A stretch of 64,000 nt of DNA from Nereocystis luetkeana (Eukaryota > Sar > Phaeophyceae > Laminariales > Laminariaceae). A program made the position numbers and the translations under genes. The stretch is taken from positions 5,031,049 through 5,095,048 of the forward strand of contig JARUPZ010000002.1 in assembly GCA_031213475.1 (NCBI GenBank), given 5' to 3'. Of this stretch, positions 1-64,000 are shown piece after piece. Every line of letters begins with the position of its first letter. Within the stretch, counting starts at the first letter, position 1. Under the pieces are notes generated by a model. It searched no databases and was not told where the DNA came from. It saw nothing but the letters and a program-made list of their open reading frames with translations.

Positions 1-19
1 CTCGAAAAGCACAAATTAC

Positions 20-105
20 GAAATTCGGCGAGATTCGAACCCCCGACCCACCCTTGGGAATTATACAGCACTACCTGCTAGACCACTCATTCCGCGTAAC
101 TTAAA
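20..105 (-). repeat. tRNA-derived SINE-like sequence
   Basis: Read on the minus strand this stretch has a plausible B box (GGTTCGAATCT, about 31-41) and an A-box-like stretch (about 69-85) at tRNA spacing. The acceptor ends do not pair well, so it is more likely a tRNA-derived repeat than a working tRNA gene. A related sequence with the same start (GGAAYGAGTGGT) lies at 53820-53912. Confidence 0.35.
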
Positions 106-1974
106 AGGAATGGACCACTGAGCTACTCAGTCACTGCTAGATGGGGGGAAAAAGGGTTGGATAGGCAAGAGCTGAAAGACATACGTTTTTACGCCATATA
201 AAATGAACGCCATGCATCGGTCGCAGGGATACAGCAGTATGAATATCATAACGAAATTCTTCATTGTTCATTCTTCAATGGTTGCATAAAATACAGACAG
301 ATGCTTGTACCAGATACAACTTGACATTGTGGTGCTCCGCAGGCCGAGCAACGCGATGGGCATGCCCAGTACATCAATGCAACTTAACTCGGCGCCAACT
401 TTGTGCACTTGTCTTCGATACTTCATTCTCCCCCGAATTCTCAGCCACAACTCGAATTTTACGCTTTCGCATATACTTTACTTTCATCTCGTACAAGTAC
501 TCGCACTCGCATCGATGCCCAACCAGAGCCCTCGACCAGTCAACTATAAAACAGCCAGACGTCATTGTCCTGCAATCGTCTACATAATAACTTCAGTGAG
601 GGAAGCTATATACGAACACGTCTGTGCATCTCATTCTAATTCCAACATTCTCAATTCTCAATCGCAATGTTCGGATATTATCTACAACTCTTAAATCGAT
701 ATAAAATCAATCTAAAAACGGAAATTACCGACAGCAAACAATCAACAAAGTCAAACGTGCCTGTTGCGGACGTAAGTCCTTGCTGGTGGCGCCTCGGTCT
801 CTTCTCTTTCACCCTCTCTCGCTGGGGGCAGTGCATCCTGTCGCGCCCGTGCGCTGATCCCGAACAGCAGATGCAGATTCCCCCCCCTGCGCCCATCCTC
901 ACTCTCCTTCATCTCCCTCTTCGGGGGCAACGTCCCCCCTCCATCAACCACCTGCGGGCGCTGTGTTTCAGCAGTCCAGGAAAACGATTTTGCCCAAAAA
1001 CACTTTCAGCTTCCACCCGCGGTCTCCACCTTCCACCCGGCTCCTCCCGGCGATACACATACGCGTCCTTCACCCTCTCATATATTCTTACTCGTTTCTA
1101 CTTCTACTTCGCCAGCGCGAAACGAACCCACAGATAGATTCAGGCAGATACCTGGCTCTCCTGGGGTGTTGCAGCATCGACGGTAACGCGGCGGTCGAGA
1201 CGACGGCGGCGGCAGCGGCGGTAGCGAAGACGGCGGTTGCGGCGGCGGTGGTGACGGCGGCGGCGATGACGGTGGTTGCTGCGTGCGCTTCATCGTCGCA
1301 ACAGGCGCAGCAGTCCTCTGACTGCTGCTGTTGCGACGGTGCTACTGGAGGTGCTGTTGCCCCTGCAACTGCTGCTCTCCAGAGCCTTCGCCACCAGTGC
1401 CAAGCGAATCTACCAGGTCCGGCTCAAACTTGGCCCTGCTGGGATCGCTGCTGCTTCTGGTGCGGCATCTTTTTCTTCTCCTCTCACGTCCTTTCCACCA
1501 GGACCTCGATCCTCTCCGGGATCATCCGCAGCAGCAGCTTCTCTACATGCATATACATGCATATTCTACTAATTTCCCACGTTGGCTTCCAGACTAGACA
1601 CGCCATCTAAACCAGACATGCCGGAAGGTTCCCACCTCTCTAGGTTGGCCTGGGCCACGCTTGCCAATAGAAGATCACCGGTTCTTCACTAGTGTGTTGA
1701 TTGATCTCTAAAGGTATACGTAGTTGGCACAGGAACACGTCGTTGATGACTCAAGACAGCAGTAACACAGAAACTCTCTCTTGTATTATTATCGAGCTGT
1801 CGAGCTGACTCGCCTCATATGGAGCTACATCTATCGAGTGGTATTGGTGGGGTACACGTTACCCCGACATCCCAATACCCTACCACCAGAATCCCTGTTC
1901 AGCATGGAACTCCTCAATCTACGATGGATCTTACGGATCGTGTTCTTGAGCACAGTCAACAGAACGCCTGCTCC
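106..1974. other. No recognisable gene
   Basis: I see no conserved domain here. The stretch has CT-rich sequence near 780-940 and a GGC/GCG triplet-rich patch near 1190-1275 that opens long frames in several phases. Such frames are products of base composition. A partial match to the 36.8 kb hairpin (GGACCACTGAGCTACTCAGTC) lies near 112-132. Confidence 0.5.
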
Positions 1975-2325
1975 AAATCGTCTCGGTGACCACTCAGGTC
2001 GCCATTTCGAGGAGGGTGTCGAGGTTCAAGCTTCAGGACCGCCAAGAAGGAAGAAGGAACAGGGGGGGGAGGGACGACAGACCCACACCGATGGCGTGGG
2101 GATGGAGCTTGGATGCAGCTTAGGATTAAAAAATAGAACGTAATGAGAAGGAAGGAGCAAATACAGCAGATAGAGTAGACAAGCCGAAAGTTGGCACGGA
2201 AGGGAGGTAGACTTGGTGCATGGGTTTCATTTTGTTTCCGAGGTTTTCTTCTTTCGGGAAAGTTATGAGTGATCCATGTTGAAGATCATGCTGCACATTG
2301 TCGGATGGCAAGAGAAATAATATAA
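1975..2325 (+). repeat. LINE 3' end fragment
   Basis: The left part matches, in opposite orientation, the C-terminal coding end of the LINE at 54.8-54.95 kb (around CGACACCCTCCTCGAAATGG). The right part, ending in GGCAAGAGAAATAATA, is nearly the same as 46640-46815. This is the 3' end of a 5'-truncated insertion. It ends in an AT-rich trinucleotide-like tail, as some LINEs do. Confidence 0.6.
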
Positions 2326-2394
2326 TAATCGGCTCGTCAGAGTGTGGCGCTATAATATTAGTGTTACGATACTGCCTTGAATAAGGTTGAAAGC

Positions 2395-2660
2395 CCGGTA
2401 ATTACCTGGGTTTTCAGGCTTCAGGCACTGATATCGTATTTGTAGTACTTGGAAGGCGTATCTTAGGTGGGAAACCAGCGGTTTTCCAGAGAGGCACGAG
2501 CTTGGGTCTCAGTCGCCCGACACGAAAGGAATAAAGCTGCTCTTCTTCTATCTTTAAGCAAACAACAACGAGTACCGACCTAATACGTAAACCTTTCCAG
2601 GGATACAAAGTGCCCCGACCTCTGATCTCAACAAGGCCGTATCGAGCTGAAAGGGGCTTC
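2395..2660 (-). repeat. Dispersed repeat family D, copy 1
   Basis: On the minus strand this matches the family best seen at 36700-37215 and 62520-62945. Shared blocks include the stretch around GGTTTTCCACCTAAGATACG and the flanking 'pasted' words for AATACGAT and ACCCAGGTAATTACCGG. No coding capacity is recognised. Confidence 0.6.
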
Positions 2661-2663
2661 TTT

Positions 2664-2746
2664 TGTTCGTTTTACAAAGGGTGAACCACTGACTGAAGTG
2701 AGCGACTCAGTCAGCAGTGGTTTGACCTTTCTTTATAAAACGAACG
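2664..2746. repeat. Hairpin element H, copy 1
   Basis: The arms GTTCGTTTTACAAAGG and CTTTATAAAACGAAC flank a short inner inverted repeat around ACCACTGACTGA. It is a diverged copy of the near-perfect hairpin at 36836-36909. Both copies sit at the same place in repeat family D. Confidence 0.6.
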
Positions 2747-3635
2747 CAGACCCCATCCGGCAAACACTTTATCCGGATCGTGCAGATTGTATATACCAGG
2801 TATTCATCATGCGTCCTGAACCATCGAACTATACCACCTGAATTGGGATCTATCTCGTCTGATCTGCCGGATGATATCTCGTCTAATCTGCCGGGCGATA
2901 GGTACAACCTTATATCAACATTTAGTTCAACGAGTACAGTACGTGGTGCACTACAACAACACCCGTTATCCCGTTATGCGCATACAAAGCATACAACACG
3001 TATACCAGGTATATATATCCATCCAGCCATAAATAATACGCACCCCCACAGCAGCAGCACACACCACAACCAATAACTCGGCCAATCACTCCTACATATC
3101 GTATCTATACGTATACGTACTCGTACTGTTTTCCCTGTATCATATGATACGAGTGCGGTGAAAGAACGAGTGACAAAATGTCAGTTGCCTGTGTCTCTTG
3201 CCTTCTAACCTGTTTTCCTGTTGTTGTTGATGGGGCCCTTTTTCTGCTTGTTTTGTTTCCCCCCATTCCCACAGTTTTCCCGAGTATACTCGTACTTAGC
3301 AACAATTTTACTAAGACACACGAACACGGGCACATGATACTTTGTACACAGCTGTTTTTTTTTGCTGTGTATCGTGTGTCGGCTCGTGTTTATTTCCTCG
3401 CTCGGCGCCACGCTCGTGATGATGAGAGCGCCCTGAGAGTTCTTGAGCGAGTGTGTGTGTGAGAAGAGTATATAGGCTCGCGGCGTGAGTCCTTCGAGAT
3501 GGCTACGAGCATATATATATATAAATACTACCTCATCACCTGATATTATACTACTTGTTTTCTTCAACTCCCTCCGCCGTTGGCCAATCCGAAGTCACAG
3601 GACACAAGACACAGCAGCACAGCTACGATGCTATT

Positions 3636-3754
3636 TTACGGGGGACCATAGTAATAGGACCTGCGGTATAGATAACAACCTACCTGGTATATATTTAACC
3701 ATTTATTTATACTAACAATATTTGGTCCTATTATTACCTATGGTACCCCGTAGT
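3636..3754. mobile_element. MITE family A, copy 1
   Basis: About 119 bp with ends TTTACGGGGGACCATAG and CTATGGTACCCCGTA and the family core words AACCATTTATTTATACTAA and TTTGGTCCTA. There is no coding capacity. A TACCTGGTA-type word lies inside this copy. Confidence 0.75.
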
Positions 3755-3899
3755 ACGATGTGCTGACGGAAGAACACACACACACACAATTTGATATTAT
3801 TGCTTGGTGGCATAGCACAACCCACGCTGACTCTCCGTGATTTTCATTTCATTTTTTCTCTTCCTCTTCCTTTTCTGATTGATAAGCCGTACTCAAGGA

Positions 3900-4612
3900 G
3901 CCGTGTGGCGTGGTAGGAAGACGAACCTGCTCTGCTCGGCTCGTATTGTCTGACGCCAAGGGGCTGGGCATAGTTGACGAACGCAGGGCGGAGACGGCAG
4001 TCTGGGTAGCAAGGTACCAGGCGGATTAGCAGGGAGAACCTGGCTATACTACTCGTACCACAAGCTGCTGCCGCCACCTAGAAGGTGCTTTGGGCTTTGG
4101 TCTGCCTGTTATTTCCCCTTTGTTATTTTTCCTTGTTACTTTCTCCTTGGTTCTTTGTCTTACTCTGTTCACAAGCAGTGGTGTCTTTTGTTATTTCTTC
4201 TTTTTTCCAGCTCGTTCTTTTTCAAGTGTAGGCCACCTCGCCTGCGGGGGGGGGGGCACGACAGATTGTTTCTCTTAGATTTTGCTTTCATTTTTTTTCT
4301 TCTTTTTCTTTTTCGACTTGTCTACCTTGTTTTTGTTTTCTCTTTGATTGTTTCTTTTCGTTTCACTATTTCATAGATTGCGTATGTCGTGCCTGTCGTA
4401 TCTAGTATGATGACATGGCTTTGCATTGCCCACTGCAGTTCACACTGCACACGTGGCAACGTAGTATCTCTGTGGCGTAGCTTTGTGACCACAGAACTTG
4501 TATCTCTTCTAGGATGGAAGAATCGGCACGGACACTGGTTGTGCTGGATGTCGACGGGTAGAAAGAACGGTTTAATGTGAAGAACACACACACACACACA
4601 CACACAGCAGCA
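3900..4612 (+). repeat. Dispersed repeat family E, copy 1
   Basis: This is a direct copy of 32855-33512. Shared blocks include GACGAACGCAGGGCGGAGAC, TACTACTCGTACCACAAGCT, TGATGACATG, GGACACTGGTTGTGCTGGAT and AAGAACGGTTTAATGTGAAG, followed in both by a (CA)n run. Similarity is highest at both ends and weaker in the T-rich middle. No protein is recognised, so it may be a non-autonomous transposon. Confidence 0.65.
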
Positions 4613-4635
4613 GGCGAAATCGTATCGATTACGTC

Positions 4636-4680
4636 AGATTACGTACGTACGTACGTACGTACATACGTACCAGGTACGTA
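4636..4680. repeat. TACG tetranucleotide microsatellite
   Basis: A run of the unit TACG, passing into a TACCAGGTA word at its right edge. Confidence 0.7.
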
Positions 4681-5151
4681 GGAACAACAAACTGGAACTT
4701 GTTCCATCGTTTCCGACAACACGGCAGAGAGACAAGAAAGTTCCTCGAAAAATCCGGTTCGGCGTTTCGAATATGGAATACCTGGTACAATATAATAATA
4801 GTCGCTGCTGCTGATCGCTGCACCATCATCCGCCACCGGTACAGCAATCACCCTCCCCACAACGGAATCGCCAGCAGCCAACAAAATCAAAAGTATCACA
4901 CTAGCAACGTCGGTGGTGGCGGTGTCAACGTCGGCAGACGCCATCGTGTGCCTCTCTGCGCGGCGCAGCCATCCCTCCATTGGGTGGTTGCCACACGTCC
5001 TCAGCGCGCCGACCCTCTTCTTCAGGTCCATATCATTTCAACGGCTGGTCTTGGCCACCCTACGCGAACAAAAAAATACGTTTGGCCGTACCCCTGACGA
5101 AGAAAGAAGAGTGCTTCGGGCGAGGGCACTCGTTCAAAGCGTTCGTCAGCC

Positions 5152-8100
5152 ATGTCCAGAGCTATCCTCCATCAAGCCTCGCTGGGGCGGGCTGTCTTGA
5201 GGGTCGGGTCTCGTGGGTCGCCCGGCGGTGCTGCCGCGGGCGTGGTTGGTAGAGGTAGTCGACGATTTGCCGTCAGCACCCCGGGCTTGCATCACGAGCC
5301 AGTCAGCAGCAGCAGCTATTGGCGGCAACAGCAAGCGTGGTACGGCGGGCTTGCGGTGGCGCTGGCGGGATCCGTGAGCGTCCTGGCGTTGCTGCAGCTG
5401 AAGAGCGTGGAGGAGTTGTTCCCGTCACTAGTCAAGGAGGTTACTTCCCCGAAGCGAATAGAAGATGTGAGTGGTGTATGCCTTGTAACCGGTACTACAG
5501 CAATAGTTCATCAATATGCACGTCCGAGGCAGCAACAGTAGCAGTACGAGTAGGGGCATGGTCGGTGGCGTAGGTCCTAATTTTTCGAGATGATGTGCAC
5601 GCCAATTTCGAGCTCTGTCTGTAGACCGAGGGTCGAGGTATACTGCTGTACGTGTGAAGAAAGAGGCAACGCGAGCTGGGTTCAAGCCGCTCTTGAGGGT
5701 GGCCGCCCGGGGCGCTTGTTGTGCCCCCAGGAGTAAAATTCGAACACGTTCCGGCCAAGGGGAACTCGATATAAACTGCTGTCTTGCAGAATTTAGAGAC
5801 AAGCCGAGAAACGAGAGGAGAGTATACGTGCCTCTACGAGTGTACCAGTATTATTTTCGTCGTTGATCTTACTTTTTCGTCATGGATCAAAATACGGATC
5901 AGTTTGTCCGCTATCTATAAAAAAAACTTTGATGGCGTATCAACCGCATTTGTTCTGCGACTCAGAGTCGCCGGTCGAGTGTTGCACGTTGACCAGCAGT
6001 TTACTTCCTGTCCTCGTCTTTACTGATACATCACCGACAGCAGCCGCAGCAGTAGCAGCGCAGCTAACCTCTCCTTGCTTCACTGCTGTCTGCTGTCATC
6101 ACTCTTGACGGCTCCGCACACCCCTCCTTCCAGAGTACGAGAGCCCAGAGCATCCTCCGACTTTCGAATGTGTTCTGTTGTTTTGTCGTTGTGAAATTAG
6201 TGATCATTCATTTTCCGTGACCTTTCGGGTGAACGAGCAGGAATCAGGAATATTATTGACACTGATACTACTCTTGACTACCAGGTACTTTGTACTCTGC
6301 ACTATTAATAGGCAGCAGAGAGAAGGGGATTTCATGCCCGCAGCGCTGTACCTGGTACATTATTTTATGTATTGTGTACCTCGTAGGAGCTGGAGTCAAA
6401 TGTAAAATTCGGGGCGCCCCACCACCCCCTCCACGGAATCGGCAGCGAATATCGTACCAACATCGCATCCCATATCATACCGTACAGCCAGTAATTTGCT
6501 ATCCCTATTCGTGGTGTTTTGCATTTGGAAGATGAATGTTGATGGTACTAATCTGTTAATCAGGTATATATATTGGTGATGATCTGGTTGACGGTTTCAA
6601 CAAATCAGCAGCACAAATGCGACAGCACGAGAGCCGGTTTGTTCGGGCGGTGGATCCGCCTCACCAGAACTATAGTCCCATGTGCCATCTGCCATACCGG
6701 TATACAGCAGTAGAACCCTACACATGCGGTACGAAATATGATTCGTTCGTAGCTGTGTTAAGGAAGTCGCGCAGCAGGGTCTTTTGTAACTGTCTTCAAC
6801 TCATATGCGTCGGTGCTGCTCAGCTCTGCTGCTGCGGCTGCTGCTGCTGTGTTTTCTTAAGAAACACGCGCAACAACAGCCGTCGGTATGATGTCAACTA
6901 ACTGATGGTTTATTTCTTTTGTTAACTGTATGATGTATATGAGCAAGTCTGCGTAAGTGTTACCTGGTACGAGTACGAGGGTATGTGTTGTGTGTTGGTT
7001 TGTGAGATGATTTGTCATGAACCGTGATTGATCGAACAATACAGCAGCACTCCTGCTGGTCCTCCTTATTTTCGAAGATATGATGTGTATCATACCAGCC
7101 GCTCGGCCGGTCGTAGAACCCTCGGCGAACCCGGCTTCAGCCATCTCCAAACGGGTCCTACAAACAGCAGTATACGTACTCCTTCGTTCTTCGCGTGGTG
7201 TAAATTCCAGTACAAGCAGTGATGAGTAATGAGTCACAGCAGTCGCCCTTATAGGAGCGCAGTTCCGTATGGGGACAAAGTACCTAAATTTTGACTGCTT
7301 TGTCCCAAAAACAGGACTCCAGCCCTTAATCTCTTCGCAACACTGTTCTGTATTGCATTAGTAATACAGTAGTATTGACAACAGCAGTATTAATATTAAT
7401 AGTAGTTGCACCCGCTGAGAGCGGAGCCGAGTTTGCGTTTCGCGGCGTGTCTGTACAAGCATTAACGACGACTGTTTTTTAGTTTTTTTCAGTATTTTCC
7501 CCGAGATTTCGGTATTTCTCGGTATTTTCCTACCAGGTACAGAATAATATCGCAATTTCGGGAAAATACTGAATAACAACTGAAAAACACTCCTCGTTAA
7601 GATCGCGACCCTTTTAGCCCAAATTGTTCAATGCTGGTTGCTGTGCACGCTGTCTGCGCTTGTTTCACTTCCCAGTTCCAGTGTGAAAAAAGGTGTTGAG
7701 GTTTGGGGTTGTTGGTGCGGCAATTTTCATTTTCGGCTTGATGAACCAGGGCGTATACTCGTATGCATTGGGGGTAAGTCTCGTAGGCGGGGATGAAAGG
7801 ATGTGGCCGGGCCGTTTTCCTGCTCGCATAGTTCGCCAAATCCGTCAAATATGATATACTTGGTATTTACCTGGTACGAAGTTTTTTTAAAAAGAATGCA
7901 AAGCTATGAGGGGGTCGAAAATTTACAGTTTAGTCAAAACTCAGCTTTGCAAGCTTGGTGTGATAACTCCATCGCGCCTCCCACGGGGTGTGTAGGTTTT
8001 CGGAGTTGTCCACAAATTATTACAGGCTTGAAAGAGTTGTCTACATACATATATATTCGCATATACTTCGAAGTATCATATACCAGGTACAGCAGTAGTG

Positions 8101-11100
8101 GCAGCAGGTGACCAGGGCATCTATTACGCCCGGCGCTATTAATTATCCTGTAAAGTTATTACCGGGAGGCATCTGGTTGTCTGGGCCTAGATTAGTCTTC
8201 TGCCGTGGGAGAGCTATGCTACGATATGATGCAGAGTGTTAGTGTTTTTGTTGCTGTTCTCACATAAACTCATCGCCGAATTCCAGCCGGTGGTCATCAT
8301 GATCACAGGACAGTTCCCATACCTCTGGCGTGGAAGAATATCTCAGTTAAACGGGTAAAGAGTACCATGGTACCAGGTATTCATAGGGCCGAATCTGGCC
8401 ATGTCCGGTTCATTGTTCTCGGTGGGACACATTATTTCCTGGACTTCAATTTGAGTTGTGAGGTACCGCCCGACCCCGGCGGCGGGAGTACAAGTCGCCC
8501 CGCGGCCAACCGCCGCCAGCAGCGGCACCGTCAGATGTATACCGGTACGCACGTACATGCAGACATTCACTTGCAGGAATGCCGGCCGCCCCGGTGTGTA
8601 GTGGTCGCCTCGAACGCTTGCTGGAGTTCAAATCCCGCGATGGTGATAAATTATTTATTTTCTAAAATGAAAAGGAATCAACCTGCTGAGAGCGCGTAGC
8701 GTGGGTATGTATATACGTAGCGCGAGTCGCCGAGGGCTCAAGTCTTCTTGCGATAAAAATGAAGGCACGAACCGCGGTGGGGAGGGGGGCAAGACATGGA
8801 CCCTACTATTAATATGTGACCCCAGATCTGAGTTACGACTACGACGGGGGACCATAGTTAATAGGACCTATGGTATACATGAAAGCCTTTATATTTAACC
8901 ATTTTTACTAACAACATTTGGTCCTACTAACTATGGTTCCCCGTAATAGGAGCGAGAGGGAAAAGAAGGGAGAAGACAATAAAAAGGGTGGAAGAAAAAG
9001 AAACAAAATGTTGCTGTGCTCTGTGCTCAAACTTTCCGCAGGCTCCACTTACGTACAGCAGTAGTAGTCGGGTGTTTGAACGTATGATAGCCCTGGTTTC
9101 TGTGGAAGATCTTCTTACCCCAAGTTTTTCCAACAAGGAATTGCGATCCCGTACGCAAGTGCAGCTGTGCATAGGCCTGCCGGTAGTCGTACGATATCCT
9201 TTGTAACAGTTAAATATAATATATCGTATATATACCAGGTTTACAGCAATACCTATACATTGCATCGAGTGAATAAAAACTCGGGGACGTGTATCCGGTG
9301 CCTGCCACAGGATACTTTCTTGTATACTTTCTTGTGAACCGTTCCGGGCTGTGGGCTACGACGGCAGGCACTACTGCTGCTGTGCGTAAACCTCCTTGGG
9401 GGAGCTTTTGCCAAAGTCTGGTACTACTGTTCCATTTGAGCCAAAAACAGCTACCTGGTACAAACTGAAAACAAGTAAAAACCACACGACTCGATCGGTG
9501 TTTCTGGCGGTGAGAAATCACAAACATTTTTTCTTCTGCGCCTGAGCACTGAGCGTGTGGCCTCCAAAATCTGAAGTGTTTTTTTTCTTTGAGCAATGTA
9601 GGTACCAGGGGCTCCACTTGCTTTAGTTTAACCTGCAGAAGGAACTTCGTCAGTTTCGCCATGGCGGGCGCTCCAAGAGTATTTGTTCTGGCGCCCCCCC
9701 CCCCGTCGCCAGCTTCGAAGCTCCTCAACGATCTTCGCCGAGCCGCCTGCTCGGCGCGAAGTAATTTGCCGTACCAAACCTGGGGCCACCTCCACGCGGG
9801 GTGAGGCAGACGGACTGCTGTCTGTATCCACGATGCTGCATTATACGTCAATATTCATAGCAATATTAACAACAGCATCCCAGTGGAAAGCAACCGCGTA
9901 CGTGGCAGCACATTCTATCGATTTGATAGGTGTGATGCAACCCACGTTTCGCCGAACTGTCTATCTCACAGGGTGAGACTCTTGAAGGTGCACTTGAAAC
10001 TTATTTTAGGTAGCCGTTTAGAGCCGTTAGGTAGGTGTGTACGTAGCCGTTGCCGTGATAGTGCCCGGTTATACTTTGCTGCTGGTAAGTACTCTTAATA
10101 GTGCTCCCGCTGTGTGTTGGGGCGTGCTTGAGATTATTTGGGCCACGCAGCAGCAGTGGGACGACCACTGTGGAAGCCCATGTCCCGTGAGGTGTCGTTG
10201 TTTTTGTCGAAGCAAAACGTTGCTTTTTCGGGCAAGATCGGTGCTCCTACAGTACCCAAAGTAGAATGATTGCCGTATTAGGGTAGACCTACAGTACCTC
10301 TACCAACCCGCTTCCCCCCCCCCCCCCACACCCTCCTCGGTAATTCATCCTCAGACCCAAAACCGGTGCATCTCACACTCACCCATTCCTCTCTCCCCCC
10401 CCCCCCCCAACTCGCCTCCTTTGCGCCCCCCCCCCCCTCCACAACGCATCTATCTGGCTGTCCCTGATTGGTTAATTGTTGTGCTGATGATTTAGTTCTA
10501 CACCTTTAAGAGTGAGGAGTCGCTGGGGCGAGGCCAGTTTGGCACTGTGTCTACGGCAACGGACAAGGCTACGGGAGAGGTCGTGGCCGTAAAGCGCGTA
10601 CCTCGCAGCAAGACGACGGAAAAAAACTTTCGAGAGGAGGCCGAGGTGCACCGGGAAGTGGGTAACCACCCTAACGTCGTGGGGCTCAAGGTGAGGGATT
10701 AGCGCTCGATGTTTTTTTGGTTTCCTGGCGAGCCGATTTTGTCATGTACTGGTATATCGGTGGTACGTGTAACTTTGGTATGTGCGATATGCGCGGTGTA
10801 ATAGCGTGAGACCGCGCACGTCTAACTTTGGTGTGTGCGATATGCGCGGTGTAATAGCGCGAGACCGCTCCCCGAGCGACTCGGGTTTTACGTTGACTGT
10901 GGCGTTTTTTTCAGACAATGGATACTGCTGCGTGCAACATACACATAGTATTGGCACGTGTGCCAGGAAGGAGGTGTTTTGATAGGTGCAGCAATAGCAG
11001 TACAGCAGTAGCACCCTGCAGCGCGACGGCAGTGTCTACCATGCGGCTCGAGTGCGTGCCTAGTGTTTAGAAAACGGAAGCAAAACGCGAGATCGAGGTC

Positions 11101-12978
11101 ATCATGGTGAGCCCCGACAGCGGCATGACCACGAGCACTGGCGTGTCAACTTACCAGGTATCAAAGACCAGATAGCTGGTATGGCAACACAACCACCCTT
11201 ACACCGAGGGTGGGTACATGATGACACGTGAAAATGCCCCCCTCTAACAACATCCCCGCCCTCCCCCTTCCTTTCTCTCCACCGCATCCCTCCGCGTTTT
11301 GATCAATCACGCTTGCTGTTGTTTTCATCGGTTCGTATCACGTTATCGGTCGATCGGACGGACACAAGGGCGTTTTCGCGGATGACGACTGCTGGTACGT
11401 GGTCATGGAGCTCGCGAGGGGCGGCGAGCTGTTCGACCGCCTGACCACGGAAGGCGTCGTCTTGCCGGCAGACGAGGTCCGCTCCCTGCTCAGAGAGACG
11501 GCGGGCGCCGTGGCGTACATGCACGACCGAGGGATCGTCCACGGTGACATCAAGCCCGAGAATGTTTTGCTCACGATTCCCGCGGCGGCAGCAAGTACAA
11601 GCGCAACCGGGATTGCGGCAACAACCGCGTCCTTAGCGGCTCGCGCTTCTGACGAGTCTGTCGGCGCGGGTAGTAGTAGTAGTAGCAGCAGCAAGGGGGC
11701 AGCTAACCGCTTCGGGCAGGCGGGAGTGCAGCAGGGGTTGGGGAAGCTGGAGCTGGAGCGGGAACAGACAGGGGCGGGGTCGGGGCTCGGGAAGGTTTTG
11801 TTGGCGGATTTCGGGTCGAGCTTTCGGCTGCGGGAGGGTTCCGCGGACGGGGGAAAGCTGGTGAAGGAATACACGGTGGCGTACAGCGCGCCGGAAGTGG
11901 TGGAGAACAGCCCTGATGTCGATCACAAGGCCGATGTTTGGTCTCTGGGGGTGATCGCGTATGTCATGGTGAGGGGAGGTCGGCGGAGGGAGGCACGGGC
12001 GGGCGCGGGTGCGATGCTGTGCGTGGGCGGCGGCTCTGTTAGCGATACGTTCCGTCGCCGAGTAGTAGTAGGAGTAGTAGTATTTATAGTGAGTCAATCA
12101 CTAGCAGTGTATTGCGTAAGCTCACGGTTTCGCGCATCGGACAGTTAGATCATCTACATATTATTTACACTGGATGATCCAGTCCTTTCAGGATGGATAG
12201 GATGACTTCCTGATTTGCCAAATCTGCGGTAGCTCATATTGCCCGGTGAGAGCCGTGACATTCTGCATGATCTATCTGGGACGTGATTCCTGGGTTGGTC
12301 AGGTTCTACTATTACGGGGGACAATAGTAAATAGGACCAAATATTGTTAGTAAAAATGGTTAAATAGATACCGGTAGGTTTTAATGTAACCATGAGTCCT
12401 ATTAACTATGGTCCCCCGTAATACTGTGGCAGATCCTGCGCGTCATCTCAAAACAGCAGGTTAGGAGCTAGATGATCTACCTGTAGATGGTATTTCTGTC
12501 CAGCGCTATTTATGAAACAAGCGATTTACACACCACTAAAACCAGGGCTGTTCATGGGTCGGGTCAAATCAAATCTCGTGAGTCGAGTTGGGTCAGGGTG
12601 ACCTGGCGCGACCCGTGAGATTTTCGGAAAACCTCCTGACCCGACCCGGCCGGTGATATTTTGAAGACCTCCTAAACCCGACCCGCGGGTCGGGTCATGT
12701 CATGACCCGCGAAGAGCCCTGCCAGGTATTTCTAACCCTCTTTTTGTGTAAACGAACGATGTCGACAGGTTAAGGGACACCATCCTTTCGACCCTTCAAG
12801 CGAAGCGGATGACGATGAGATAGCGGAGAGTATTATCAACTCCGAGCCCGACTGGGACGGGCTGGACTCCCAGGCGGCACAGCTCATCCGGCGGATGCTC
12901 GCGAGGGACCCCATAGATAGGCCTTCGGCCGAGGAGGTGTTCCGTAGCTCATGGCTGTGCGCACCAAGCGCGAAGTAG
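5152..12978 (+). CDS. Mitochondrion-targeted, membrane-anchored Ser/Thr protein kinase (four exons)
   Basis: I assemble four exons: 5152-5466, 10496-10690, 11369-11968 and 12769-12978. All introns are GT-AG and phase 0, and the product is 439 residues ending in TAG. Residues 1-45 are rich in Arg, Ala, Gly and Ser with no acidic residue before 49, as in a mitochondrial presequence. Residues 64-83 form one hydrophobic helix. The kinase domain follows: Gly loop LGRGQFGTV (115-123), Lys138 in VAVK, helix-C Glu155, hinge VVMELARGGELF, catalytic loop HGDIKPEN (228-235), DFG at 317-319, and an APE motif in YSAPE (342-346). Exon 4 supplies GHHPFD and the closing Arg helix (DRPSAEEVF). It resembles the CAMK/CDPK group, but no EF-hands follow. 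Two oddities: the HRD Arg is Gly, and about 70 low-complexity residues (Ala, Ser, Gly) lie between the catalytic loop and DFG. The exon 1 to exon 2 join spans a 5 kb intron; it is inferred from the clean join IED|FYTF. The location is inferred from the N-terminus alone. Confidence 0.85.
7261..7322. mobile_element. piggyBac-like hairpin element P, diverged copy
   Basis: The words TGGGGACAAAGTAC and GCTTTGTCCCAAAAAC face each other around a short AT-rich centre (AATTTTGACTG), as in the better copy at 24630-24726. The outer arms have decayed. Confidence 0.55.
8843..8947. mobile_element. MITE family A, copy 2 (in kinase intron 1)
   Basis: Ends GACGGGGGACCATAGTTAA and AACTATGGTTCCCCGTAATA. The core is ATATTTAACCATTTTTACTA. 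The inverted repeats allow a long hairpin. Confidence 0.8.
10765..10867. repeat. Two-copy 53-bp tandem repeat in kinase intron 2
   Basis: Two adjacent units share TAACTTTGGT, TGTGCGATATGCGCGGTGTA and ATAGCG-GAGACCGC with only a few mismatches. It is a recent tandem duplication, and no function is apparent. Confidence 0.75.
12310..12423. mobile_element. MITE family A, copy 3 (in kinase intron 3)
   Basis: Bordered by TATTACGGGGGACAATAG and CTATGGTCCCCCGTAATA. The inner words AAATATTGTTAGTAAAAATG match copies 4-6 almost exactly. It lies wholly inside intron 3. Confidence 0.85.
12545..12724. mobile_element. CAGGG-ended (hAT-like) element T, unexpanded copy
   Basis: Starts CAGGGCTGTTCATGGGTCGG and ends CCCGCGAAGAGCCCTG, which are imperfect inverted repeats. 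Several GACCCGACCCG/CGGGTCGGGTC words lie inside. The same ends border the long pentamer array at 27385-27955. CAGGG termini are typical of hAT elements, but I see no clear 8-bp target duplication. Confidence 0.6.
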
Positions 12979-15260
12979 GGGCAATGAGTGTGTGATGCAG
13001 CGACGGGGGGGGGGGGGTGGAAGGGAGAGAGGGACGCTGATAGGAGAGGCCTTGCGCTTCTTTTGCTTAGTTTGTTGCCCCTTGCCCGCGCGCTGCGCTT
13101 TTTTTGACAATTTTGTAGTTGCCGCGTCAAATACCCGCATGTGTTGAGGGGGAGGGGGGGGGGGATTGGCGGGATTCAGCGTTCGCCCTGTGTGTGTGGT
13201 GTGGTTGTGAGGGGGAGTTGCAGTGAGCAATAGCGTGGTGCAAGTATCGGGGGGGGTGCAGCAAGACAAAAACGTCGTGAAAGTGTTTGTTGAGTTTGAG
13301 TTCGGGCAACATTTTCGCTCTGATTTCCGTCCGCCAATGTTAGCCTGGGGTGGGCTACATTCAGCAGCAGTATGGCGTTGTCGTAGTGTGAGACGGTGCG
13401 GTGAGGGTAGCGAAAAAAGAGACGCTGGTAGTGGTGGGGGAAAATATTGGTCAGGGGTCTGGTCGGTGATTACTTGACCTCCGACGGGCTAGTAGCGTTC
13501 CGGTACATTATTTCCTTTGCTCTATTTTGGGAATAACGTAGGACAACAAAGTACAGCAAACCGTATTTTCTTGTTTTTGTGGACTCAAGTACAGCGAGCG
13601 GTAATTTTTGTTCGTTCGTTTTGTTTTGTCTTGTGGTGTTTCGTGTTTTGGTTGAGCGGCGGCAGGGGGGGGGGGGGGGGGGGGGGGATGGAAGGGATGG
13701 TGTGTGTGTGCGTGGGTGTGTGTGTGTTTTTTTTTTTACACTGTTGTGTGTCGGACGCCCTTGGGGCTTTGATTGCCCCTCGCCTGTTTTTTAGGCAACG
13801 CGCAAGATAAGGCCGGGTTTGTGCTGTAATTTTTCGCGTTTTTGCTCTCTGGATGCATTATAGAATCGATGGACGTTGCACCTGTTCGTGGGGTATGGGT
13901 AGTATTTCACATGGGTGGCGAGTCCGTGGGCGTGTGGGGGATTGCGGGTGAACTCACCTGCACGTTTCACGAGCATTCCGCCACCGCCACCATAGCACAG
14001 GAGGGGCGTCTGCTAACAACAGATGGGGGCACGCCGCGCATTGAGCTAATGATCGGAGTCAGATAGACCACTGTCGAGAGAAAATAGGGCTTTCTTTGGT
14101 GTCGTTGCCGCACGAGCCGAACGAATTCCACCTCGCTCCGACACGGCTATGCTTTGCTTTGGTTGACGGTGTTTTTTTTTCTTTTGATGGTTTTGTACTT
14201 ACAGTAGTGTTTTTTTTTCGTCGACTTTTTATGTGTTAGGTTAGTCGTGATGGGTCATCGCGTGCGCGACCGGGGCTCCCTACGTCAATTGAGTCACTGG
14301 GTGGAAGAGGACCCGTCGGAAGCTTAGCGGTCAAAAATAGTTGCAAGTGTTTCTTTGGTTTTTCTTCGCCGGGCCTGAGGGCCACCCCTCGAGGTCTGGT
14401 GCTACTGTTGTAGCGCAGGTTTAAGGCGTGGTGTCGAAAGGGGAGACTTATCTCTGCCTGCCTCTGTTCAGTTTCATGGCTCATGTGTCCCATCTGTATG
14501 GTTGTTACACCATCGTTCGTGGGAGGGCCACACTTGTTCGCCTCTTATTTTCTCGTTTCAAAAGTATTGCGGGCGCGGTCGATGTCCCCGAGACCTTCGC
14601 TTCTGCTGAAGGCTGCTATTTCAGTTTGTAGGAGGACGGACCAGTATCGTTGTGGGCTATTATTAATAATGCCCCCATCGGGTCCTTTGCATGATATATA
14701 GCCGTGGTCGGCGGGGCCTAGGAGTGCTTGTTTTGTGCTGTTTATAGTATTGATATGAATGTGGTTCTTTGGTGCTGCTACATTAAATGAGAATAATAGT
14801 ATGTACCATCATGTCGTTGCGTTTTTCGTTTCGATACTGTTTTATGTTTTTTTTTTATGAAGCTCTATTGACAGTCTAGTTCCCTCACGTACTTATCGCT
14901 CCGTCCGGAACAAACTGTAAGGGCGGTTTGGCTTGCCGGTTTGGGCTTTAATCTGGATACACCAACGGTCTGGATAATACACGGATACATACGTACATAC
15001 CCTGGTACACGGATACCCCAACGGTTTTACATTCCGGACAGGGTGGTACACGACGTGTAGAAACGAGTCGGTACTACAGCGCAGCGTTTGTCGATACAGG
15101 TCCTGGAATTGTCTTTCCCTGTAGTGTCGGTATGCGCCAGCCAACAATAATATCGGCGGCCGGCGCTCTCCGCTCACTACTGCCACACGGTTAATGCCAT
15201 CAGCGCCAAGTGAAATCACAGGCTCTTTGCGTAGCGGGCAACCGGCACTATCGAGGGACC
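12979..15260. other. Kinase 3' flank, no gene recognised
   Basis: T-rich and G-rich sequence with long poly-G and poly-T runs (for example 13667-13687). Its first part may be the kinase 3' untranslated region. A 74-codon open frame at 13842-14066 has no recognisable motif. No poly(A) signal can be fixed with confidence. Confidence 0.5.
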
Positions 15261-15261
15261 A

Positions 15262-15270
15262 CTACTACTG

Positions 15271-15363
<93 letters not shown>

Positions 15364-15392
15364 CACTACTACTACTACTACTACTACTGCTG
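15262..15392. repeat. TAC trinucleotide microsatellite
   Basis: About 40 units of TAC with two interruptions (TACCAC near 15361, TGC near the right end). The frames it opens (poly-Thr, poly-Leu, poly-Val) are artefacts. Confidence 0.95.
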
Positions 15393-15548
15393 CAGTATTG
15401 ATATTTTCTAGTACAGCGATGCCCCGCCCGAACCGATTGGCCGAATGACGGTGCATTTTGATGTGGATTCCCGCTATTGCGCTATTATAGATATGTACGT
15501 ACATACCTGGTACATACGACGACCGACCATGTTTCGGCTCAAAACATT

Positions 15549-15549
15549 A

Positions 15550-15586
<37 letters not shown>

Positions 15587-15720
15587 TCTCTTGCCATCCG
15601 ACAATGTGCAGCATGATGTTCAACATTGATCACTCATAACTTTCCCGAAAGGAGAAAACCTCGGAAACAAGGGAAACCCACACGCACCAAGTCTATGTAC
15701 CTTCCTTCTGTGCCAACTTT
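15549..15720 (-). repeat. LINE-type 3' tail with ATT microsatellite
   Basis: On the minus strand this reads like 46640-46815 and ends in CGGATGGCAAGAGAAATAAT. A run of about 12 ATT/AAT units follows directly. The microsatellite therefore looks like the tail of the retrotransposed copy. Confidence 0.65.
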
Positions 15721-17157
15721 CCTATTGTCGTATTGTGGTTGGGACCCATGCCGGTATACCGTATTGTCGTTGGGAACCATGGAGGTACACCGTTTTTGTG
15801 GTTTGCACACGGTACCTACCACTAAGTGACGGTAGATCGAAAATGCACTACCAGGTATCTCTTAAGAGTGCAACTCTTTATTTGGTTCTCCAGCGCGAGA
15901 TACACCAAAAGTGAAAGGAAATCCTTAAGGCCATACCTGGTACCTGATATGAACTTTGGACCGCGCCGCCGAACCTTTTTTTTTCTTTTTAAAGTCAGCC
16001 GGAGTAAGCCGCCTCAGTCCGCGCCCATCAAGCGAGCATGGCCCACGATGTTTTTTTAAGAGTCGGCGCGACGTTCGCTTTGACGTTGCGGCCACGAGCA
16101 GGAGTCCCTGACACGGAGACAAGCCTCTTGTGTTATAACCCCCACCTTCGCAGTGCCGTGTTCATCAAACGCCACGATTTCGATAAAAATGCAGTTTTAG
16201 ATCATCATCATCATCATCATCATCAGTCGAAGGGCCCGCTTCGTACCACCAGTATCTTGCCCCGTGTCATCCAGAAAATGACTCAGCAGCAGCAGTTCGT
16301 GCCTGGTACGTCCCACAGCAGTTAAGTTACTATTAATAGTACGTCGACCTACGAGCCCGAAGGGTTCGGAGTGGGCGAGTGGTTTCCCTGAGACAGAGGA
16401 GAGACGCTTAGCCCCGCCCGTATCTCTTGAGATATTATGTGGACGCGTAGTCAGTACCCTCTTTTTTCTTTTACATTTATTTGTGTCCTTGGTTTTTCTC
16501 TTTTGAAACTCGTCTGGATTGCTATTAATAATAACATGTGTTTATCATGCCTACGCCGCCATCGGTGTGGATCTGTCACCCCTCCCCCCCCCCCCGCCCC
16601 CCCCCCCCGCCCCGCCCTCCAATTTGTATAATTTTAGATGTTTGCTATTATTAATAGGAACTTTTCCCTTCGACGCAACCAAAATCGTGTCGTCGGACAT
16701 GTTGTGTGTCGTCGGACATGTCGTACATGTTCTTCCAGTCCGACTTGAATCGAAGATCCTCTAAAAATGCCGCAGGTGTGGCGGTGCTGGTAGTTGTAGT
16801 ATATTAATAACTCGCTTCTGTCACTCACTCTGAACCAATAAAAAATATCACAACTTCCCTTTTAGAAGGATCCTACTCACACCTTCCACCCTTAGAAGAA
16901 GCATTTTTCTCGGTTACCCTACTCCTCCCTCGTCAGCCCCCCCCCCCGACACCACGCCCCCCCCCCCCCCCCCCCCGTGTCATTGGCAGCACTGCTCCGG
17001 TGTCTTATGATGTATATTTGTACGTATTCATGCCGTTTCGCAATGAATGGGCAGCACAACAAATGTCAGCGTCGATCTAAAAATAACACGTTTTTTTTTT
17101 TGCAGCCACAAGTGTCAGCGTCGACCTTTTTTATTTTTATTTTTTGCAGCACTACAG

Positions 17158-17268
17158 TATTACGGGGGACCATAGTTAATAGGACCAAATATTGTTAGTA
17201 AAAATGGTTAAATATATAGGTTATGATGTATACCATAGGTCCTATTAACTATGGTCCCCCCGTAATAG
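17158..17268. mobile_element. MITE family A, copy 4 (near-consensus)
   Basis: Ends TATTACGGGGGACCATAG and CTATGGTCCCCCCGTAATA. The arms pair for about 24 bases (ACCATAGTTAATAGGACC with GGTCCTATTAACTATGGT). The centre AAAAATGGTTAAATATATAG has no coding capacity. Confidence 0.9.
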
Positions 17269-18010
17269 TAGCTAGCTACTGTAGTGTCAGCGTCGACCTA
17301 ACAAAATGCTTATTTTTTTCCATGTTTGCCAACGACTTCTTAGTTGCCCACCACTCGTAAACAGCTCGCACGGAAATAAAAAGAGCACCGAGGGTAATAA
17401 TACCCAGGTCCTTACGACTCTCGGGGCGGAATACGATGCCCATTTGGACGTCATTATTGCATTATCAATAAGCGATCTTCATAATACGCTCAGCGTGGTT
17501 CCAGGTACCAAATACTGCTGTGTACTCATCCATCATGCGGGAAGCCCTCCGCTCTCCACTATCAATAAACGAAATCGCCAAATAAGCAAGCGGTACTTTA
17601 CAACAAACAGACAAATCGGAAAAATGGGAACGAAGCCTAAAATGAGAACCAAGCCGTATCTCCAGAACCATGTGGTGTATCAGATAACCAAAATGATCCT
17701 GCGAAACCCCTTGGCCAGCCCTGTGAGAGGAGCTCGTCAGAACGGTCATGCTCCATCTCGTGCCTTCGGGTGGGCGCAAAAAGCGATATACGCTGGCTCT
17801 ATTGTGATTTCTCTAGATGCTGGCTACCGCGGCGATGCCGAGGACTTCCAGCCTGAGCGACAGCTCATTCGAAGGCTGATGTACAGCCCCACAGGACTGT
17901 CAACTTTTTTTCTTGGAGTTGTACACAATTGGTTTGCTTTCTAAAAAAATACGTCCGTTCCCATTTTTTGTTTCGTTCCCATTTTTCCGATTTGTCACTA
18001 TCAACACTGC

Positions 18011-18119
18011 TATTGCGGGGGGGCATAGTTAATAGGACCAAATATTGGTAGTAGAAATGGTCAAATATATAGGTTTTTATGTATACCATAGGTCCTATTA
18101 ACTATGGTCCCCCGTAATA
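18011..18119. mobile_element. MITE family A, copy 5
   Basis: Ends TATTGCGGGGGGGCATAG and CTATGGTCCCCCGTAATA. The interior is nearly the same as copy 4, 850 bp away and in the same orientation. Confidence 0.88.
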
Positions 18120-18504
18120 CTGCTCAGTTGTACTACTACTGTACAATAGTACATCTCTTGTACCAGGCATTATACATGGCCTACACCTATCTACACTCAT
18201 GTACAAGTCCACGCCCCCGATGCCCTGCCGCACATGACCGGATGCGCGTAAGTACAGTAGTGCCAGGGACTCTGTGTCAAGTATTTACTAGTAATAGTAT
18301 CTCGTAGCGTGACGTATGTATGGAAGTATGTATGCGGTATAAGCGATATGTGTGCAATACCTGGTGTGAAAATATATGTTTTCGACAATCCTCATCAGAG
18401 AAAGAAAGGCACCCCAACTACGCTTGAAACCTGAAACGTTTCTTTTTGTGCTTGAATATCGACACTTTTCACTTACAAAAATATCTCGCAACCAACCCCG
18501 CCAC

Positions 18505-18756
18505 AACGGAGCGGGGGAGGGTGTGAGGAAGGCTGTTCTGGGCAGGGGTAAATGGTGAATACCATCAATACTCCAGATGGCTTATCGGCATACCGAATGG
18601 CAAACAACCCCCCCGTTTGCACTGCGGGCGGAGGGGGGGGGGGGGGGTGAGGAAGATTGCCCTGGGCAGGAGTAAATGGTTAGTATCATTAATGTTCTAG
18701 ATGGGGTATCGGTTGTGGTAAACAGCCCCCCCCCCGTCTTCACGGGGGGGTTAGGG
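18505..18756. repeat. G-tract repeat G, two units
   Basis: Two units of about 120-130 bp, each starting with a poly-G run then TGAGGAAG, a GCCCTGGGCAGG-like block, AGTAAATGGT, a CTCCAGATGG-like block and AAACA(A/G)CCCCCCC. Further units lie at 19255-19745. Confidence 0.65.
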
Positions 18757-18980
18757 GGGTACTCGATCTCATGCATGGCCGTAGTCGTATGACCATAGAC
18801 CCTCGCATCCCTACAATGCCGGGACGGAGCATGTCGGGTTTTCACCGACCAGGCAGACATTGCTTGCACCGATCGCGAAGCGCCGTGAGGCGTCCGGCGA
18901 GTCGCATGAAGGGTGAAGTGCATCCTACCAAGAACCGCTTGTGAGGTGGACTTTCATATGGAATAAAAGCTTCAAAGAGT
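18757..18980 (-). repeat. Dispersed repeat family F, copy 1
   Basis: On the minus strand it carries the family blocks TTCATGCGACTCGCCGGACG, CAATGTCTGCCTGGTCGGTG, GGGATGCGAGGGTCTATGGT and CATACGACTACGGCCATGCA. It ends at a poly-C/poly-G run. Other copies are at 28668, 53440 and 63668. Confidence 0.75.
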
Positions 18981-19254
18981 TAGTTTTAATTTCCGGTGTG
19001 GCCATTTCCAGAGACAGCAATGGGGGTACTATGTATGTACCTGACTCTTGGGTGCCTTGCCATAAACACTACGTCGTACGATTATCCCTCTTGTGCGGAG
19101 GAAAGGTTCTATACCTAGCACAAACGATCTAACTCGACCACCAGCTGTGACCGACCGCCGAAACGAGAAATAAAAAAGCGGTACCCTGGTTGCCTACAGT
19201 AGCTCAAGTAGTGAGCGGCGTGTTTTACAGTGTCGTTGCCAACCGACGCCAACC

Positions 19255-19745
19255 CAACCTATATACACTAGGGGGGGGGGGGGGGGTCGTACTCGATATC
19301 ATGCATGGTCGTAGTCGTGTGGGTGGCTACGAGGAAGGCTGCCCTGTGCAGGAACATTTTTACCCCGGAAGACTTAGCGGTGGTAGCAAACAACCCGCCC
19401 CCCGCTAGCACGGGCGGCGGGGGTCTGACTAAGGTACACTAGGTATACGACGGCAACTGGTTTATAACCTTTTTGCCCCTTTATTGGTAGCATGCTTCGC
19501 TCACTCCCAAAAAAGGCCATTTAGCCCCTCCCGCCACGCAGTCACGGCGGCGAGTGGGTGGGGGGGGGAGTGCTGAGGAAGGCTCACCTGGGCAGGGGCA
19601 ACTGGCCAACTATATGTTTCCCCGGAACTAATAGCCCCCCCCCCCCAATTTCACGAGGGGAGGCGTTTTCACAGGGGCGGGGGGGGGGTTCTGAGGAAGG
19701 TTGTCCTGGTTGGTGGGGTAAGTGTTCAACATCAGGTATCATTTT
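19255..19745. repeat. G-tract repeat G, further units
   Basis: Contains three more GAGGAAGG(C/T)T units (near 19329, 19573 and 19692), each beside a poly-G run and followed by CTGGGCAGG- or CCTGGTTGGTGG-like blocks. The first is fused to a short piece of family F (CTCGATATCATGCATGGTCG). Confidence 0.6.
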
Positions 19746-20179
19746 AGTCCCGGGCGACTAATCGGTAGTAGTGGCATTGGTAGTTGTTTGATCGCTCCAA
19801 TGCACGGATGTTTTGACGGGTAACTATTAATTCGTACCTGCATTTTATTTATATAATACTGGGGATAAATGTACCACTCCGCCTGGCAATGGTTGAAGTA
19901 GAACCCCCGTTGTATGTTACTGCAGAGTGCATATTAATCCTCTGGGGCTTGAGGGCATTGATGATCCTCGTTGCCTGTGTGCAGAAGCAAGCACTCACTC
20001 GATGTCAGTCGGCTGATACAGCGTGAAAGCTGCGAGCTCCTTGGAGCTGGTAGAAAGAGATGGCCCCAGATGTGTTGACTATCGGCGGTCTCTAAGGAGA
20101 GACGATGGGTGGAGAAGGAAAAGCGAGAGCTTGAGATGATTGCACCCTTGACAGCGAACCGGTAGGCCACGTGTGTTGG

Positions 20180-20290
20180 CATGAAGTCTGGACGCGGAGT
20201 AGAAGCGAGAAGGTCACGTATGTAATGAGAAGGAGGGAGTAAGGACAGCAACTGAAGATAGAAGTTACTAAGCAGGAAGCAGGTACATAC
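20180..20290 (+). repeat. Possible LINE 3' fragment
   Basis: The block AATGAGAAGGAGGGAGTAAG and the following AGGACAGCAACTGAAGATAG resemble 2140-2190 and 46660-46690. The match is short and diverged. Confidence 0.3.
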
Positions 20291-20999
20291 TATAGGGGTT
20301 AGAAATAATGCATGGGTAGATACCACTCTAAGCGGAAATATAGGGGCCATTCATACGTTAGTATAAATACCAAGCGGCCCTTATATATTCGAGCTCAGTG
20401 TGGTAAGGTTTTGGTTTTGGTTTTTGGTTTCCTTGGTTTTCTTCGTAAAAGGGGAATGCGTAAGCAGCTGCAGTGTCGGACGTTACGGACGCGATAAACA
20501 CAATACAAATTGGTCAACCTTAAGTTTTGTTGATGCCGGCACGTTGTCGGATGTCACGATGACATTCAACTGACTGATAGCTAATGAATGCTGCCAGGTC
20601 CAAGTATACCAGGTATATTGCTATTCCGTTTGCCATCTGACAATAGGTACAGCTCTTATTCCAATTAATTATACCATGCACACATAAAAGGGTGACTACA
20701 ATTCAACGACTTGAAACAAGGAAAGTGTTTTCAATCAAACCAGAAATACACAACAACATTAATTCCAATAATGCAGACCCTTGAGTGACTCTACTGACTC
20801 CTAGCTGACGTTTCACCAATCAAATTTGAAAGGGTGGCATTTACTTACGCCCTACCAACTAAACCTAACCAAGTGACTGGAATTCATCCGAATTGTGTTC
20901 CCCCTCATGAAAACATCAACTCACTCACAACACAAAGATGCTTCGCAACGACCGGCCTACCGAATCCCCAAGGACTAATTTATCACACTCATCTCCTTC

Positions 21000-23830
21000 C
21001 CCTTGGTAGGCAGAACAGCCTTCTTCTGCCCAGCTCTTATAGTTCCCTCCTCAGCATCTACGTACCAACCCCACGCCATTGGCATCAACCCTCCCTCTCC
21101 TTCCCTTCTTCATCTCATCTCTTGGCGGCCCCCAAAACGCGAGCTTGAACCAGCGCACTTGGCGTGAGAGCGCAACCTGAGAGGTCACTGAAACTATATG
21201 TAAACGGCGTTCCTTGCAGATGCCTTTCTTGGTCATTGCCCCCCGATCCCTTCCTCCGACCACACTCGTCGCCAGCTGATCGATTAAATTCGCTTGCTTC
21301 CCTTCCTAGACACCCACAGCTTTCCACCGCAAGGGATATTCATGGTTGCGGTGGTCGAAGGACACATGTCCCATGAGGGCGTATTGGTTGCGCTTTCGCG
21401 TCTCGGAAGTTAAAGCACCTGATCCATCTTGGTCAGCACTTCCACCTCGCGGGTGAACCCCCGCTCGTGGGGTCTGCGTAGGTGAAGTCAATTAGTATGC
21501 TCTTCTGTCCGAAGTCCGGTGCCGGCGCGTCTTGGAGGCCTTCTCTCTCGATGACGATGTCCATACTTACGTAGACCCCTGTCGGCGTTAAAGGGCGCGC
21601 CGCTTTCCACTTGGTGGAGGACGGGTATCCGCTTCAGAAAACGGGAAGTCGCGTGGACCTACGGCTGGTGTTGGTTTCCCTGCGCCCCTGCGCAGTCGCA
21701 CAAACGTTCATGTCGCGTGCTGGCGTCCGCTGTACCACAGGCGGGGCACGTCGCCGCCAAGTGCTAATCGATCCCCAAATGCCGCCGCCCTGTGTACGGG
21801 AACTCCCTGGTTGGTATGACGCGTTGAGCGTCCACCGGTCTCGCTCATAACCACGCGGCAGCTCCTGATCCTGACTTGCTCCGTTACCTGGCCTTCGCGC
21901 ATCCATGCGCATGGATGGCATGGATGGAGAGTCCGTCAAGAAATGTGATGAACCGGTCGTACCGCACCCGGATAACCTTTCCCGCAGTTTTTCCCTGGGC
22001 TTTGTGGCAACTGGTGGTCTCAGCGTCGCGTGCTGTCAACACCTCTCGATCCGAATTCTCGGATAGGCTTAACTCCTCAGGTCGGAAAGCTTTGTCCATC
22101 CAGCCCTGCGGCACTAGTTCGCCCACCTCCTCTTCCGTGACTCCGCCATCATCTCGGAGGCCTCGCACTCCCTCCCAAATGCTGGTCACCAGTTCCGAAC
22201 CTGGTAGGCTCCTCCGCCCCTTCTCCCCCAGACTGTCAGAAAGGTCAGCCAGGACTGCGGGTAGCGTCACCACGAAGCTCCCTGCCGATGCAGACATCCT
22301 TCTCGCTTCTGCCGACGACATCCCGAACCCCCCGGCCCCCGTTGTTGACTAGCTGGTCTGCGCACGTTGGCGGGGTAGGAGCGTAAGCCGCTCCGCCGTG
22401 CACCCCTCCTCGAAGAATGACGATTCCTCCGACGTTCCAGCTCAAGAAAAATTTCGAGCATCCACATTGCGCCATTGTCTACCCGTCGACAAGCTGGCAG
22501 GGACGGTTCTGGGTCCACCCCCCGCTCGACATACGCCGTTCGCTGCACCATAGAGCCGATGGCCATGAAGTTGGCCGCTTATTCATCTGGCATTCGAGGC
22601 ATCATCCGCGCGAGTTGTTCCGCCCCCCCGCGATCCCTATGGCGATCGTTAACGAAAACTCGTCAGCGCCAACGGGTATCCCAACCATCTTTACCCCTCC
22701 CTCGTCCGCGATGCCGACACCCACCCCTGCTAAAAGGTATATCTCTTCCAGCGTGGGCACGGATCCTTTCTGGGCCAAGGCAACCGTCGTGCCCGGGATG
22801 AGGTATATACCCCTCGCTGTCAACTCTCGCTGGAGGAAGGGCACCATTCCCACCGTCCCGGGTGATATCTGGTCGACCTCGAAAATGATGCCGTCGAGGT
22901 ATACACAGGCTTCGACCCCCTGCGACTCGTATTATCCCCGAACCAGTCGCCGGCCGCAGCGGCAGGCAGGAAGAACAGAGCCGGCCCCAAAGGGTCTCCT
23001 TGTTGCACCCCACGGGAGCATTCGAGCTTCGTCCTTTCTCCCGAGTCCATCTAGAAGAACGCTGAGGCGGGCCCTCACCTTAGCACTTGGCTACGAAGCT
23101 CGTAAGCGATGGCGTGCAAGCGACCACCTGCTCAACCTTGACCTTCCGTAGGGCCGACTTAAATGCCTCAGACGCATCCGTTTGGATGATCCAGTTGCCT
23201 GCCTCATGATGTATTCAGGCACGTAACGCTACATGCTCCATGCCTCCCAACACCCCAACCCCATACTGCCTTGCTTCGAGGTTGAAGTCCTCCATACGCG
23301 GTTTCCGCTCCCTCATAGTCCCTGCCACAATAAGGCGCCTCCAAGTCATCCCACACAAACCGGGCGGAATTTTTCCCCCAGGTCCGTGAGGTTTTACTGC
23401 GGGAAGAGTTCCCAAAACTTTGGCGGGAAATCGTCAGGTTGGTCCACGATCCTCCTCCAGAGGGCTTCGATGCCGGCGCCGAAGAGTTCTTGGCGAAATT
23501 GGGTGCTGATGATGGACTGTAGGTGCGAAAGGCGCAGGCCTTCCCTCCTCACTCCTGATAGTGCGTTCCGAGAGTTGATGACGTTGGAAGCCATCATAGG
23601 GCTAAACTCTCCTTCCGGGCGCCACGTGGGGTCACTCCCTTCCTCTGGTTCGGTCACACTTGCCACCCTAGCTGCCGCCACTGCTTCCTGGACGGAGTTT
23701 CGGTCTTCTTCCGAGAATTTCGTCTTCACTACAAGTGCTGTCCATGCACTTTCATTGCCGGGCGCGCGCGGGTCGGCTAGAAGGCCCCGCGCTGCTACTG
23801 TTGCCCCCCTTGGTGCCGCCGCGCTGATAC
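21000..23830 (-). mobile_element. LINE copy 1, 5'-truncated and decayed
   Basis: A non-LTR retrotransposon on the minus strand that shares coding and 3' sequence with 54.6-57.9 kb and 60.4-61.3 kb. The upstream edge near 23825 falls inside the coding region (match to the second copy starts at VAARGLLADPR), so the 5' part is missing. A cluster of TACCAGGTA words lies at that edge (23827-23866). The 3' part runs to about 21000. Confidence 0.8.
21300..23825 (-). pseudogene. LINE reverse transcriptase with nuclease-like C-terminus (copy 1)
   Basis: Order on the minus strand: a leader (ELFGAGIEALWRRIVDQPDD, near 23420-23490); a short block CVGMTWRRLI (near 23340); the palm Asp region WIIQTDASEAF (near 23170); GVQQGDPLGPALFFL (near 22985), the usual RT motif B; then VYLDGIIFEVD near 22895, where the YxDD box reads YLDG. 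Further on comes a conserved block ending VGIPVGADEFS. Near 21490-21580 the C-terminal region reads MDIVIEREGLQDAP then QKSILIDFTYADP, which suits a PD-(D/E)XK (restriction-like) nuclease of R2-type LINEs; that assignment is inference. The reading frame changes several times and stops interrupt it. The second catalytic Asp of the RT is lost, so this copy cannot be active. Confidence 0.75.
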
Positions 23831-23930
23831 CAGGTATATACTCGTACGCCATACCTGGTATACGCTCGTATAATCCCTGATACATGTGTGCAACGCAAAT
23901 TGTGGGAGGACAGAATGAAAACATAACTGT

Positions 23931-24629
23931 TTCTTTTTTTGTTTGCCTTAAATTTCTTCTTTCGTCGAATGCTTATGAGCGATCAGCGTTGAAGCTCGTG
24001 CTGCGAACGATCGGGCGTCAACACGCACAATTATTGGCAGACGCACTACGACTGACTGTAAAGAATAGAACAATAAGATGGATCACGAAACGGCTGTGGA
24101 GCGAACTGTACATATACCAGTACTATACTGGTACACGAAGTATACCGGCAGTATGGTCGAATCTTTACTCTTTCTAGCACGGGGGGGAGGGGTGGTAGGT
24201 AACCGTGGTACAGTAAGATATATTAGTAGGTAGTAGTGGCGGTAGTAGCAGTAGTGCAGAGACTATTGAACGTATCAGGTGTTCACTATAGATCAATGAC
24301 ATCCACTGAGTCGGGGGTAAACAACATACCAGGTGTCAGGTACTTGACAACCGGAAATAATCACTCTGCTCACAAGGCAGTTTCCCCCCCCCCCCCCCCC
24401 CTCTTTCTCGAAACAGCGAGGCTGCACGCCCCCTTCCCACCCCCCTCCCTCCTTTCTCGAAAAAGCGAGGTATCACATTTGGGCGAAAAAAGCTACCGGG
24501 CGCCAGTTGAAGGATGATTATGTAACTTGTGCTCTACATTGTTGGGCATAATGCGTACGTACACGTACGAAATGCGTGTAGCATCCGTCGTATTCATATT
24601 TGCGTCCCCGCCGAATTCCGCATTATACC
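23931..24629. other. No recognisable gene
   Basis: Holds GTA-rich sequence near 24220-24260 and a poly-C run at 24385-24401. No domain, RNA gene or clear repeat copy is seen. Confidence 0.5.
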
Positions 24630-24726
24630 TTAACCCTTTTAGAAACGTAGTCCCGTTTTGGGGACAAACTACTTGGGATATGACTGGTTTGTCCCCAAAA
24701 CGGGACTGCTGTTCTAAAAGGGTTAA
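24630..24726. mobile_element. piggyBac-like hairpin element P, best copy
   Basis: The element begins TTAACCCTTTTAGAA and ends TTCTAAAAGGGTTAA, and an inner pair, AGTCCCGTTTTGGGGACAAA and TTTGTCCCCAAAACGGGACT, gives a nearly complete hairpin. TTAA borders with CCC...GGG ends are the signature of piggyBac elements. At 97 bp it can only be a non-autonomous MITE. Confidence 0.8.
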
Positions 24727-24856
24727 GGGGGGCATAGGAGCCTCAGAAAATTTACGGTGAGCTTCTATCGTAGAACGCCTTACAGGTTTAGGAAAAAGGA
24801 AGGAGCGGAGATTCATTATTATTCCTCTCCTGCCTTCTTCGCATTTCTCGATAAAC

Positions 24857-24965
24857 TATTACGGGGGACCACAGTTAACAGAACCAAATATTGTTAGTAA
24901 AAATGGTTTAATATATAGGTTTTTATGTATATCATGGGTCCTATTAACTATGGTCCCCCGCAATA
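24857..24965. mobile_element. MITE family A, copy 6
   Basis: Ends TATTACGGGGGACCACAG and CTATGGTCCCCCGCAATA. The interior AAATATTGTTAGTAAAAATG and ATATATAGGTTTTTATGTAT match copies 4 and 5. Confidence 0.9.
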
Positions 24966-26404
24966 AATAAAACGACAAAGTGCCAGCCGGTAAAATTGCG
25001 CAGTTTCACAAAAACGCGTTTGTTTTCGTTTTCCGCTTGCTTGTGTCCCAACCCTCTCTCGCGTCCCCTCGTGCCCCCTTGTCGTGGTGTTCAGCACCGG
25101 AAATTCAACGGCACATTAACCTTATGCAAACAGTAGTGACCTACCACTGATTAAAAAAATCCCGGCAGGGGAAAAGGAGGGGAGGAAGGAATTGCGGTCC
25201 CAGAGAAAAATATTTCGTGCCCGCAGTTTTTCGATAGGTCGTTTTTTCTTTTCAAGTCAGGAAACACCGTGCGACAGCGTGAGTGATATCATCATGATAC
25301 TGGGCACGTCTCCATACAGACCCTATTCCGACTACTGCAATTTGCGGTCCGGAGCTACACCCTGTAGTACGTACCCCCGGCAGCCAAAAAAAGCCGTCTC
25401 ACGTGATCGATGCAGTAAATATAAAAAAAAAACCTTGTCTTTTTGCTAACGTTTCCTCTCTGAAGCCCCGCAGGGGCAAACCCTAAGTACGTGCGGTACT
25501 GTAGTACCGTTGTATTCATAGCAGAACTGTATAACACGTGTGATATGATAACACACACCCTGCGACGATTTTATCAGAGCCCGATTTTTTTTCCCGCACC
25601 AGGTAATAGGGCGCACCCGAAGGACACATGGCGGCGCTTCTGAGCGGATCTCGTCGAGATATGTTTTCCATAAACAAAAGCGTCACTTGGCATGTGCTAT
25701 GCCCCCGCTGTTCAGAGAAAATCGGCTTCGGAATTTGTGGGCGGGGGTGCGTTATCTTATTACAGGGGCGTGATAACAGTATACGGTAGGTAGTAGTCTT
25801 TGAAGCCGGCAGTAGTCTACTATGGGCCAGTACTACTGATGCCAGCAAAAACAAAGAGAAGCGAGACTATGTGGCGACACGCGGTCAGCAAGGGCGAGAG
25901 GGATGGACCGTTCCGAGACACGCAAGCGGAACGGCGTAGTGGCACGCGGTGAGCAGGGGAGGGAGGGATGGACCGTTCTGAGACACACCCACCGATAATA
26001 TCAGTATCGAGGCGGTTTGGCCCCTGAGCCTGCCCACTGCTTGTAGGCACACAACATTTGACATTCTGATCTAGTTGTCTCGCACCACGTGCGATACGTT
26101 CGTAGTTTTGTAACTACTGAGTGCTATTATCGTTTCGTTAGCCATCTGGCATCCGTGTTGCGTGGGAGAGAACTCACGACGAGAGGACATAATACCCTGA
26201 CCACAAAAAATAACAATCTTGAAGCGATGCTTTTCCAACAACCAAAATTCACTAAAACTACACTAGATGTACCTCGCTCTCCTCCTCCTCCTCCTCCTTC
26301 GAACCCCACCCCTTCCAGTCGCAAGGGCCGAGTGCCCCTCCCTGATCACTTTCTGAAGAAGTTTCCTCTGTATCAGGCGAAAAAAAAGAGCTATTGAACC
26401 TTTG
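24966..26404. other. No recognisable gene
   Basis: Contains a two-unit repeat of about 75 bp around AGGGATGGACCGTTC(C/T)GAGACAC (25900-25990). No coding domain or RNA gene is seen. Confidence 0.5.
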
Positions 26405-26480
26405 AGGACTGCAGCCCCGTTTGGGAGACAAACTACTTAGACCTTGAGTGGTCAGTCCCCAAAACGGGACTGCAGTTGCA
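26405..26480. mobile_element. piggyBac-like hairpin element P, copy
   Basis: GCAGCCCCGTTTGGGAGACA faces GTCAGTCCCCAAAACGGGAC with a TACTTAGACCTTGA centre. The outer arms (AACCTTTGAGGAC, GTTGCAAAAGG) are worn. Confidence 0.65.
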
Positions 26481-27384
26481 AAAGGGGCCACCCTCTTGAG
26501 ACGCCGAAAGGGTAACATTGACGATAAAAAGTAGAGATTACAGCAAAACGACCAATATGTTGTTGGGGCATGTTACGAATTGTTGCCCGTGTTTACGACG
26601 GAAGGAATCGTGCGGCGCGGACGCAACGTTGTCCTGCCCATGCTGCTCGTGGACGGTCGACAACACCAAAGTTATCATTGATTAGGTCACCATCTCGGGC
26701 GCTCCCAACGGGGTCAACACGAACAACACACGCACCGCTCTCTGTCCGGAAATGCACCTAGGAAGTGCTTGGGGGTATTAACTTTTTATCAATCGTAGCG
26801 CCCCGCACATTCTGCGGACAGCGTGGAGTAAGATAACCCGATGCGACTGCGGTAAGTGCGTGCCTGGTACTTCTCATACCGTACAAGTACTACCCTAGCA
26901 AAGCAGCTGCACACACCGTCAAGTACAGCGGTAGGTGCAGCGTGTAGGTGCAGTGCCGCCACTGTACTCCTGCGGTGGTACTATAGAAAAACGGTAAAAC
27001 ACATTAGTTCTCCTGCGGTGGTATACAGAAAAACAGTAAAAAACATTATGCCCGTCCGTGGAATCGACACCACCTCGGTGTACGTAAAAAAACAACGCAT
27101 AAGAAATCAATCCTTACCGCCAAAAACAAAAACTCCCCGTGGGGGCTGTTGTATTAAAAACCGTGCTATCTCTGCCCCCGGTCGTTACCACTAAGGTCTT
27201 TTATATTCGTGTATTCCGTATTAGTTATGCGTCAGGCCGCGATAGAGGAGGTCCCTTAACGCTAGACGGTTTCCACTATGTGGAGCTTTATCCCCCACAC
27301 AATACCCGGCCAGGGGGGTATACGCGTGCCTGAGTTCCTCAGGCCCCCTAACATTTTTACCACTCCAGAATTCCAAAGCAATTG

Positions 27385-27955
27385 TCCCCAGTAAATGCAG
27401 GGCTCTTCACGGGCCATGAACCCACCCGCTGGTCGGGTCCTCGGGAGGTTTTCAAATCTCACGGGTTGGGTCGGATCGGGTCGGGTCGGATCAGATAGGT
27501 GTCGACAGCTCACACAACTTGCAACCGCGCCCGACCCGACCCGACCCGATCCGACCCGACCCGACCCGACCCGACCCGACCCGACCCGACCCGACCCGAC
27601 CCGACCCGACCCGACCCGACCCGACCCGACCCGACCCGACCCGACCCGACCCGACCCGACCCGACCCGACCCGACCCGACCCGACCCGACCCGACCCGAC
27701 CCGACCCGACCCGACCCGACCCGACCCGACCCGACCCGACCCGACCCGACCCGACCCGACCCGACCCGACCCGACCCGACCCGACCCGACCCGACCCGAC
27801 CCGACCCGACCCGACCCGACCCGACCCGACCCGACCCGACCCGACCCGACCCGACCCGACCCGACCCGACCCGACCCGACCCGACCCGACCCGACCCGAC
27901 CTGACCCGACCCGACCCGACCCGACCCGACCCGACCCGACCCGTGAAGATCCCTG
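27385..27955. mobile_element. CAGGG-ended (hAT-like) element T with expanded satellite core
   Basis: The left end CAGGGCTCTTCACGGG (27399) and right end CCCGTGAAGATCCCTG (27941-27955) are inverted repeats. The left flank inside the element (CGGGAGGTTTTCAAATCTCA) matches the inside of the short copy at 12545-12724. Between them lies a long CCCGA array. The element is therefore the same family, with an internal pentamer amplified. Confidence 0.65.
27529..27943. repeat. CCCGA pentanucleotide array, about 83 units
   Basis: Almost perfect repeats of CCCGA, with CCGAT near the left end and CTGAC near 27901 as the only changes I notice. All six frames are open. The resulting five-residue repeats (for example RPDPT on plus, GSGRV on minus) are artefacts. 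Confidence 0.97.
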
Positions 27956-28124
27956 AAAAAAAACGGGGGTGCAATACATCTCTATACCTCACCCAACACT
28001 CGGATTTCGTAAAACGGAAGTAAAAACATGCAGTCCGGTGAACAATCCCCGTAGGCTGTATATATATAGAACCTACCAGGTATAAGAATAATTTCAAATA
28101 ATAACACAACAACACCACATGTGG

Positions 28125-28400
28125 GATTGCTAAAGACAGCACCGCAAAACGCACAAACGAGGATTGCCAAAAGACAGCCCTCACACAAACGGGGATTGCC
28201 AAAAGACAGCACCGCTAAACGCACAAACGGGGATTGCGAAAGACAGCCCTCACACAAACGGCGATTGCGAAAAGACAGCACTGGAAAACACACAAGGTGG
28301 CATTGCAATTGCTAAAGACAGCACTGGAAAACACACACAGACAGGGGTTGCACAGCACAGCACTGCAGAACACACACATGGGGACTGCGAAAGACAGCTG
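28125..28400. repeat. Minisatellite, unit about 30-35 bp
   Basis: At least eight units built on GGGGATTGCGAAAGACAGC followed by CCTCACACAAACG or ACTGGAAAACACACA. Unit length and sequence vary along the array, and spacer and repeat are not distinct. It is not a CRISPR array. Confidence 0.85.
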
Positions 28401-28667
28401 GGTAGTTTCCACGGTTCAGGAGCCCCCGCCATGGCGTACCGTGGCATGCTCGTATGGCACTGACCGCTCAGAAAAATGATGGGCGACTAAAGCGTGCCCC
28501 ACCCCCCCCGCGCTACCGGACGCTGTGGGAAGCACTATTAATAGTCAGTGATTAGTCACACATCCAGCTGGAAAAAAAACTAGAATAGGCAACGCCAACC
28601 CTGCCCCCCATATAACTATCGCCATGCATGAAAATGAGTACCCCCCTCGCCCCACCCCCCCCCGCCC

Positions 28668-28860
28668 GCCCCGCAAGCGAGTCTTGGCGGGGATGAAGCT
28701 CACCCTTCGGGATACTCGACGAGCACATCGCGTTTCGCTTCTCGCTTGGTGCAAGCAGTCAATGTCTGCCTGGTCGGTGCAAACCCGACGTGCCCGGTCC
28801 CAATACTGTAGATATGCGAGGGTCTATGGTCTTACGACTACAGACGTGCAATGCGTGAGC
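28668..28860 (+). repeat. Dispersed repeat family F, diverged copy
   Basis: Shares GTCAATGTCTGCCTGGTCGG, GCGAGGGTCTATGGTCTTAC and GACTACAGACGTGCAATGC with the 53.5 kb copy. Poly-C runs stand at both ends. Confidence 0.65.
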
Positions 28861-29284
28861 ACCCCCCCCCCCTTCGCTCTTCTGCCTCACTCAATGCCTA
28901 GAAGGGGGCATGTCACGCTGTCCGCCATCCCACGCGGGTAGAGAGAGCTGCTGAGGGCTACTGCTGTGGCAAGAAAAAAACGCACCGTTTCAACAACCAT
29001 CTCTTGCTACCCCGCCGGGTAAACATCTTGAAAGCATTCAGTGTTCAATGCCCACTGCCTGTAGAGGGGATGCCTGAGCTGCCTATAAACCTGTCTCAGG
29101 TTCGTGGCATACAAAAATGAACGATATTCCGGACGCCTAAACACCCCACCCCCGAATCGATAACTGGCGAGGGACAAAAAAATGCTCGCTCTGGAGTACG
29201 GCTCGTAGGCGTACATGTGCGGCATGTATGCATCGCACACACTTGTAAAAAACACTGCAATGTGAAGCGCCAACTCGTACAAAA

Positions 29285-29430
29285 ACACACGGAAGAAAAG
29301 AGATTGCAAAAACACAAATGAGGTCGCAGCAACACAGGCGGGATTGCAAACACAAACAGGATTGCAAAACCACAAAAGGGATTGCAACTACACAAATGGG
29401 ATTGCAAACACTGATAAGGTTGCAGCGTCT
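29285..29430. repeat. Minisatellite, unit about 20-22 bp
   Basis: About six units built on GGGATTGCAAACACACAAA. The ATTGCAAA core and A/C-rich rest recall the array at 28125-28400, 1 kb away, so the two may share an origin. Confidence 0.8.
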
Positions 29431-31117
29431 TCGTTTGAAATTCACCGCTGATCAGAAAATGACCCCCCCCCCCCCCCCGTCCCTACCGGACAACACTCGT
29501 GGAAGAAACGACCGGCAACAAGGCCTGTGCCCACCAACACTCCCTTTTTTTTTGCAAAAAAAAACAACAACAAAAACACACACAGACAACAAATTCAGGA
29601 CGAAACCAACTCTATATGGGTAGAGAAAGCAACGCTAACGCCCCCCCCCCCCCCCCCCTCTCCTACTTCAACATCCTTTCTCAATACAGAGGCGGGATTA
29701 TGGGGGCCTGCAATGCTATGCTGCACGCCATGCCACCGGCAAAAGAGCGTCTGCCAAAGATACCGTAACTGTCACTCTCTGCTGCTCTCGTCGTGTCCTT
29801 TCGGTGTCTTGAAAACAAATCAGCGAGTCACACCACGATATGTATATGTCTATAGATAGAGGAGGGTACCTGAGATATTTCGGGTTCTTGTAGAACACAT
29901 TTTGGCCTGGAAAACAAGCAACCGTTTGGGGTCTTATGCTCGTGAGCATAGAACGGCGCTTGTATCCCAGGCCGGAGTGGTATAGCATGAGGAGGTCTAC
30001 ACCTCACCCGCAACTCTGGCTCTTCGATCAAAAAATTGGACTCGTTGGGTAGGTAATCTTCAGATCAATCATCTACAGATCATCTAGATCCTGACCTGTT
30101 GTTCTTAGGTGCTGTGCAGGATCTGTAGAGCACAGATCCAACCAAGGAAACCGGTCGTAGACCACGTACATTACACGGCTCCCCACTAGGCAACATGAGC
30201 TAGGTCATCCGGGTGAGCTAGATCACCCGGATCAGGAATACATGTGTCCTGAAATCTCTAGACCATCAAAGGGGGGGAACATCGATGCTTATTCTGTTTG
30301 TATCCGGACGTGAAACATCGTACTAGCAAACACCCGACAAACACTAAAATTGGCTGGTTGCATGTAGGCACACAGCAGTGGGGCCTATATAAGGCGGCTA
30401 GCATAGGGCGGCCACTCGATACAGAGCGGTTGAAAACCGGTCGAACCGACGGTAACTCTGAATACATCTGTCTCTTCGAATAGGGGCGGCCTCTCGATAC
30501 AGGGCTGCCATAATTACTTTGCCCTATACCGCCTACAGTAGTATAGGTCCCACTACTCGTGCATTGAATGAAAGTGAAAAAAAAACGAGAATCGGGACGG
30601 CAAAAATGTATACCTGGTATATTTCGCGTACCTTCCTCGGTCGAGGACCCCCTGCAGCCTGAAAAATGCCCTCCCCCTCCCCCCCCTCTTCCCTCTCCCC
30701 TCCAGATGAGTGCTCGTTGAAACAACAGGAAACCCAAGTTCTTCTTCCCTGCTGTGTTTCCTTCACGACGTGTCCTGCTGTGAAAACAAACATAAATAAA
30801 AAGGGGAAAAACGACAACTAAACACAATCGGGACCGGAGCTATTAATATCAACGGGGACGCCCCCCTCCCCGCGCCTCATCTGCCCCCGGCATTCAATAC
30901 GAACAGCAAATAATCGGCGCGGGAGCGGGGGGGGGGGGGGGGGGGGGGGTAGGTCACCCCCCCCTCCCTCCTCTAACGAACGCCGTGCAGTTGACGGAAG
31001 AAGCCTCCGGCCACTCCGCGCCGAATCAGACTGAAAAAAGTCACGAGCTCCTATAGCCGTTTTCACCATCACCAAAGTTGAAGCTCCTCCGCTTTTTATG
31101 CCCTTTTCCCCCCCCAT
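29431..31117. other. No recognisable gene
   Basis: Contains poly-C and poly-G runs (29463-29480, 29641-29658, 30928-30949). A stretch of GATC-rich short repeats (ATCAGATCATCT-like) occurs near 30060-30240. No domain or RNA gene is seen. Part of it may be the 3' flank of the bZIP gene. Confidence 0.5.
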
Positions 31118-31904
31118 TTAGCTCTCCGCCATGAGCTCAGCGAATAGGTGGTCTAGGGAACCATCTGCTTCGTCGCTGCTGCCGTCAAAATAGAACGGCC
31201 CCGCCCCGCCGTGCATCCAAGCTTGCGGCTCCGTGCCAACCCCCTCCGTTGCTACTGCTTCCGCTGGGCCTATTCCGTCGCCCCACCCCCCACCTCCGCT
31301 TCCTCCTCCGGCCCACGCCTGCCGAACGTCGATCGATGTCTTCGGTGGTTGCGCGACGGGGAAAAGCATCCCCCGCGCGGTTTGTCTATCTCCGAACCAC
31401 AGCACTTCTCCCCCGTCCGCATACAAGTATGATGATGAGGATGACAATGATGATGTTGATGATGATGACGACGATGGCGATGATGACGCGGCACAATGAG
31501 CGACATCTGACGGAAACGTGAGGGTCAAGGCGGTGGTGTTAGCGGCAGGAGGACTCCTCCTAACTCCAGTAGCGCTTAGATGGAGCCGCATCCCCCCGGT
31601 GGTCGTTCGAGGGGACGACGGAGGAGCGTGGAATTTATAGTCGGAGCCGGCCATACCGCCATTGGCACCACCACCCCCACCACCGCCTCCGCGGTCACCC
31701 CCACCACCCCCGCCGCCGCCACCGCCGCCGCCACCGCCGCCACGCTCGTACAGAGCAGCTTGCTGGCGTAGCTGCCGGTTCTCCTCTTCGAGGGCACCCA
31801 CCCGAACCTCGAGCTGCCCGACGCGGTCGCTCTTGCGCTTTCGGGAGAGGGCAGCGGCCTCCCGGTTCCTCATTTTCCGGGCCTGCGCCCGATTCTCCTT
31901 GGAC

Positions 31905-31947
<43 letters not shown>

Positions 31948-32137
31948 AAGGGAGGTGGTTTTCCGGCGCGGTGTTAGAGTTGCCGCCGCCGACGCGAGGC
32001 GCCGCGACCGCTCTCATGGCCGCGGCGGCGAGCCTCAACCGGGAGGCGTCCAGCTTCTTCCGTCGACGGGACCGGGCCTCCGCTGAGGTGCAGTCGAGTG
32101 GAGGAGACATATATGTCCCGTTAAGTAGATGCACCAT
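31118..32137 (-). CDS. bZIP transcription factor
   Basis: A single open frame of 339 residues ending in TAA. The basic region (about 79-102) contains NREAAALSRKRK, the N-x7-R signature that contacts DNA, and the zipper follows with Leu109, Leu116, Leu123 and Tyr130 at heptad spacing; Asn120 and several Glu/Arg pairs suit a coiled coil. The rest is low complexity: two poly-Gly runs flank the bZIP (about 65-78 and 133-160), then a Ser-rich stretch, and the acidic C-terminus (FDGSSDEADGSLDHLFAELM) could be an activation segment. A nuclear dimeric DNA-binding protein is expected. I chose the first ATG. The frame is open further upstream through a purine repeat, but has no other ATG that I see. 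The poly-Gly parts are coded by GGC/GGT triplet runs and may vary in length between individuals. Confidence 0.85.
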
Positions 32138-32204
32138 ATGGTGGCGGGACCGGCGGCTTGAGGGGAGCGGTGGTGTCTGCCAGAGGACTAGCAGGTTGCG
32201 ACGA

Positions 32205-32455
32205 TGCTCCTTCTCCTTCTCCTTCTCCTTCTCCTTCTCCTTCTCCTTCTCCTTCTCCTTCTCCTTCTCCTTCTCCTTCTCCTTCTCCTTCTCCTTCTCC
32301 TTCTCCTTCTCCTTCTCCTTCTCCTCCTCCTTCTCCTTCTCCTCCTCCTTCTCCTTCTCCTTTTCCTTCTCCTTCTCCTTCTCCTTCTCCTTCTCCTTCT
32401 CCTTCTCCTTCTCCTTCTCCTTTTCCTTCTCCTTCTCCTTCTCCCTTTCCTCCTC
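32205..32455. repeat. CCTTCT hexamer polypyrimidine tract
   Basis: About 250 bp of pure pyrimidine, mainly CCTTCT with some CCTCCT and TTTTCC variants. It lies about 70 bp upstream of the bZIP start codon on that gene's side. Frames of poly-Arg, Gly-Glu, Ser-Pro and poly-Leu here are artefacts. Confidence 0.95.
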
Positions 32456-32854
32456 CTCTTCCGCTCCTCCTCCTGGCCCTTGGCTCCTGCTGACACCAGC
32501 CGATACCTACCGACACACACACATTGTTGCAGAAGAAAAAAGCGTTTCTTGCAAGTTGATAGGATTTTTCGGTTGATCGACCGCTGTTTTGTGGCTGATG
32601 ATGACAGTCAGAGGAAAGGCCGGTGTCTTTTGTCGGTACTATATACAGCCCTCGACAGATTAAGTATGCCGCATTCAAGAAAAGCGGCGTATTTCGTTTG
32701 CGTAGATCGAGGAGGCGACGATTTACTGGACGGGGGGAAGGGGGAGGGGAAGGGATGGAAGGGCAGGAGGGGGGAGAGGATGGGGCGCCTCAAGAAACGA
32801 ACAGCGGCCATGAACACAAAAAAGCGAGGACTAACTCCGAGAAGAGCACGGCAT

Positions 32855-33512
32855 TGTCGACGAACGCATGGGGCGGGGCATTGTCGACGAACGCAGGACG
32901 GAGACGGCAGACAATGTAGCAAGGTACCATGCGGAATAGTGGGGAGAACTCCTGTCTATGCTACTCGTACCACAAACTGCTGCGGCTACCTGGAGGGTGC
33001 TTCGTGCCTCGCTCTGCCTGTTACTCCCCTTGGTTCTTAGTCTTACTCTGTTTATATGCAGTGGTGCAGTGTCTTTAGCTTGCTCCTTTTAGGTGTCTGC
33101 CACATCCCCTACGGGGAGGCACGACATTTTTTTTCTCTTTCGATTTGATTTCTTTGTTTAATGTTTTTGGTTTTGTTTGTTTGCTTGTTTGTTCGTTTGT
33201 TTGTTTGTTTGTTTGTTATGTTTCCTCTTTTTCATAATATGTGTATGTCGTGCCTGTCGCATCCAAGTTTGATGACATGACATTTCACTATCTACTCTGC
33301 GTACTGCATACCAATGAATGCCAATGAATGCAGTATCGTCTACTCTGCTTGTTGCACAATAACAACGTGGTATATTTGTATCGTAGCTTTGTGACCACGG
33401 TGCTTGTATCTCTTCTATTGATACGATTGAAGAGTCGGCACGGACACTGGTTGTGCTGGATGTCGACGGGTAGAAAGAACGGTTCAATGTGAAGAACACA
33501 CACACACGCGAG
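32855..33512 (+). repeat. Dispersed repeat family E, copy 2
   Basis: A direct copy of 3900-4612. It shares GACGAACGCAGGACGGAGAC, AGCAAGGTACCATGCGG-like sequence, CTACTCGTACCACAAACTGC, GGCACGGACACTGGTTGTGC and the end AAGAACGGTTCAATGTGAAG before (CA)n. Unlike copy 1 it has a GTTT run near 33174-33217. Confidence 0.65.
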
Positions 33513-35079
33513 AGTCAAAAGGGCAAGGAGTGGAGAGGCAAAAGGACACAGCGAGGGGCTACGTGGGGCCGGTCGGGCGTGTGTGACAGGGCGACGCCAC
33601 TCGCACCCCCCCCCCCCCCCCCCTTCCTCCCCCCACCTCCTGCCCCCCCCCCCCCCCCCCGCCTGGGGGCATCGCCGGAGGCAGAATAATTGCCAAGGAG
33701 ACGTTTAAGATTCGATGAGGGGGGTGAACATGATGGGTCTGGGCGGGTTTGCTCGTGGGATACCTGTAAGGCACGGGAAAGTTGAGGCGATGATGCAATG
33801 CACGGATGTATAGGCAGGGCAGACAATGCGAGCAGACCGCAAAAAGGAAAAACCCTTTGCTCGCATAGAGCGGAATTAGAGCGCAAGGCTTATTGTTTAT
33901 TTATTGCACCACGCTTGCACCGACGTCAGAGCGATCGTGGTTGTTGTCGACTACTAGCACTCGTAGCGGGGAGAAAGACACACATTTTCAACGTCATGTG
34001 AATATTAACATCGAATACCTCTGAATACCTGCCAAGATATTGTGATTATTTTCATCCTGTGTGTGTTGTCGCTTTTGGGACGGACTTCTTTGAAAGCGAC
34101 CAAAAACAGTGATACGCATTATTAGGCGTTATCAACCGTCTACGAACAGCGTAAGGATCCAAACATCCGAGTACAATCATGTTGCTCCCAAGCCGTATGA
34201 CTGTTTATTATATTATTGATTCTCAGATAATACGCAGTTTTAGTTTGTACCCTGCACCCGATCGCGCAGTGGGCGTTGCTATAATACCGTTATCGTTCCT
34301 TTTGATCGTCTATTTTTTTCCCTCCGAAGCCCATTCACCCTTCCTTGTAGGGCAAACTGCAGGCTCGTTGTAGGGACATATCAGTCATATCCCAAGTAGT
34401 TTGTCCCTCACGCGTAGGATTAAATCGTTCTTTCTACCCAAACCGCATCAGTACACCGACAGTGTCCGTCCTGATTCATCATCCTAAGATACTATTAATA
34501 CTATCATTAATATTGTGCGGTCACAGACCTTAAGACAAGAGAATAATAATAATAATAGTCGTAATACTTTTTCAACATTTAACGTAAAGCCGATGCCGTC
34601 TTACCCTGTCCGTGACATCAATCGCAAAGTAATGGGCCAATCAGGTGAACCACGAGTACAACGCACGGGTTTCGATAACGCAACAAGAGCCAGACCCGAA
34701 GATAGAAACAAAAAAACGTCTAAAAAAAAAAAAGCTTGAACGAAACAGAAAACAAGTGGCACAAAGAGATCAGAAAAGGCTTAGACAACGCATACATACA
34801 TGCCCAAGACGAGCTGATAGCTGCTGCACGGACGAAGCAGCACACGGAGGAGAGGAAGATACCGGCATGAGCCATAAGGACGGCGAGGGTGAAAAGGAAA
34901 CAGCGAGGAAAACAAGGCAGCAAGCGAGAACGAAGAGAGAAGAGACAAATCTTGGAGAGAGTAGATCAATACCGTAATATTCCGTGGAGTTCAAGGGCTG
35001 CTGTATGTACAGTAGTAGTATTTAATAATTAATAGTATTAATAGTACCTGGTAGGTAATAATTCGTCTACGGAGATTTC
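33513..35079. other. No recognisable gene
   Basis: Two poly-C runs sit near 33607-33660. A weak copy of hairpin P (GTAGGGACATATCAGTCA with AGTAGTTTGTCCCT) lies at about 34369-34410. An A-rich stretch at 34520-34980 opens a Lys/Arg-rich frame without any recognisable motif. Confidence 0.45.
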
Positions 35080-35155
35080 TTCTTTCAAGAATGTTTTGAT
35101 TGATCAACGTGAAAGCTCATGCTGCACATTGTCGGAGGGCAAGGCTAATAATAAT
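35080..35155 (+). repeat. LINE-type 3' tail
   Basis: Contains GCTCATGCTGCACATTGTCG followed by GAGGGCAAGGCTAATAATAA. This matches the ends at 2290-2325 and 46770-46815, again with an AAT-type microsatellite tail. Confidence 0.55.
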
Positions 35156-35304
35156 AATAAATAGTGTGTACAGTCAAACCGCCCTCTGATACTATCAATA
35201 TTATCGTAGGAGTCCGCTGTCCGAGGCTCACACACCAGATGGCCCCATCCATGTCGTCGCTCAGCCATGAAGTTTGACATTTCATCCTGCGTACAAGTAA
35301 GGTG

Positions 35305-35352
35305 CGAGTACATACATACATACATACATACATACATACATACATACATACA
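35305..35352. repeat. CATA microsatellite
   Basis: About ten units of CATA. Confidence 0.9.
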
Positions 35353-36271
35353 AGCACCTGTAACTCCTTGCCGCCACAACCTACAGCATGAAAACCGCAG
35401 CAGCAGCCAGCCGTCTCAACTGATTTCCCAGGAAACACGCTCGCTCTCCCCTGTCTCCTTTTTTTATCGTTCACACCCTTTCTATGCTATATATGATGGC
35501 ATTCCTCTCACCTCCTCGTCGAGCTCGAAGGGCACACTCCGAAGGACGAGACGACGAGTATAGGGTGTGTGGTGCTTCACAGAAGAACAAGACAGTTGGT
35601 TGGGTATGATATGAGATACGTGGGGCGGGGGGAGGGGGTCTCCACTGTTTCTTCCCCTACCGGTTCCGGCAGCTGGCACGTACGTAAACCAAACGAAGCG
35701 ACCCAGCTGTTGTTGCTGCTGTTTTGGCATTATGTTATTACCTGGTACCAATATACCAGACATATTTTTATACTGGTATAATATACAGTATTCATGTAAC
35801 TATCAATAATAATATATACCTGGTATCAATATTACGAGTACATATATTACCTGTATACATGGCGGTACAGCACCGCGGTGACATGGCTACGTTTCGAAGC
35901 CGCCTGTCGTCGGCATTTGGGAACCTAAAATGGTGACTCGAGCAACTAACAGAACGAATAACCAGCAGCACAGGAAGGTTCTACAGAGTAAGTCCCAAGT
36001 TCTAACCTAGAGAGGCCCACGCTCGTTCGTGCGGTCAAGGCTATTGGTCCAGAACGCAACGTCATTTATCATCTATTATCTACCCTGGTAACATTTAAAG
36101 CCATCCGGTCCACTCGCGCCTAAACTACGTAGTACGTACGTACGTGACGTGTGTGTGTTCTTCACATTAAACCGTACATATATATATATGCATATATATA
36201 TATATCAGGTTACATATATACATACATGCATATATGATGCATATATCAGTGGGTGCGGGCACCCCGACTTA

Positions 36272-36356
36272 ACCCTATATATACTAGGACCGCAGTCCCG
36301 TTTTGGGGACAAGCTACTTAGAATTTGACTGGTTTGTCCCCACAACGGAACTACTA
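36272..36356. mobile_element. piggyBac-like hairpin element P, copy
   Basis: TTAACCC at the left edge is followed by CGCAGTCCCGTTTTGGGGAC, a TACTTAGAATTTGACTGG centre, then TTTGTCCCCACAACGGAAC. The right outer arm is lost. Confidence 0.7.
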
Positions 36357-36552
36357 GTTAGTGGTTCCAAAAAGGCCCCTTCGGCCCACAAAAAAAACGT
36401 TACATGCGGCGCGATAGTAAACATACAGCAGGTAGGTACAGTAATACAAGCAACGAAGCATAGAACAGGCGTATTACGCAGCTTGCAAAGTTGAGTGTCA
36501 ACTATCAATATATATATACCTGGTATATATATATATATATACCTGGTATAAT

Positions 36553-36635
36553 GCGGCGTCCCCGGTGGCTTGGTAGGTGGGCCGCGTGTCTATCAAGATC
36601 AATTTCGGGGGTTCAAGTCTCACCGAGTGCATGCT
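36553..36635 (+). repeat. tRNA-like sequence (SINE head or decayed tRNA)
   Basis: An A-box-like GTGGCTTGGTAGGTGG and a B-box-like GGGTTCAAGTCTC lie at tRNA spacing. The acceptor arms do not pair, and a poly-A run follows soon after (36656-36665), as in a SINE. Confidence 0.4.
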
Positions 36636-36699
36636 CGTAGGGGATTTTTCTTGCATAAAAAAAAATGATTAGCGGAAAGCGCGAGAGCGTGAGTTAGCT

Positions 36700-37215
36700 A
36701 CATTCTGTTAAGATCATGGACAGCGGGACACTTTGTATCCCTGGGCAGGTCTGCCTATTAAGCCGGTACTCATTGGTACTCACGTTGATGTTCGCTTAGA
36801 GACAGAAGAGCCAATTCATTCCTCTCGTGCACGATGTTCGTTTATAAAGGATAGACCACTGAGTCAGCGCTGACTGAGTAGCTCAGTGGTCTATCCTTTA
36901 TAAACGAACACACGACGGAGACTGAGACCACGCTCGTGCCTCTCTGGAAAACCCCTGGTTTTCCACCTAAGATACGCCTTCCAAGTACTACAAATACGAT
37001 CCCAGTGCCAGAACCCAGGCAATTACCGGGCTTTCAACTTCATACAAAGCAGTATCATAACACTAGCCCACTCTGATGAGCCGTATATATACGCAGAATT
37101 GTGGGAAATTCAAGGAAACCCCGATTCCACAACTAGAACATGAGTCCAAGATGCGGCTCCTCAAAACCCACTCCCACACCTCTGAACGGCAAGGCAACGA
37201 AGCCGGCAAAGTACG
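36700..37215 (+). repeat. Dispersed repeat family D, copy 2
   Basis: Matches 62520-62945 over its length, apart from the hairpin at 36836-36909. Shared blocks include AACCCCTGGTTTTCCA, CACTCTGATGAGCCGTATAT-like sequence, GCGGCTCCTCAAAACCCACT and CCCACACCTCTGAACGGCAA. The short open frame it contains (from 37140) recurs in part at 62.86 kb, but has no recognisable motif. Confidence 0.75.
36836..36909. mobile_element. Hairpin element H, near-perfect copy
   Basis: Arms GTTCGTTTATAAAGGATAGA and TCTATCCTTTATAAACGAAC are perfect and extend through CCACTGA/TCAGTGG. The loop is GTCAGCGCTGACTGAGTAGC. Copies of family D at 62.6 and 63.1 kb lack it at this point, so it looks like an insertion. Confidence 0.8.
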
Positions 37216-37663
37216 TAAAAATAATGAAAGGAAGGCGTAGCCTTAAGGGGCAGGAAGAAATCGTCAACGAAAAACCATCGCCATGTCACCCGCGATGGGG
37301 GGGGGCGAGGAAGATGCAGGGGAAGTGAAAAGTGAATATAAAAAAGACGAGAAGAAAAATATCACGGAATATGTCAAGAAACACCGAAAACCCAGCCTAC
37401 TACTCGGGAAACGTGTCCTGTGCCACAAATGAGTGGCCCGATTACCCAAACCAGCCCCGGGACTGAGCGGGGGGGGTAGGCAGAACAGAATACGCAAAAA
37501 GCATCTCCAACCAAGCCCAAAAACAAAACACTCAAACAAACAACCCAGGAACACACCTGCCAGAAAAAAAACTAGACCCGAAAAGTCGGAAGTAGAAAGA
37601 TCACCGCCCAAAATCCAGGAAAACGTCAAGAAAACAAAAACGAGCGCAGCCGAGAAGCGAAAA

Positions 37664-38830
37664 TCAGCTATCCACGGCGGCTCCTCGAGATTCGTCCACG
37701 TTACGCTGGACCCCCCGTGCAAATGCGCTAGCCAAGTGAATTCGTAGACACCAAGAGCCACGTACAGCTCTCGTCGACGTCGTGTAGCGCGCCGGAGAAA
37801 GAGGAAGCTTGATCGGTCCCGGGTCGTTCAAAAATCGAACCGAATATACTCCATCCGTGGGCGTAGTCGCGCTGATTTTCCCGAGCCACCACAGCCCGTG
37901 GTCGCCCTTGTACCCAAAATGGGCCCCGTTGGGAAGCACGGTGTTGCAGTATCGGCGGAGCCAGTCGGCGTGCGAGACGCAGCCATAGCCGGGTGCCAGA
38001 AACCGCTCGCCGTTATTCCGAGAGAGCTCCCGTTGTGCCGCGCCGATTCGCATTCGGCGGTACAGGCGGTTGGTTTGACGATGCTGGTTCGGGGTGCCGG
38101 CCCAGTAGCGCAAAATTGCGTGGCGAGAAAGCGGAAGGTCCATTTCCCGTTCCCAGGATGGACGGGAGAGTCCAGTCCAGAGCGTCTCGTACATCACTGC
38201 GATGACGCCACCTCGACCTCGAATCGATAGGTGTCCGGTAATATTTTCCACTTCGAGTCGGTGAAGAGGGGTCGAGACGTCGTCCTGGGTGACGTGGTAC
38301 GGGGGAGATTTCTTGGAGAAGTTGTTGAGCACGTACTGCGTCAACCCCGCTGGCAAATACTTCGGCATGTCGCCACGGTCGTGGGGGTTGGCACAGGGCT
38401 TGCAGCGTTGAACTGAAACGCGCCGACGAGCATCCGCGCCGGGCATATCGGAGGGAAGATCCTAATACAGGAGCTTTGCCCCTAGAGGAGACCCGTCCGG
38501 GGTGTCCGCTGCGGAGCAGGGGCCAACTGCGAGAACTTTGTAGGGGCCTGTCCAGCTGAGTGAGAGTTTGGCCTTGAGGACCTCGGTGTCCGTGTCGGAT
38601 TTTGCCCCCTGGCGGATGGTGGCCGCCGTATTGTACACCCACGCCCAGCCGCCAACGTCAAATCTGGGGACCGGACGCAGAGCGTCGGCAAGGGCGGAGT
38701 TGCGGCGGTTCACGCGGGCAACAGTGAGGGCGTGGTGTTCGCGAACGATATCGTACGCGCGCTGCCGGCGGTCCGTCGCCAAGTCGCAATAGGCGAGGTG
38801 GTCGCGGGCCAAGATTTGGTGGCCGACGAC
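37664..38830 (-). pseudogene. Integrase C-terminal region (core missing)
   Basis: The first part (38812-38462) has RDHLAYCDLATDRRQRAYD, PRFDVGGWAWVYNTAATIR and LSWTGPYKVLAVGP, which are the post-core helix and the SH3-like C-terminal fold of gypsy integrases. One TAG (38459-38461) interrupts the same frame between LLY and DLPSDMPGADARRR. The second part then runs to 37664 and includes YWAGTPNQHRQTNRLYRR and KGDHGLWWLGKISATTPTDG, which may bind chromatin. The zinc-binding HHCC head and the DDE core, normally some 200-250 residues, do not lie upstream. The sequence passes straight from a proline-rich spacer into the C-terminal part near 38830. Confidence 0.75.
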
Positions 38831-39286
38831 TCCAGCACGCTGGAAATTTGTGAGGGGGAGGCGTAGCAGCCGAGGGCGAACTGAACTTCGGCAGCTTCGC
38901 CGAGGGCGTCCAAGTCATTCGTGGGGACGGGCGGTGCGTCAGGTGGCAGCGGAAGCCGTAAAAGAGGGGTTCCCACGGGCTCGGCGCGGTCGCGTTCGGA
39001 CGGGATGGGTACCGTCGGGACCAGCGAAGCGGCAGGAGCCGGGGCCAAAACGACTGGTGCGGTCGGTCGCGGCCGTGGGGCTCGCGGCGGGGCGATAGTA
39101 CGCCGGGCTGATGGTCTAGGGGGCCCGCCGGGCCCGAAGCCATAATCAACAGCAGGCGGCGCAGAGCCAGCGGCGGCGGCTGTTCGTCGGCGCGTCCGAG
39201 TGGAGATGCGGCCAGAAGAAGGCAAAACGTTCGGAGGCGCCGGGGTGCCAGGCGGCGATGGGGTAGACGCGGCCGGAGCAGTACTC

Positions 39287-39540
39287 ACGGCGGAATCTTA
39301 TCCCTGTAAAGTGCTCGTCGGGGGAAGAGCGTGCTGGGCGACAATCGTCGCTACAGCGGGGGCTTCTGCATTGCCCAGGCCTGAAGGGGCAGACGCGGCG
39401 GGGGCAGTGCTCACGGCGGAATCTTCTCCCCTGTAATTTGCTCGTCGGGGGAGGAGCGCGCTGGGCGACAAACGTCGCCGCAGCGGGAGCTTCTGCAGAG
39501 CCCTGGTCGACCCCGGAGGGTACGACAAAAACCGAAGCGA
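39287..39540 (-). repeat. Tandem duplication of about 127 bp in the pol spacer
   Basis: Two units share GTGCTCACGGCGGAATCTT-like starts, GCTCGTCGGGG(G/A)A(A/G)GAGCG, TGCTGGGCGACAA and CGCAGCGGGAGCTTCTGCA-like blocks. The reading frame is broken at the junction by a TAA. Confidence 0.75.
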
Positions 39541-40310
39541 AAGCGGTGTTGGCGGCGGGTGAAAAACCCTCAAGCCAGGACGGCGATCGACGGTGGCGAT
39601 GGAAGCAGATACACGAGCGACGAATCTCCCCGAAGGAGCAGAGAGGTCGTCAATTCTCATACGTGGCCTGTGTGTGCGAAAATCGCGAAAACCCGAAGAG
39701 GTGAAAGGCAGCCCACCCAAGACGGTACTTTCGGTGCAGGGCACCAGCCCACCCAAACCAACACCGAGGGTCAGCGAAGAGCGAGTGCGAAGCCCGCAGG
39801 CTCGGTTGAGGAAGACACCACCGTCCTCGACGGGAGTGAGGCGGCTAGACCCACTGCGGTCGTGTTCTGTGGCGGGCTCCGGCAAGTGGGAGAGAAAATC
39901 AGCATTTCCGTTGGCGCTGCCATTGCGGTACTCGAGGGTGTAGTCGAACGCAGTGAGGAGCTCGAACCACCGCTGGACTCGCGCGTTGTGGTCCCCTAAA
40001 TTGCCGATGCTCTCCAGTACTTTGTAGTCCGAAAATATGCGAAACTTTGTCCCCCATAGGTAGCCTCGGAGTCGCTTGATAGCCCAGACAATGCGGCAAG
40101 CTTCCAGGTCCAACGGGGTCCAGTGCCTTTCGGAATCGAGAGTAGCACGGCTGATATAAGCAATGGGCCGTACCGAGCCGTCCAGTTGTTCTTGTTAAAG
40201 CGCGGCACCAGAACCGTCGATGCAGGCGTCACATTACACGCGAAAGGGGCGGGAGCCGTCGGCTACAGCATCCCAGTCCGGGAGGCCAAAACTGGCGGAG
40301 CAGCGAGGTG
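39298..40310 (-). pseudogene. RNase H domain of gypsy pol plus spacer
   Basis: The minus-strand frame gives ASFGLPDWDAVADGSRPF, CDACIDGSGAAL, VRPIAYISRATLDSERHWTP, LDLEACRIVWAIKRLRGYLW, FRIFSDYKVLESIG and NGNADFLSHLPE. Together these are the RNase H fold of Ty3/gypsy pol, with its catalytic Asp in CDACIDG, Glu in LDLEA and Asp in FSD. Two in-frame TAA codons interrupt it, one just before CDACIDG (where Tyr is usual) and one after GSGAAL. After the domain comes a long spacer rich in Pro, Ala, Arg and Ser. Upstream, no reverse transcriptase is present: the palm motifs (LDL..G, YxDD) are absent and the sequence joins directly to the end of protease. Confidence 0.8.
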
Positions 40311-40890
40311 GTAGAGAGCGGTAGGAGCGGCGATTAAAACACATCCAGCTGTCACGTCCAAGGAGTACTGCATGCTGCATCACTTAGGGGGGAACCACGC
40401 AGGCCCAAACTGCGGGGGAGCACGTAGGCTCATTTTCTCGAAAAAATTGGTCGCTCAGGCGCACGCTCGTCGATGCCTGCAGAGGGGCTGATTCGCCAAA
40501 TCCCCCAAAAACGAGGGATGCATTTCTGCTCGCACGCGATGGATCACCAATGAGAGCATGCGATCCAAAACATCTCGTCGGATGAAAGCCTGTGGGGAGC
40601 CAGTGTCAAGGAGCGCCACGCAACCAAAAGGTGCAAGAACGCCAGCTCCGCTGTGAATCGCGATTTTGGTTGTAAAAGAGGCGTCATCGAGGGTAATGGT
40701 ACCCTCGACGAGGCAGGGGCCGTGTTCTGGCAGCGCGAGGGAGGGGTCGACACCAGGTGCGACAGCCAAAACCTCGGTGCTGTGATCAGCCGGCGCGTCA
40801 GAAAAATAGGTAGAAAACTCCAAGGGGGGACCTAAGCAAGCGCGGGCCACGGCCAAAGGGCGAGGCGGCGCTGGGGAAATCTCATGAATT
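40310..40890 (-). pseudogene. Retropepsin-type aspartic protease of gypsy pol
   Basis: FGCVALLDTGSPQAFI carries the DTG triad at about 40600. Before it lie VEGTITLDDASFTTKIAIHS and LAPFGCV, the usual strands leading to the active site. In a second frame, VMQHAVLLGRDSWMCFNRRS (about 40310-40385) has the LLGRD block found near the C-terminal end of these proteases; a TAA precedes it. The protease frame is +1 relative to the NADAR frame, and the two frames overlap around 40894. The overlapping readings LHSDHD and TTTDRIHEIS suggest a one-base indel, or a programmed shift, in an originally fused polyprotein. Confidence 0.75.
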
Positions 40891-40893
40891 CTG

Positions 40894-42366
40894 TCAGTCG
40901 TGGTCGGAGTGCAAAATTGATGAAGAGGAGGCGGGGGGTGCCAACCCGGCCTCACTTGAGCGGAGGGTGTCGCGAACGGCGGAAAGAGCTTTCCCGAGCA
41001 AAGTTTTGCCACGCCACCGAGAGGGGTCTTGACCTTCGGGGTCGTCTGCCCGGAGACCAATGCCCCACACGGGGTCAAAAGGGCTGGCTTTAGCCAAATT
41101 TTTGCTGCCGGTGCTCAATAGGTGCTGCTTTATGACCGGGTTCTGCGTGAATTTGGCGAAGGAACCAGCAAGGACGGCGTCTTCCCAAACGCGGTCCCAG
41201 GTAGCGCAGTCGAAGTTATGCTCGCCTCGACCGAGGCGTTTCTGCTCGCGAGTGTCTGGCGAAGCCATAATCCGCTCCGCTGTGTCGTGGACCAGAAAAA
41301 GTCGAGCCTTTTCAGCCATCATATACTGCTCCGCGCAGGAATATGTCACTCCGTCAATGACAAAAACCGAGGGAGACCACTGCGAAAAATAGGAGGGGGG
41401 CTGCCAGAAAAGTACTACCCGCTCCGTTGAATACTCGAGATAAGGGTCAAAGACCGAAGATGTCGAGTCGTCGGTGGCCGCCGTTGCGGTGTGTGTGGGG
41501 GGGAGTGCGCTTCTCTGAGAACACTGAGCCCCTGGTGCACGAGGTGAGTCCGGTTCCACGTATACTAGCTCAGTGTCACCATTGCCCGTAGGCAAAAAAC
41601 CGCCAGAAGGTTCTCTTACTGCGCCCGATGATCTCTGTCCTGGATCAAAGGGGACAGGGGGCTCTGAGCCCATTCTGCTTGACGAGAGCTGCGACTCTTC
41701 CGAATTTAACGGGTATGCTGTCCGGTTGATCTGACTGGAGGCTGTGGAGTCACCACTGGCTCGACGGGCAGTACCAGTTTTTTCCTGTTCCACTGGAGCC
41801 GAAAGAGCGCGGCGCACGTGGAGTGGCGTGCGCGAAGATAAAAGAGGGCCTGCAGACCCTGTAGACGACTTCAAGAACGGTGCTCCGGAGGGGGGCAACA
41901 AAGAGTCCACCGGAGAGGGCTTCCGTCCTGTAGACCTGGTGGGGAAGGGGGACGAAGTAGTTAATCTTGTCGACTCTTCGTTAATAGGAAACAGGATTGA
42001 ATGGCCACCGTTATTGCGAGGAAATGCCGAGTCGAGCTTCAACCGAGATCTCGGGGTTTCGGTGTTTGCCTTCCCGCACCTCAAACCGACCCTCGCAGAA
42101 AAGAACGACGCGACGGCGCGACACGCGTAAAGCCGCGCGGTGCGTGGTTCGGGAGAGGGGCGTTCATCTCGCCTGCTCTCGTGCCCAGGGTGAGGGGAGA
42201 GGCATTCGAGGCGCGGGCTCCCGACGTCGGCGAAGACGCTCGGAGACTCCCAGGTAGAACCGGTGGAGCTGAGTCGCTGCGTCGGTCCGAAGTACGGAGC
42301 AACGCGCGGGGGGGGAAGCGGCGCAGGGCGACGCTGAGTGCTGAGCGAGCCTGGGACGCGTGTATC
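40894..42366 (-). CDS. Pol segment with NADAR (YbiA-like) domain
   Basis: An uninterrupted frame follows a TAA at 42367-42369 and ends in TGA at 40894. It has no ATG before about 41.67 kb, so it was probably read as part of the polyprotein. The first two thirds are Ser/Pro/Arg-rich and disordered. The NADAR domain (about 41421-40963) follows: FSQWSPSVFVIDGVTYSC, AEQYMMAEKARLF, a DTREQKRLGR block, KFTQNPVIKQHLLSTG, SPFDPVWGIGLRADDP and WRGKTLLGKALSAVRDTL. The Glu of AEQYMMAEKA and the DxxWGxG box are the conserved family residues. NADAR proteins act on ADP-ribose- or riboflavin-pathway N-glycosides, and some remove ADP-ribose from modified DNA or protein. The domain shows no stop or frameshift, although the reverse transcriptase next to it is gone. 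Whether it has a role in the element's life cycle or is a passenger cannot be told from the sequence. Confidence 0.8.
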   Translation of the reverse strand, partial: DTRVPGSLSTQRRPAPLPPPRVAPYFGPTQRLSSTGSTWESPSVFADVGSPRLECLSPHPGHESRRDERPSPEPRTARLYACRAVASFFSARVGLRCGKANTETPRSRLKLDSAFPRNNGGHSILFPINEESTRLTTSSPFPTRSTGRKPSPVDSLLPPSGAPFLKSSTGSAGPLLSSRTPLHVRRALSAPVEQEKTGTARRASGDSTASSQINRTAYPLNSEESQLSSSRMGSEPPVPFDPGQRSSGAVREPSGGFLPTGNGDTELVYVEPDSPRAPGAQCSQRSALPPTHTATAATDDSTSSVFDPYLEYSTERVVLFWQPPSYFSQWSPSVFVIDGVTYSCAEQYMMAEKARLFLVHDTAERIMASPDTREQKRLGRGEHNFDCATWDRVWEDAVLAGSFAKFTQNPVIKQHLLSTGSKNLAKASPFDPVWGIGLRADDPEGQDPSRWRGKTLLGKALSAVRDTLRSSEAGLAPPASSSSILHSDHD

Positions 42367-42379
42367 TTATGAAATCAAT

Positions 42380-45300
42380 GTCTTTTCTCCCGGCAATGCT
42401 GGCGGCGGGCGGGCAGGGGCCGAACCGCCGTCGGCCTGTCAGTTACCGGCGCGGAAGGTGCCCGGATGGCGTCCGTTGGGGTTACCGTCCTAGTTATGCG
42501 AGGCACCGTAGCGAACCCCCGTCGCGGGAGCCGCGGTGGAAGAGGCGGAGGTGGTCGAACCACCACCGTGGTAGCCGGAGTTTAGGCTGTTGGTGCCCTC
42601 GTTCCGCGTGTGTGTTGTAGCCGCCACCTTGTCTGTGGCCCTGGCCGTGATGCTGGCTACGCGAATGGCCTGAACGACGCCTGTTTTTCTTGTGGTTGTT
42701 CTTGTTCGGCCGAGAGTTATTTTCGCAGCGGTGTCGGTTCATGCGTCCTTGCCAACGACGGAACGCCGCTCCGTCGTCGCCGAGAGTTCCGAGGTCAGGG
42801 TTGAGAATACCGCTGAGGTTTTGAAAGGGGTGCCTACACTGTCTGAGGGAGTGTGAGTCTTCGCGGCAGTTCAAACAGCGGCCTCGATTTTCGCTGAGGG
42901 CGGCCGCGCGGGCGGACGGTGAAAGTAGAGGGGGGGTCCTCGGTCTGGATAGACATGCAAACAGCGTGAACTTCAGTATAGTGGTGTTCTTCTAGGGGCC
43001 AGCAGTTGGAAGCGGTGTCAAGCCACGGGTTGAGGCAGTCAGGGATGGATTTGTGGGCGTTCATCACAAGCGGAATATTGCGCGACCCCGTTTGCCAAAC
43101 AGGTGACTGGGGAAGTGTCCGGCCCTGGTCGCGACCAATACCGGCGAGCTGGGGCCCCGACGGGGCGGATGACCGCACACTCGTCGAAGAAGCAGGCAAA
43201 GACAAATATTTTTCGCCGTTGATGGCAGGTGTCTTATTACTCGCTAGAGTCTCAAAAGCCAACCACATGGCGTCCAAAGTACCAAACGGCCTCGACACCG
43301 TAGCCGAAACTCCCGGGTACAGCGTGGGCATCAAGCTGGGGAGCTGCTCGTTCACTGCCATCCGAACCACCTCCAAAACAACCTTCACCCCCGGAGTCAA
43401 ACACGCTCAGTCCCCGTCGCTGCCGACACCACCCCCCGAAAAGCACGGCTAAAATCGCAAAAGGGGGTCCCGTTAGGTACGCCAAAATGATGCAACTTGG
43501 TGTAGCTGGCCCCCGTGTCGGTGCGGTCGAAGTGGTTGCTCAACAGCCTCAGGAGGAGCGTGAACGCTTCCGGTCCCGTCGATCCAGCTGCGAGGGCGCG
43601 CGACACCTCTTGGAGCCAGTGGTGATCTCCGGAACGGGGCTTTCGCCGCTGCCGTCCGAGGAGGATCTCGAAGAGTTTGCCTGCGACGCGTCTCCCCGCG
43701 GGCGGTAGTTCCAATGTCGTCCGTCGCTCGAGCTGTCCTTCCCCTGGCCCCGGTTCCGCCGCCGTCCAGTCCCGTTTCGCCGAAACGTGCTTCTGCCGTG
43801 ATCTGAACCCTGCCCGCGGCGGGCCTTGCCGTCTTAGCCTGCCGAATCTCCCCCCGTGCTTGGGCGCCGGCGGTCCCGGGCGTCATCGCGGCGGTAGGGG
43901 TGGTCACGGGCCCCAGAGCCGTCGGGGACTCCCCGGTGTTGGTGCCCCGGGGGTCGGTGAGTCCGGTTGTCCGAAAGGGGGTTGGAGGGGGCGTGGGCCT
44001 GATCCGAACCCTGTCCGATGTCCGGGAGCAGTTATCCCTGGGCACCGAGGTCGGCCTGACGCTTGCAGTGGTGCCCATACTCCGTCGGGGTCGGCCAAAA
44101 AACGGTGGCGGAGCACAAGTCGTGCGCCTGCCGCAGGCCTACCACGAGAGCCATGGTGTGCTCCGGGCGTTGCTGAGCCTTCCAACTGTCACCCACCATG
44201 AAGAGCCAAGCGTCGTGGACGGAGAGGTCGTCCTCGGGCATGTCCAGTCGGAGCTCGCGAGCGGCAGAGACGACCCTTGAAGCCGCCTCAAGGAGAAAGC
44301 ACGAATTTGGGCCTGCAGCCATGCAGGCGACGCTCCCCTGGAAGAAATCCAGATCCCCGGTACGCTTGATCCGGGCGTCGACCGCGATGGCTCTAGGAGG
44401 GAGCGTGGCGGAGGAGCTAAAACCGGGGCTGGAGTGGCGGTTGTCGCGGCCTCGACGAGGGGAAGGCGCTCCCCTGAGTTTCTTGTCTCGGCAACACGAC
44501 GGGGCTTCGTGCTGCTGTCCGCCCGCGCCGCCCGCAGAGCTTCCCTGGCGCGGGATATGGAGTCCTGGGCGCAGGAGGCGGAGCGCGCAGCGTCCTTCGA
44601 GGCCACGGTGGCCGCCTTCGAAGCATTTTTTGCGGCCTCCGAAGCAGTGGGAGCGTCGGCGGCGGTGCGAGCGGCCGCTGATGCCTCATTCTCGGCCACG
44701 GTGAGCGCCTGCGCCCGGCGGCGGGTGGTTTCCGCCGAGGTCGCTCCGAGGGTCTCGGCGGCAGTCAAGGCCCGTTCGGCCGTCGCGACATCGGGGTGAT
44801 CGTCGGCTGCAAGAGGCCGTGATCCCCCCGCCGAGGTCCGGCACGTCTGACCAGCGCCGGATGAGGGCCGCCTGGGCCCCGACCGAGAGGGAGGTCCAGG
44901 CCTCTGGTAGTTGGGGGGGGCGGGGCTTGATCCCCGTCCAGCGCTGTCTCCCTAGCGGCGCCTTGCATCGTCGTCCGCTCCTCGTCCTCGGAACTGCGGG
45001 GCTCGTAGTCCACAGCGTCGTCCAAATCCGTCTGGCCCGGACGCTGGGGTGTCCGCTCTCCCGACGAGGGAGAGGAGCCGTAAGTCCTCAGGCCGCTGGC
45101 AGACCTGGCGGGGCTGGGGGACTCCTCCTTCGCCTTTGGTGTCCGTTGCATGCTGAGTCGGGGACGGGCGAAAAACATCGGGGCAGGGGAGGGCACTGGG
45201 GCAGGGGGGGACACCGGGGCCGGGGGGGGCGGCATTTGGCGGAACTCAGGGTCGTGTAACGAAGGAGCTGCGGTGGCAGTATCCGCAACTCGTTCTTTAG

Positions 45301-45598
45301 CAACTTGTATAGCGATGGCGAGGGCATGGCGAGCCATTCGGCGAGCACTACGAGCGCTTGGGGAGCCAGCATCGATCCGAGAAGGTGGCGCGATAGATAT
45401 GCGGTCGTCACGGGGTATACGTGTACTAACATCCAGTATGTTTGGTGCAGGTATATACGTCGCCGGTACTGGGGGGGCTATAATAAGCATCGTCCCTTCC
45501 GACAGAGTACTATTTTTTTTCTCAGCACGACATTTTCCAGCAGAATCGTCGCGGGTCGCCACAGCAGCGGATATGGTAGGCGCTATACTGAACTCCAC
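42380..45598 (-). pseudogene. Gag region of the gypsy element
   Basis: The minus strand gives several overlapping frames, so the Gag is broken. The N-terminal part (45598-44765) is Pro/Ser/Arg-rich. An Ala-rich, probably helical stretch follows (44768-44500), then a capsid-like part (for example SVHDAWLFMVGDSWKAQQRP near 44220). Next comes NGEKYLSLPASSTS near 43210. At about 42870, CLNCREDSHSLRQC is a CX2CX4HX4C zinc knuckle, the nucleocapsid hallmark. A glycine-, serine- and arginine-rich tail ends the region near 42380. Confidence 0.65.
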
Positions 45599-45778
45599 GA
45601 TGGAGTAGGTTTAGCAGTCTGGGAGAAGGGATCTTTAGGGATGTTTTTTACTTGAAAAATATGTAGCGTGGTCTGCACTTCGGAATCGTCGTCCGCATCT
45701 GAGAAAATTCCTGGTTCGATGCAAACTCAGCGTAGCCGCGTTTATGGCGAGTTTTGGCCCGCTTCGGCTGCGGTTTGG

Positions 45779-45812
45779 GGTCAGGGTTAGGGTTAGGGTT
45801 AGGGTTAGGGTT
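45779..45812. repeat. Interstitial telomere-type repeat
   Basis: About five units of TTAGGG (a leading GTCAGGG and a trailing TTAGAGTCAGG are degenerate). In the minus-strand frame they read as an Asn-Pro run. Confidence 0.85.
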
Positions 45813-45919
45813 AGAGTCAGGAGCTTGGTTGGGTTTTCCCCCGTACCTTGATCCCAACAGGAACCAAAACATTCGAACAGCCTACCAACCTAAAGATCCC
45901 TTCTCCCAGATTGTTAAAG

Positions 45920-46445
45920 GTCCTCCCGTCTTGTGGGCGGGGCGCAGGAATTTTTTCACGAGCGGCCGTCTCGCTCCCTCTAGCAGCAGTCTCAAAACTT
46001 GCAGCAGTACTGTAGGTTCCAGCAGAATCGGCGTGGGTGGCTACGGCAGAGGAAAAGGCAGGCGCACTACTGAAACGCAGTGTACCGTCTTGTGGGCGAG
46101 CCATGGGAAAAAATCACGAGGGGCCATATCGCTCCCTCCAACAGCAGCATCAAAACTCGCAGCCGTACTAGAATTTTCAGCAGAATCGGCGCGGGTGGGA
46201 ACAGCAGCGGGCAAAGCAGGCGCAATACCGAAATCCAGTGTGCCGTCTTGTGGGCGAGGCGTGGAAAAAAATCACGAGCGGCCATATCGCTCCCCCTAAC
46301 AGCAGCATCAACACTCGCAGCCGTACTAGAATTTTCAGCAGGAACGGCGCGGGTGGGCATAGCAGCGGGCAAGGCAGGCGCAATACCGAAATCCAGTGAG
46401 CCTGCCGTCTTGTGGGCGAGGCATGGAAAACAAAACACGAAAATC
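45920..46445 (-). repeat. Tandem repeats of about 159 bp upstream of gag
   Basis: The block CCGTCTTGTGGGCG starts at 45926, 46085, 46243 and 46405, spaced 159, 158 and 162 bp apart. Units also share TCGCTCCCTC(C/T)A, CAGCAGAATCGGCG-like and AACAGCAGCGGGCAAAGCAG-like blocks. Read on the minus strand, units 1 and 3 encode about 53 similar residues (for example SSAVATHADSAG and PAAMPTRAVPAEN), and the start of the Gag frame (SAAVATRDDSAGK) is a further relative. The 158-bp spacing breaks the frame. Confidence 0.75.
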
Positions 46446-46639
46446 GACGAGCAGTGGGAATGCTGAACCCTATGCGCGACAAAAAATAAAGGCACGTACC
46501 GGGGGGTAGAAGGGACGACACCTGTGACCAGCACGGCTTGTCCAGATGATCGCCGAGGGTAAAACCTCCTACGAGTTTGACTGGAAAGTATATATATATA
46601 TAATAATTTTATGAAATACAATATTACGGGGGAAAGAAA

Positions 46640-46815
46640 GAGCAAGGACAGCAAATGGAGTAGACAAGCCTAAAGTTGGCACAGAAGGGAGGTAGACTTG
46701 GTGCGTGGGTTTCCTTTTGTTTCCGAGGTTTTCTTTTTTCGGGAAAGTTATGTCAGTGAGTATCAATGTTGAAGATCATGCTGCACATTGTCGGGTGGCA
46801 AGAGAAATAATAATT
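46640..46815 (+). repeat. LINE-type 3' tail
   Basis: Shares long identical blocks with 2155-2325 (GAGGTAGACTTGGTGC, TTTGTTTCCGAGGTTTTCTT, GGGAAAGTTATG, GATCATGCTGCACATTGTCG) and ends GGCAAGAGAAATAATAAT. A half MITE A end (ATTACGGGGGA) stands just upstream at 46622. Confidence 0.7.
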
Positions 46816-46817
46816 TT

Positions 46818-46940
46818 TATCACGGGGGACCATACAGTAGTAGTAAGTAGGACATATACGGTACACACAACAACCTATATATTCCCGTATTTTTACAAAC
46901 AGACAGCATTTGGTCCTATTTACTATGGTCCCCCGTAATA
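46818..46940. mobile_element. MITE family A, diverged copy 7
   Basis: Ends TATCACGGGGGACCATA and CTATGGTCCCCCGTAATA, with TTTGGTCCTATTTA inside. It lies between a LINE-type tail and the B2 end of the tyrosine-recombinase element. Confidence 0.8.
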
Positions 46941-46958
46941 TTAAGTAGTCAACCCTTT

Positions 46959-47134
46959 GCACTTTGCTTTCGGAGTTGTATCATATGAATACGCACCCCC
47001 CGCTTGGAGCAAGGGGGGTGGGGAGAGGGGCAGACCCCACGTAGGTGCTGCTCCAGTAGCAGCCCCCCGCTAGCATCCGTAAACCTAAGTTAAACTCCAT
47101 CCCCAGCTGGCGATAGATGTTGATCTCTCGACAC
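46959..47134 (-). repeat. Split direct repeat B2
   Basis: Pairs with B1: both contain TTGCTTTCG(G/A)AGTTG, GCGCACCCC-like, AAGGGGGGTGG, CATCCCCA(G/A)CTGGCGAT and ATCTCTCGACAC. Confidence 0.8.
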
Positions 47135-47799
47135 CACCCTATCAGACTCGAATGTGATAATACTGTACACATTATACAGAGGCAATAACGAAAAGACAAA
47201 CGATGCGTACCGTGCGCACAAAACATGCCTACAACACGTATACGTGGTGTAGTGTACATCAGAACATACATATAAAACTTTATAAACCAGCGTAGTATAC
47301 CGGTATATACCAACACAAAAACAGAAACACGTGAACCATACAAAATGCCCTCCCCGCCCCATGACGTGCATGCAGAACGTCAATCACTCCACCATGATGT
47401 TTTGTGCGTCACGTAACGCAATGCCCCTGGCAAGGGAAAGAGCACCCGCAGCCTGGGGACGTGCGAGCAGTATATAGAGTGAAAGAATCAGCAGCGTCTC
47501 TTGCGTCATACCAACAACAGCTGATGCTACCCGATAGCACGCCCCTTTGCAGGCCGTAGGAACGCAAAGGATAGCGTACCGTGCATCAAAACATGATTTT
47601 CAACCGCGGCTAGTCCCTACCGCGACCTGCGCAATCTACGACACTCGGGCGGCAACACCGGCGTCCACTAAGTACGTATGACGAACAACAGCCAATACGC
47701 CATACCGCAGCTGCGACCGGGTAACTCCCCCTCCCCTGACTCCCTAAAAAACACGGGCGTTTGGGTGGGAAACTATTAGTATTAAAAAACGGTCTTCAC

Positions 47800-47999
47800 C
47801 CCACCTTAGACCTGTCTTGACGACCCTGCCTCGCTGCGTCCTCTCGATCACGAGTCAACTGCTATGGATTATGGCAGAACTGGTCCCATGTGCACCTTCT
47901 AGACTACACGGGTACAACAACCCATGTTGATCTAATGGGTCATCTTCTCCCGTACATACAAAACACATATTTTATCATACCTCGATAATACTCAGCTTT
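47800..47999 (-). repeat. Split direct repeat A2
   Basis: Pairs with A1: both contain GACCTGTCTTGACGACCCTG, GTCCTCTCGATC(A/G)CGAGTCA and CCTCGATAATACTCAGCTTT, in the same order and spacing. It lies next to B1 without a gap. Confidence 0.85.
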
Positions 48000-48164
48000 G
48001 CGTTTTGCTTTCGAAGTTGAATCATACGAATGCGCACCCCACGCTCGGAGAAAGGGGGGTGGAGAAAGGGACAGACCTCCGGGGCTGCTCCAGCAGCAAT
48101 CCTTTGCTAGCATCAAACTCCGAGTCAAACTCCATCCCCAACTGGCGATGTCGATCTCTCGACA
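48000..48164 (-). repeat. Split direct repeat B1
   Basis: Contiguous with A2, and matches B2 as described there. It starts about 135 bp downstream of the recombinase stop. Confidence 0.8.
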
Positions 48165-48298
48165 CTAGCCTCCAACATGACGTTGGCTCACCTTATGGAC
48201 GTCTATGCTACCCCCCCCTATGCACTTATTGCAGTATTAAACAACCTATCCTTCCTTCTACCTGGCACGCGTACCCGAGGCTACACACCGTCAAAGTG

Positions 48299-49066
48299 TT
48301 ATCGCTTCCCACGCAGCTCGGGGACTTTACTCTCTTGCCCCCACTCCGTACCCTGCCCCGGCTGGATCCCGTTGCTCGTGCCCTCTTGGGCCATCACGCT
48401 CCCCACCCAGCCGGGGTCCTCCCCTTGACTACGCACGTACGCCCTGTACGCATCGGACGCCCACTGACCCTCACGTTGCAAGACCTCTGATGTAGCCCTC
48501 TCGGTCGACAAGTGAGTTGAGCTTCCAATCCTCAGGGAGTGCAGGGCGTAATCCTCCGTCCGCACTCCCGCCAATGCAACCACTGCTCGCAGGGCGGCCG
48601 TCGCATGTTGCTGCGTCCACATGGACCGTCTGCCGTTATCAACGCCGAACGTAACCAGGGGGGCAAGCCACTTCGAAGAGATAACAAGACATGAACTCGA
48701 TACGGGCATCGACGGCGCCACCCCCGGCGCCCACGGGCCTAGGAGAACCCTTCCGCAAGTGCATAAGAGCAACCTCCTTTCGCATCTGATCACCCTATGC
48801 CTCGCGAAACGGACTTCAACGCGGTCCGAGGTCGACCACAACGCTTCGACCAGCTGGAAATCACCGCGACAGAACGCTACGTCGGCCCGCCGCAAGCAAT
48901 ACGACTCGTGAATTCTCGACCTCGTTTCTGCAGACATTTCCGACGCGCGGTCCAGGAAACAAAGCGATGCACATAGAGCAAGCCACATAACCCGACCCCC
49001 GGCACACCACGAACGGATGAGAGACTCAGCAGCAAACAACATTACCCATGGAATGGGCCGACGCAC
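48299..49066 (-). pseudogene. Tyrosine recombinase of the DIRS/Ngaro-like element
   Basis: The frame gives YALHSLRIGSSTHLSTERAT followed by VLQREGQWASDAYRAYVRSQ. These are the box II residues His-x-x-Arg, the Gly-x-Trp turn and the nucleophilic Tyr (in SDAYRAY) of tyrosine recombinases in DIRS-type elements. Upstream, an Arg-rich part and TQQHATAALRAVVALAGV fit the catalytic-domain lead-in. The enzyme would join the circular cDNA to the genome in place of a DDE integrase. The C-terminal end (about the last 25 residues) lacks conserved motifs. The frame is 255 codons, shorter than full-length relatives, and the N-terminal part may be in another frame, so I treat it as damaged. Confidence 0.75.
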
Positions 49067-49608
49067 GGTTGCTTCAATTCCCGCATCAGCATGCGAACGA
49101 GCAGCGCCTTTGAGAGCGCTAGCGATAATTAGAGGAGTTACAGGTTAAGTTCGAAACCGCGCGAAATACGGTGAAAGTATTTGATCGCCGACAAACGACT
49201 CTCGATGGTCGCCGACCGCCCATTTTTTTTGTGAACGCGTACGCTACGTACTCAAACAAGCACAACACGTTGGCTATGTCGTCACTCCCGTGCTGGAGAA
49301 AACCCGGTACTTCACAACGTACCCGGAAGTCTACCGAGGCGACAAAATGGCCCAGATAAGTATGTCGAGACGAGACCGTCATTCCGTTGCGCATAAGCTC
49401 GAGGCTAACACCGGAGTACAGAGAGACTTCCGCGCCCCAAGTCCTGAGCCTGCCGCGGAACATCAGGACAAACGGAGTGAAGGTTTCGGGGGACAAAGCC
49501 GCGATCCCCAGCGTAAAACACCATCAGCAGCGACATTAAACAGTCCCCGCACACGTTTCGCGTCGAAGTGCCAACCAGGTGGCAATTCCGACGCCCCGAG
49601 GAGACGCA

Positions 49609-50808
49609 TCAGTGTACTGTCGTCGAAGGGCGCTCCACGCACGGAGACACAAGGACCCACGCCGAAACCACCATCCCCAAACGTTTAAGGACATTGATAA
49701 AAATATCGTTCACGCCTGCAACGGCCTTGGCCCAGCCGTAGAAACGAGACTGTTCGGCGGGGTCGGGATTGTAGAGCCTGTGCACCCCAGCTTTGAGACA
49801 GAAACCCCCGATAGCCGTTTCGGAAGCACCCGAAACCAGAGTACGTCGGGCTGGGCGCTCAAGCAAGTGGTACATTGGAGCCGACAAGGTACTCCCCCGC
49901 ACGTCAAGCCCCTCAGCAACGAACCAACGTCAAAACTCGAGGTCCTCGTGGAACTCGGTCCCGAGGGCGACACACCGCCTGGGGTTTGCGGTACACCCAC
50001 CGAGGCCAACATACGCTGTACGATAAACGACCCCGGACAGACGGCGGAAGATACTTGCACGGGGAAACCGGCGAGCGCGGGCGAAAGTGATCCGACGCGA
50101 GCAACTGCACCGCTCGCCGGCAACGGCGACCGTCCGGCCACCATTGAAATTCGACAAGGATACCGTCGTCAACGTAGTACCGCACGAACGAATAACTCCC
50201 GGTATTACCCCCCGTGCCGGGCTCGGGCTGAGAACCCCCCTGAGCGGCACGACCGAACGTCCTCGCGGCTGGGTGAGTACAACGTGCGTAACAGCTGCCA
50301 CCCCTTGTGGGGACACGACTGCGTTTTGAATCGTAGAGCGAGCGGGAGGTTGTTCAAGCGTCGACGTTACCAACCCCTGACAACCGGGGCTGTTTCTCCA
50401 CCCGAACTGCAATTGCAGGTCCAGAACCAAGAGACCACCGGCCACGTACTCAAAATCAGGCGCACCGGCCGGGTCCACCGGAACTTGCCGAATTGCACCA
50501 TTGACATTTACCGGGCAAAAGACAATTCGAGCGTTCTTACCGTGTTTCTGTTGCAAGAGTAGAACCCGCAGCAGCACATCACATCGCGCGCTGCCGGGAT
50601 CGAAAGGAGGCTCCGAATAATATTTTGTGCCGTTAACGCTGGTACGTCTATCCGCGCGCGCAAAAGTGAACTCGTGAACGATAGGAACTTTGGGTTTCAG
50701 AACGACAGCCAAGGGTGGAATACGGAGCCCCCGAATATCAGCAGCGGAATCCAAATCAAGCACCAGGGCACGCCCGCACGCCACATCCGCGCACACCTTA
50801 TCGTACAT
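49609..50808 (-). pseudogene. Reverse transcriptase-RNase H of the DIRS/Ngaro-like element
   Basis: In one frame: NGAIRQVPVDPAGAPDFEYV and LQLQFGWRNSPG (about 50490-50360), the fingers/palm of DIRS-type RT. In another frame, near 50175, RYYVDDGILVEF carries the YxDD box with both Asp present. A frame change therefore lies between them. Back in the first frame, TLVSGASETAIGGFCLKAG (about 49840) is the start of RNase H, where the usual first catalytic Asp (VSDAS) is Gly. The frameshift and the lost Asp argue against activity. Confidence 0.7.
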
Positions 50809-51022
50809 AGCACCATCATGCGATCAATCACCCCCACGCGCAACACAGAACGGCGAGTCCAGAGACAACACGCGAAGCAGTCGACTATTCGCGATAACTT
50901 GCTCAACGGCCCCGAACCCGTGGCGAACTGTATCAGGGAAGATTGTGGAGCAAGACGAGACGAGCCGACGGTGGCCGCAAAGGAGGCTACGCTACCGTTA
51001 CAACGTCGCATGAGGGAGGTAC

Positions 51023-52748
51023 CTACGCCAACGGCCTTGATTGAGGCTTGCCGAGCCTATCCGTGACATGGACTGCGCTATTCTCTCGCCTGCGTGGAAG
51101 CCACGACTCAATCGCAACGTTTTGAGTCAATCCACAACCTGAATCACTCGGTAACACCGGCGCAGGCACACAAATTTTACATTTGTCCCCCAAGGAGACG
51201 GATTCCGGAGACGGGGAGACGCGCTTGCGCCCAACGCCAACATCGCCAGCCAGAGAGACCAACGCACCCCCCCGCAGCTCCCTCGCGGCCCTGCGCTTGG
51301 CCGTCCGCTCCGGAGCACCTCCGCGCGCGACCGACGTCGCGACTGCCCCACCGGCGGTTGGAGCCGCCGCCGCCCCCCCCAGATGATGTTTGCCCAACCG
51401 AGAGAAAACGCCCGTGTCCTCATGCAGAGCAGAAGCCGCCGCCTCCAGTGGTCCTGCCGCCACCCACGGCCCGAGGGGCGTTGCCCGCACGCAGAACCAG
51501 GGCATGCGACCCCGCCCCCGCCACCGCCGCCAATATGCCGCCACCCCCAATACTGAGAGTGGCAGGAGACGGCGAGTCCGCCGGGGGAGAGCCATGCATG
51601 TAAATGCGATCACACCACTTGCACTTGCCAGTGGCTGCATACATGTTGCAAGACCGGATGCTATTTTTCCTGGTGGGACTGGCGTCAGGCGAGGAAGGCC
51701 CTACAGCGGCCTTACGTTTGTAAGACCCCTCCCCGCCGGCGCGGTTGCCCCGGAAGGCTTCCTCAACGAACTCCAGGTATTCCTCACCGCCCCGGTAGAA
51801 GGCGGACGTACGGCCGAAAGCCGGAACCAGGGGCAGTTCGAACACCGTGTCCGGGGGAGGAGGCACCACAGGCGGTTGGCTTCTCAGCGAGAAGCGCATC
51901 ACCCATAGCCGAAGGTCGTCATTGACCATCTCGCACGTAACACACCTAGCCTTGGCACTCGATAAGCTGAAGTAGTTGCTCAATGTGTGAGTTCGCAAGT
52001 CGTCGAACGCCGCCGTGAAAGCCGCGCCGAGGGGCGCCAGTCGCTCCAGGCACGGGCGATCGGCGTCGGCTGCCGGCGTCTACCCAGCGGACAGTACCCC
52101 GATGAGTGCCGACCGCATAAGCTCTAGGCGGTCGGCGATCATGATCCACCCCTCGGAGGACCCATCCGTACGCGGCCCAAACTAGGCAACGTCAAAGTCG
52201 CTCACGGAGCGGGGCTCGGCGGCAACTCGCGCCGTGACGTTGACCGATTCCCCCACAAAGGCTTGGATATCGGTCAGAGAGTCGCCGAGCATGTGGGGGA
52301 TGCGACCCCGAAGAATCCAGTGCCGTTGTGAGCCCGTTGTTTTCTAGAGGGAAGCTTCGTCCACGGGCTGCGACTTCTGCATTTGCTCCTCCCGCGCGCG
52401 TCGGCTATCTAGAGCAGCGTCACCCTGAGCGGCCTGGAAGGCAAATAGCTGTAGCAGCACGATCTCGAGGTGGGTGCACTGCACCGCGCAGGTCGACACA
52501 GAATCCTGGATACCCGAGATGAAGGCGGCCAAGTCGTCGGTTTTGTATCAGGCTGCTTGCATATCGCCCCGAAAGAGACCGCAGTGGCCTTCTACCCGCC
52601 GTCGCCACTGGATCATGTCGGCCGACCGGACGAAGCCAGACCCAGCGCCTACAGGGCGAGCGTCAGCCGCAGTGCTCCGGGACTCGGCCTCCGCTTGGGA
52701 CGCAGCAGAGGAAACGGTGGCCTCTTCCGACTTCGGGATATCAACCAT
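51023..52748 (-). pseudogene. Gag-like region of the DIRS/Ngaro-like element
   Basis: A plausible start MVDIPKSEEATVSS (52748) lies about 100 bp inside A1. The frame changes afterwards several times. In the middle, SCNMYAATGKCKWCDRIYMH (near 51620) has the CX8CX2C...H spacing of a zinc-binding motif, and low-complexity Gly/Ala/Arg stretches follow. Gag proteins of this class are variable, so the call rests on position and the zinc motif. Confidence 0.55.
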
Positions 52749-52850
52749 CGCAACCAATGACAGCAGACGGCAGCTTGATATAACCCCGGAATGCCAACGC
52801 CGACGCCAAACCGAGCAGCGAAATAGAACAGCAGCTTCCACCAGTCCACA

Positions 52851-53050
52851 TCACACCTTGGACCTGTCTTGACGACCCTGCCTCGTTGTGTCCTCTCGAT
52901 CGCGAGTCAACTGCTACGGCAAAGCTGGTCCCAGGTGTACCATTTAGACTAGACGGACACAACAACCCTTTTTGATCTGATTGGTCAGATCTCTCGTAAA
53001 TACAAAGCACACACATTATCGCTTTATACCTCGATAATACTCAGCTTTTA
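52851..53050 (-). repeat. Split direct repeat A1 (5' end of element)
   Basis: Matches A2 over about 200 bp with scattered mismatches and small gaps (for example TTGACGACCCTGCCTCG and TCGATAATACTCAGCTTT). It marks the outer end of the element. A piggyBac-like hairpin abuts it at 53052. Confidence 0.85.
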
Positions 53051-53051
53051 G

Positions 53052-53118
53052 GACTGCCGCCTCGTTTTGAGGGACAAACCACTCAGATTCTAAGTAGCTT
53101 GCCCCCAAAACGGGACTG
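53052..53118. mobile_element. piggyBac-like hairpin element P, copy
   Basis: GCCTCGTTTTGAGGGACAAA faces TAGCTTGCCCCCAAAACGGG with a CACTCAGATTCTAAG centre, reversed relative to 24630. Its junction with A1 shares the letters CTTTTAGGACTGC. Confidence 0.65.
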
Positions 53119-53439
53119 CAGTACTAAAGTAATCAAGAGGCCAAATCGGCTTGACTCGCCTACGCTATAAAAGCGATCGATTTTCCACTGTGCATTAAGA
53201 CAGAACGTTACTTAAGAGAGGTATTTTTGGCCTGTACCACCACACCTACCCCTGTTGAGATCTGTTTTTTTGCGCATAGCTCCATCAACCATTGGAAAAC
53301 TAAAAAAAAAAGTCCTTTTCCCCTTGATCGGAAAGGCCGAGGGCCGCCCGAATCCACGATCGGAATTGTTTTTGTGATCGTAATACCTACCAGGTACTGA
53401 GCTAAAGATCCTTATAACCCACCCCCCTCGATTAAATTA

Positions 53440-53665
53440 ACTCATTGAAGCTGTCGTCCATATGCAAGTCCGCCTCACAAGCGGTTCTTAGTAGGATGCA
53501 GCCCACCCTTCATGCGACTCGCCGGACACCTCACGGCGCTTTGCGCGTGGTGCAAGCAATGTCTGCCTGGTCGGTGAAAACCCGACATGCTCCGTCCCGG
53601 CATTGTAGGGATGCGAGGGTCTATGGTCATACGACTACGGCCATGCATGAGATCGAGTATGCCTC
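53440..53665 (+). repeat. Dispersed repeat family F, copy 2
   Basis: It starts TCATTGAAGCTGTCGTCCAT, continues through ATGCGACTCGCCGGACACCT, GTCTGCCTGGTCGGTGAAAA and GGGTCTATGGTCATACGACT, and ends CATGCATGAGATCGAGTA before a C-rich run. It is nearly the same as 63668-63900. Confidence 0.8.
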
Positions 53666-53819
53666 TCCTATCGAGTACACTCCCCCCCCTCTGAACGGTG
53701 GGATCTTTGGGGCGTCGGTACTGTATACGGCCGTACGCTGACCTACCCGTTTCGTTTAAAATATCTGGGGAACTAGAGAGATATGTTTTTTTGGGACGCA
53801 CGCTTGAGCGTTTCTATGA

Positions 53820-53912
53820 AAGAAACGTTCAGTGAGATTCGAACCCGTGTCCTGATGACGACGCCAAATGTTATTTTCTGCTTAGTGTACCACTCGTTCC
53901 AAAGCGAAAGAG
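53820..53912 (-). repeat. tRNA-derived SINE-like sequence
   Basis: On the minus strand GGAACGAGTGGTACACTAA (A-box region) and CACGGGTTCGAATCTCAC (B box) lie at tRNA spacing. It resembles 20-105 at both ends. The anticodon arm is not clear, so a working tRNA is unlikely. Confidence 0.4.
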
Positions 53913-54124
53913 TTAAACGCGATTTTTCCTTATACAGAGGGAACGAAAAATAACATAAAAATGGAATCTGTAACAAAGATGCGCGTTTGAATGGGCGTTC
54001 TTATGGTGTAGCCAGATATTCGACCAACGTGCTACAGGCCAAGGAATTTGCACGTGGCTGTTGAGATTTTCTAGACTTTTTTTCGAGCCAATCTGACTAT
54101 GGTGCCGGAAATTGTGCCTCTATT

Positions 54125-54415
54125 ATGAGCCATTCTGAATACAAAAATGTCAGTTCAAACGAATCAAGTGGATCTGAAATATACGTCGGGAAGCCCTTGA
54201 CAAGAGCTTTCGAAGGAGCTTATCCAAAGTGGTTGGAACATTCTGGGGAGCAAGTAGTGGCCATTGTACCGTCGCCCCAGAAGGCACTTTATCTCACAAA
54301 AATGTATACCTGGTATCTCAACAACTACGGTGAATCGACCAATAAAGCTGCAGCTATTGAAAGCCAGATACCACATCTATTTTATGGCATCAAAACCATC
54401 CCCGTGCCTTTTTGA
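54125..54415 (+). CDS. Hypothetical short open frame, unrecognised
   Basis: A 96-codon frame whose product (MSHSEYKNVSSNESSG at the start, IPHLFYGIKTIPVPF at the end) has an even, protein-like composition in a region of mixed base content. After the stop, a +1 frame reads on with a charged segment (RWRRKKSEDDLQDSLEE), so this could be a broken longer gene or a transposon remnant. I recognise no domain. One TACCTGGTA word lies inside, which is more typical of non-coding DNA here. Confidence 0.25.
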   Translation: MSHSEYKNVSSNESSGSEIYVGKPLTRAFEGAYPKWLEHSGEQVVAIVPSPQKALYLTKMYTWYLNNYGESTNKAAAIESQIPHLFYGIKTIPVPF

Positions 54416-54589
54416 GGTGGCGCCGGAAAAAATCTGAAGATGATTTACAGGATTCACTTGAAGAATGACTGTCGCGAGAAATGTGGTGAAAACTCGAAGC
54501 ACAAAGCAGTGATTCTCGAAGATAGAAGAAGAAAACGACCCACAAGATGTTCACGTATGTGAACACACCGACGGTAGGTAGTTCATAGC

Positions 54590-57500
54590 ATGAGCTTCAA
54601 CGTTGACCCCTCGAAAGCAAAAACACTCGAGAAGAACAAAACCACGGGAACCCAAGAAGTCCTACGTACGCACAAAGTCTAACTCCCTTCTGTTCCTACT
54701 TTCGTCTTGAGCTCCATCCACTCCAATTTGCTACCCTTTCTCCTTCTTTCTCATTACTCAATCTTCTTTTCTATTCTAAATCTTAAGCCGCATCGAAGCT
54801 CCATCGGTGTAGGTCTGTCACCCCCCCCCCCCCCCCCCCCTGCCCCTTCTTGCTTCCTGGCGGTCCCTAACTTGAAGCTTGAAGCGCGACACCCTCCTCG
54901 AAATGGTGGTCTGTTTGGTCACCGATATACTTTCGAGTAGGCGTTCCTTCATCCCCCCCTTCCTAGCCATCGATCCTTCATTCCTCTCCCCCACGACACC
55001 AGCTATTAGCTGGTCGGTAAAGGTGCTGTTTTCCACCCCCAGGCGCCCAAAGCTTTCCACCGCAAAAGTGGCAAGTTTGTGGCTCCGTCCGTCGAAGGAC
55101 ACATGTCCCGGACGAGCGTAGTGTTTACGCTTGCGCGCCTCGGGGGTAGAAGAAGCTGACCCGTCGTGACCAGCATTGCTTCCTCGCAGATGTACCTACG
55201 TTTGCGGGTCTGTACATGGGTTATACCCATTCGGACGGACTGGTTCCTATACTCTCGGTTCAGAGAGAGTCTCGACGACTTCCTCTCCTGATGACGATGC
55301 CCATCGACAGGTTCCTTTCCGCAGTGAACGGCTCGCCGCTTTCCAGTTTGTGTGGAATTTCAAGCCACTTCGACGTGCTTCAACGTACGGGAGATCGCGT
55401 GGAAAAGTGGTTGGTGCTGGTTCACCTGAGCCCCAGCTCTGGGACAGATGCGTGCGTGTCGGGTGTCCTAAACCCACTGCATCCCAGCAAAGGCACCTTA
55501 CCGCCACGTGCTCCTCGATCCGAAAAAAACGCCTTCCTATGCCCACGAACTCTGCTGTGGGTATGACACGGAGCGAGTCTGATGGCCTCGCCCGAAAGCG
55601 TGCAGTAGCCCCGGCACTTTGTAGGCTCCTGTAACGCGCATTGGCGAAAATCATTGACTCTCCACGGCCTAGCGGGTCGCCCGGTCCCGGAGGTCGTACC
55701 GTTTCCGGCAGTTGGTGCAGCGAGGCTGTGTAGGAAGAATGCCTGCCCTGGTTGATCAGTTTTTCTAACTTTTTGTGATGGGTTTTCCGGGAGTTCGTGG
55801 TGACGGCGTCCTGCGCAGCCATTGGCCTCTGCGGGCCTTGAGGCCCGATCCCCCTCTGTACGTAGACCCCATTCTAGCTAAGTTTTGGGGACACTTCCTG
55901 CCATCACTTCTTTTGAGATACCTCTCATGTCTTGAATCTCCCTCAGGCTACCACCTAGCTGAGCGATGATGCTCGATTTAGGGACCCTCCACCTCACTCG
56001 GTCTCCTAACGGGCCCGTGAGGTCTGCTAGAACCTCCAGTAGGATTCCTCCCTGCTTCCGATGGCAGATATTTGCCTCGCTTCCGTCGCCGATAGCCTAC
56101 CCTCCCCCCTCCCGTGGACAGGCATGCCTGGGCTTGCTGGTGAGGGTTCAGGGTCAGCTCATTACCGGGGCACCCCTCCTGGAAAATCGACTGTGCCTCT
56201 TCCGCTCCGGGTAGCTCCAGGATATTTTCGTACGCCGACGGCGCCCCGTTGTCTGCCCTTTCCAGGCAACTTGTTCTCTGCCCGAGGGATTCGATGACGA
56301 TGAGGACCGCCGCTTGCTTATCCGGGATTTCAGCGAGGCAGCGCGATCGGCGGCCCGCACCTCCATCCTTCACCACCTCCATTGCTCGGTCTATCACGTA
56401 TTCGCCCGTTCCAATCGGGACACCCACCACCGTTGCCCCTCCTTCGCCTTCGATGCTGACATCAACGCTTCCCGGGAGCGATGTATCCTCCGCCGTCGGG
56501 GCGTATCCTTTGCGCGGTAGCGCCACGGCCTTGGCAGGGTTGATCGCAACGCCGATAGCTTCTATATTTCGTCGTAGGAAGGCAAAGGGTCTGACCGTGT
56601 CGGCCGTGGTCCAAATAAGGCCGAGGGAGGCATTATTCATTTAGGCGAAGGCTTGCACTCCTTGTCCCTCGAACTACTCTCGGAAGCGCTTCAGCTCGGG
56701 TCCTAGCGCCAGACAGAACATTTCCGGCCCAATGGGGCCCCCTGCTGAACACCGCTGGAGCAGGCAAGCGTCCTGGTCTCCCCGGAATTCATCCGAAAAA
56801 ACACGCCAGCGTGTTTTGTGCCATAGAATTTGGCCGCAGATGGCGTGAGCACTGGCACGCAGTTGGCCGCCTATACGAGCACCGCCGTCTTTTCAACGAT
56901 GTTGAAGGCGTTGGAACAGTCTTTGAGAACGAGCCACGTGCTCGTCTCGTGCAGAGTTATAGTCCTGAGACCCACATGCTCCACACCACCGAGTTCGACG
57001 ATCCCGAATTGACTCACCTCTCTATTGATCTCCTCCAACCGCTGCAGCCTCTTTCGCATAGCCCTTGGGGTGATGAACTTCCTCCATGTCATGCCCACGC
57101 TAACCGGCCGGCACTTTTCCCCTAGTATGGTGAGACTTGACTGCCAAAAAAGCTGCCAGAACACCGACGGGAATGCGTCCGGCTCGTCAACGACTTTCCA
57201 CCAAAAGACTGTCATGCCCCTTTCGAAGCCCTCCCACCCGATGTCGGTGTGGATAATGGATTGCAGGAGAGAAAAAACTTTGGCCATTGATTCGGGGGCC
57301 TGTGAGGGCGTTCCGAGAACTGATTATGTCGAAGAGAACTTCGGAGGCCTACTCGTCTTCCGGGAGCCACGGGGGGGCTATTCTATCTTCTGCCTCGGTG
57401 GCGCTCGCCAGTTAGCATTGTCGCCGCCGCCGCGGAAACCGCGGCGTGGTCTTCGGATGGGAGCTTGGCCACCAGTGTGGTCCATGTTTCTTCGTTTCCC

Positions 57501-57890
57501 GTTGATCGTGGTTCTGCCAGAAGGTTGCGTGCTGCCACTTTAACCCCTCCGTCGTGGCGACACGTCGACGACGCCCGTTCGAATTTCGCCGGGTCCGAAG
57601 CTTCATGGGCTGCATCCCTTGGCCTGGATCCCCTTCCCCTGGTGAGCGCCATCAGCCATGGGAGCAGGAGCATTATGTTCCCGCTCTCCACCAACGAAAG
57701 CAATTGTCGCCTCTTGATCCCGCCGTCCGGCAATGGGAGTAGGGCTGGCATGAGGTACCACAACGTAATCGCTCGAACGAGTGAGTTCGGCGTCGCCGAG
57801 TTCGGGTTAGGCAGGTGTTCTTCCACAGCGTGGTTGAGGATGCCAAGCACGTGAATGCTCACGCGCGCATGTGCGCCTGCCAACTGCGGC
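54590..57890 (-). mobile_element. LINE copy 2, decayed
   Basis: Parallel to 21000-23830 along its length, from the shared block around VKVAARNLLAEP (near 57545) to the 3' region with GCATCGAAGCTCCATCGGTG (54790) and the tail word CATGAGCTTCAACGTTGA (54590). It extends further 5' than copy 1, into a His/Leu-rich region near 57.7-57.9 kb. The C-terminal coding part near 54.85-55.1 kb (HVSFDGRSHKLATFAVES) is the best preserved. Confidence 0.8.
54830..57890 (-). pseudogene. LINE reverse transcriptase with nuclease-like C-terminus (copy 2)
   Basis: On the minus strand: a leader (AITLWYLMPALLPLPDGGIK, near 57750); CRPVSVGMTWRKFI (57085-57110); WLVLKDCSNAFNIVEK (about 56905) with the first catalytic Asp; GVQQGAPLGPEMFCLAL (about 56735), motif B; then at 56641 the YxDD box reads stop-Met-Asn-Asn, so Tyr is TAA and both Asp codons are AAT. 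NPAKAVALPRKGYAPTAEDT and VVGVPIGTGEYVIDRA follow. A CxC/H-rich part lies near 55450. The nuclease block seen in copy 1 as MDIVIEREG here reads MGIVIRRG (55290), with Asp to Gly. The 3' coding end is GRLGVENSTFTDQLIAGVVG. Stops and frame changes are numerous; the copy is dead. Confidence 0.75.
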
Positions 57891-58619
57891 TGCACTTTTT
57901 TTCCCGGTTGCGAAACGTCGCCCCTGGTCCCCCAACTAATCGGCGTCGAGTGGTGGTTCTATCCCCAGGCTGTCCTGATTCCATCGGTACCAAAATCTCT
58001 GGCTGCGTAGGTCCTCGTAACCTATGGCCCCGCCTCCCATCCTCCCCGTCCGATTGCGGAGACTCGGATCCACATGGACTGCCGCCTCGGGCGTCCCGTC
58101 TCGGGCGCTGGTCTCCGAAGCTGGCTGCTGGGCAGCGGGGTGGTGCCGGTGCCGTGACTTTCGTAACGGGCCTCGACCACACAACGAACGTGGAACACGT
58201 GGCGCCCTTGCTCACATGGCAAGCGTGCCGCCCAATGCCCGAGCTGGAGCGTTACAGCTTGAACTTATTTATTTTTCTCTTTCTTCCCTGTTTGATTTTT
58301 GATTTTTAATTTTTTCGATTTCGATTTCGATTTTTCGGCGTCGAGTTGTTTTAATATCCTGTCTATTTCTTCTGGGTAGTACGCGGTCTTCTCGGTTTCT
58401 GTGGCGGTTTGTACAGCGTACCGCATGTACCTGATACGTACGTACGCGGACCTCACTCTTTTATTTTTGTCTGAGGTGTAGATGTGCTTCAGATATCATG
58501 TGTATTGTGCTTCGCCTGTTTTAATTTTTACAGAGATATTCTTCCACTCAAGAGATATTGGAGCCTGTCCTGCGACCACGGACTGCATTGTATTTTGGCA
58601 AGAGTTGATGTGAGAACAA

Positions 58620-58623
58620 AACA

Positions 58624-58694
<71 letters not shown>

Positions 58695-58697
58695 GCA
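58620..58697. repeat. AAC trinucleotide microsatellite
   Basis: About 24 units of AAC/CAA. Poly-Asn, poly-Val and poly-Cys frames over it are artefacts. Confidence 0.95.
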
Positions 58698-58824
58698 AAA
58701 ATTGTAGACCCCGCACGCCATTCCTCTGGTATCGCCAAGGAAGGCGCGGGGGCGCGTCCCATTCTCGGGTCTCCTCGCCGGCTCTCTGGGGGGTCCCCCC
58801 GCTGGATCCTCTCCGTTTGAAATC

Positions 58825-59777
58825 TTGGACCCACTGCCGTACAATACGGCACCTCTCCCCCCGCATATTTGGTTCGCTCCTCGCCCTTCCAGCCCCTCTT
58901 CACCACTAGTGCGCGTCCCTACAGTTTCCGCTTCTCCTCCACTCTCCCTGTCTCCGGCCTCTCTGCTAGGGTCGCTCCTTGTACCCCTCCCCGACCCCCT
59001 GCCCCTCTCTCTGCCCGCTCTTCTCCCCCCGTTCACCCTGCTACCCCCACCCTCCGTTCCCTCTCGGTCCCCTCTGCTACTCCCACTGCCCTCGCTCTTC
59101 CCGCTCCCCCCGCTCCCTCCGTTATCTCCTCCCCCGCCGCTCCCCCCGCTATCCCCTCTACCCCCGCCCCCCTCCCCCCCCGCTCCCATCCCCGGCCAGC
59201 TGGCGAGGGTGGCATACTACTCCTTCCCCCTGCTCCCGCTGTCTTCGCCGCTCCCTCCGTTCCTGCCGCTCCCCCCGCTGCCACCGCTCCCACCGCTCAT
59301 ATCGTCCTCCCGCTTCCCCCGTCCCCCCTGCCCCCCCCCCCCCTCCCCCGAACCCCCCCTTCCCCTCCCCGGCATGCTGACGAGGGTGGTGCATTCCTTC
59401 CCTGCCTCGGGTCTCGCTACGTACTTGGGCCGTCCCCTCTTCCTGCACTTACTGTGCGTGACCCCCTCCCAAACCCTGTCGATCGGCCTCATCCAACCCT
59501 TGCGACCGCTCCCCTCGGTGTTGTCGACCCGGCCTCAGACCTTGCGCTGGCCGTTCCGGACTGTTCCGCTGGCGTGGTACCCCTGCTTCTTATGTTCTGT
59601 GGGCTATCTGTGGTGCCCACAATTCGGATTTCTTGCTACAGTTGCCCCTCCCATCGTCGGGTCTCTCTCCAGCGCCACCTCCGATCCTCTCGGCGGGGGC
59701 GCCGCCTCCACAGGAAAGGGAGGGAGCGCGAAACCTTCTGTCAGTGCATTTTGAACCCCGAGGGTCCATCTCGTTAG
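58825..59777. other. Pyrimidine-rich, proline-coding stretch, no gene proven
   Basis: The plus strand is strongly C-rich, mainly CCNCTCC-like words. Two overlapping plus-strand frames of about 300 codons (Pro-rich) and one minus-strand frame (Gly-rich) are open at once, which is expected from composition. Two diverged copies of a block around CTGGCGAGGGTGG / CTGACGAGGGTGG lie about 180 bp apart (59200, 59378). It adjoins the 5' side of LINE copy 2 and could be remains of another transposon. Confidence 0.3.
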
Positions 59778-60394
59778 ACATTCCCCGCACTCGGCGTTGA
59801 GGCCCACGAAGCGTTCTTCGACGCGGAACCCAATGTAGAATCGCCGTTTTGTTGTCCGAGGCAGGATGTCCCGCGGTTGGATCCCGAACCCGATGAATAG
59901 CGCACGTGAGCGGTTGACAGCCGCTTCTCATTAAGGATCAAGGTAGGCCGCTCGAGGTAGGCCCAGAGTATTTCTGAACAGGGAGCACAAGAGAAACGAA
60001 GAGGCTAGATCCCCTCCGTGGACGTTTACCATGAGCTCGAACGACCTGTGAACGCCGGTTGTCAGATAGCTAGCCGGTCCCGGTCCTGGAACGTGCCTTT
60101 GAAGAACGTCGGCGAATTTCATGATGCTCCTTAACGCCGCCTGCCTTCCTCCAGACTCGTTCGTTGGCAGGCCTCTAGCAAACTCCGCCTGGTGGGGGGT
60201 CGTATTCCCCCCGTCCACTCACGGCGGCACACGATGAAGGACCTCGGGTCTGCACACCCTCTGACGAGGCGATCCACTCGACCTAGCATGCAACTGACGT
60301 GTACAAACCCTTGGCGAGGGCACGGGGCGGGTACCCGCATGTGATAGTCCCCCGACCCCCCATTTCTGTTTCGTTGTCAGTAGTATTTTTACAT

Positions 60395-61345
60395 TGCGTT
60401 TGGCATCCGACGATGTGTAGCATGAGCTTCAACCATTGTTGCGTTGATCACTATTCCGAGGGACATAGTAAATAGGACCTACGGTACACTCAAAAAACAA
60501 TATATTTCCCTATTTTTACTATCAATATTTGGTCCTATGGTCCCCCGCAATAATGCGCATTCCCCGATACGCATTCCCCGAAATGGAAACTACAGACCTA
60601 CAACGAAACCTATTCTCGAAGTCTTACGCCCTTCAGTATACCTATTTCCTCTATCTACTTCAATTGATGTCCTTGCTTCTTCCTTCTCATTACAAACATG
60701 TTGCTATGTCCAGACTCCTTCTCCACACCATCGGCGTCCCCCCCCCCCCCCCCTCCCACCGGTTCCTTCTCGTTCCCTGGCGATCCCTGAGTTGGAGCTT
60801 GCAGCGAGACACCCTCCTCCGTGAAATTGCGACGTATCTGGGTAACGGTCACCGAGGCGATTTCTTTGACGCACTCGTGCTTTCACACCACCCCCTTCCT
60901 CGCCCCCCCACGGCGCTTCCAGCCAGCTGGTGGCCTCGATAAGTATGCTACTCTCTACTCCGAGGTGCCCAAAACTTATTTACCCCGCTCTTAAGGTGGC
61001 AATGGCCCCGTTCTTTCTTAGGACACATGCCTCCAGTAGTAGTGTTGGCGCTTGCACGCCTCGGAGGTAAAGGGGCAGCTGGTTCATCTCTTGGTGAGCA
61101 CTGAGTCCCCCCGGACGTACCTGCGCTTGTGGGGCTGCATGGGTGACGTCCAGCAGGATGGACTTCTCCCTGTACTCTCGGTTCCGCAGACTCCTCTCCG
61201 CCGCGAAGAGTTCCCAGCTCTCAACTTGGTGAGGAATCCCAAGTCGCTTTCTTCAGCGCGCAGAAGATCGCGTGGAAAAACGGCCGGTGTTGCTCCACCT
61301 GCGCCCCGGCTCTGGGGGCACACGCGTGCGTGTCGGGTGCCCACA
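60395..61345 (-). mobile_element. LINE copy 3, 3' fragment
   Basis: The tail word GCATCCGACGATGTGTAGCA (60403) and the blocks ACTTCAATTGATGTCC, CACCATCGGCGTC, TTGGAGCTTGCAGCG and GGACACATGCCTCC match the 3' parts of copies 1 and 2. It breaks off near 61345 inside the C-terminal coding part. MITE A copy 8 (60452-60552) is inserted in the tail. Confidence 0.7.
60452..60552. mobile_element. MITE family A, copy 8 (nested in LINE copy 3)
   Basis: Left end TATTCCGAGGGACATAG, right end TATGGTCCCCCGCAATA, with ATTTTTACTATCAATATTTG inside. The right arm has lost a few bases. Confidence 0.75.
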
Positions 61346-62249
61346 CGATGACTTCTGCCTTACTTTGGTTTTTATGGGTACCGTTCAAAATGATTCCAGA
61401 AAAGGTGTGTTATGTCTTTATTTATAATGTGTTGTTTGGGTGTTTTTGGGGTGCGTGTTAACCTACGGACTGTGCGAGCAAGTAGAATACTAACGCAGGG
61501 TTGACGTAAGTTTTTCTGAAGTTATAAATACACCACTTCACCAATCATCATGACAGCCATTCTTTTACATTTTTATGGACCGCGTCTTTTTTTCGTTTTT
61601 GGTTCGATGCTTCTTTTTTGGAACAGCCACAACAGCAACCACACAGCAACACCGAAACGACGACGACGACGACGACCACCACCACATCGTATGTGGGCTT
61701 CGCGTCTATGCCCCCGCTCCCTAGTCGAACTCCAGCCTTCCTGCTTGGGCTCGTTGTTGGCTGACACTGTTTCTCCCCGCGGCCAATCGCTGGTGGTGTA
61801 CACCATACCGGCCGTGCTGCTGCTACTACTGTGGGCAGAATTTCACCCTCATGATAGGTATTGTAGTAGTGGTGGAACATTAGCGGAATAATTAAACAGC
61901 TTTCTGGCAAGAGAAGCGGGAAGAGGGCGTTGGGTAGTAATAGCGTCGCCACAATCGACGCGGAGAAGAGGGTTGTGACTGGTGATGCTGTTGTAGTGCC
62001 GTAGGAGCAGGAAGAGGGTGCGTGATAGCGTCATAGGAACGGCAAGAGAGTGGTGGAGCAGGAAGAGGGTGGGTGATAGCGTCACAGGATCGGGAATATA
62101 GTGGTGTGTGGTACAGTATATAGTCTCATGCGTGAGAGAGCGGGAAGAGGGTGGGTAGAAAGTGTACGAGTGCGTGTAACAATACCTTGCTTGCTTGCTT
62201 ACCATAACAATAGTATGGTACCAAGCGAAACAACAATAGTAGCGTGGAT
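61346..62249. other. No recognisable gene
   Basis: It has a CGA/CCA-rich triplet run at 61656-61686. A three-unit imperfect repeat around GGAAGAGGGTG(C/G)GTGATAGC lies at 62008-62080. No domain or RNA gene is seen. Confidence 0.5.
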
Positions 62250-62310
62250 GGCATGATGACTTGAACAGGCGCTGTGCACATTGCCGGATGACAAATGGAA
62301 TACTAATACT
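62250..62310 (+). repeat. LINE-type 3' tail, diverged
   Basis: GATGACTTGAACAGGCGCTG and TGCACATTGCCGGATGACAA resemble the tail at 2270-2320. AATACTAATACTAC follows. Confidence 0.4.
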
Positions 62311-62519
62311 ACTATACTGTGGTTCGATATATAATTCTTACTCTTTTTAAGCACAACAACGACACGGCGGCACCCCAGACGGCCTGTGGACAGAACACCC
62401 GGGTATACCGAAAAACAAAAAACCGCCCCCCTCCCAGAATAAATAGGTTGGGTTGGCATCGGTTGGCAACGACACTGTAAAACATGCTGCTCACTATATG
62501 CTAAGTTCAGAGGTCGGGA

Positions 62520-62945
62520 CTCATTGTATCCTTCGTTAGGTTTGCCTATTGAACAGACACTTGTTGGGACTCGCGTGTGTTGTTTGCTTGGAGAATAGAA
62601 GAGCAGCTCTATTATTTTCGTGCACGATGAGTAACTGAGAGCAAGGCTCGTGCCTCGCTGGGAAAACCCCTGGTTTTCCATGTAAGGTACGCCTTCCAAG
62701 CAGTACAAATGCGATCCCAATAATACCTGAACCCAGATAGTTTCCGGCGTTTCAGCCTCATTCAAAGCAGTGCCATAACACTAGCCTACTCTGATGAGCC
62801 GTATATATATGCAGCATTATGGAGAATTCGTGGAAGTCTCCGATTCCACGAGCTAGAACATGAGTCGGGAGGTGCGGCTCCTCAAAACCCACTCCCACAC
62901 CTCTGAACGGCAAGGTAACGAAGCCGGCAAGGTACGCCAATCAAA
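62520..62945 (+). repeat. Dispersed repeat family D, copy 3 (without hairpin)
   Basis: Matches 36700-37215, with CGTGCACGATGAGTAACTGA where the other copy has the hairpin. CTCAAAACCCACTCCCACAC is identical in both. Confidence 0.8.
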
Positions 62946-62984
62946 AGAAAGAAACGACGTCGTGTGTTTAAAGGCCCGGACACA

Positions 62985-63240
62985 TCGTATCCCTTGTTAG
63001 GTTTGCCTACTGAGCAGGTACCCGTTGGGACTCACGTGTGTTGTTTGCTTCGAAACAGAAGAAGAGCAGCTTTGTTCCTTTCGTGGACGATGAGACTGAG
63101 AGCAAGGCTCATGCCTCGCTGGGAAAACCCCTGGTTTTCCATCTAAGATACACGTCCCAAGTAGTACAAATACGACCCCAATACCTGAACCCAGGTAATT
63201 ACCGGCTTTTCAGCCTCATTCAAAGCAGTACCATACCTGG
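62985..63240 (+). repeat. Dispersed repeat family D, copy 4 (partial)
   Basis: A second, direct copy 465 bp on: GTATCCCTTGTTAGGTTTGC, TGGGAAAACCCCTGGTTTTC and TACCTGAACCCAGGTAATTA. It stops near the TACCTGGTA word at 63231. Confidence 0.75.
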
Positions 63241-63667
63241 TAGCAACTAAGTGAGCTATTAATAGACAACCAGGGTACCTTATTTCTTTTTGGCGGTCTG
63301 TCACAGCTGGCGATCGAGCTATAGACATTTGTGCGGGGTGGAGAACCGTTGCTCCCCACGTATTATACACCTGGTACATAATATATACAGTAGTATATAT
63401 AGGTTGAGTTGGCGTCGGTTGGCAACGACGTTGTAAACACGCCTCTCACTGCGTGACCTAGACAGCCAGGGTAATGTTTTTTGCTCGTTTTTTTTGGCGG
63501 TGACCATGACTGACGGTCGGGTTAGATCATTTTTGTGCGAGGAAAACCTTAACTCCGCACAAGGGGGATGAACGTAGGACGTAGTGGATATATGGTAAGG
63601 CACCCGTGAGGCAGTTGTATAGTGAACCCGTTGCTGTCTCTGGAAGTGGCCACACAAGAAAATATAT

Positions 63668-63935
63668 CACTTCATTGAAGCTGTCATCCATATGCAAGAA
63701 AATCCGCCTCAGAAGCAGTTCTTGGTAGGATGCAGCTCACCCTTCATGCGACTCGCCCAACACCTCACGGCGTTTTGCGTTTGGTGCAAGCAGTGTCTGC
63801 TTGGTCGGTGCAAAACCCAACGTGCTCTGTCCCGGCATAGATAGTAGGGGTGCGAGGGCCCATGGTCATACGACTACGGTCATGCATGAGATCAAGTACG
63901 CCCCCCCTCCCGGTGTGGTCATACGACTAGGGCCA
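63668..63935 (+). repeat. Dispersed repeat family F, copy 3
   Basis: Nearly the same as 53440-53665, starting CATTGAAGCTGTCATCCATA. The last block (GGTCATACGACTAGGGCCAT) is repeated once more at 63915. Confidence 0.8.
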
Positions 63936-64000
63936 TGTATGGCACGATGAGTACACCCCCCTGTCCCCTGGTTACAACAACTAACTGTGGAAACGATCAT

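Follow-up and report, generated by a model that had tools for sequence, protein, structure and literature searches.

A NADAR domain in Pol of a Ty3/gypsy retrotransposon lineage of the brown alga Nereocystis luetkeana

The stretch of DNA analysed here (the window, 64,000 nucleotides of contig JARUPZ010000002.1 from Nereocystis luetkeana) holds a broken Ty3/gypsy element, the recognisable pieces of which are collected in Table 1. One of these pieces is a NADAR domain, which occupies residues 320-469 of a 490-amino-acid open frame on the minus strand (40894-42366) and matches the Pfam profile PF08719 from position 2 to position 163 of 163, that is, over the whole domain (E 3.2e-44; 151.5 bits, where the curated Pfam cut-off is 35.1 bits). 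An earlier note on this DNA had recognised the domain from the blocks AEQYMMAEKA, KFTQNP, LLSTG, FDPVWGIG and WRGKTLLG, and had placed it at 40963..41421 inside a gypsy pol frame, between the Gag zinc knuckle and a DTGS protease. All five blocks do lie within this single open frame, the profile search bears out the identity of the domain, and the order of CCHC knuckle, NADAR and LDTGS protease, followed by RNase H, is confirmed. The high end of the interval given for the domain runs about 12 bases too far, and the strand, which had been left unstated, is the minus strand.

Table 1. Recognisable pieces of the NADAR-bearing element in the window
Feature	Position	Strand	Remarks
Whole element, broken Ty3/gypsy	~42,900 to 37,667	minus	
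Gag end with CCHC zinc knuckle	42656..42907	minus	frame 42494-42991; motif C-x2-C-x4-H-x4-C
Pol N-terminal region ahead of NADAR	41410..42438	minus	~340 aa, loosely constrained
NADAR domain, YbiA type	40960..41409	minus	PF08719; E125K and R93W (8BAU numbering)
Linker and aspartic protease	40297..40946	minus	LDTGS at 40596-40610
Junction, RT absent (present in sister copies)	40284..40297	minus	protease-region match stops at 40297, RNase H match starts at 40284
RNase H and connection	39556..40284	minus	PF17917 E 1.6e-19; 86% identity to L013
Pol C-terminal tail beyond integrase core	37667..38824	minus	61% identity over 398 aa to family-B L118:1501-2721

The pieces were identified largely by comparison with other copies of the element in the same genome, which fall into families A to E as set out below. 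The Gag end was found by tblastn with a family-B gag piece as query (43.7% identity over 87 amino acids, E 8.8e-14). The Pol region ahead of NADAR is 70% identical to that of the family-A copy L011, with a dN/dS of 0.67, and the corresponding pieces of L011 and of L024 gave zero Pfam matches. The linker and protease region is 84-87% identical to pieces of L011, and its match to Peptidase_A2B is weak and under the cut-off (E 0.058). RT pieces of families A and B have zero matches within the window, and the family-B piece that carries the integrase zinc finger and core (L118:1-1500; Integrase_H2C2, rve) is likewise unmatched there. The description of the neighbouring enzymes as ruined is accurate for RT and the integrase core; it does not hold for the protease and RNase H, pieces of which survive with 85-87% identity to a sister copy, the figure for NADAR being about 90%. 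A search for a pair of LTRs around the window copy found none. Several repeats lie in or close to the element. A dispersed repeat, about 83% alike between 36921-37238 and 62634-62963 and with a further inverted part at 2359-2517, has its first copy just past the 3' end of the element, where it may be an LTR or some other repeat. A 127-base unit is present in about two copies at 39260-39497, inside the element and at the expected position of the integrase core, and a 158-base unit forms three tandem copies at 45956-46440, upstream of Gag.

A NADAR profile search of the 465-Mb genome returned 778 candidates, the best 150 of which were scored; all 150 exceed the Pfam cut-off and about 20 contain a stop. 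Eighty of the 150, picked across the score range, form together with the window copy a comparison set of 81 domains, which were assigned by motif strings to five families: A (31 domains, among them that of the window), B (42), C (5), D (2) and E (1). Five of the NADAR hits (C10, C987, C1041, C1184 and C1795) have identical scores and a 231-amino-acid open frame each, and perhaps represent a segment that is duplicated or was left uncollapsed. In one tested copy each of families C, D and E, NADAR is succeeded by the protease region, RT and RNase H, as it is in A and B. The examined copies of families A, B, C and E have the motif D-T-G-S, which did not turn up in the single family-D copy examined. 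Followed for 3 kb downstream, a distance that reaches past RT, the NADAR frame remains open to the end at 16 of 26 family-B loci and at 0 of 14 family-A loci. One family-B copy (L117/L044) has its CCHC gag frame in phase with Pol, a single stop separating the two; in another family-B copy (L116/L028) they are out of phase. The family-B pieces follow the Ty3/gypsy order of Gag CCHC and PR-RT-RNase H-IN, and the order for the lineage reads Gag CCHC, about 340 amino acids of loose sequence, NADAR, protease region, RT, RNase H, integrase and tail. An RT search of the same genome gave 4777 candidates, the best-scored 150 of which are a near-uniform set that we take, as an assumption, to belong to another type of element.

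The same arrangement is met with among database proteins. With the region from NADAR to the protease as query, 110 proteins were matched (7999 candidates scored); NADAR precedes the protease region in 83 of these, only the part after NADAR is aligned in 20, and only NADAR in 7. A D[TS]G[AS] motif is present in 74 of the 83, and both NADAR and RVT_1 are listed for 5 of the 110. One matched protein, aligned only after NADAR, carries the label Undpi1, which we take to stand for the kelp Undaria pinnatifida. Two ENA proteins that align to the query in NADAR only, P0226 and P0228, combine it with a macrodomain, and P0228 has PF10021 as well. For the 44 relatives with a near-full NADAR domain, identity within NADAR to the closest of the 81 copies does not exceed 71% in 43 cases and is 90% in the remaining one. 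P0131, one protein of the 83, was searched against this genome over its whole span; its best match there is 48% identical (59 of 2044 candidates scored), so that P0131 must come from another genome. The earlier note had allowed for the domain being confined to one copy; it recurs instead at the same place in many copies and all five families, and NADAR is a standing Pol component of one Ty3/gypsy lineage in this host and in at least one other genome.

The architecture as such has been described before. A Gypsy lineage with NADAR in Ectocarpus, exemplified by Gypsy-12_Ec32, is reported in the accessible part of a paper on transposable elements of September 2025 (PMC12477816), and the remark in the earlier note that no well-described retroelement of this form was known is thereby outdated. 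The Ectocarpus and Nereocystis elements are of the same class and both inhabit brown algae, although the host differs and the likeness is one of described architecture. They may differ further in the tail: a C-terminal chromodomain is reported for the Ectocarpus lineage (PMC12477816), and the tail here is without a convincing Pfam match; specifically, neither the window piece 37664-38461 nor the tail of L118 matches the Pfam chromodomain. The same source guesses at RNA processing as the role of NADAR. For the NADAR gypsy elements its accessible part contains no analysis of the pocket, no estimate of dN/dS, no test of origin and no hypothesis on guanine-ADP-ribose. It also describes divergent NADAR-like ORF1 domains in Tx1 elements of the Pacific oyster, which are LINEs rather than LTR elements. 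Among the papers listed in a literature survey that lay outside most subscription papers and preprints, PMC12477816 alone was judged relevant to the architecture, and nothing was found on DNA ADP-ribosylation in brown algae. What is added here to the architecture already known from Ectocarpus is the conservation of the pocket, the co-descent with pol and the compatibility with one origin.

The family-B NADAR domain aligns with the Phytophthora NADAR of known structure, 8BAU (phmmer E 9.5e-17). An AlphaFold2 model of this domain, for which the window copy served as an alignment row and not as the modelled sequence, has a mean pLDDT of 97.6, and its best Foldseek match is again 8BAU (E 2.8e-10, TM 0.86). 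At a threshold of E 0.001 just two solved structures are matched, 8BAU and E. coli YbiA (2B3W; TM 0.80), both of them NADARs, and as modelled the family-B domain has the YbiA fold. The two known proteins, at 32% and 28% identity respectively, are stand-alone and lack a Pol polyprotein.

The residues that contact ADP-ribose in the Phytophthora enzyme, taken from the accessible part of PMC11543638, were mapped onto the lineage through the 8BAU alignment. The E43/K50/E125 pocket of 8BAU is common to the lineage: E43 is kept in 80 of the 81 copies, K50 in 80, E125 in 76, D130 in 80 and W133 in 80. Since the copies were picked among the 150 top-scoring of 778 candidates, these counts are biased to well-kept copies, and the absolute percentages flatter. 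The corresponding numbers for the 44 near-full database relatives are 43, 42, 41, 42 and 43. Across representatives of the five families, invariant columns make up 9 of 13 among the ADP-ribose contacts and 38 of 137 elsewhere in the domain (Fisher p 0.004), and with six database proteins added the proportions are 7/13 and 24/137 (p 0.006). Some contacts do vary: D86 is not conserved, Gln takes the place of K75 in the representative of family C and Gly that of R79 in the representative of family E, and 31 of the 44 database relatives have Cys for R93. As aligned, then, the lineage retains the catalytic residues of solved NADARs, including the E43, K50 and E125 (or Asp) that mark catalytic competence, together with most ADP-ribose contacts. 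Glu at position 125 in 76 of 81 copies is the residue of the YbiA subfamily. Asp, which the DarTG1 antitoxin NADARs carry at this position (PMC11543638, accessible part), occurs in 0 of 81, and the combination of Asp and a DarT partner that characterises the BC4488/DarTG1 antitoxins is not seen, a DarT match not having been found in the genome either. The isoelectric points of the NADAR domains range from 5.7 to 9.0; the domains are not strongly basic, and binding of nucleic acid by NADAR alone is thus unproven.

The window copy itself departs from this pattern. Its NADAR domain keeps E43 and K50, and with Lys and Trp at positions 125 and 93 it is probably dead. Given these two substitutions, the absence of RT and the absence of an integrase core as judged with the family-B probe, the window copy as a whole is almost certainly a dead relic of the NADAR gypsy lineage. 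The freedom of its NADAR from stops, which had been read as a special sign, is ordinary: 20 of the 31 sampled family-A copies, that of the window included, are equally stop-free. Special preservation of this domain, which carries E125K and R93W, was accordingly rejected.

Selection on the lineage was estimated as dN/dS by the Nei-Gojobori method. Between families B and E, NADAR has a dS of 0.85 and a dN/dS of 0.42, and RT-RNase H a dS of 0.82 and a dN/dS of 0.13; for most other family pairs silent sites are near saturation. The near-equal dS of the two regions fits a shared history. Pooled within families, the dN/dS of NADAR is 0.53 in A, 0.42 in B and 0.51 in C. The window copy compared with the 30 other family-A copies gives 0.27 to 0.76 for NADAR, and compared with one copy each it gives 0.33 and 0.34 for the protease-region pieces and 0.37 for RNase H. 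Singleton changes among 21 family-A copies have a ratio of 0.74, closer to neutral, as would be expected after insertion. On the evidence of these ratios the NADAR domain is under purifying selection, with a constraint below that of RT. The five-taxon tree of NADAR has the shape (A,C), D, (B,E), which is also the shape obtained separately from two RT pieces, and this agreement indicates that NADAR descends together with RT.

How often the domain was acquired was approached through trees that include other NADARs. A first free tree placed the retro-NADARs in two groups, and a free tree of 120 NADARs, which took in 24 of the 44 near-full relatives and P0001, implied three changes of the retro label. 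Several independent captures were considered on this account; constraining all 34 retro rows of the larger tree to one clade nevertheless gave a log-likelihood 28 higher and was not rejected (p-AU 0.77). One origin of the retro-NADARs is compatible with these trees, though not proven by them. A viral origin was also considered and set aside; 22 NADARs from viral contigs (of 23 loci) fall among the other NADARs of the tree.

The activities known for the NADAR family bear on what the domain might do in Pol. NADARs hydrolyse guanine-ADP-ribose in DNA, according to the accessible part of PMC11543638, and the same guanine-ADP-ribose chemistry is that of the DarT1-NADAR (DarTG1) systems (PMC11543638; PMC11125620, in part). 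In the accessible text of PMC11833690 they are the sole hydrolase family found active on guanosine ADP-ribose in RNA; all NADARs tested removed it, and phosphate ends were not hydrolysed. Because assayed NADARs act on guanine in both DNA and RNA and the present lineage retains the greater part of the pocket residues, the stripping of ADP-ribose from nucleic acid of the element is plausible. A retroelement exposes both RNA and DNA. We tentatively consider the likeliest role of the Pol NADAR, with a probability somewhat short of even, to be that of a particle-packaged hydrolase which takes ADP-ribose off guanines of the element's RNA or cDNA. The domain would be made in Gag-Pol proportion and carried into the particle beside RT, and the adjoining protease would probably free it. 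Within the particle it would remove ADP-ribose from guanine bases of packaged RNA or of new single-stranded cDNA, so that reverse transcription would not be blocked. The nearest mechanical parallel would be the betaretroviral dUTPase, a nucleotide-hygiene enzyme that lies N-terminally in the protease frame and is found in virions (PMC8961515, accessible part). The two enzymes and their chemistry are unrelated, and the analogy is one of position and logic only.

A source of such marks was sought in the host genome. An exon-by-exon search for a DarT writer, in which introns could hide exons, gave 0 matches in the host and was positive in 1 of 14 control genomes. The search for PARP produced one weak exon-level match over the cut-off, covering 50 of 199 profile positions, and 0 of 14 controls were positive. 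With no DarT writer found and a single weak PARP match, the substrates could be small molecules or proteins.

It is somewhat unlikely that the domain serves small-molecule hygiene instead. In this case it would hydrolyse, inside the particle or close to it, soluble derivatives of ADP-ribose, signals resembling cyclic ADP-ribose, or reactive N-glycosides. Apart from the DarT result, this is favoured by Glu125, the residue of a subfamily whose E. coli member, YbiA, has riboflavin intermediates as its substrates (PMC11543638, in part), and by the soluble signals that have been proposed as targets of phage NADARs (PMC9503650, in part). However, the accessible part of PMC9503650 also argues that NADARs joined with the polymerase in polyproteins of eukaryotic RNA viruses target mainly macromolecular conjugates, the NADARs assayed in PMC11833690 all cleared guanosine ADP-ribose from RNA, and the fusion to Pol suggests a need at the time of reverse transcription.

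A quite improbable alternative is a non-catalytic module, which would bind ADP-ribose, RNA or a host factor, or aid the folding or multimerisation of Gag-Pol, all without hydrolysis. The B-E comparison, with its higher dN/dS in NADAR than in RT-RNase H, points to looser sequence demands of this kind, and several ligand contacts vary as described; yet each of the three catalytic residues is retained by 76 to 80 of the 81 copies, and the contact columns are more often invariant than the rest of the domain. Still less can be said for an action on proteins, in which the domain would free Gag, RT, integrase or host chromatin of ADP-ribose and so counter a PARP-type response; this reading, which the earlier note had put forward in part, appears very improbable. 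The one PARP match over the cut-off speaks for it, but spans just a quarter or so of its profile, and the available NADAR assays describe base-linked ADP-ribose, with none described on proteins (PMC11543638 and PMC11833690, accessible parts). According to the accessible part of PMC9503650, on the other hand, NADARs and macrodomains for the most part exclude each other among animal RNA viruses, and it is suggested there that the two have similar ADP-ribosyl targets, namely host-made macromolecular conjugates. Finally, a chance insertion or a host gene captured in one copy is of negligible probability and was rejected, for beyond the window itself nothing favours it, and five families and database relatives share the position, with matched dS and matched tree shape.

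Guanine ADP-ribosylation erasers, the NADARs, are known in many eukaryotes. By contrast, to our knowledge few writers or roles of this modification are known outside toxins. An eraser fixed in Pol of an abundant retroelement lineage would point to reverse transcription as a place where the mark may matter, and LTR elements would possess a second built-in nucleotide-hygiene enzyme beside dUTPase. On a wider reading, which we regard as unlikely, these hosts mark retroelement RNA or cDNA by guanine ADP-ribosylation, as a genome defence so far unrecognised in eukaryotes, and a single ancient capture gave the gypsy lineage the counter-enzyme that it has packaged ever since. If this is true, no retroelement before it would have been shown to carry an eraser of ADP-ribosylation on nucleic acid.

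Elsewhere in the window, ten other large open reading frames were scanned, and a protein kinase alone gave a Pfam match at E 0.001. Its exon or exons lie on the plus strand at 11303-12145 (PF00069, E 7.2e-29), and the best named relatives by E-value are from Scytosiphon and Ectocarpus (E. siliculosus), at 55% identity, followed by other brown algae. The window also holds two arrays of short units, a nearly perfect one in which the 5-base unit CCCGA recurs about 83 times at 27530-27943 (99% matches) and one of about 42 copies of the 6-base unit CTCCTT at 32207-32457 (94% matches).
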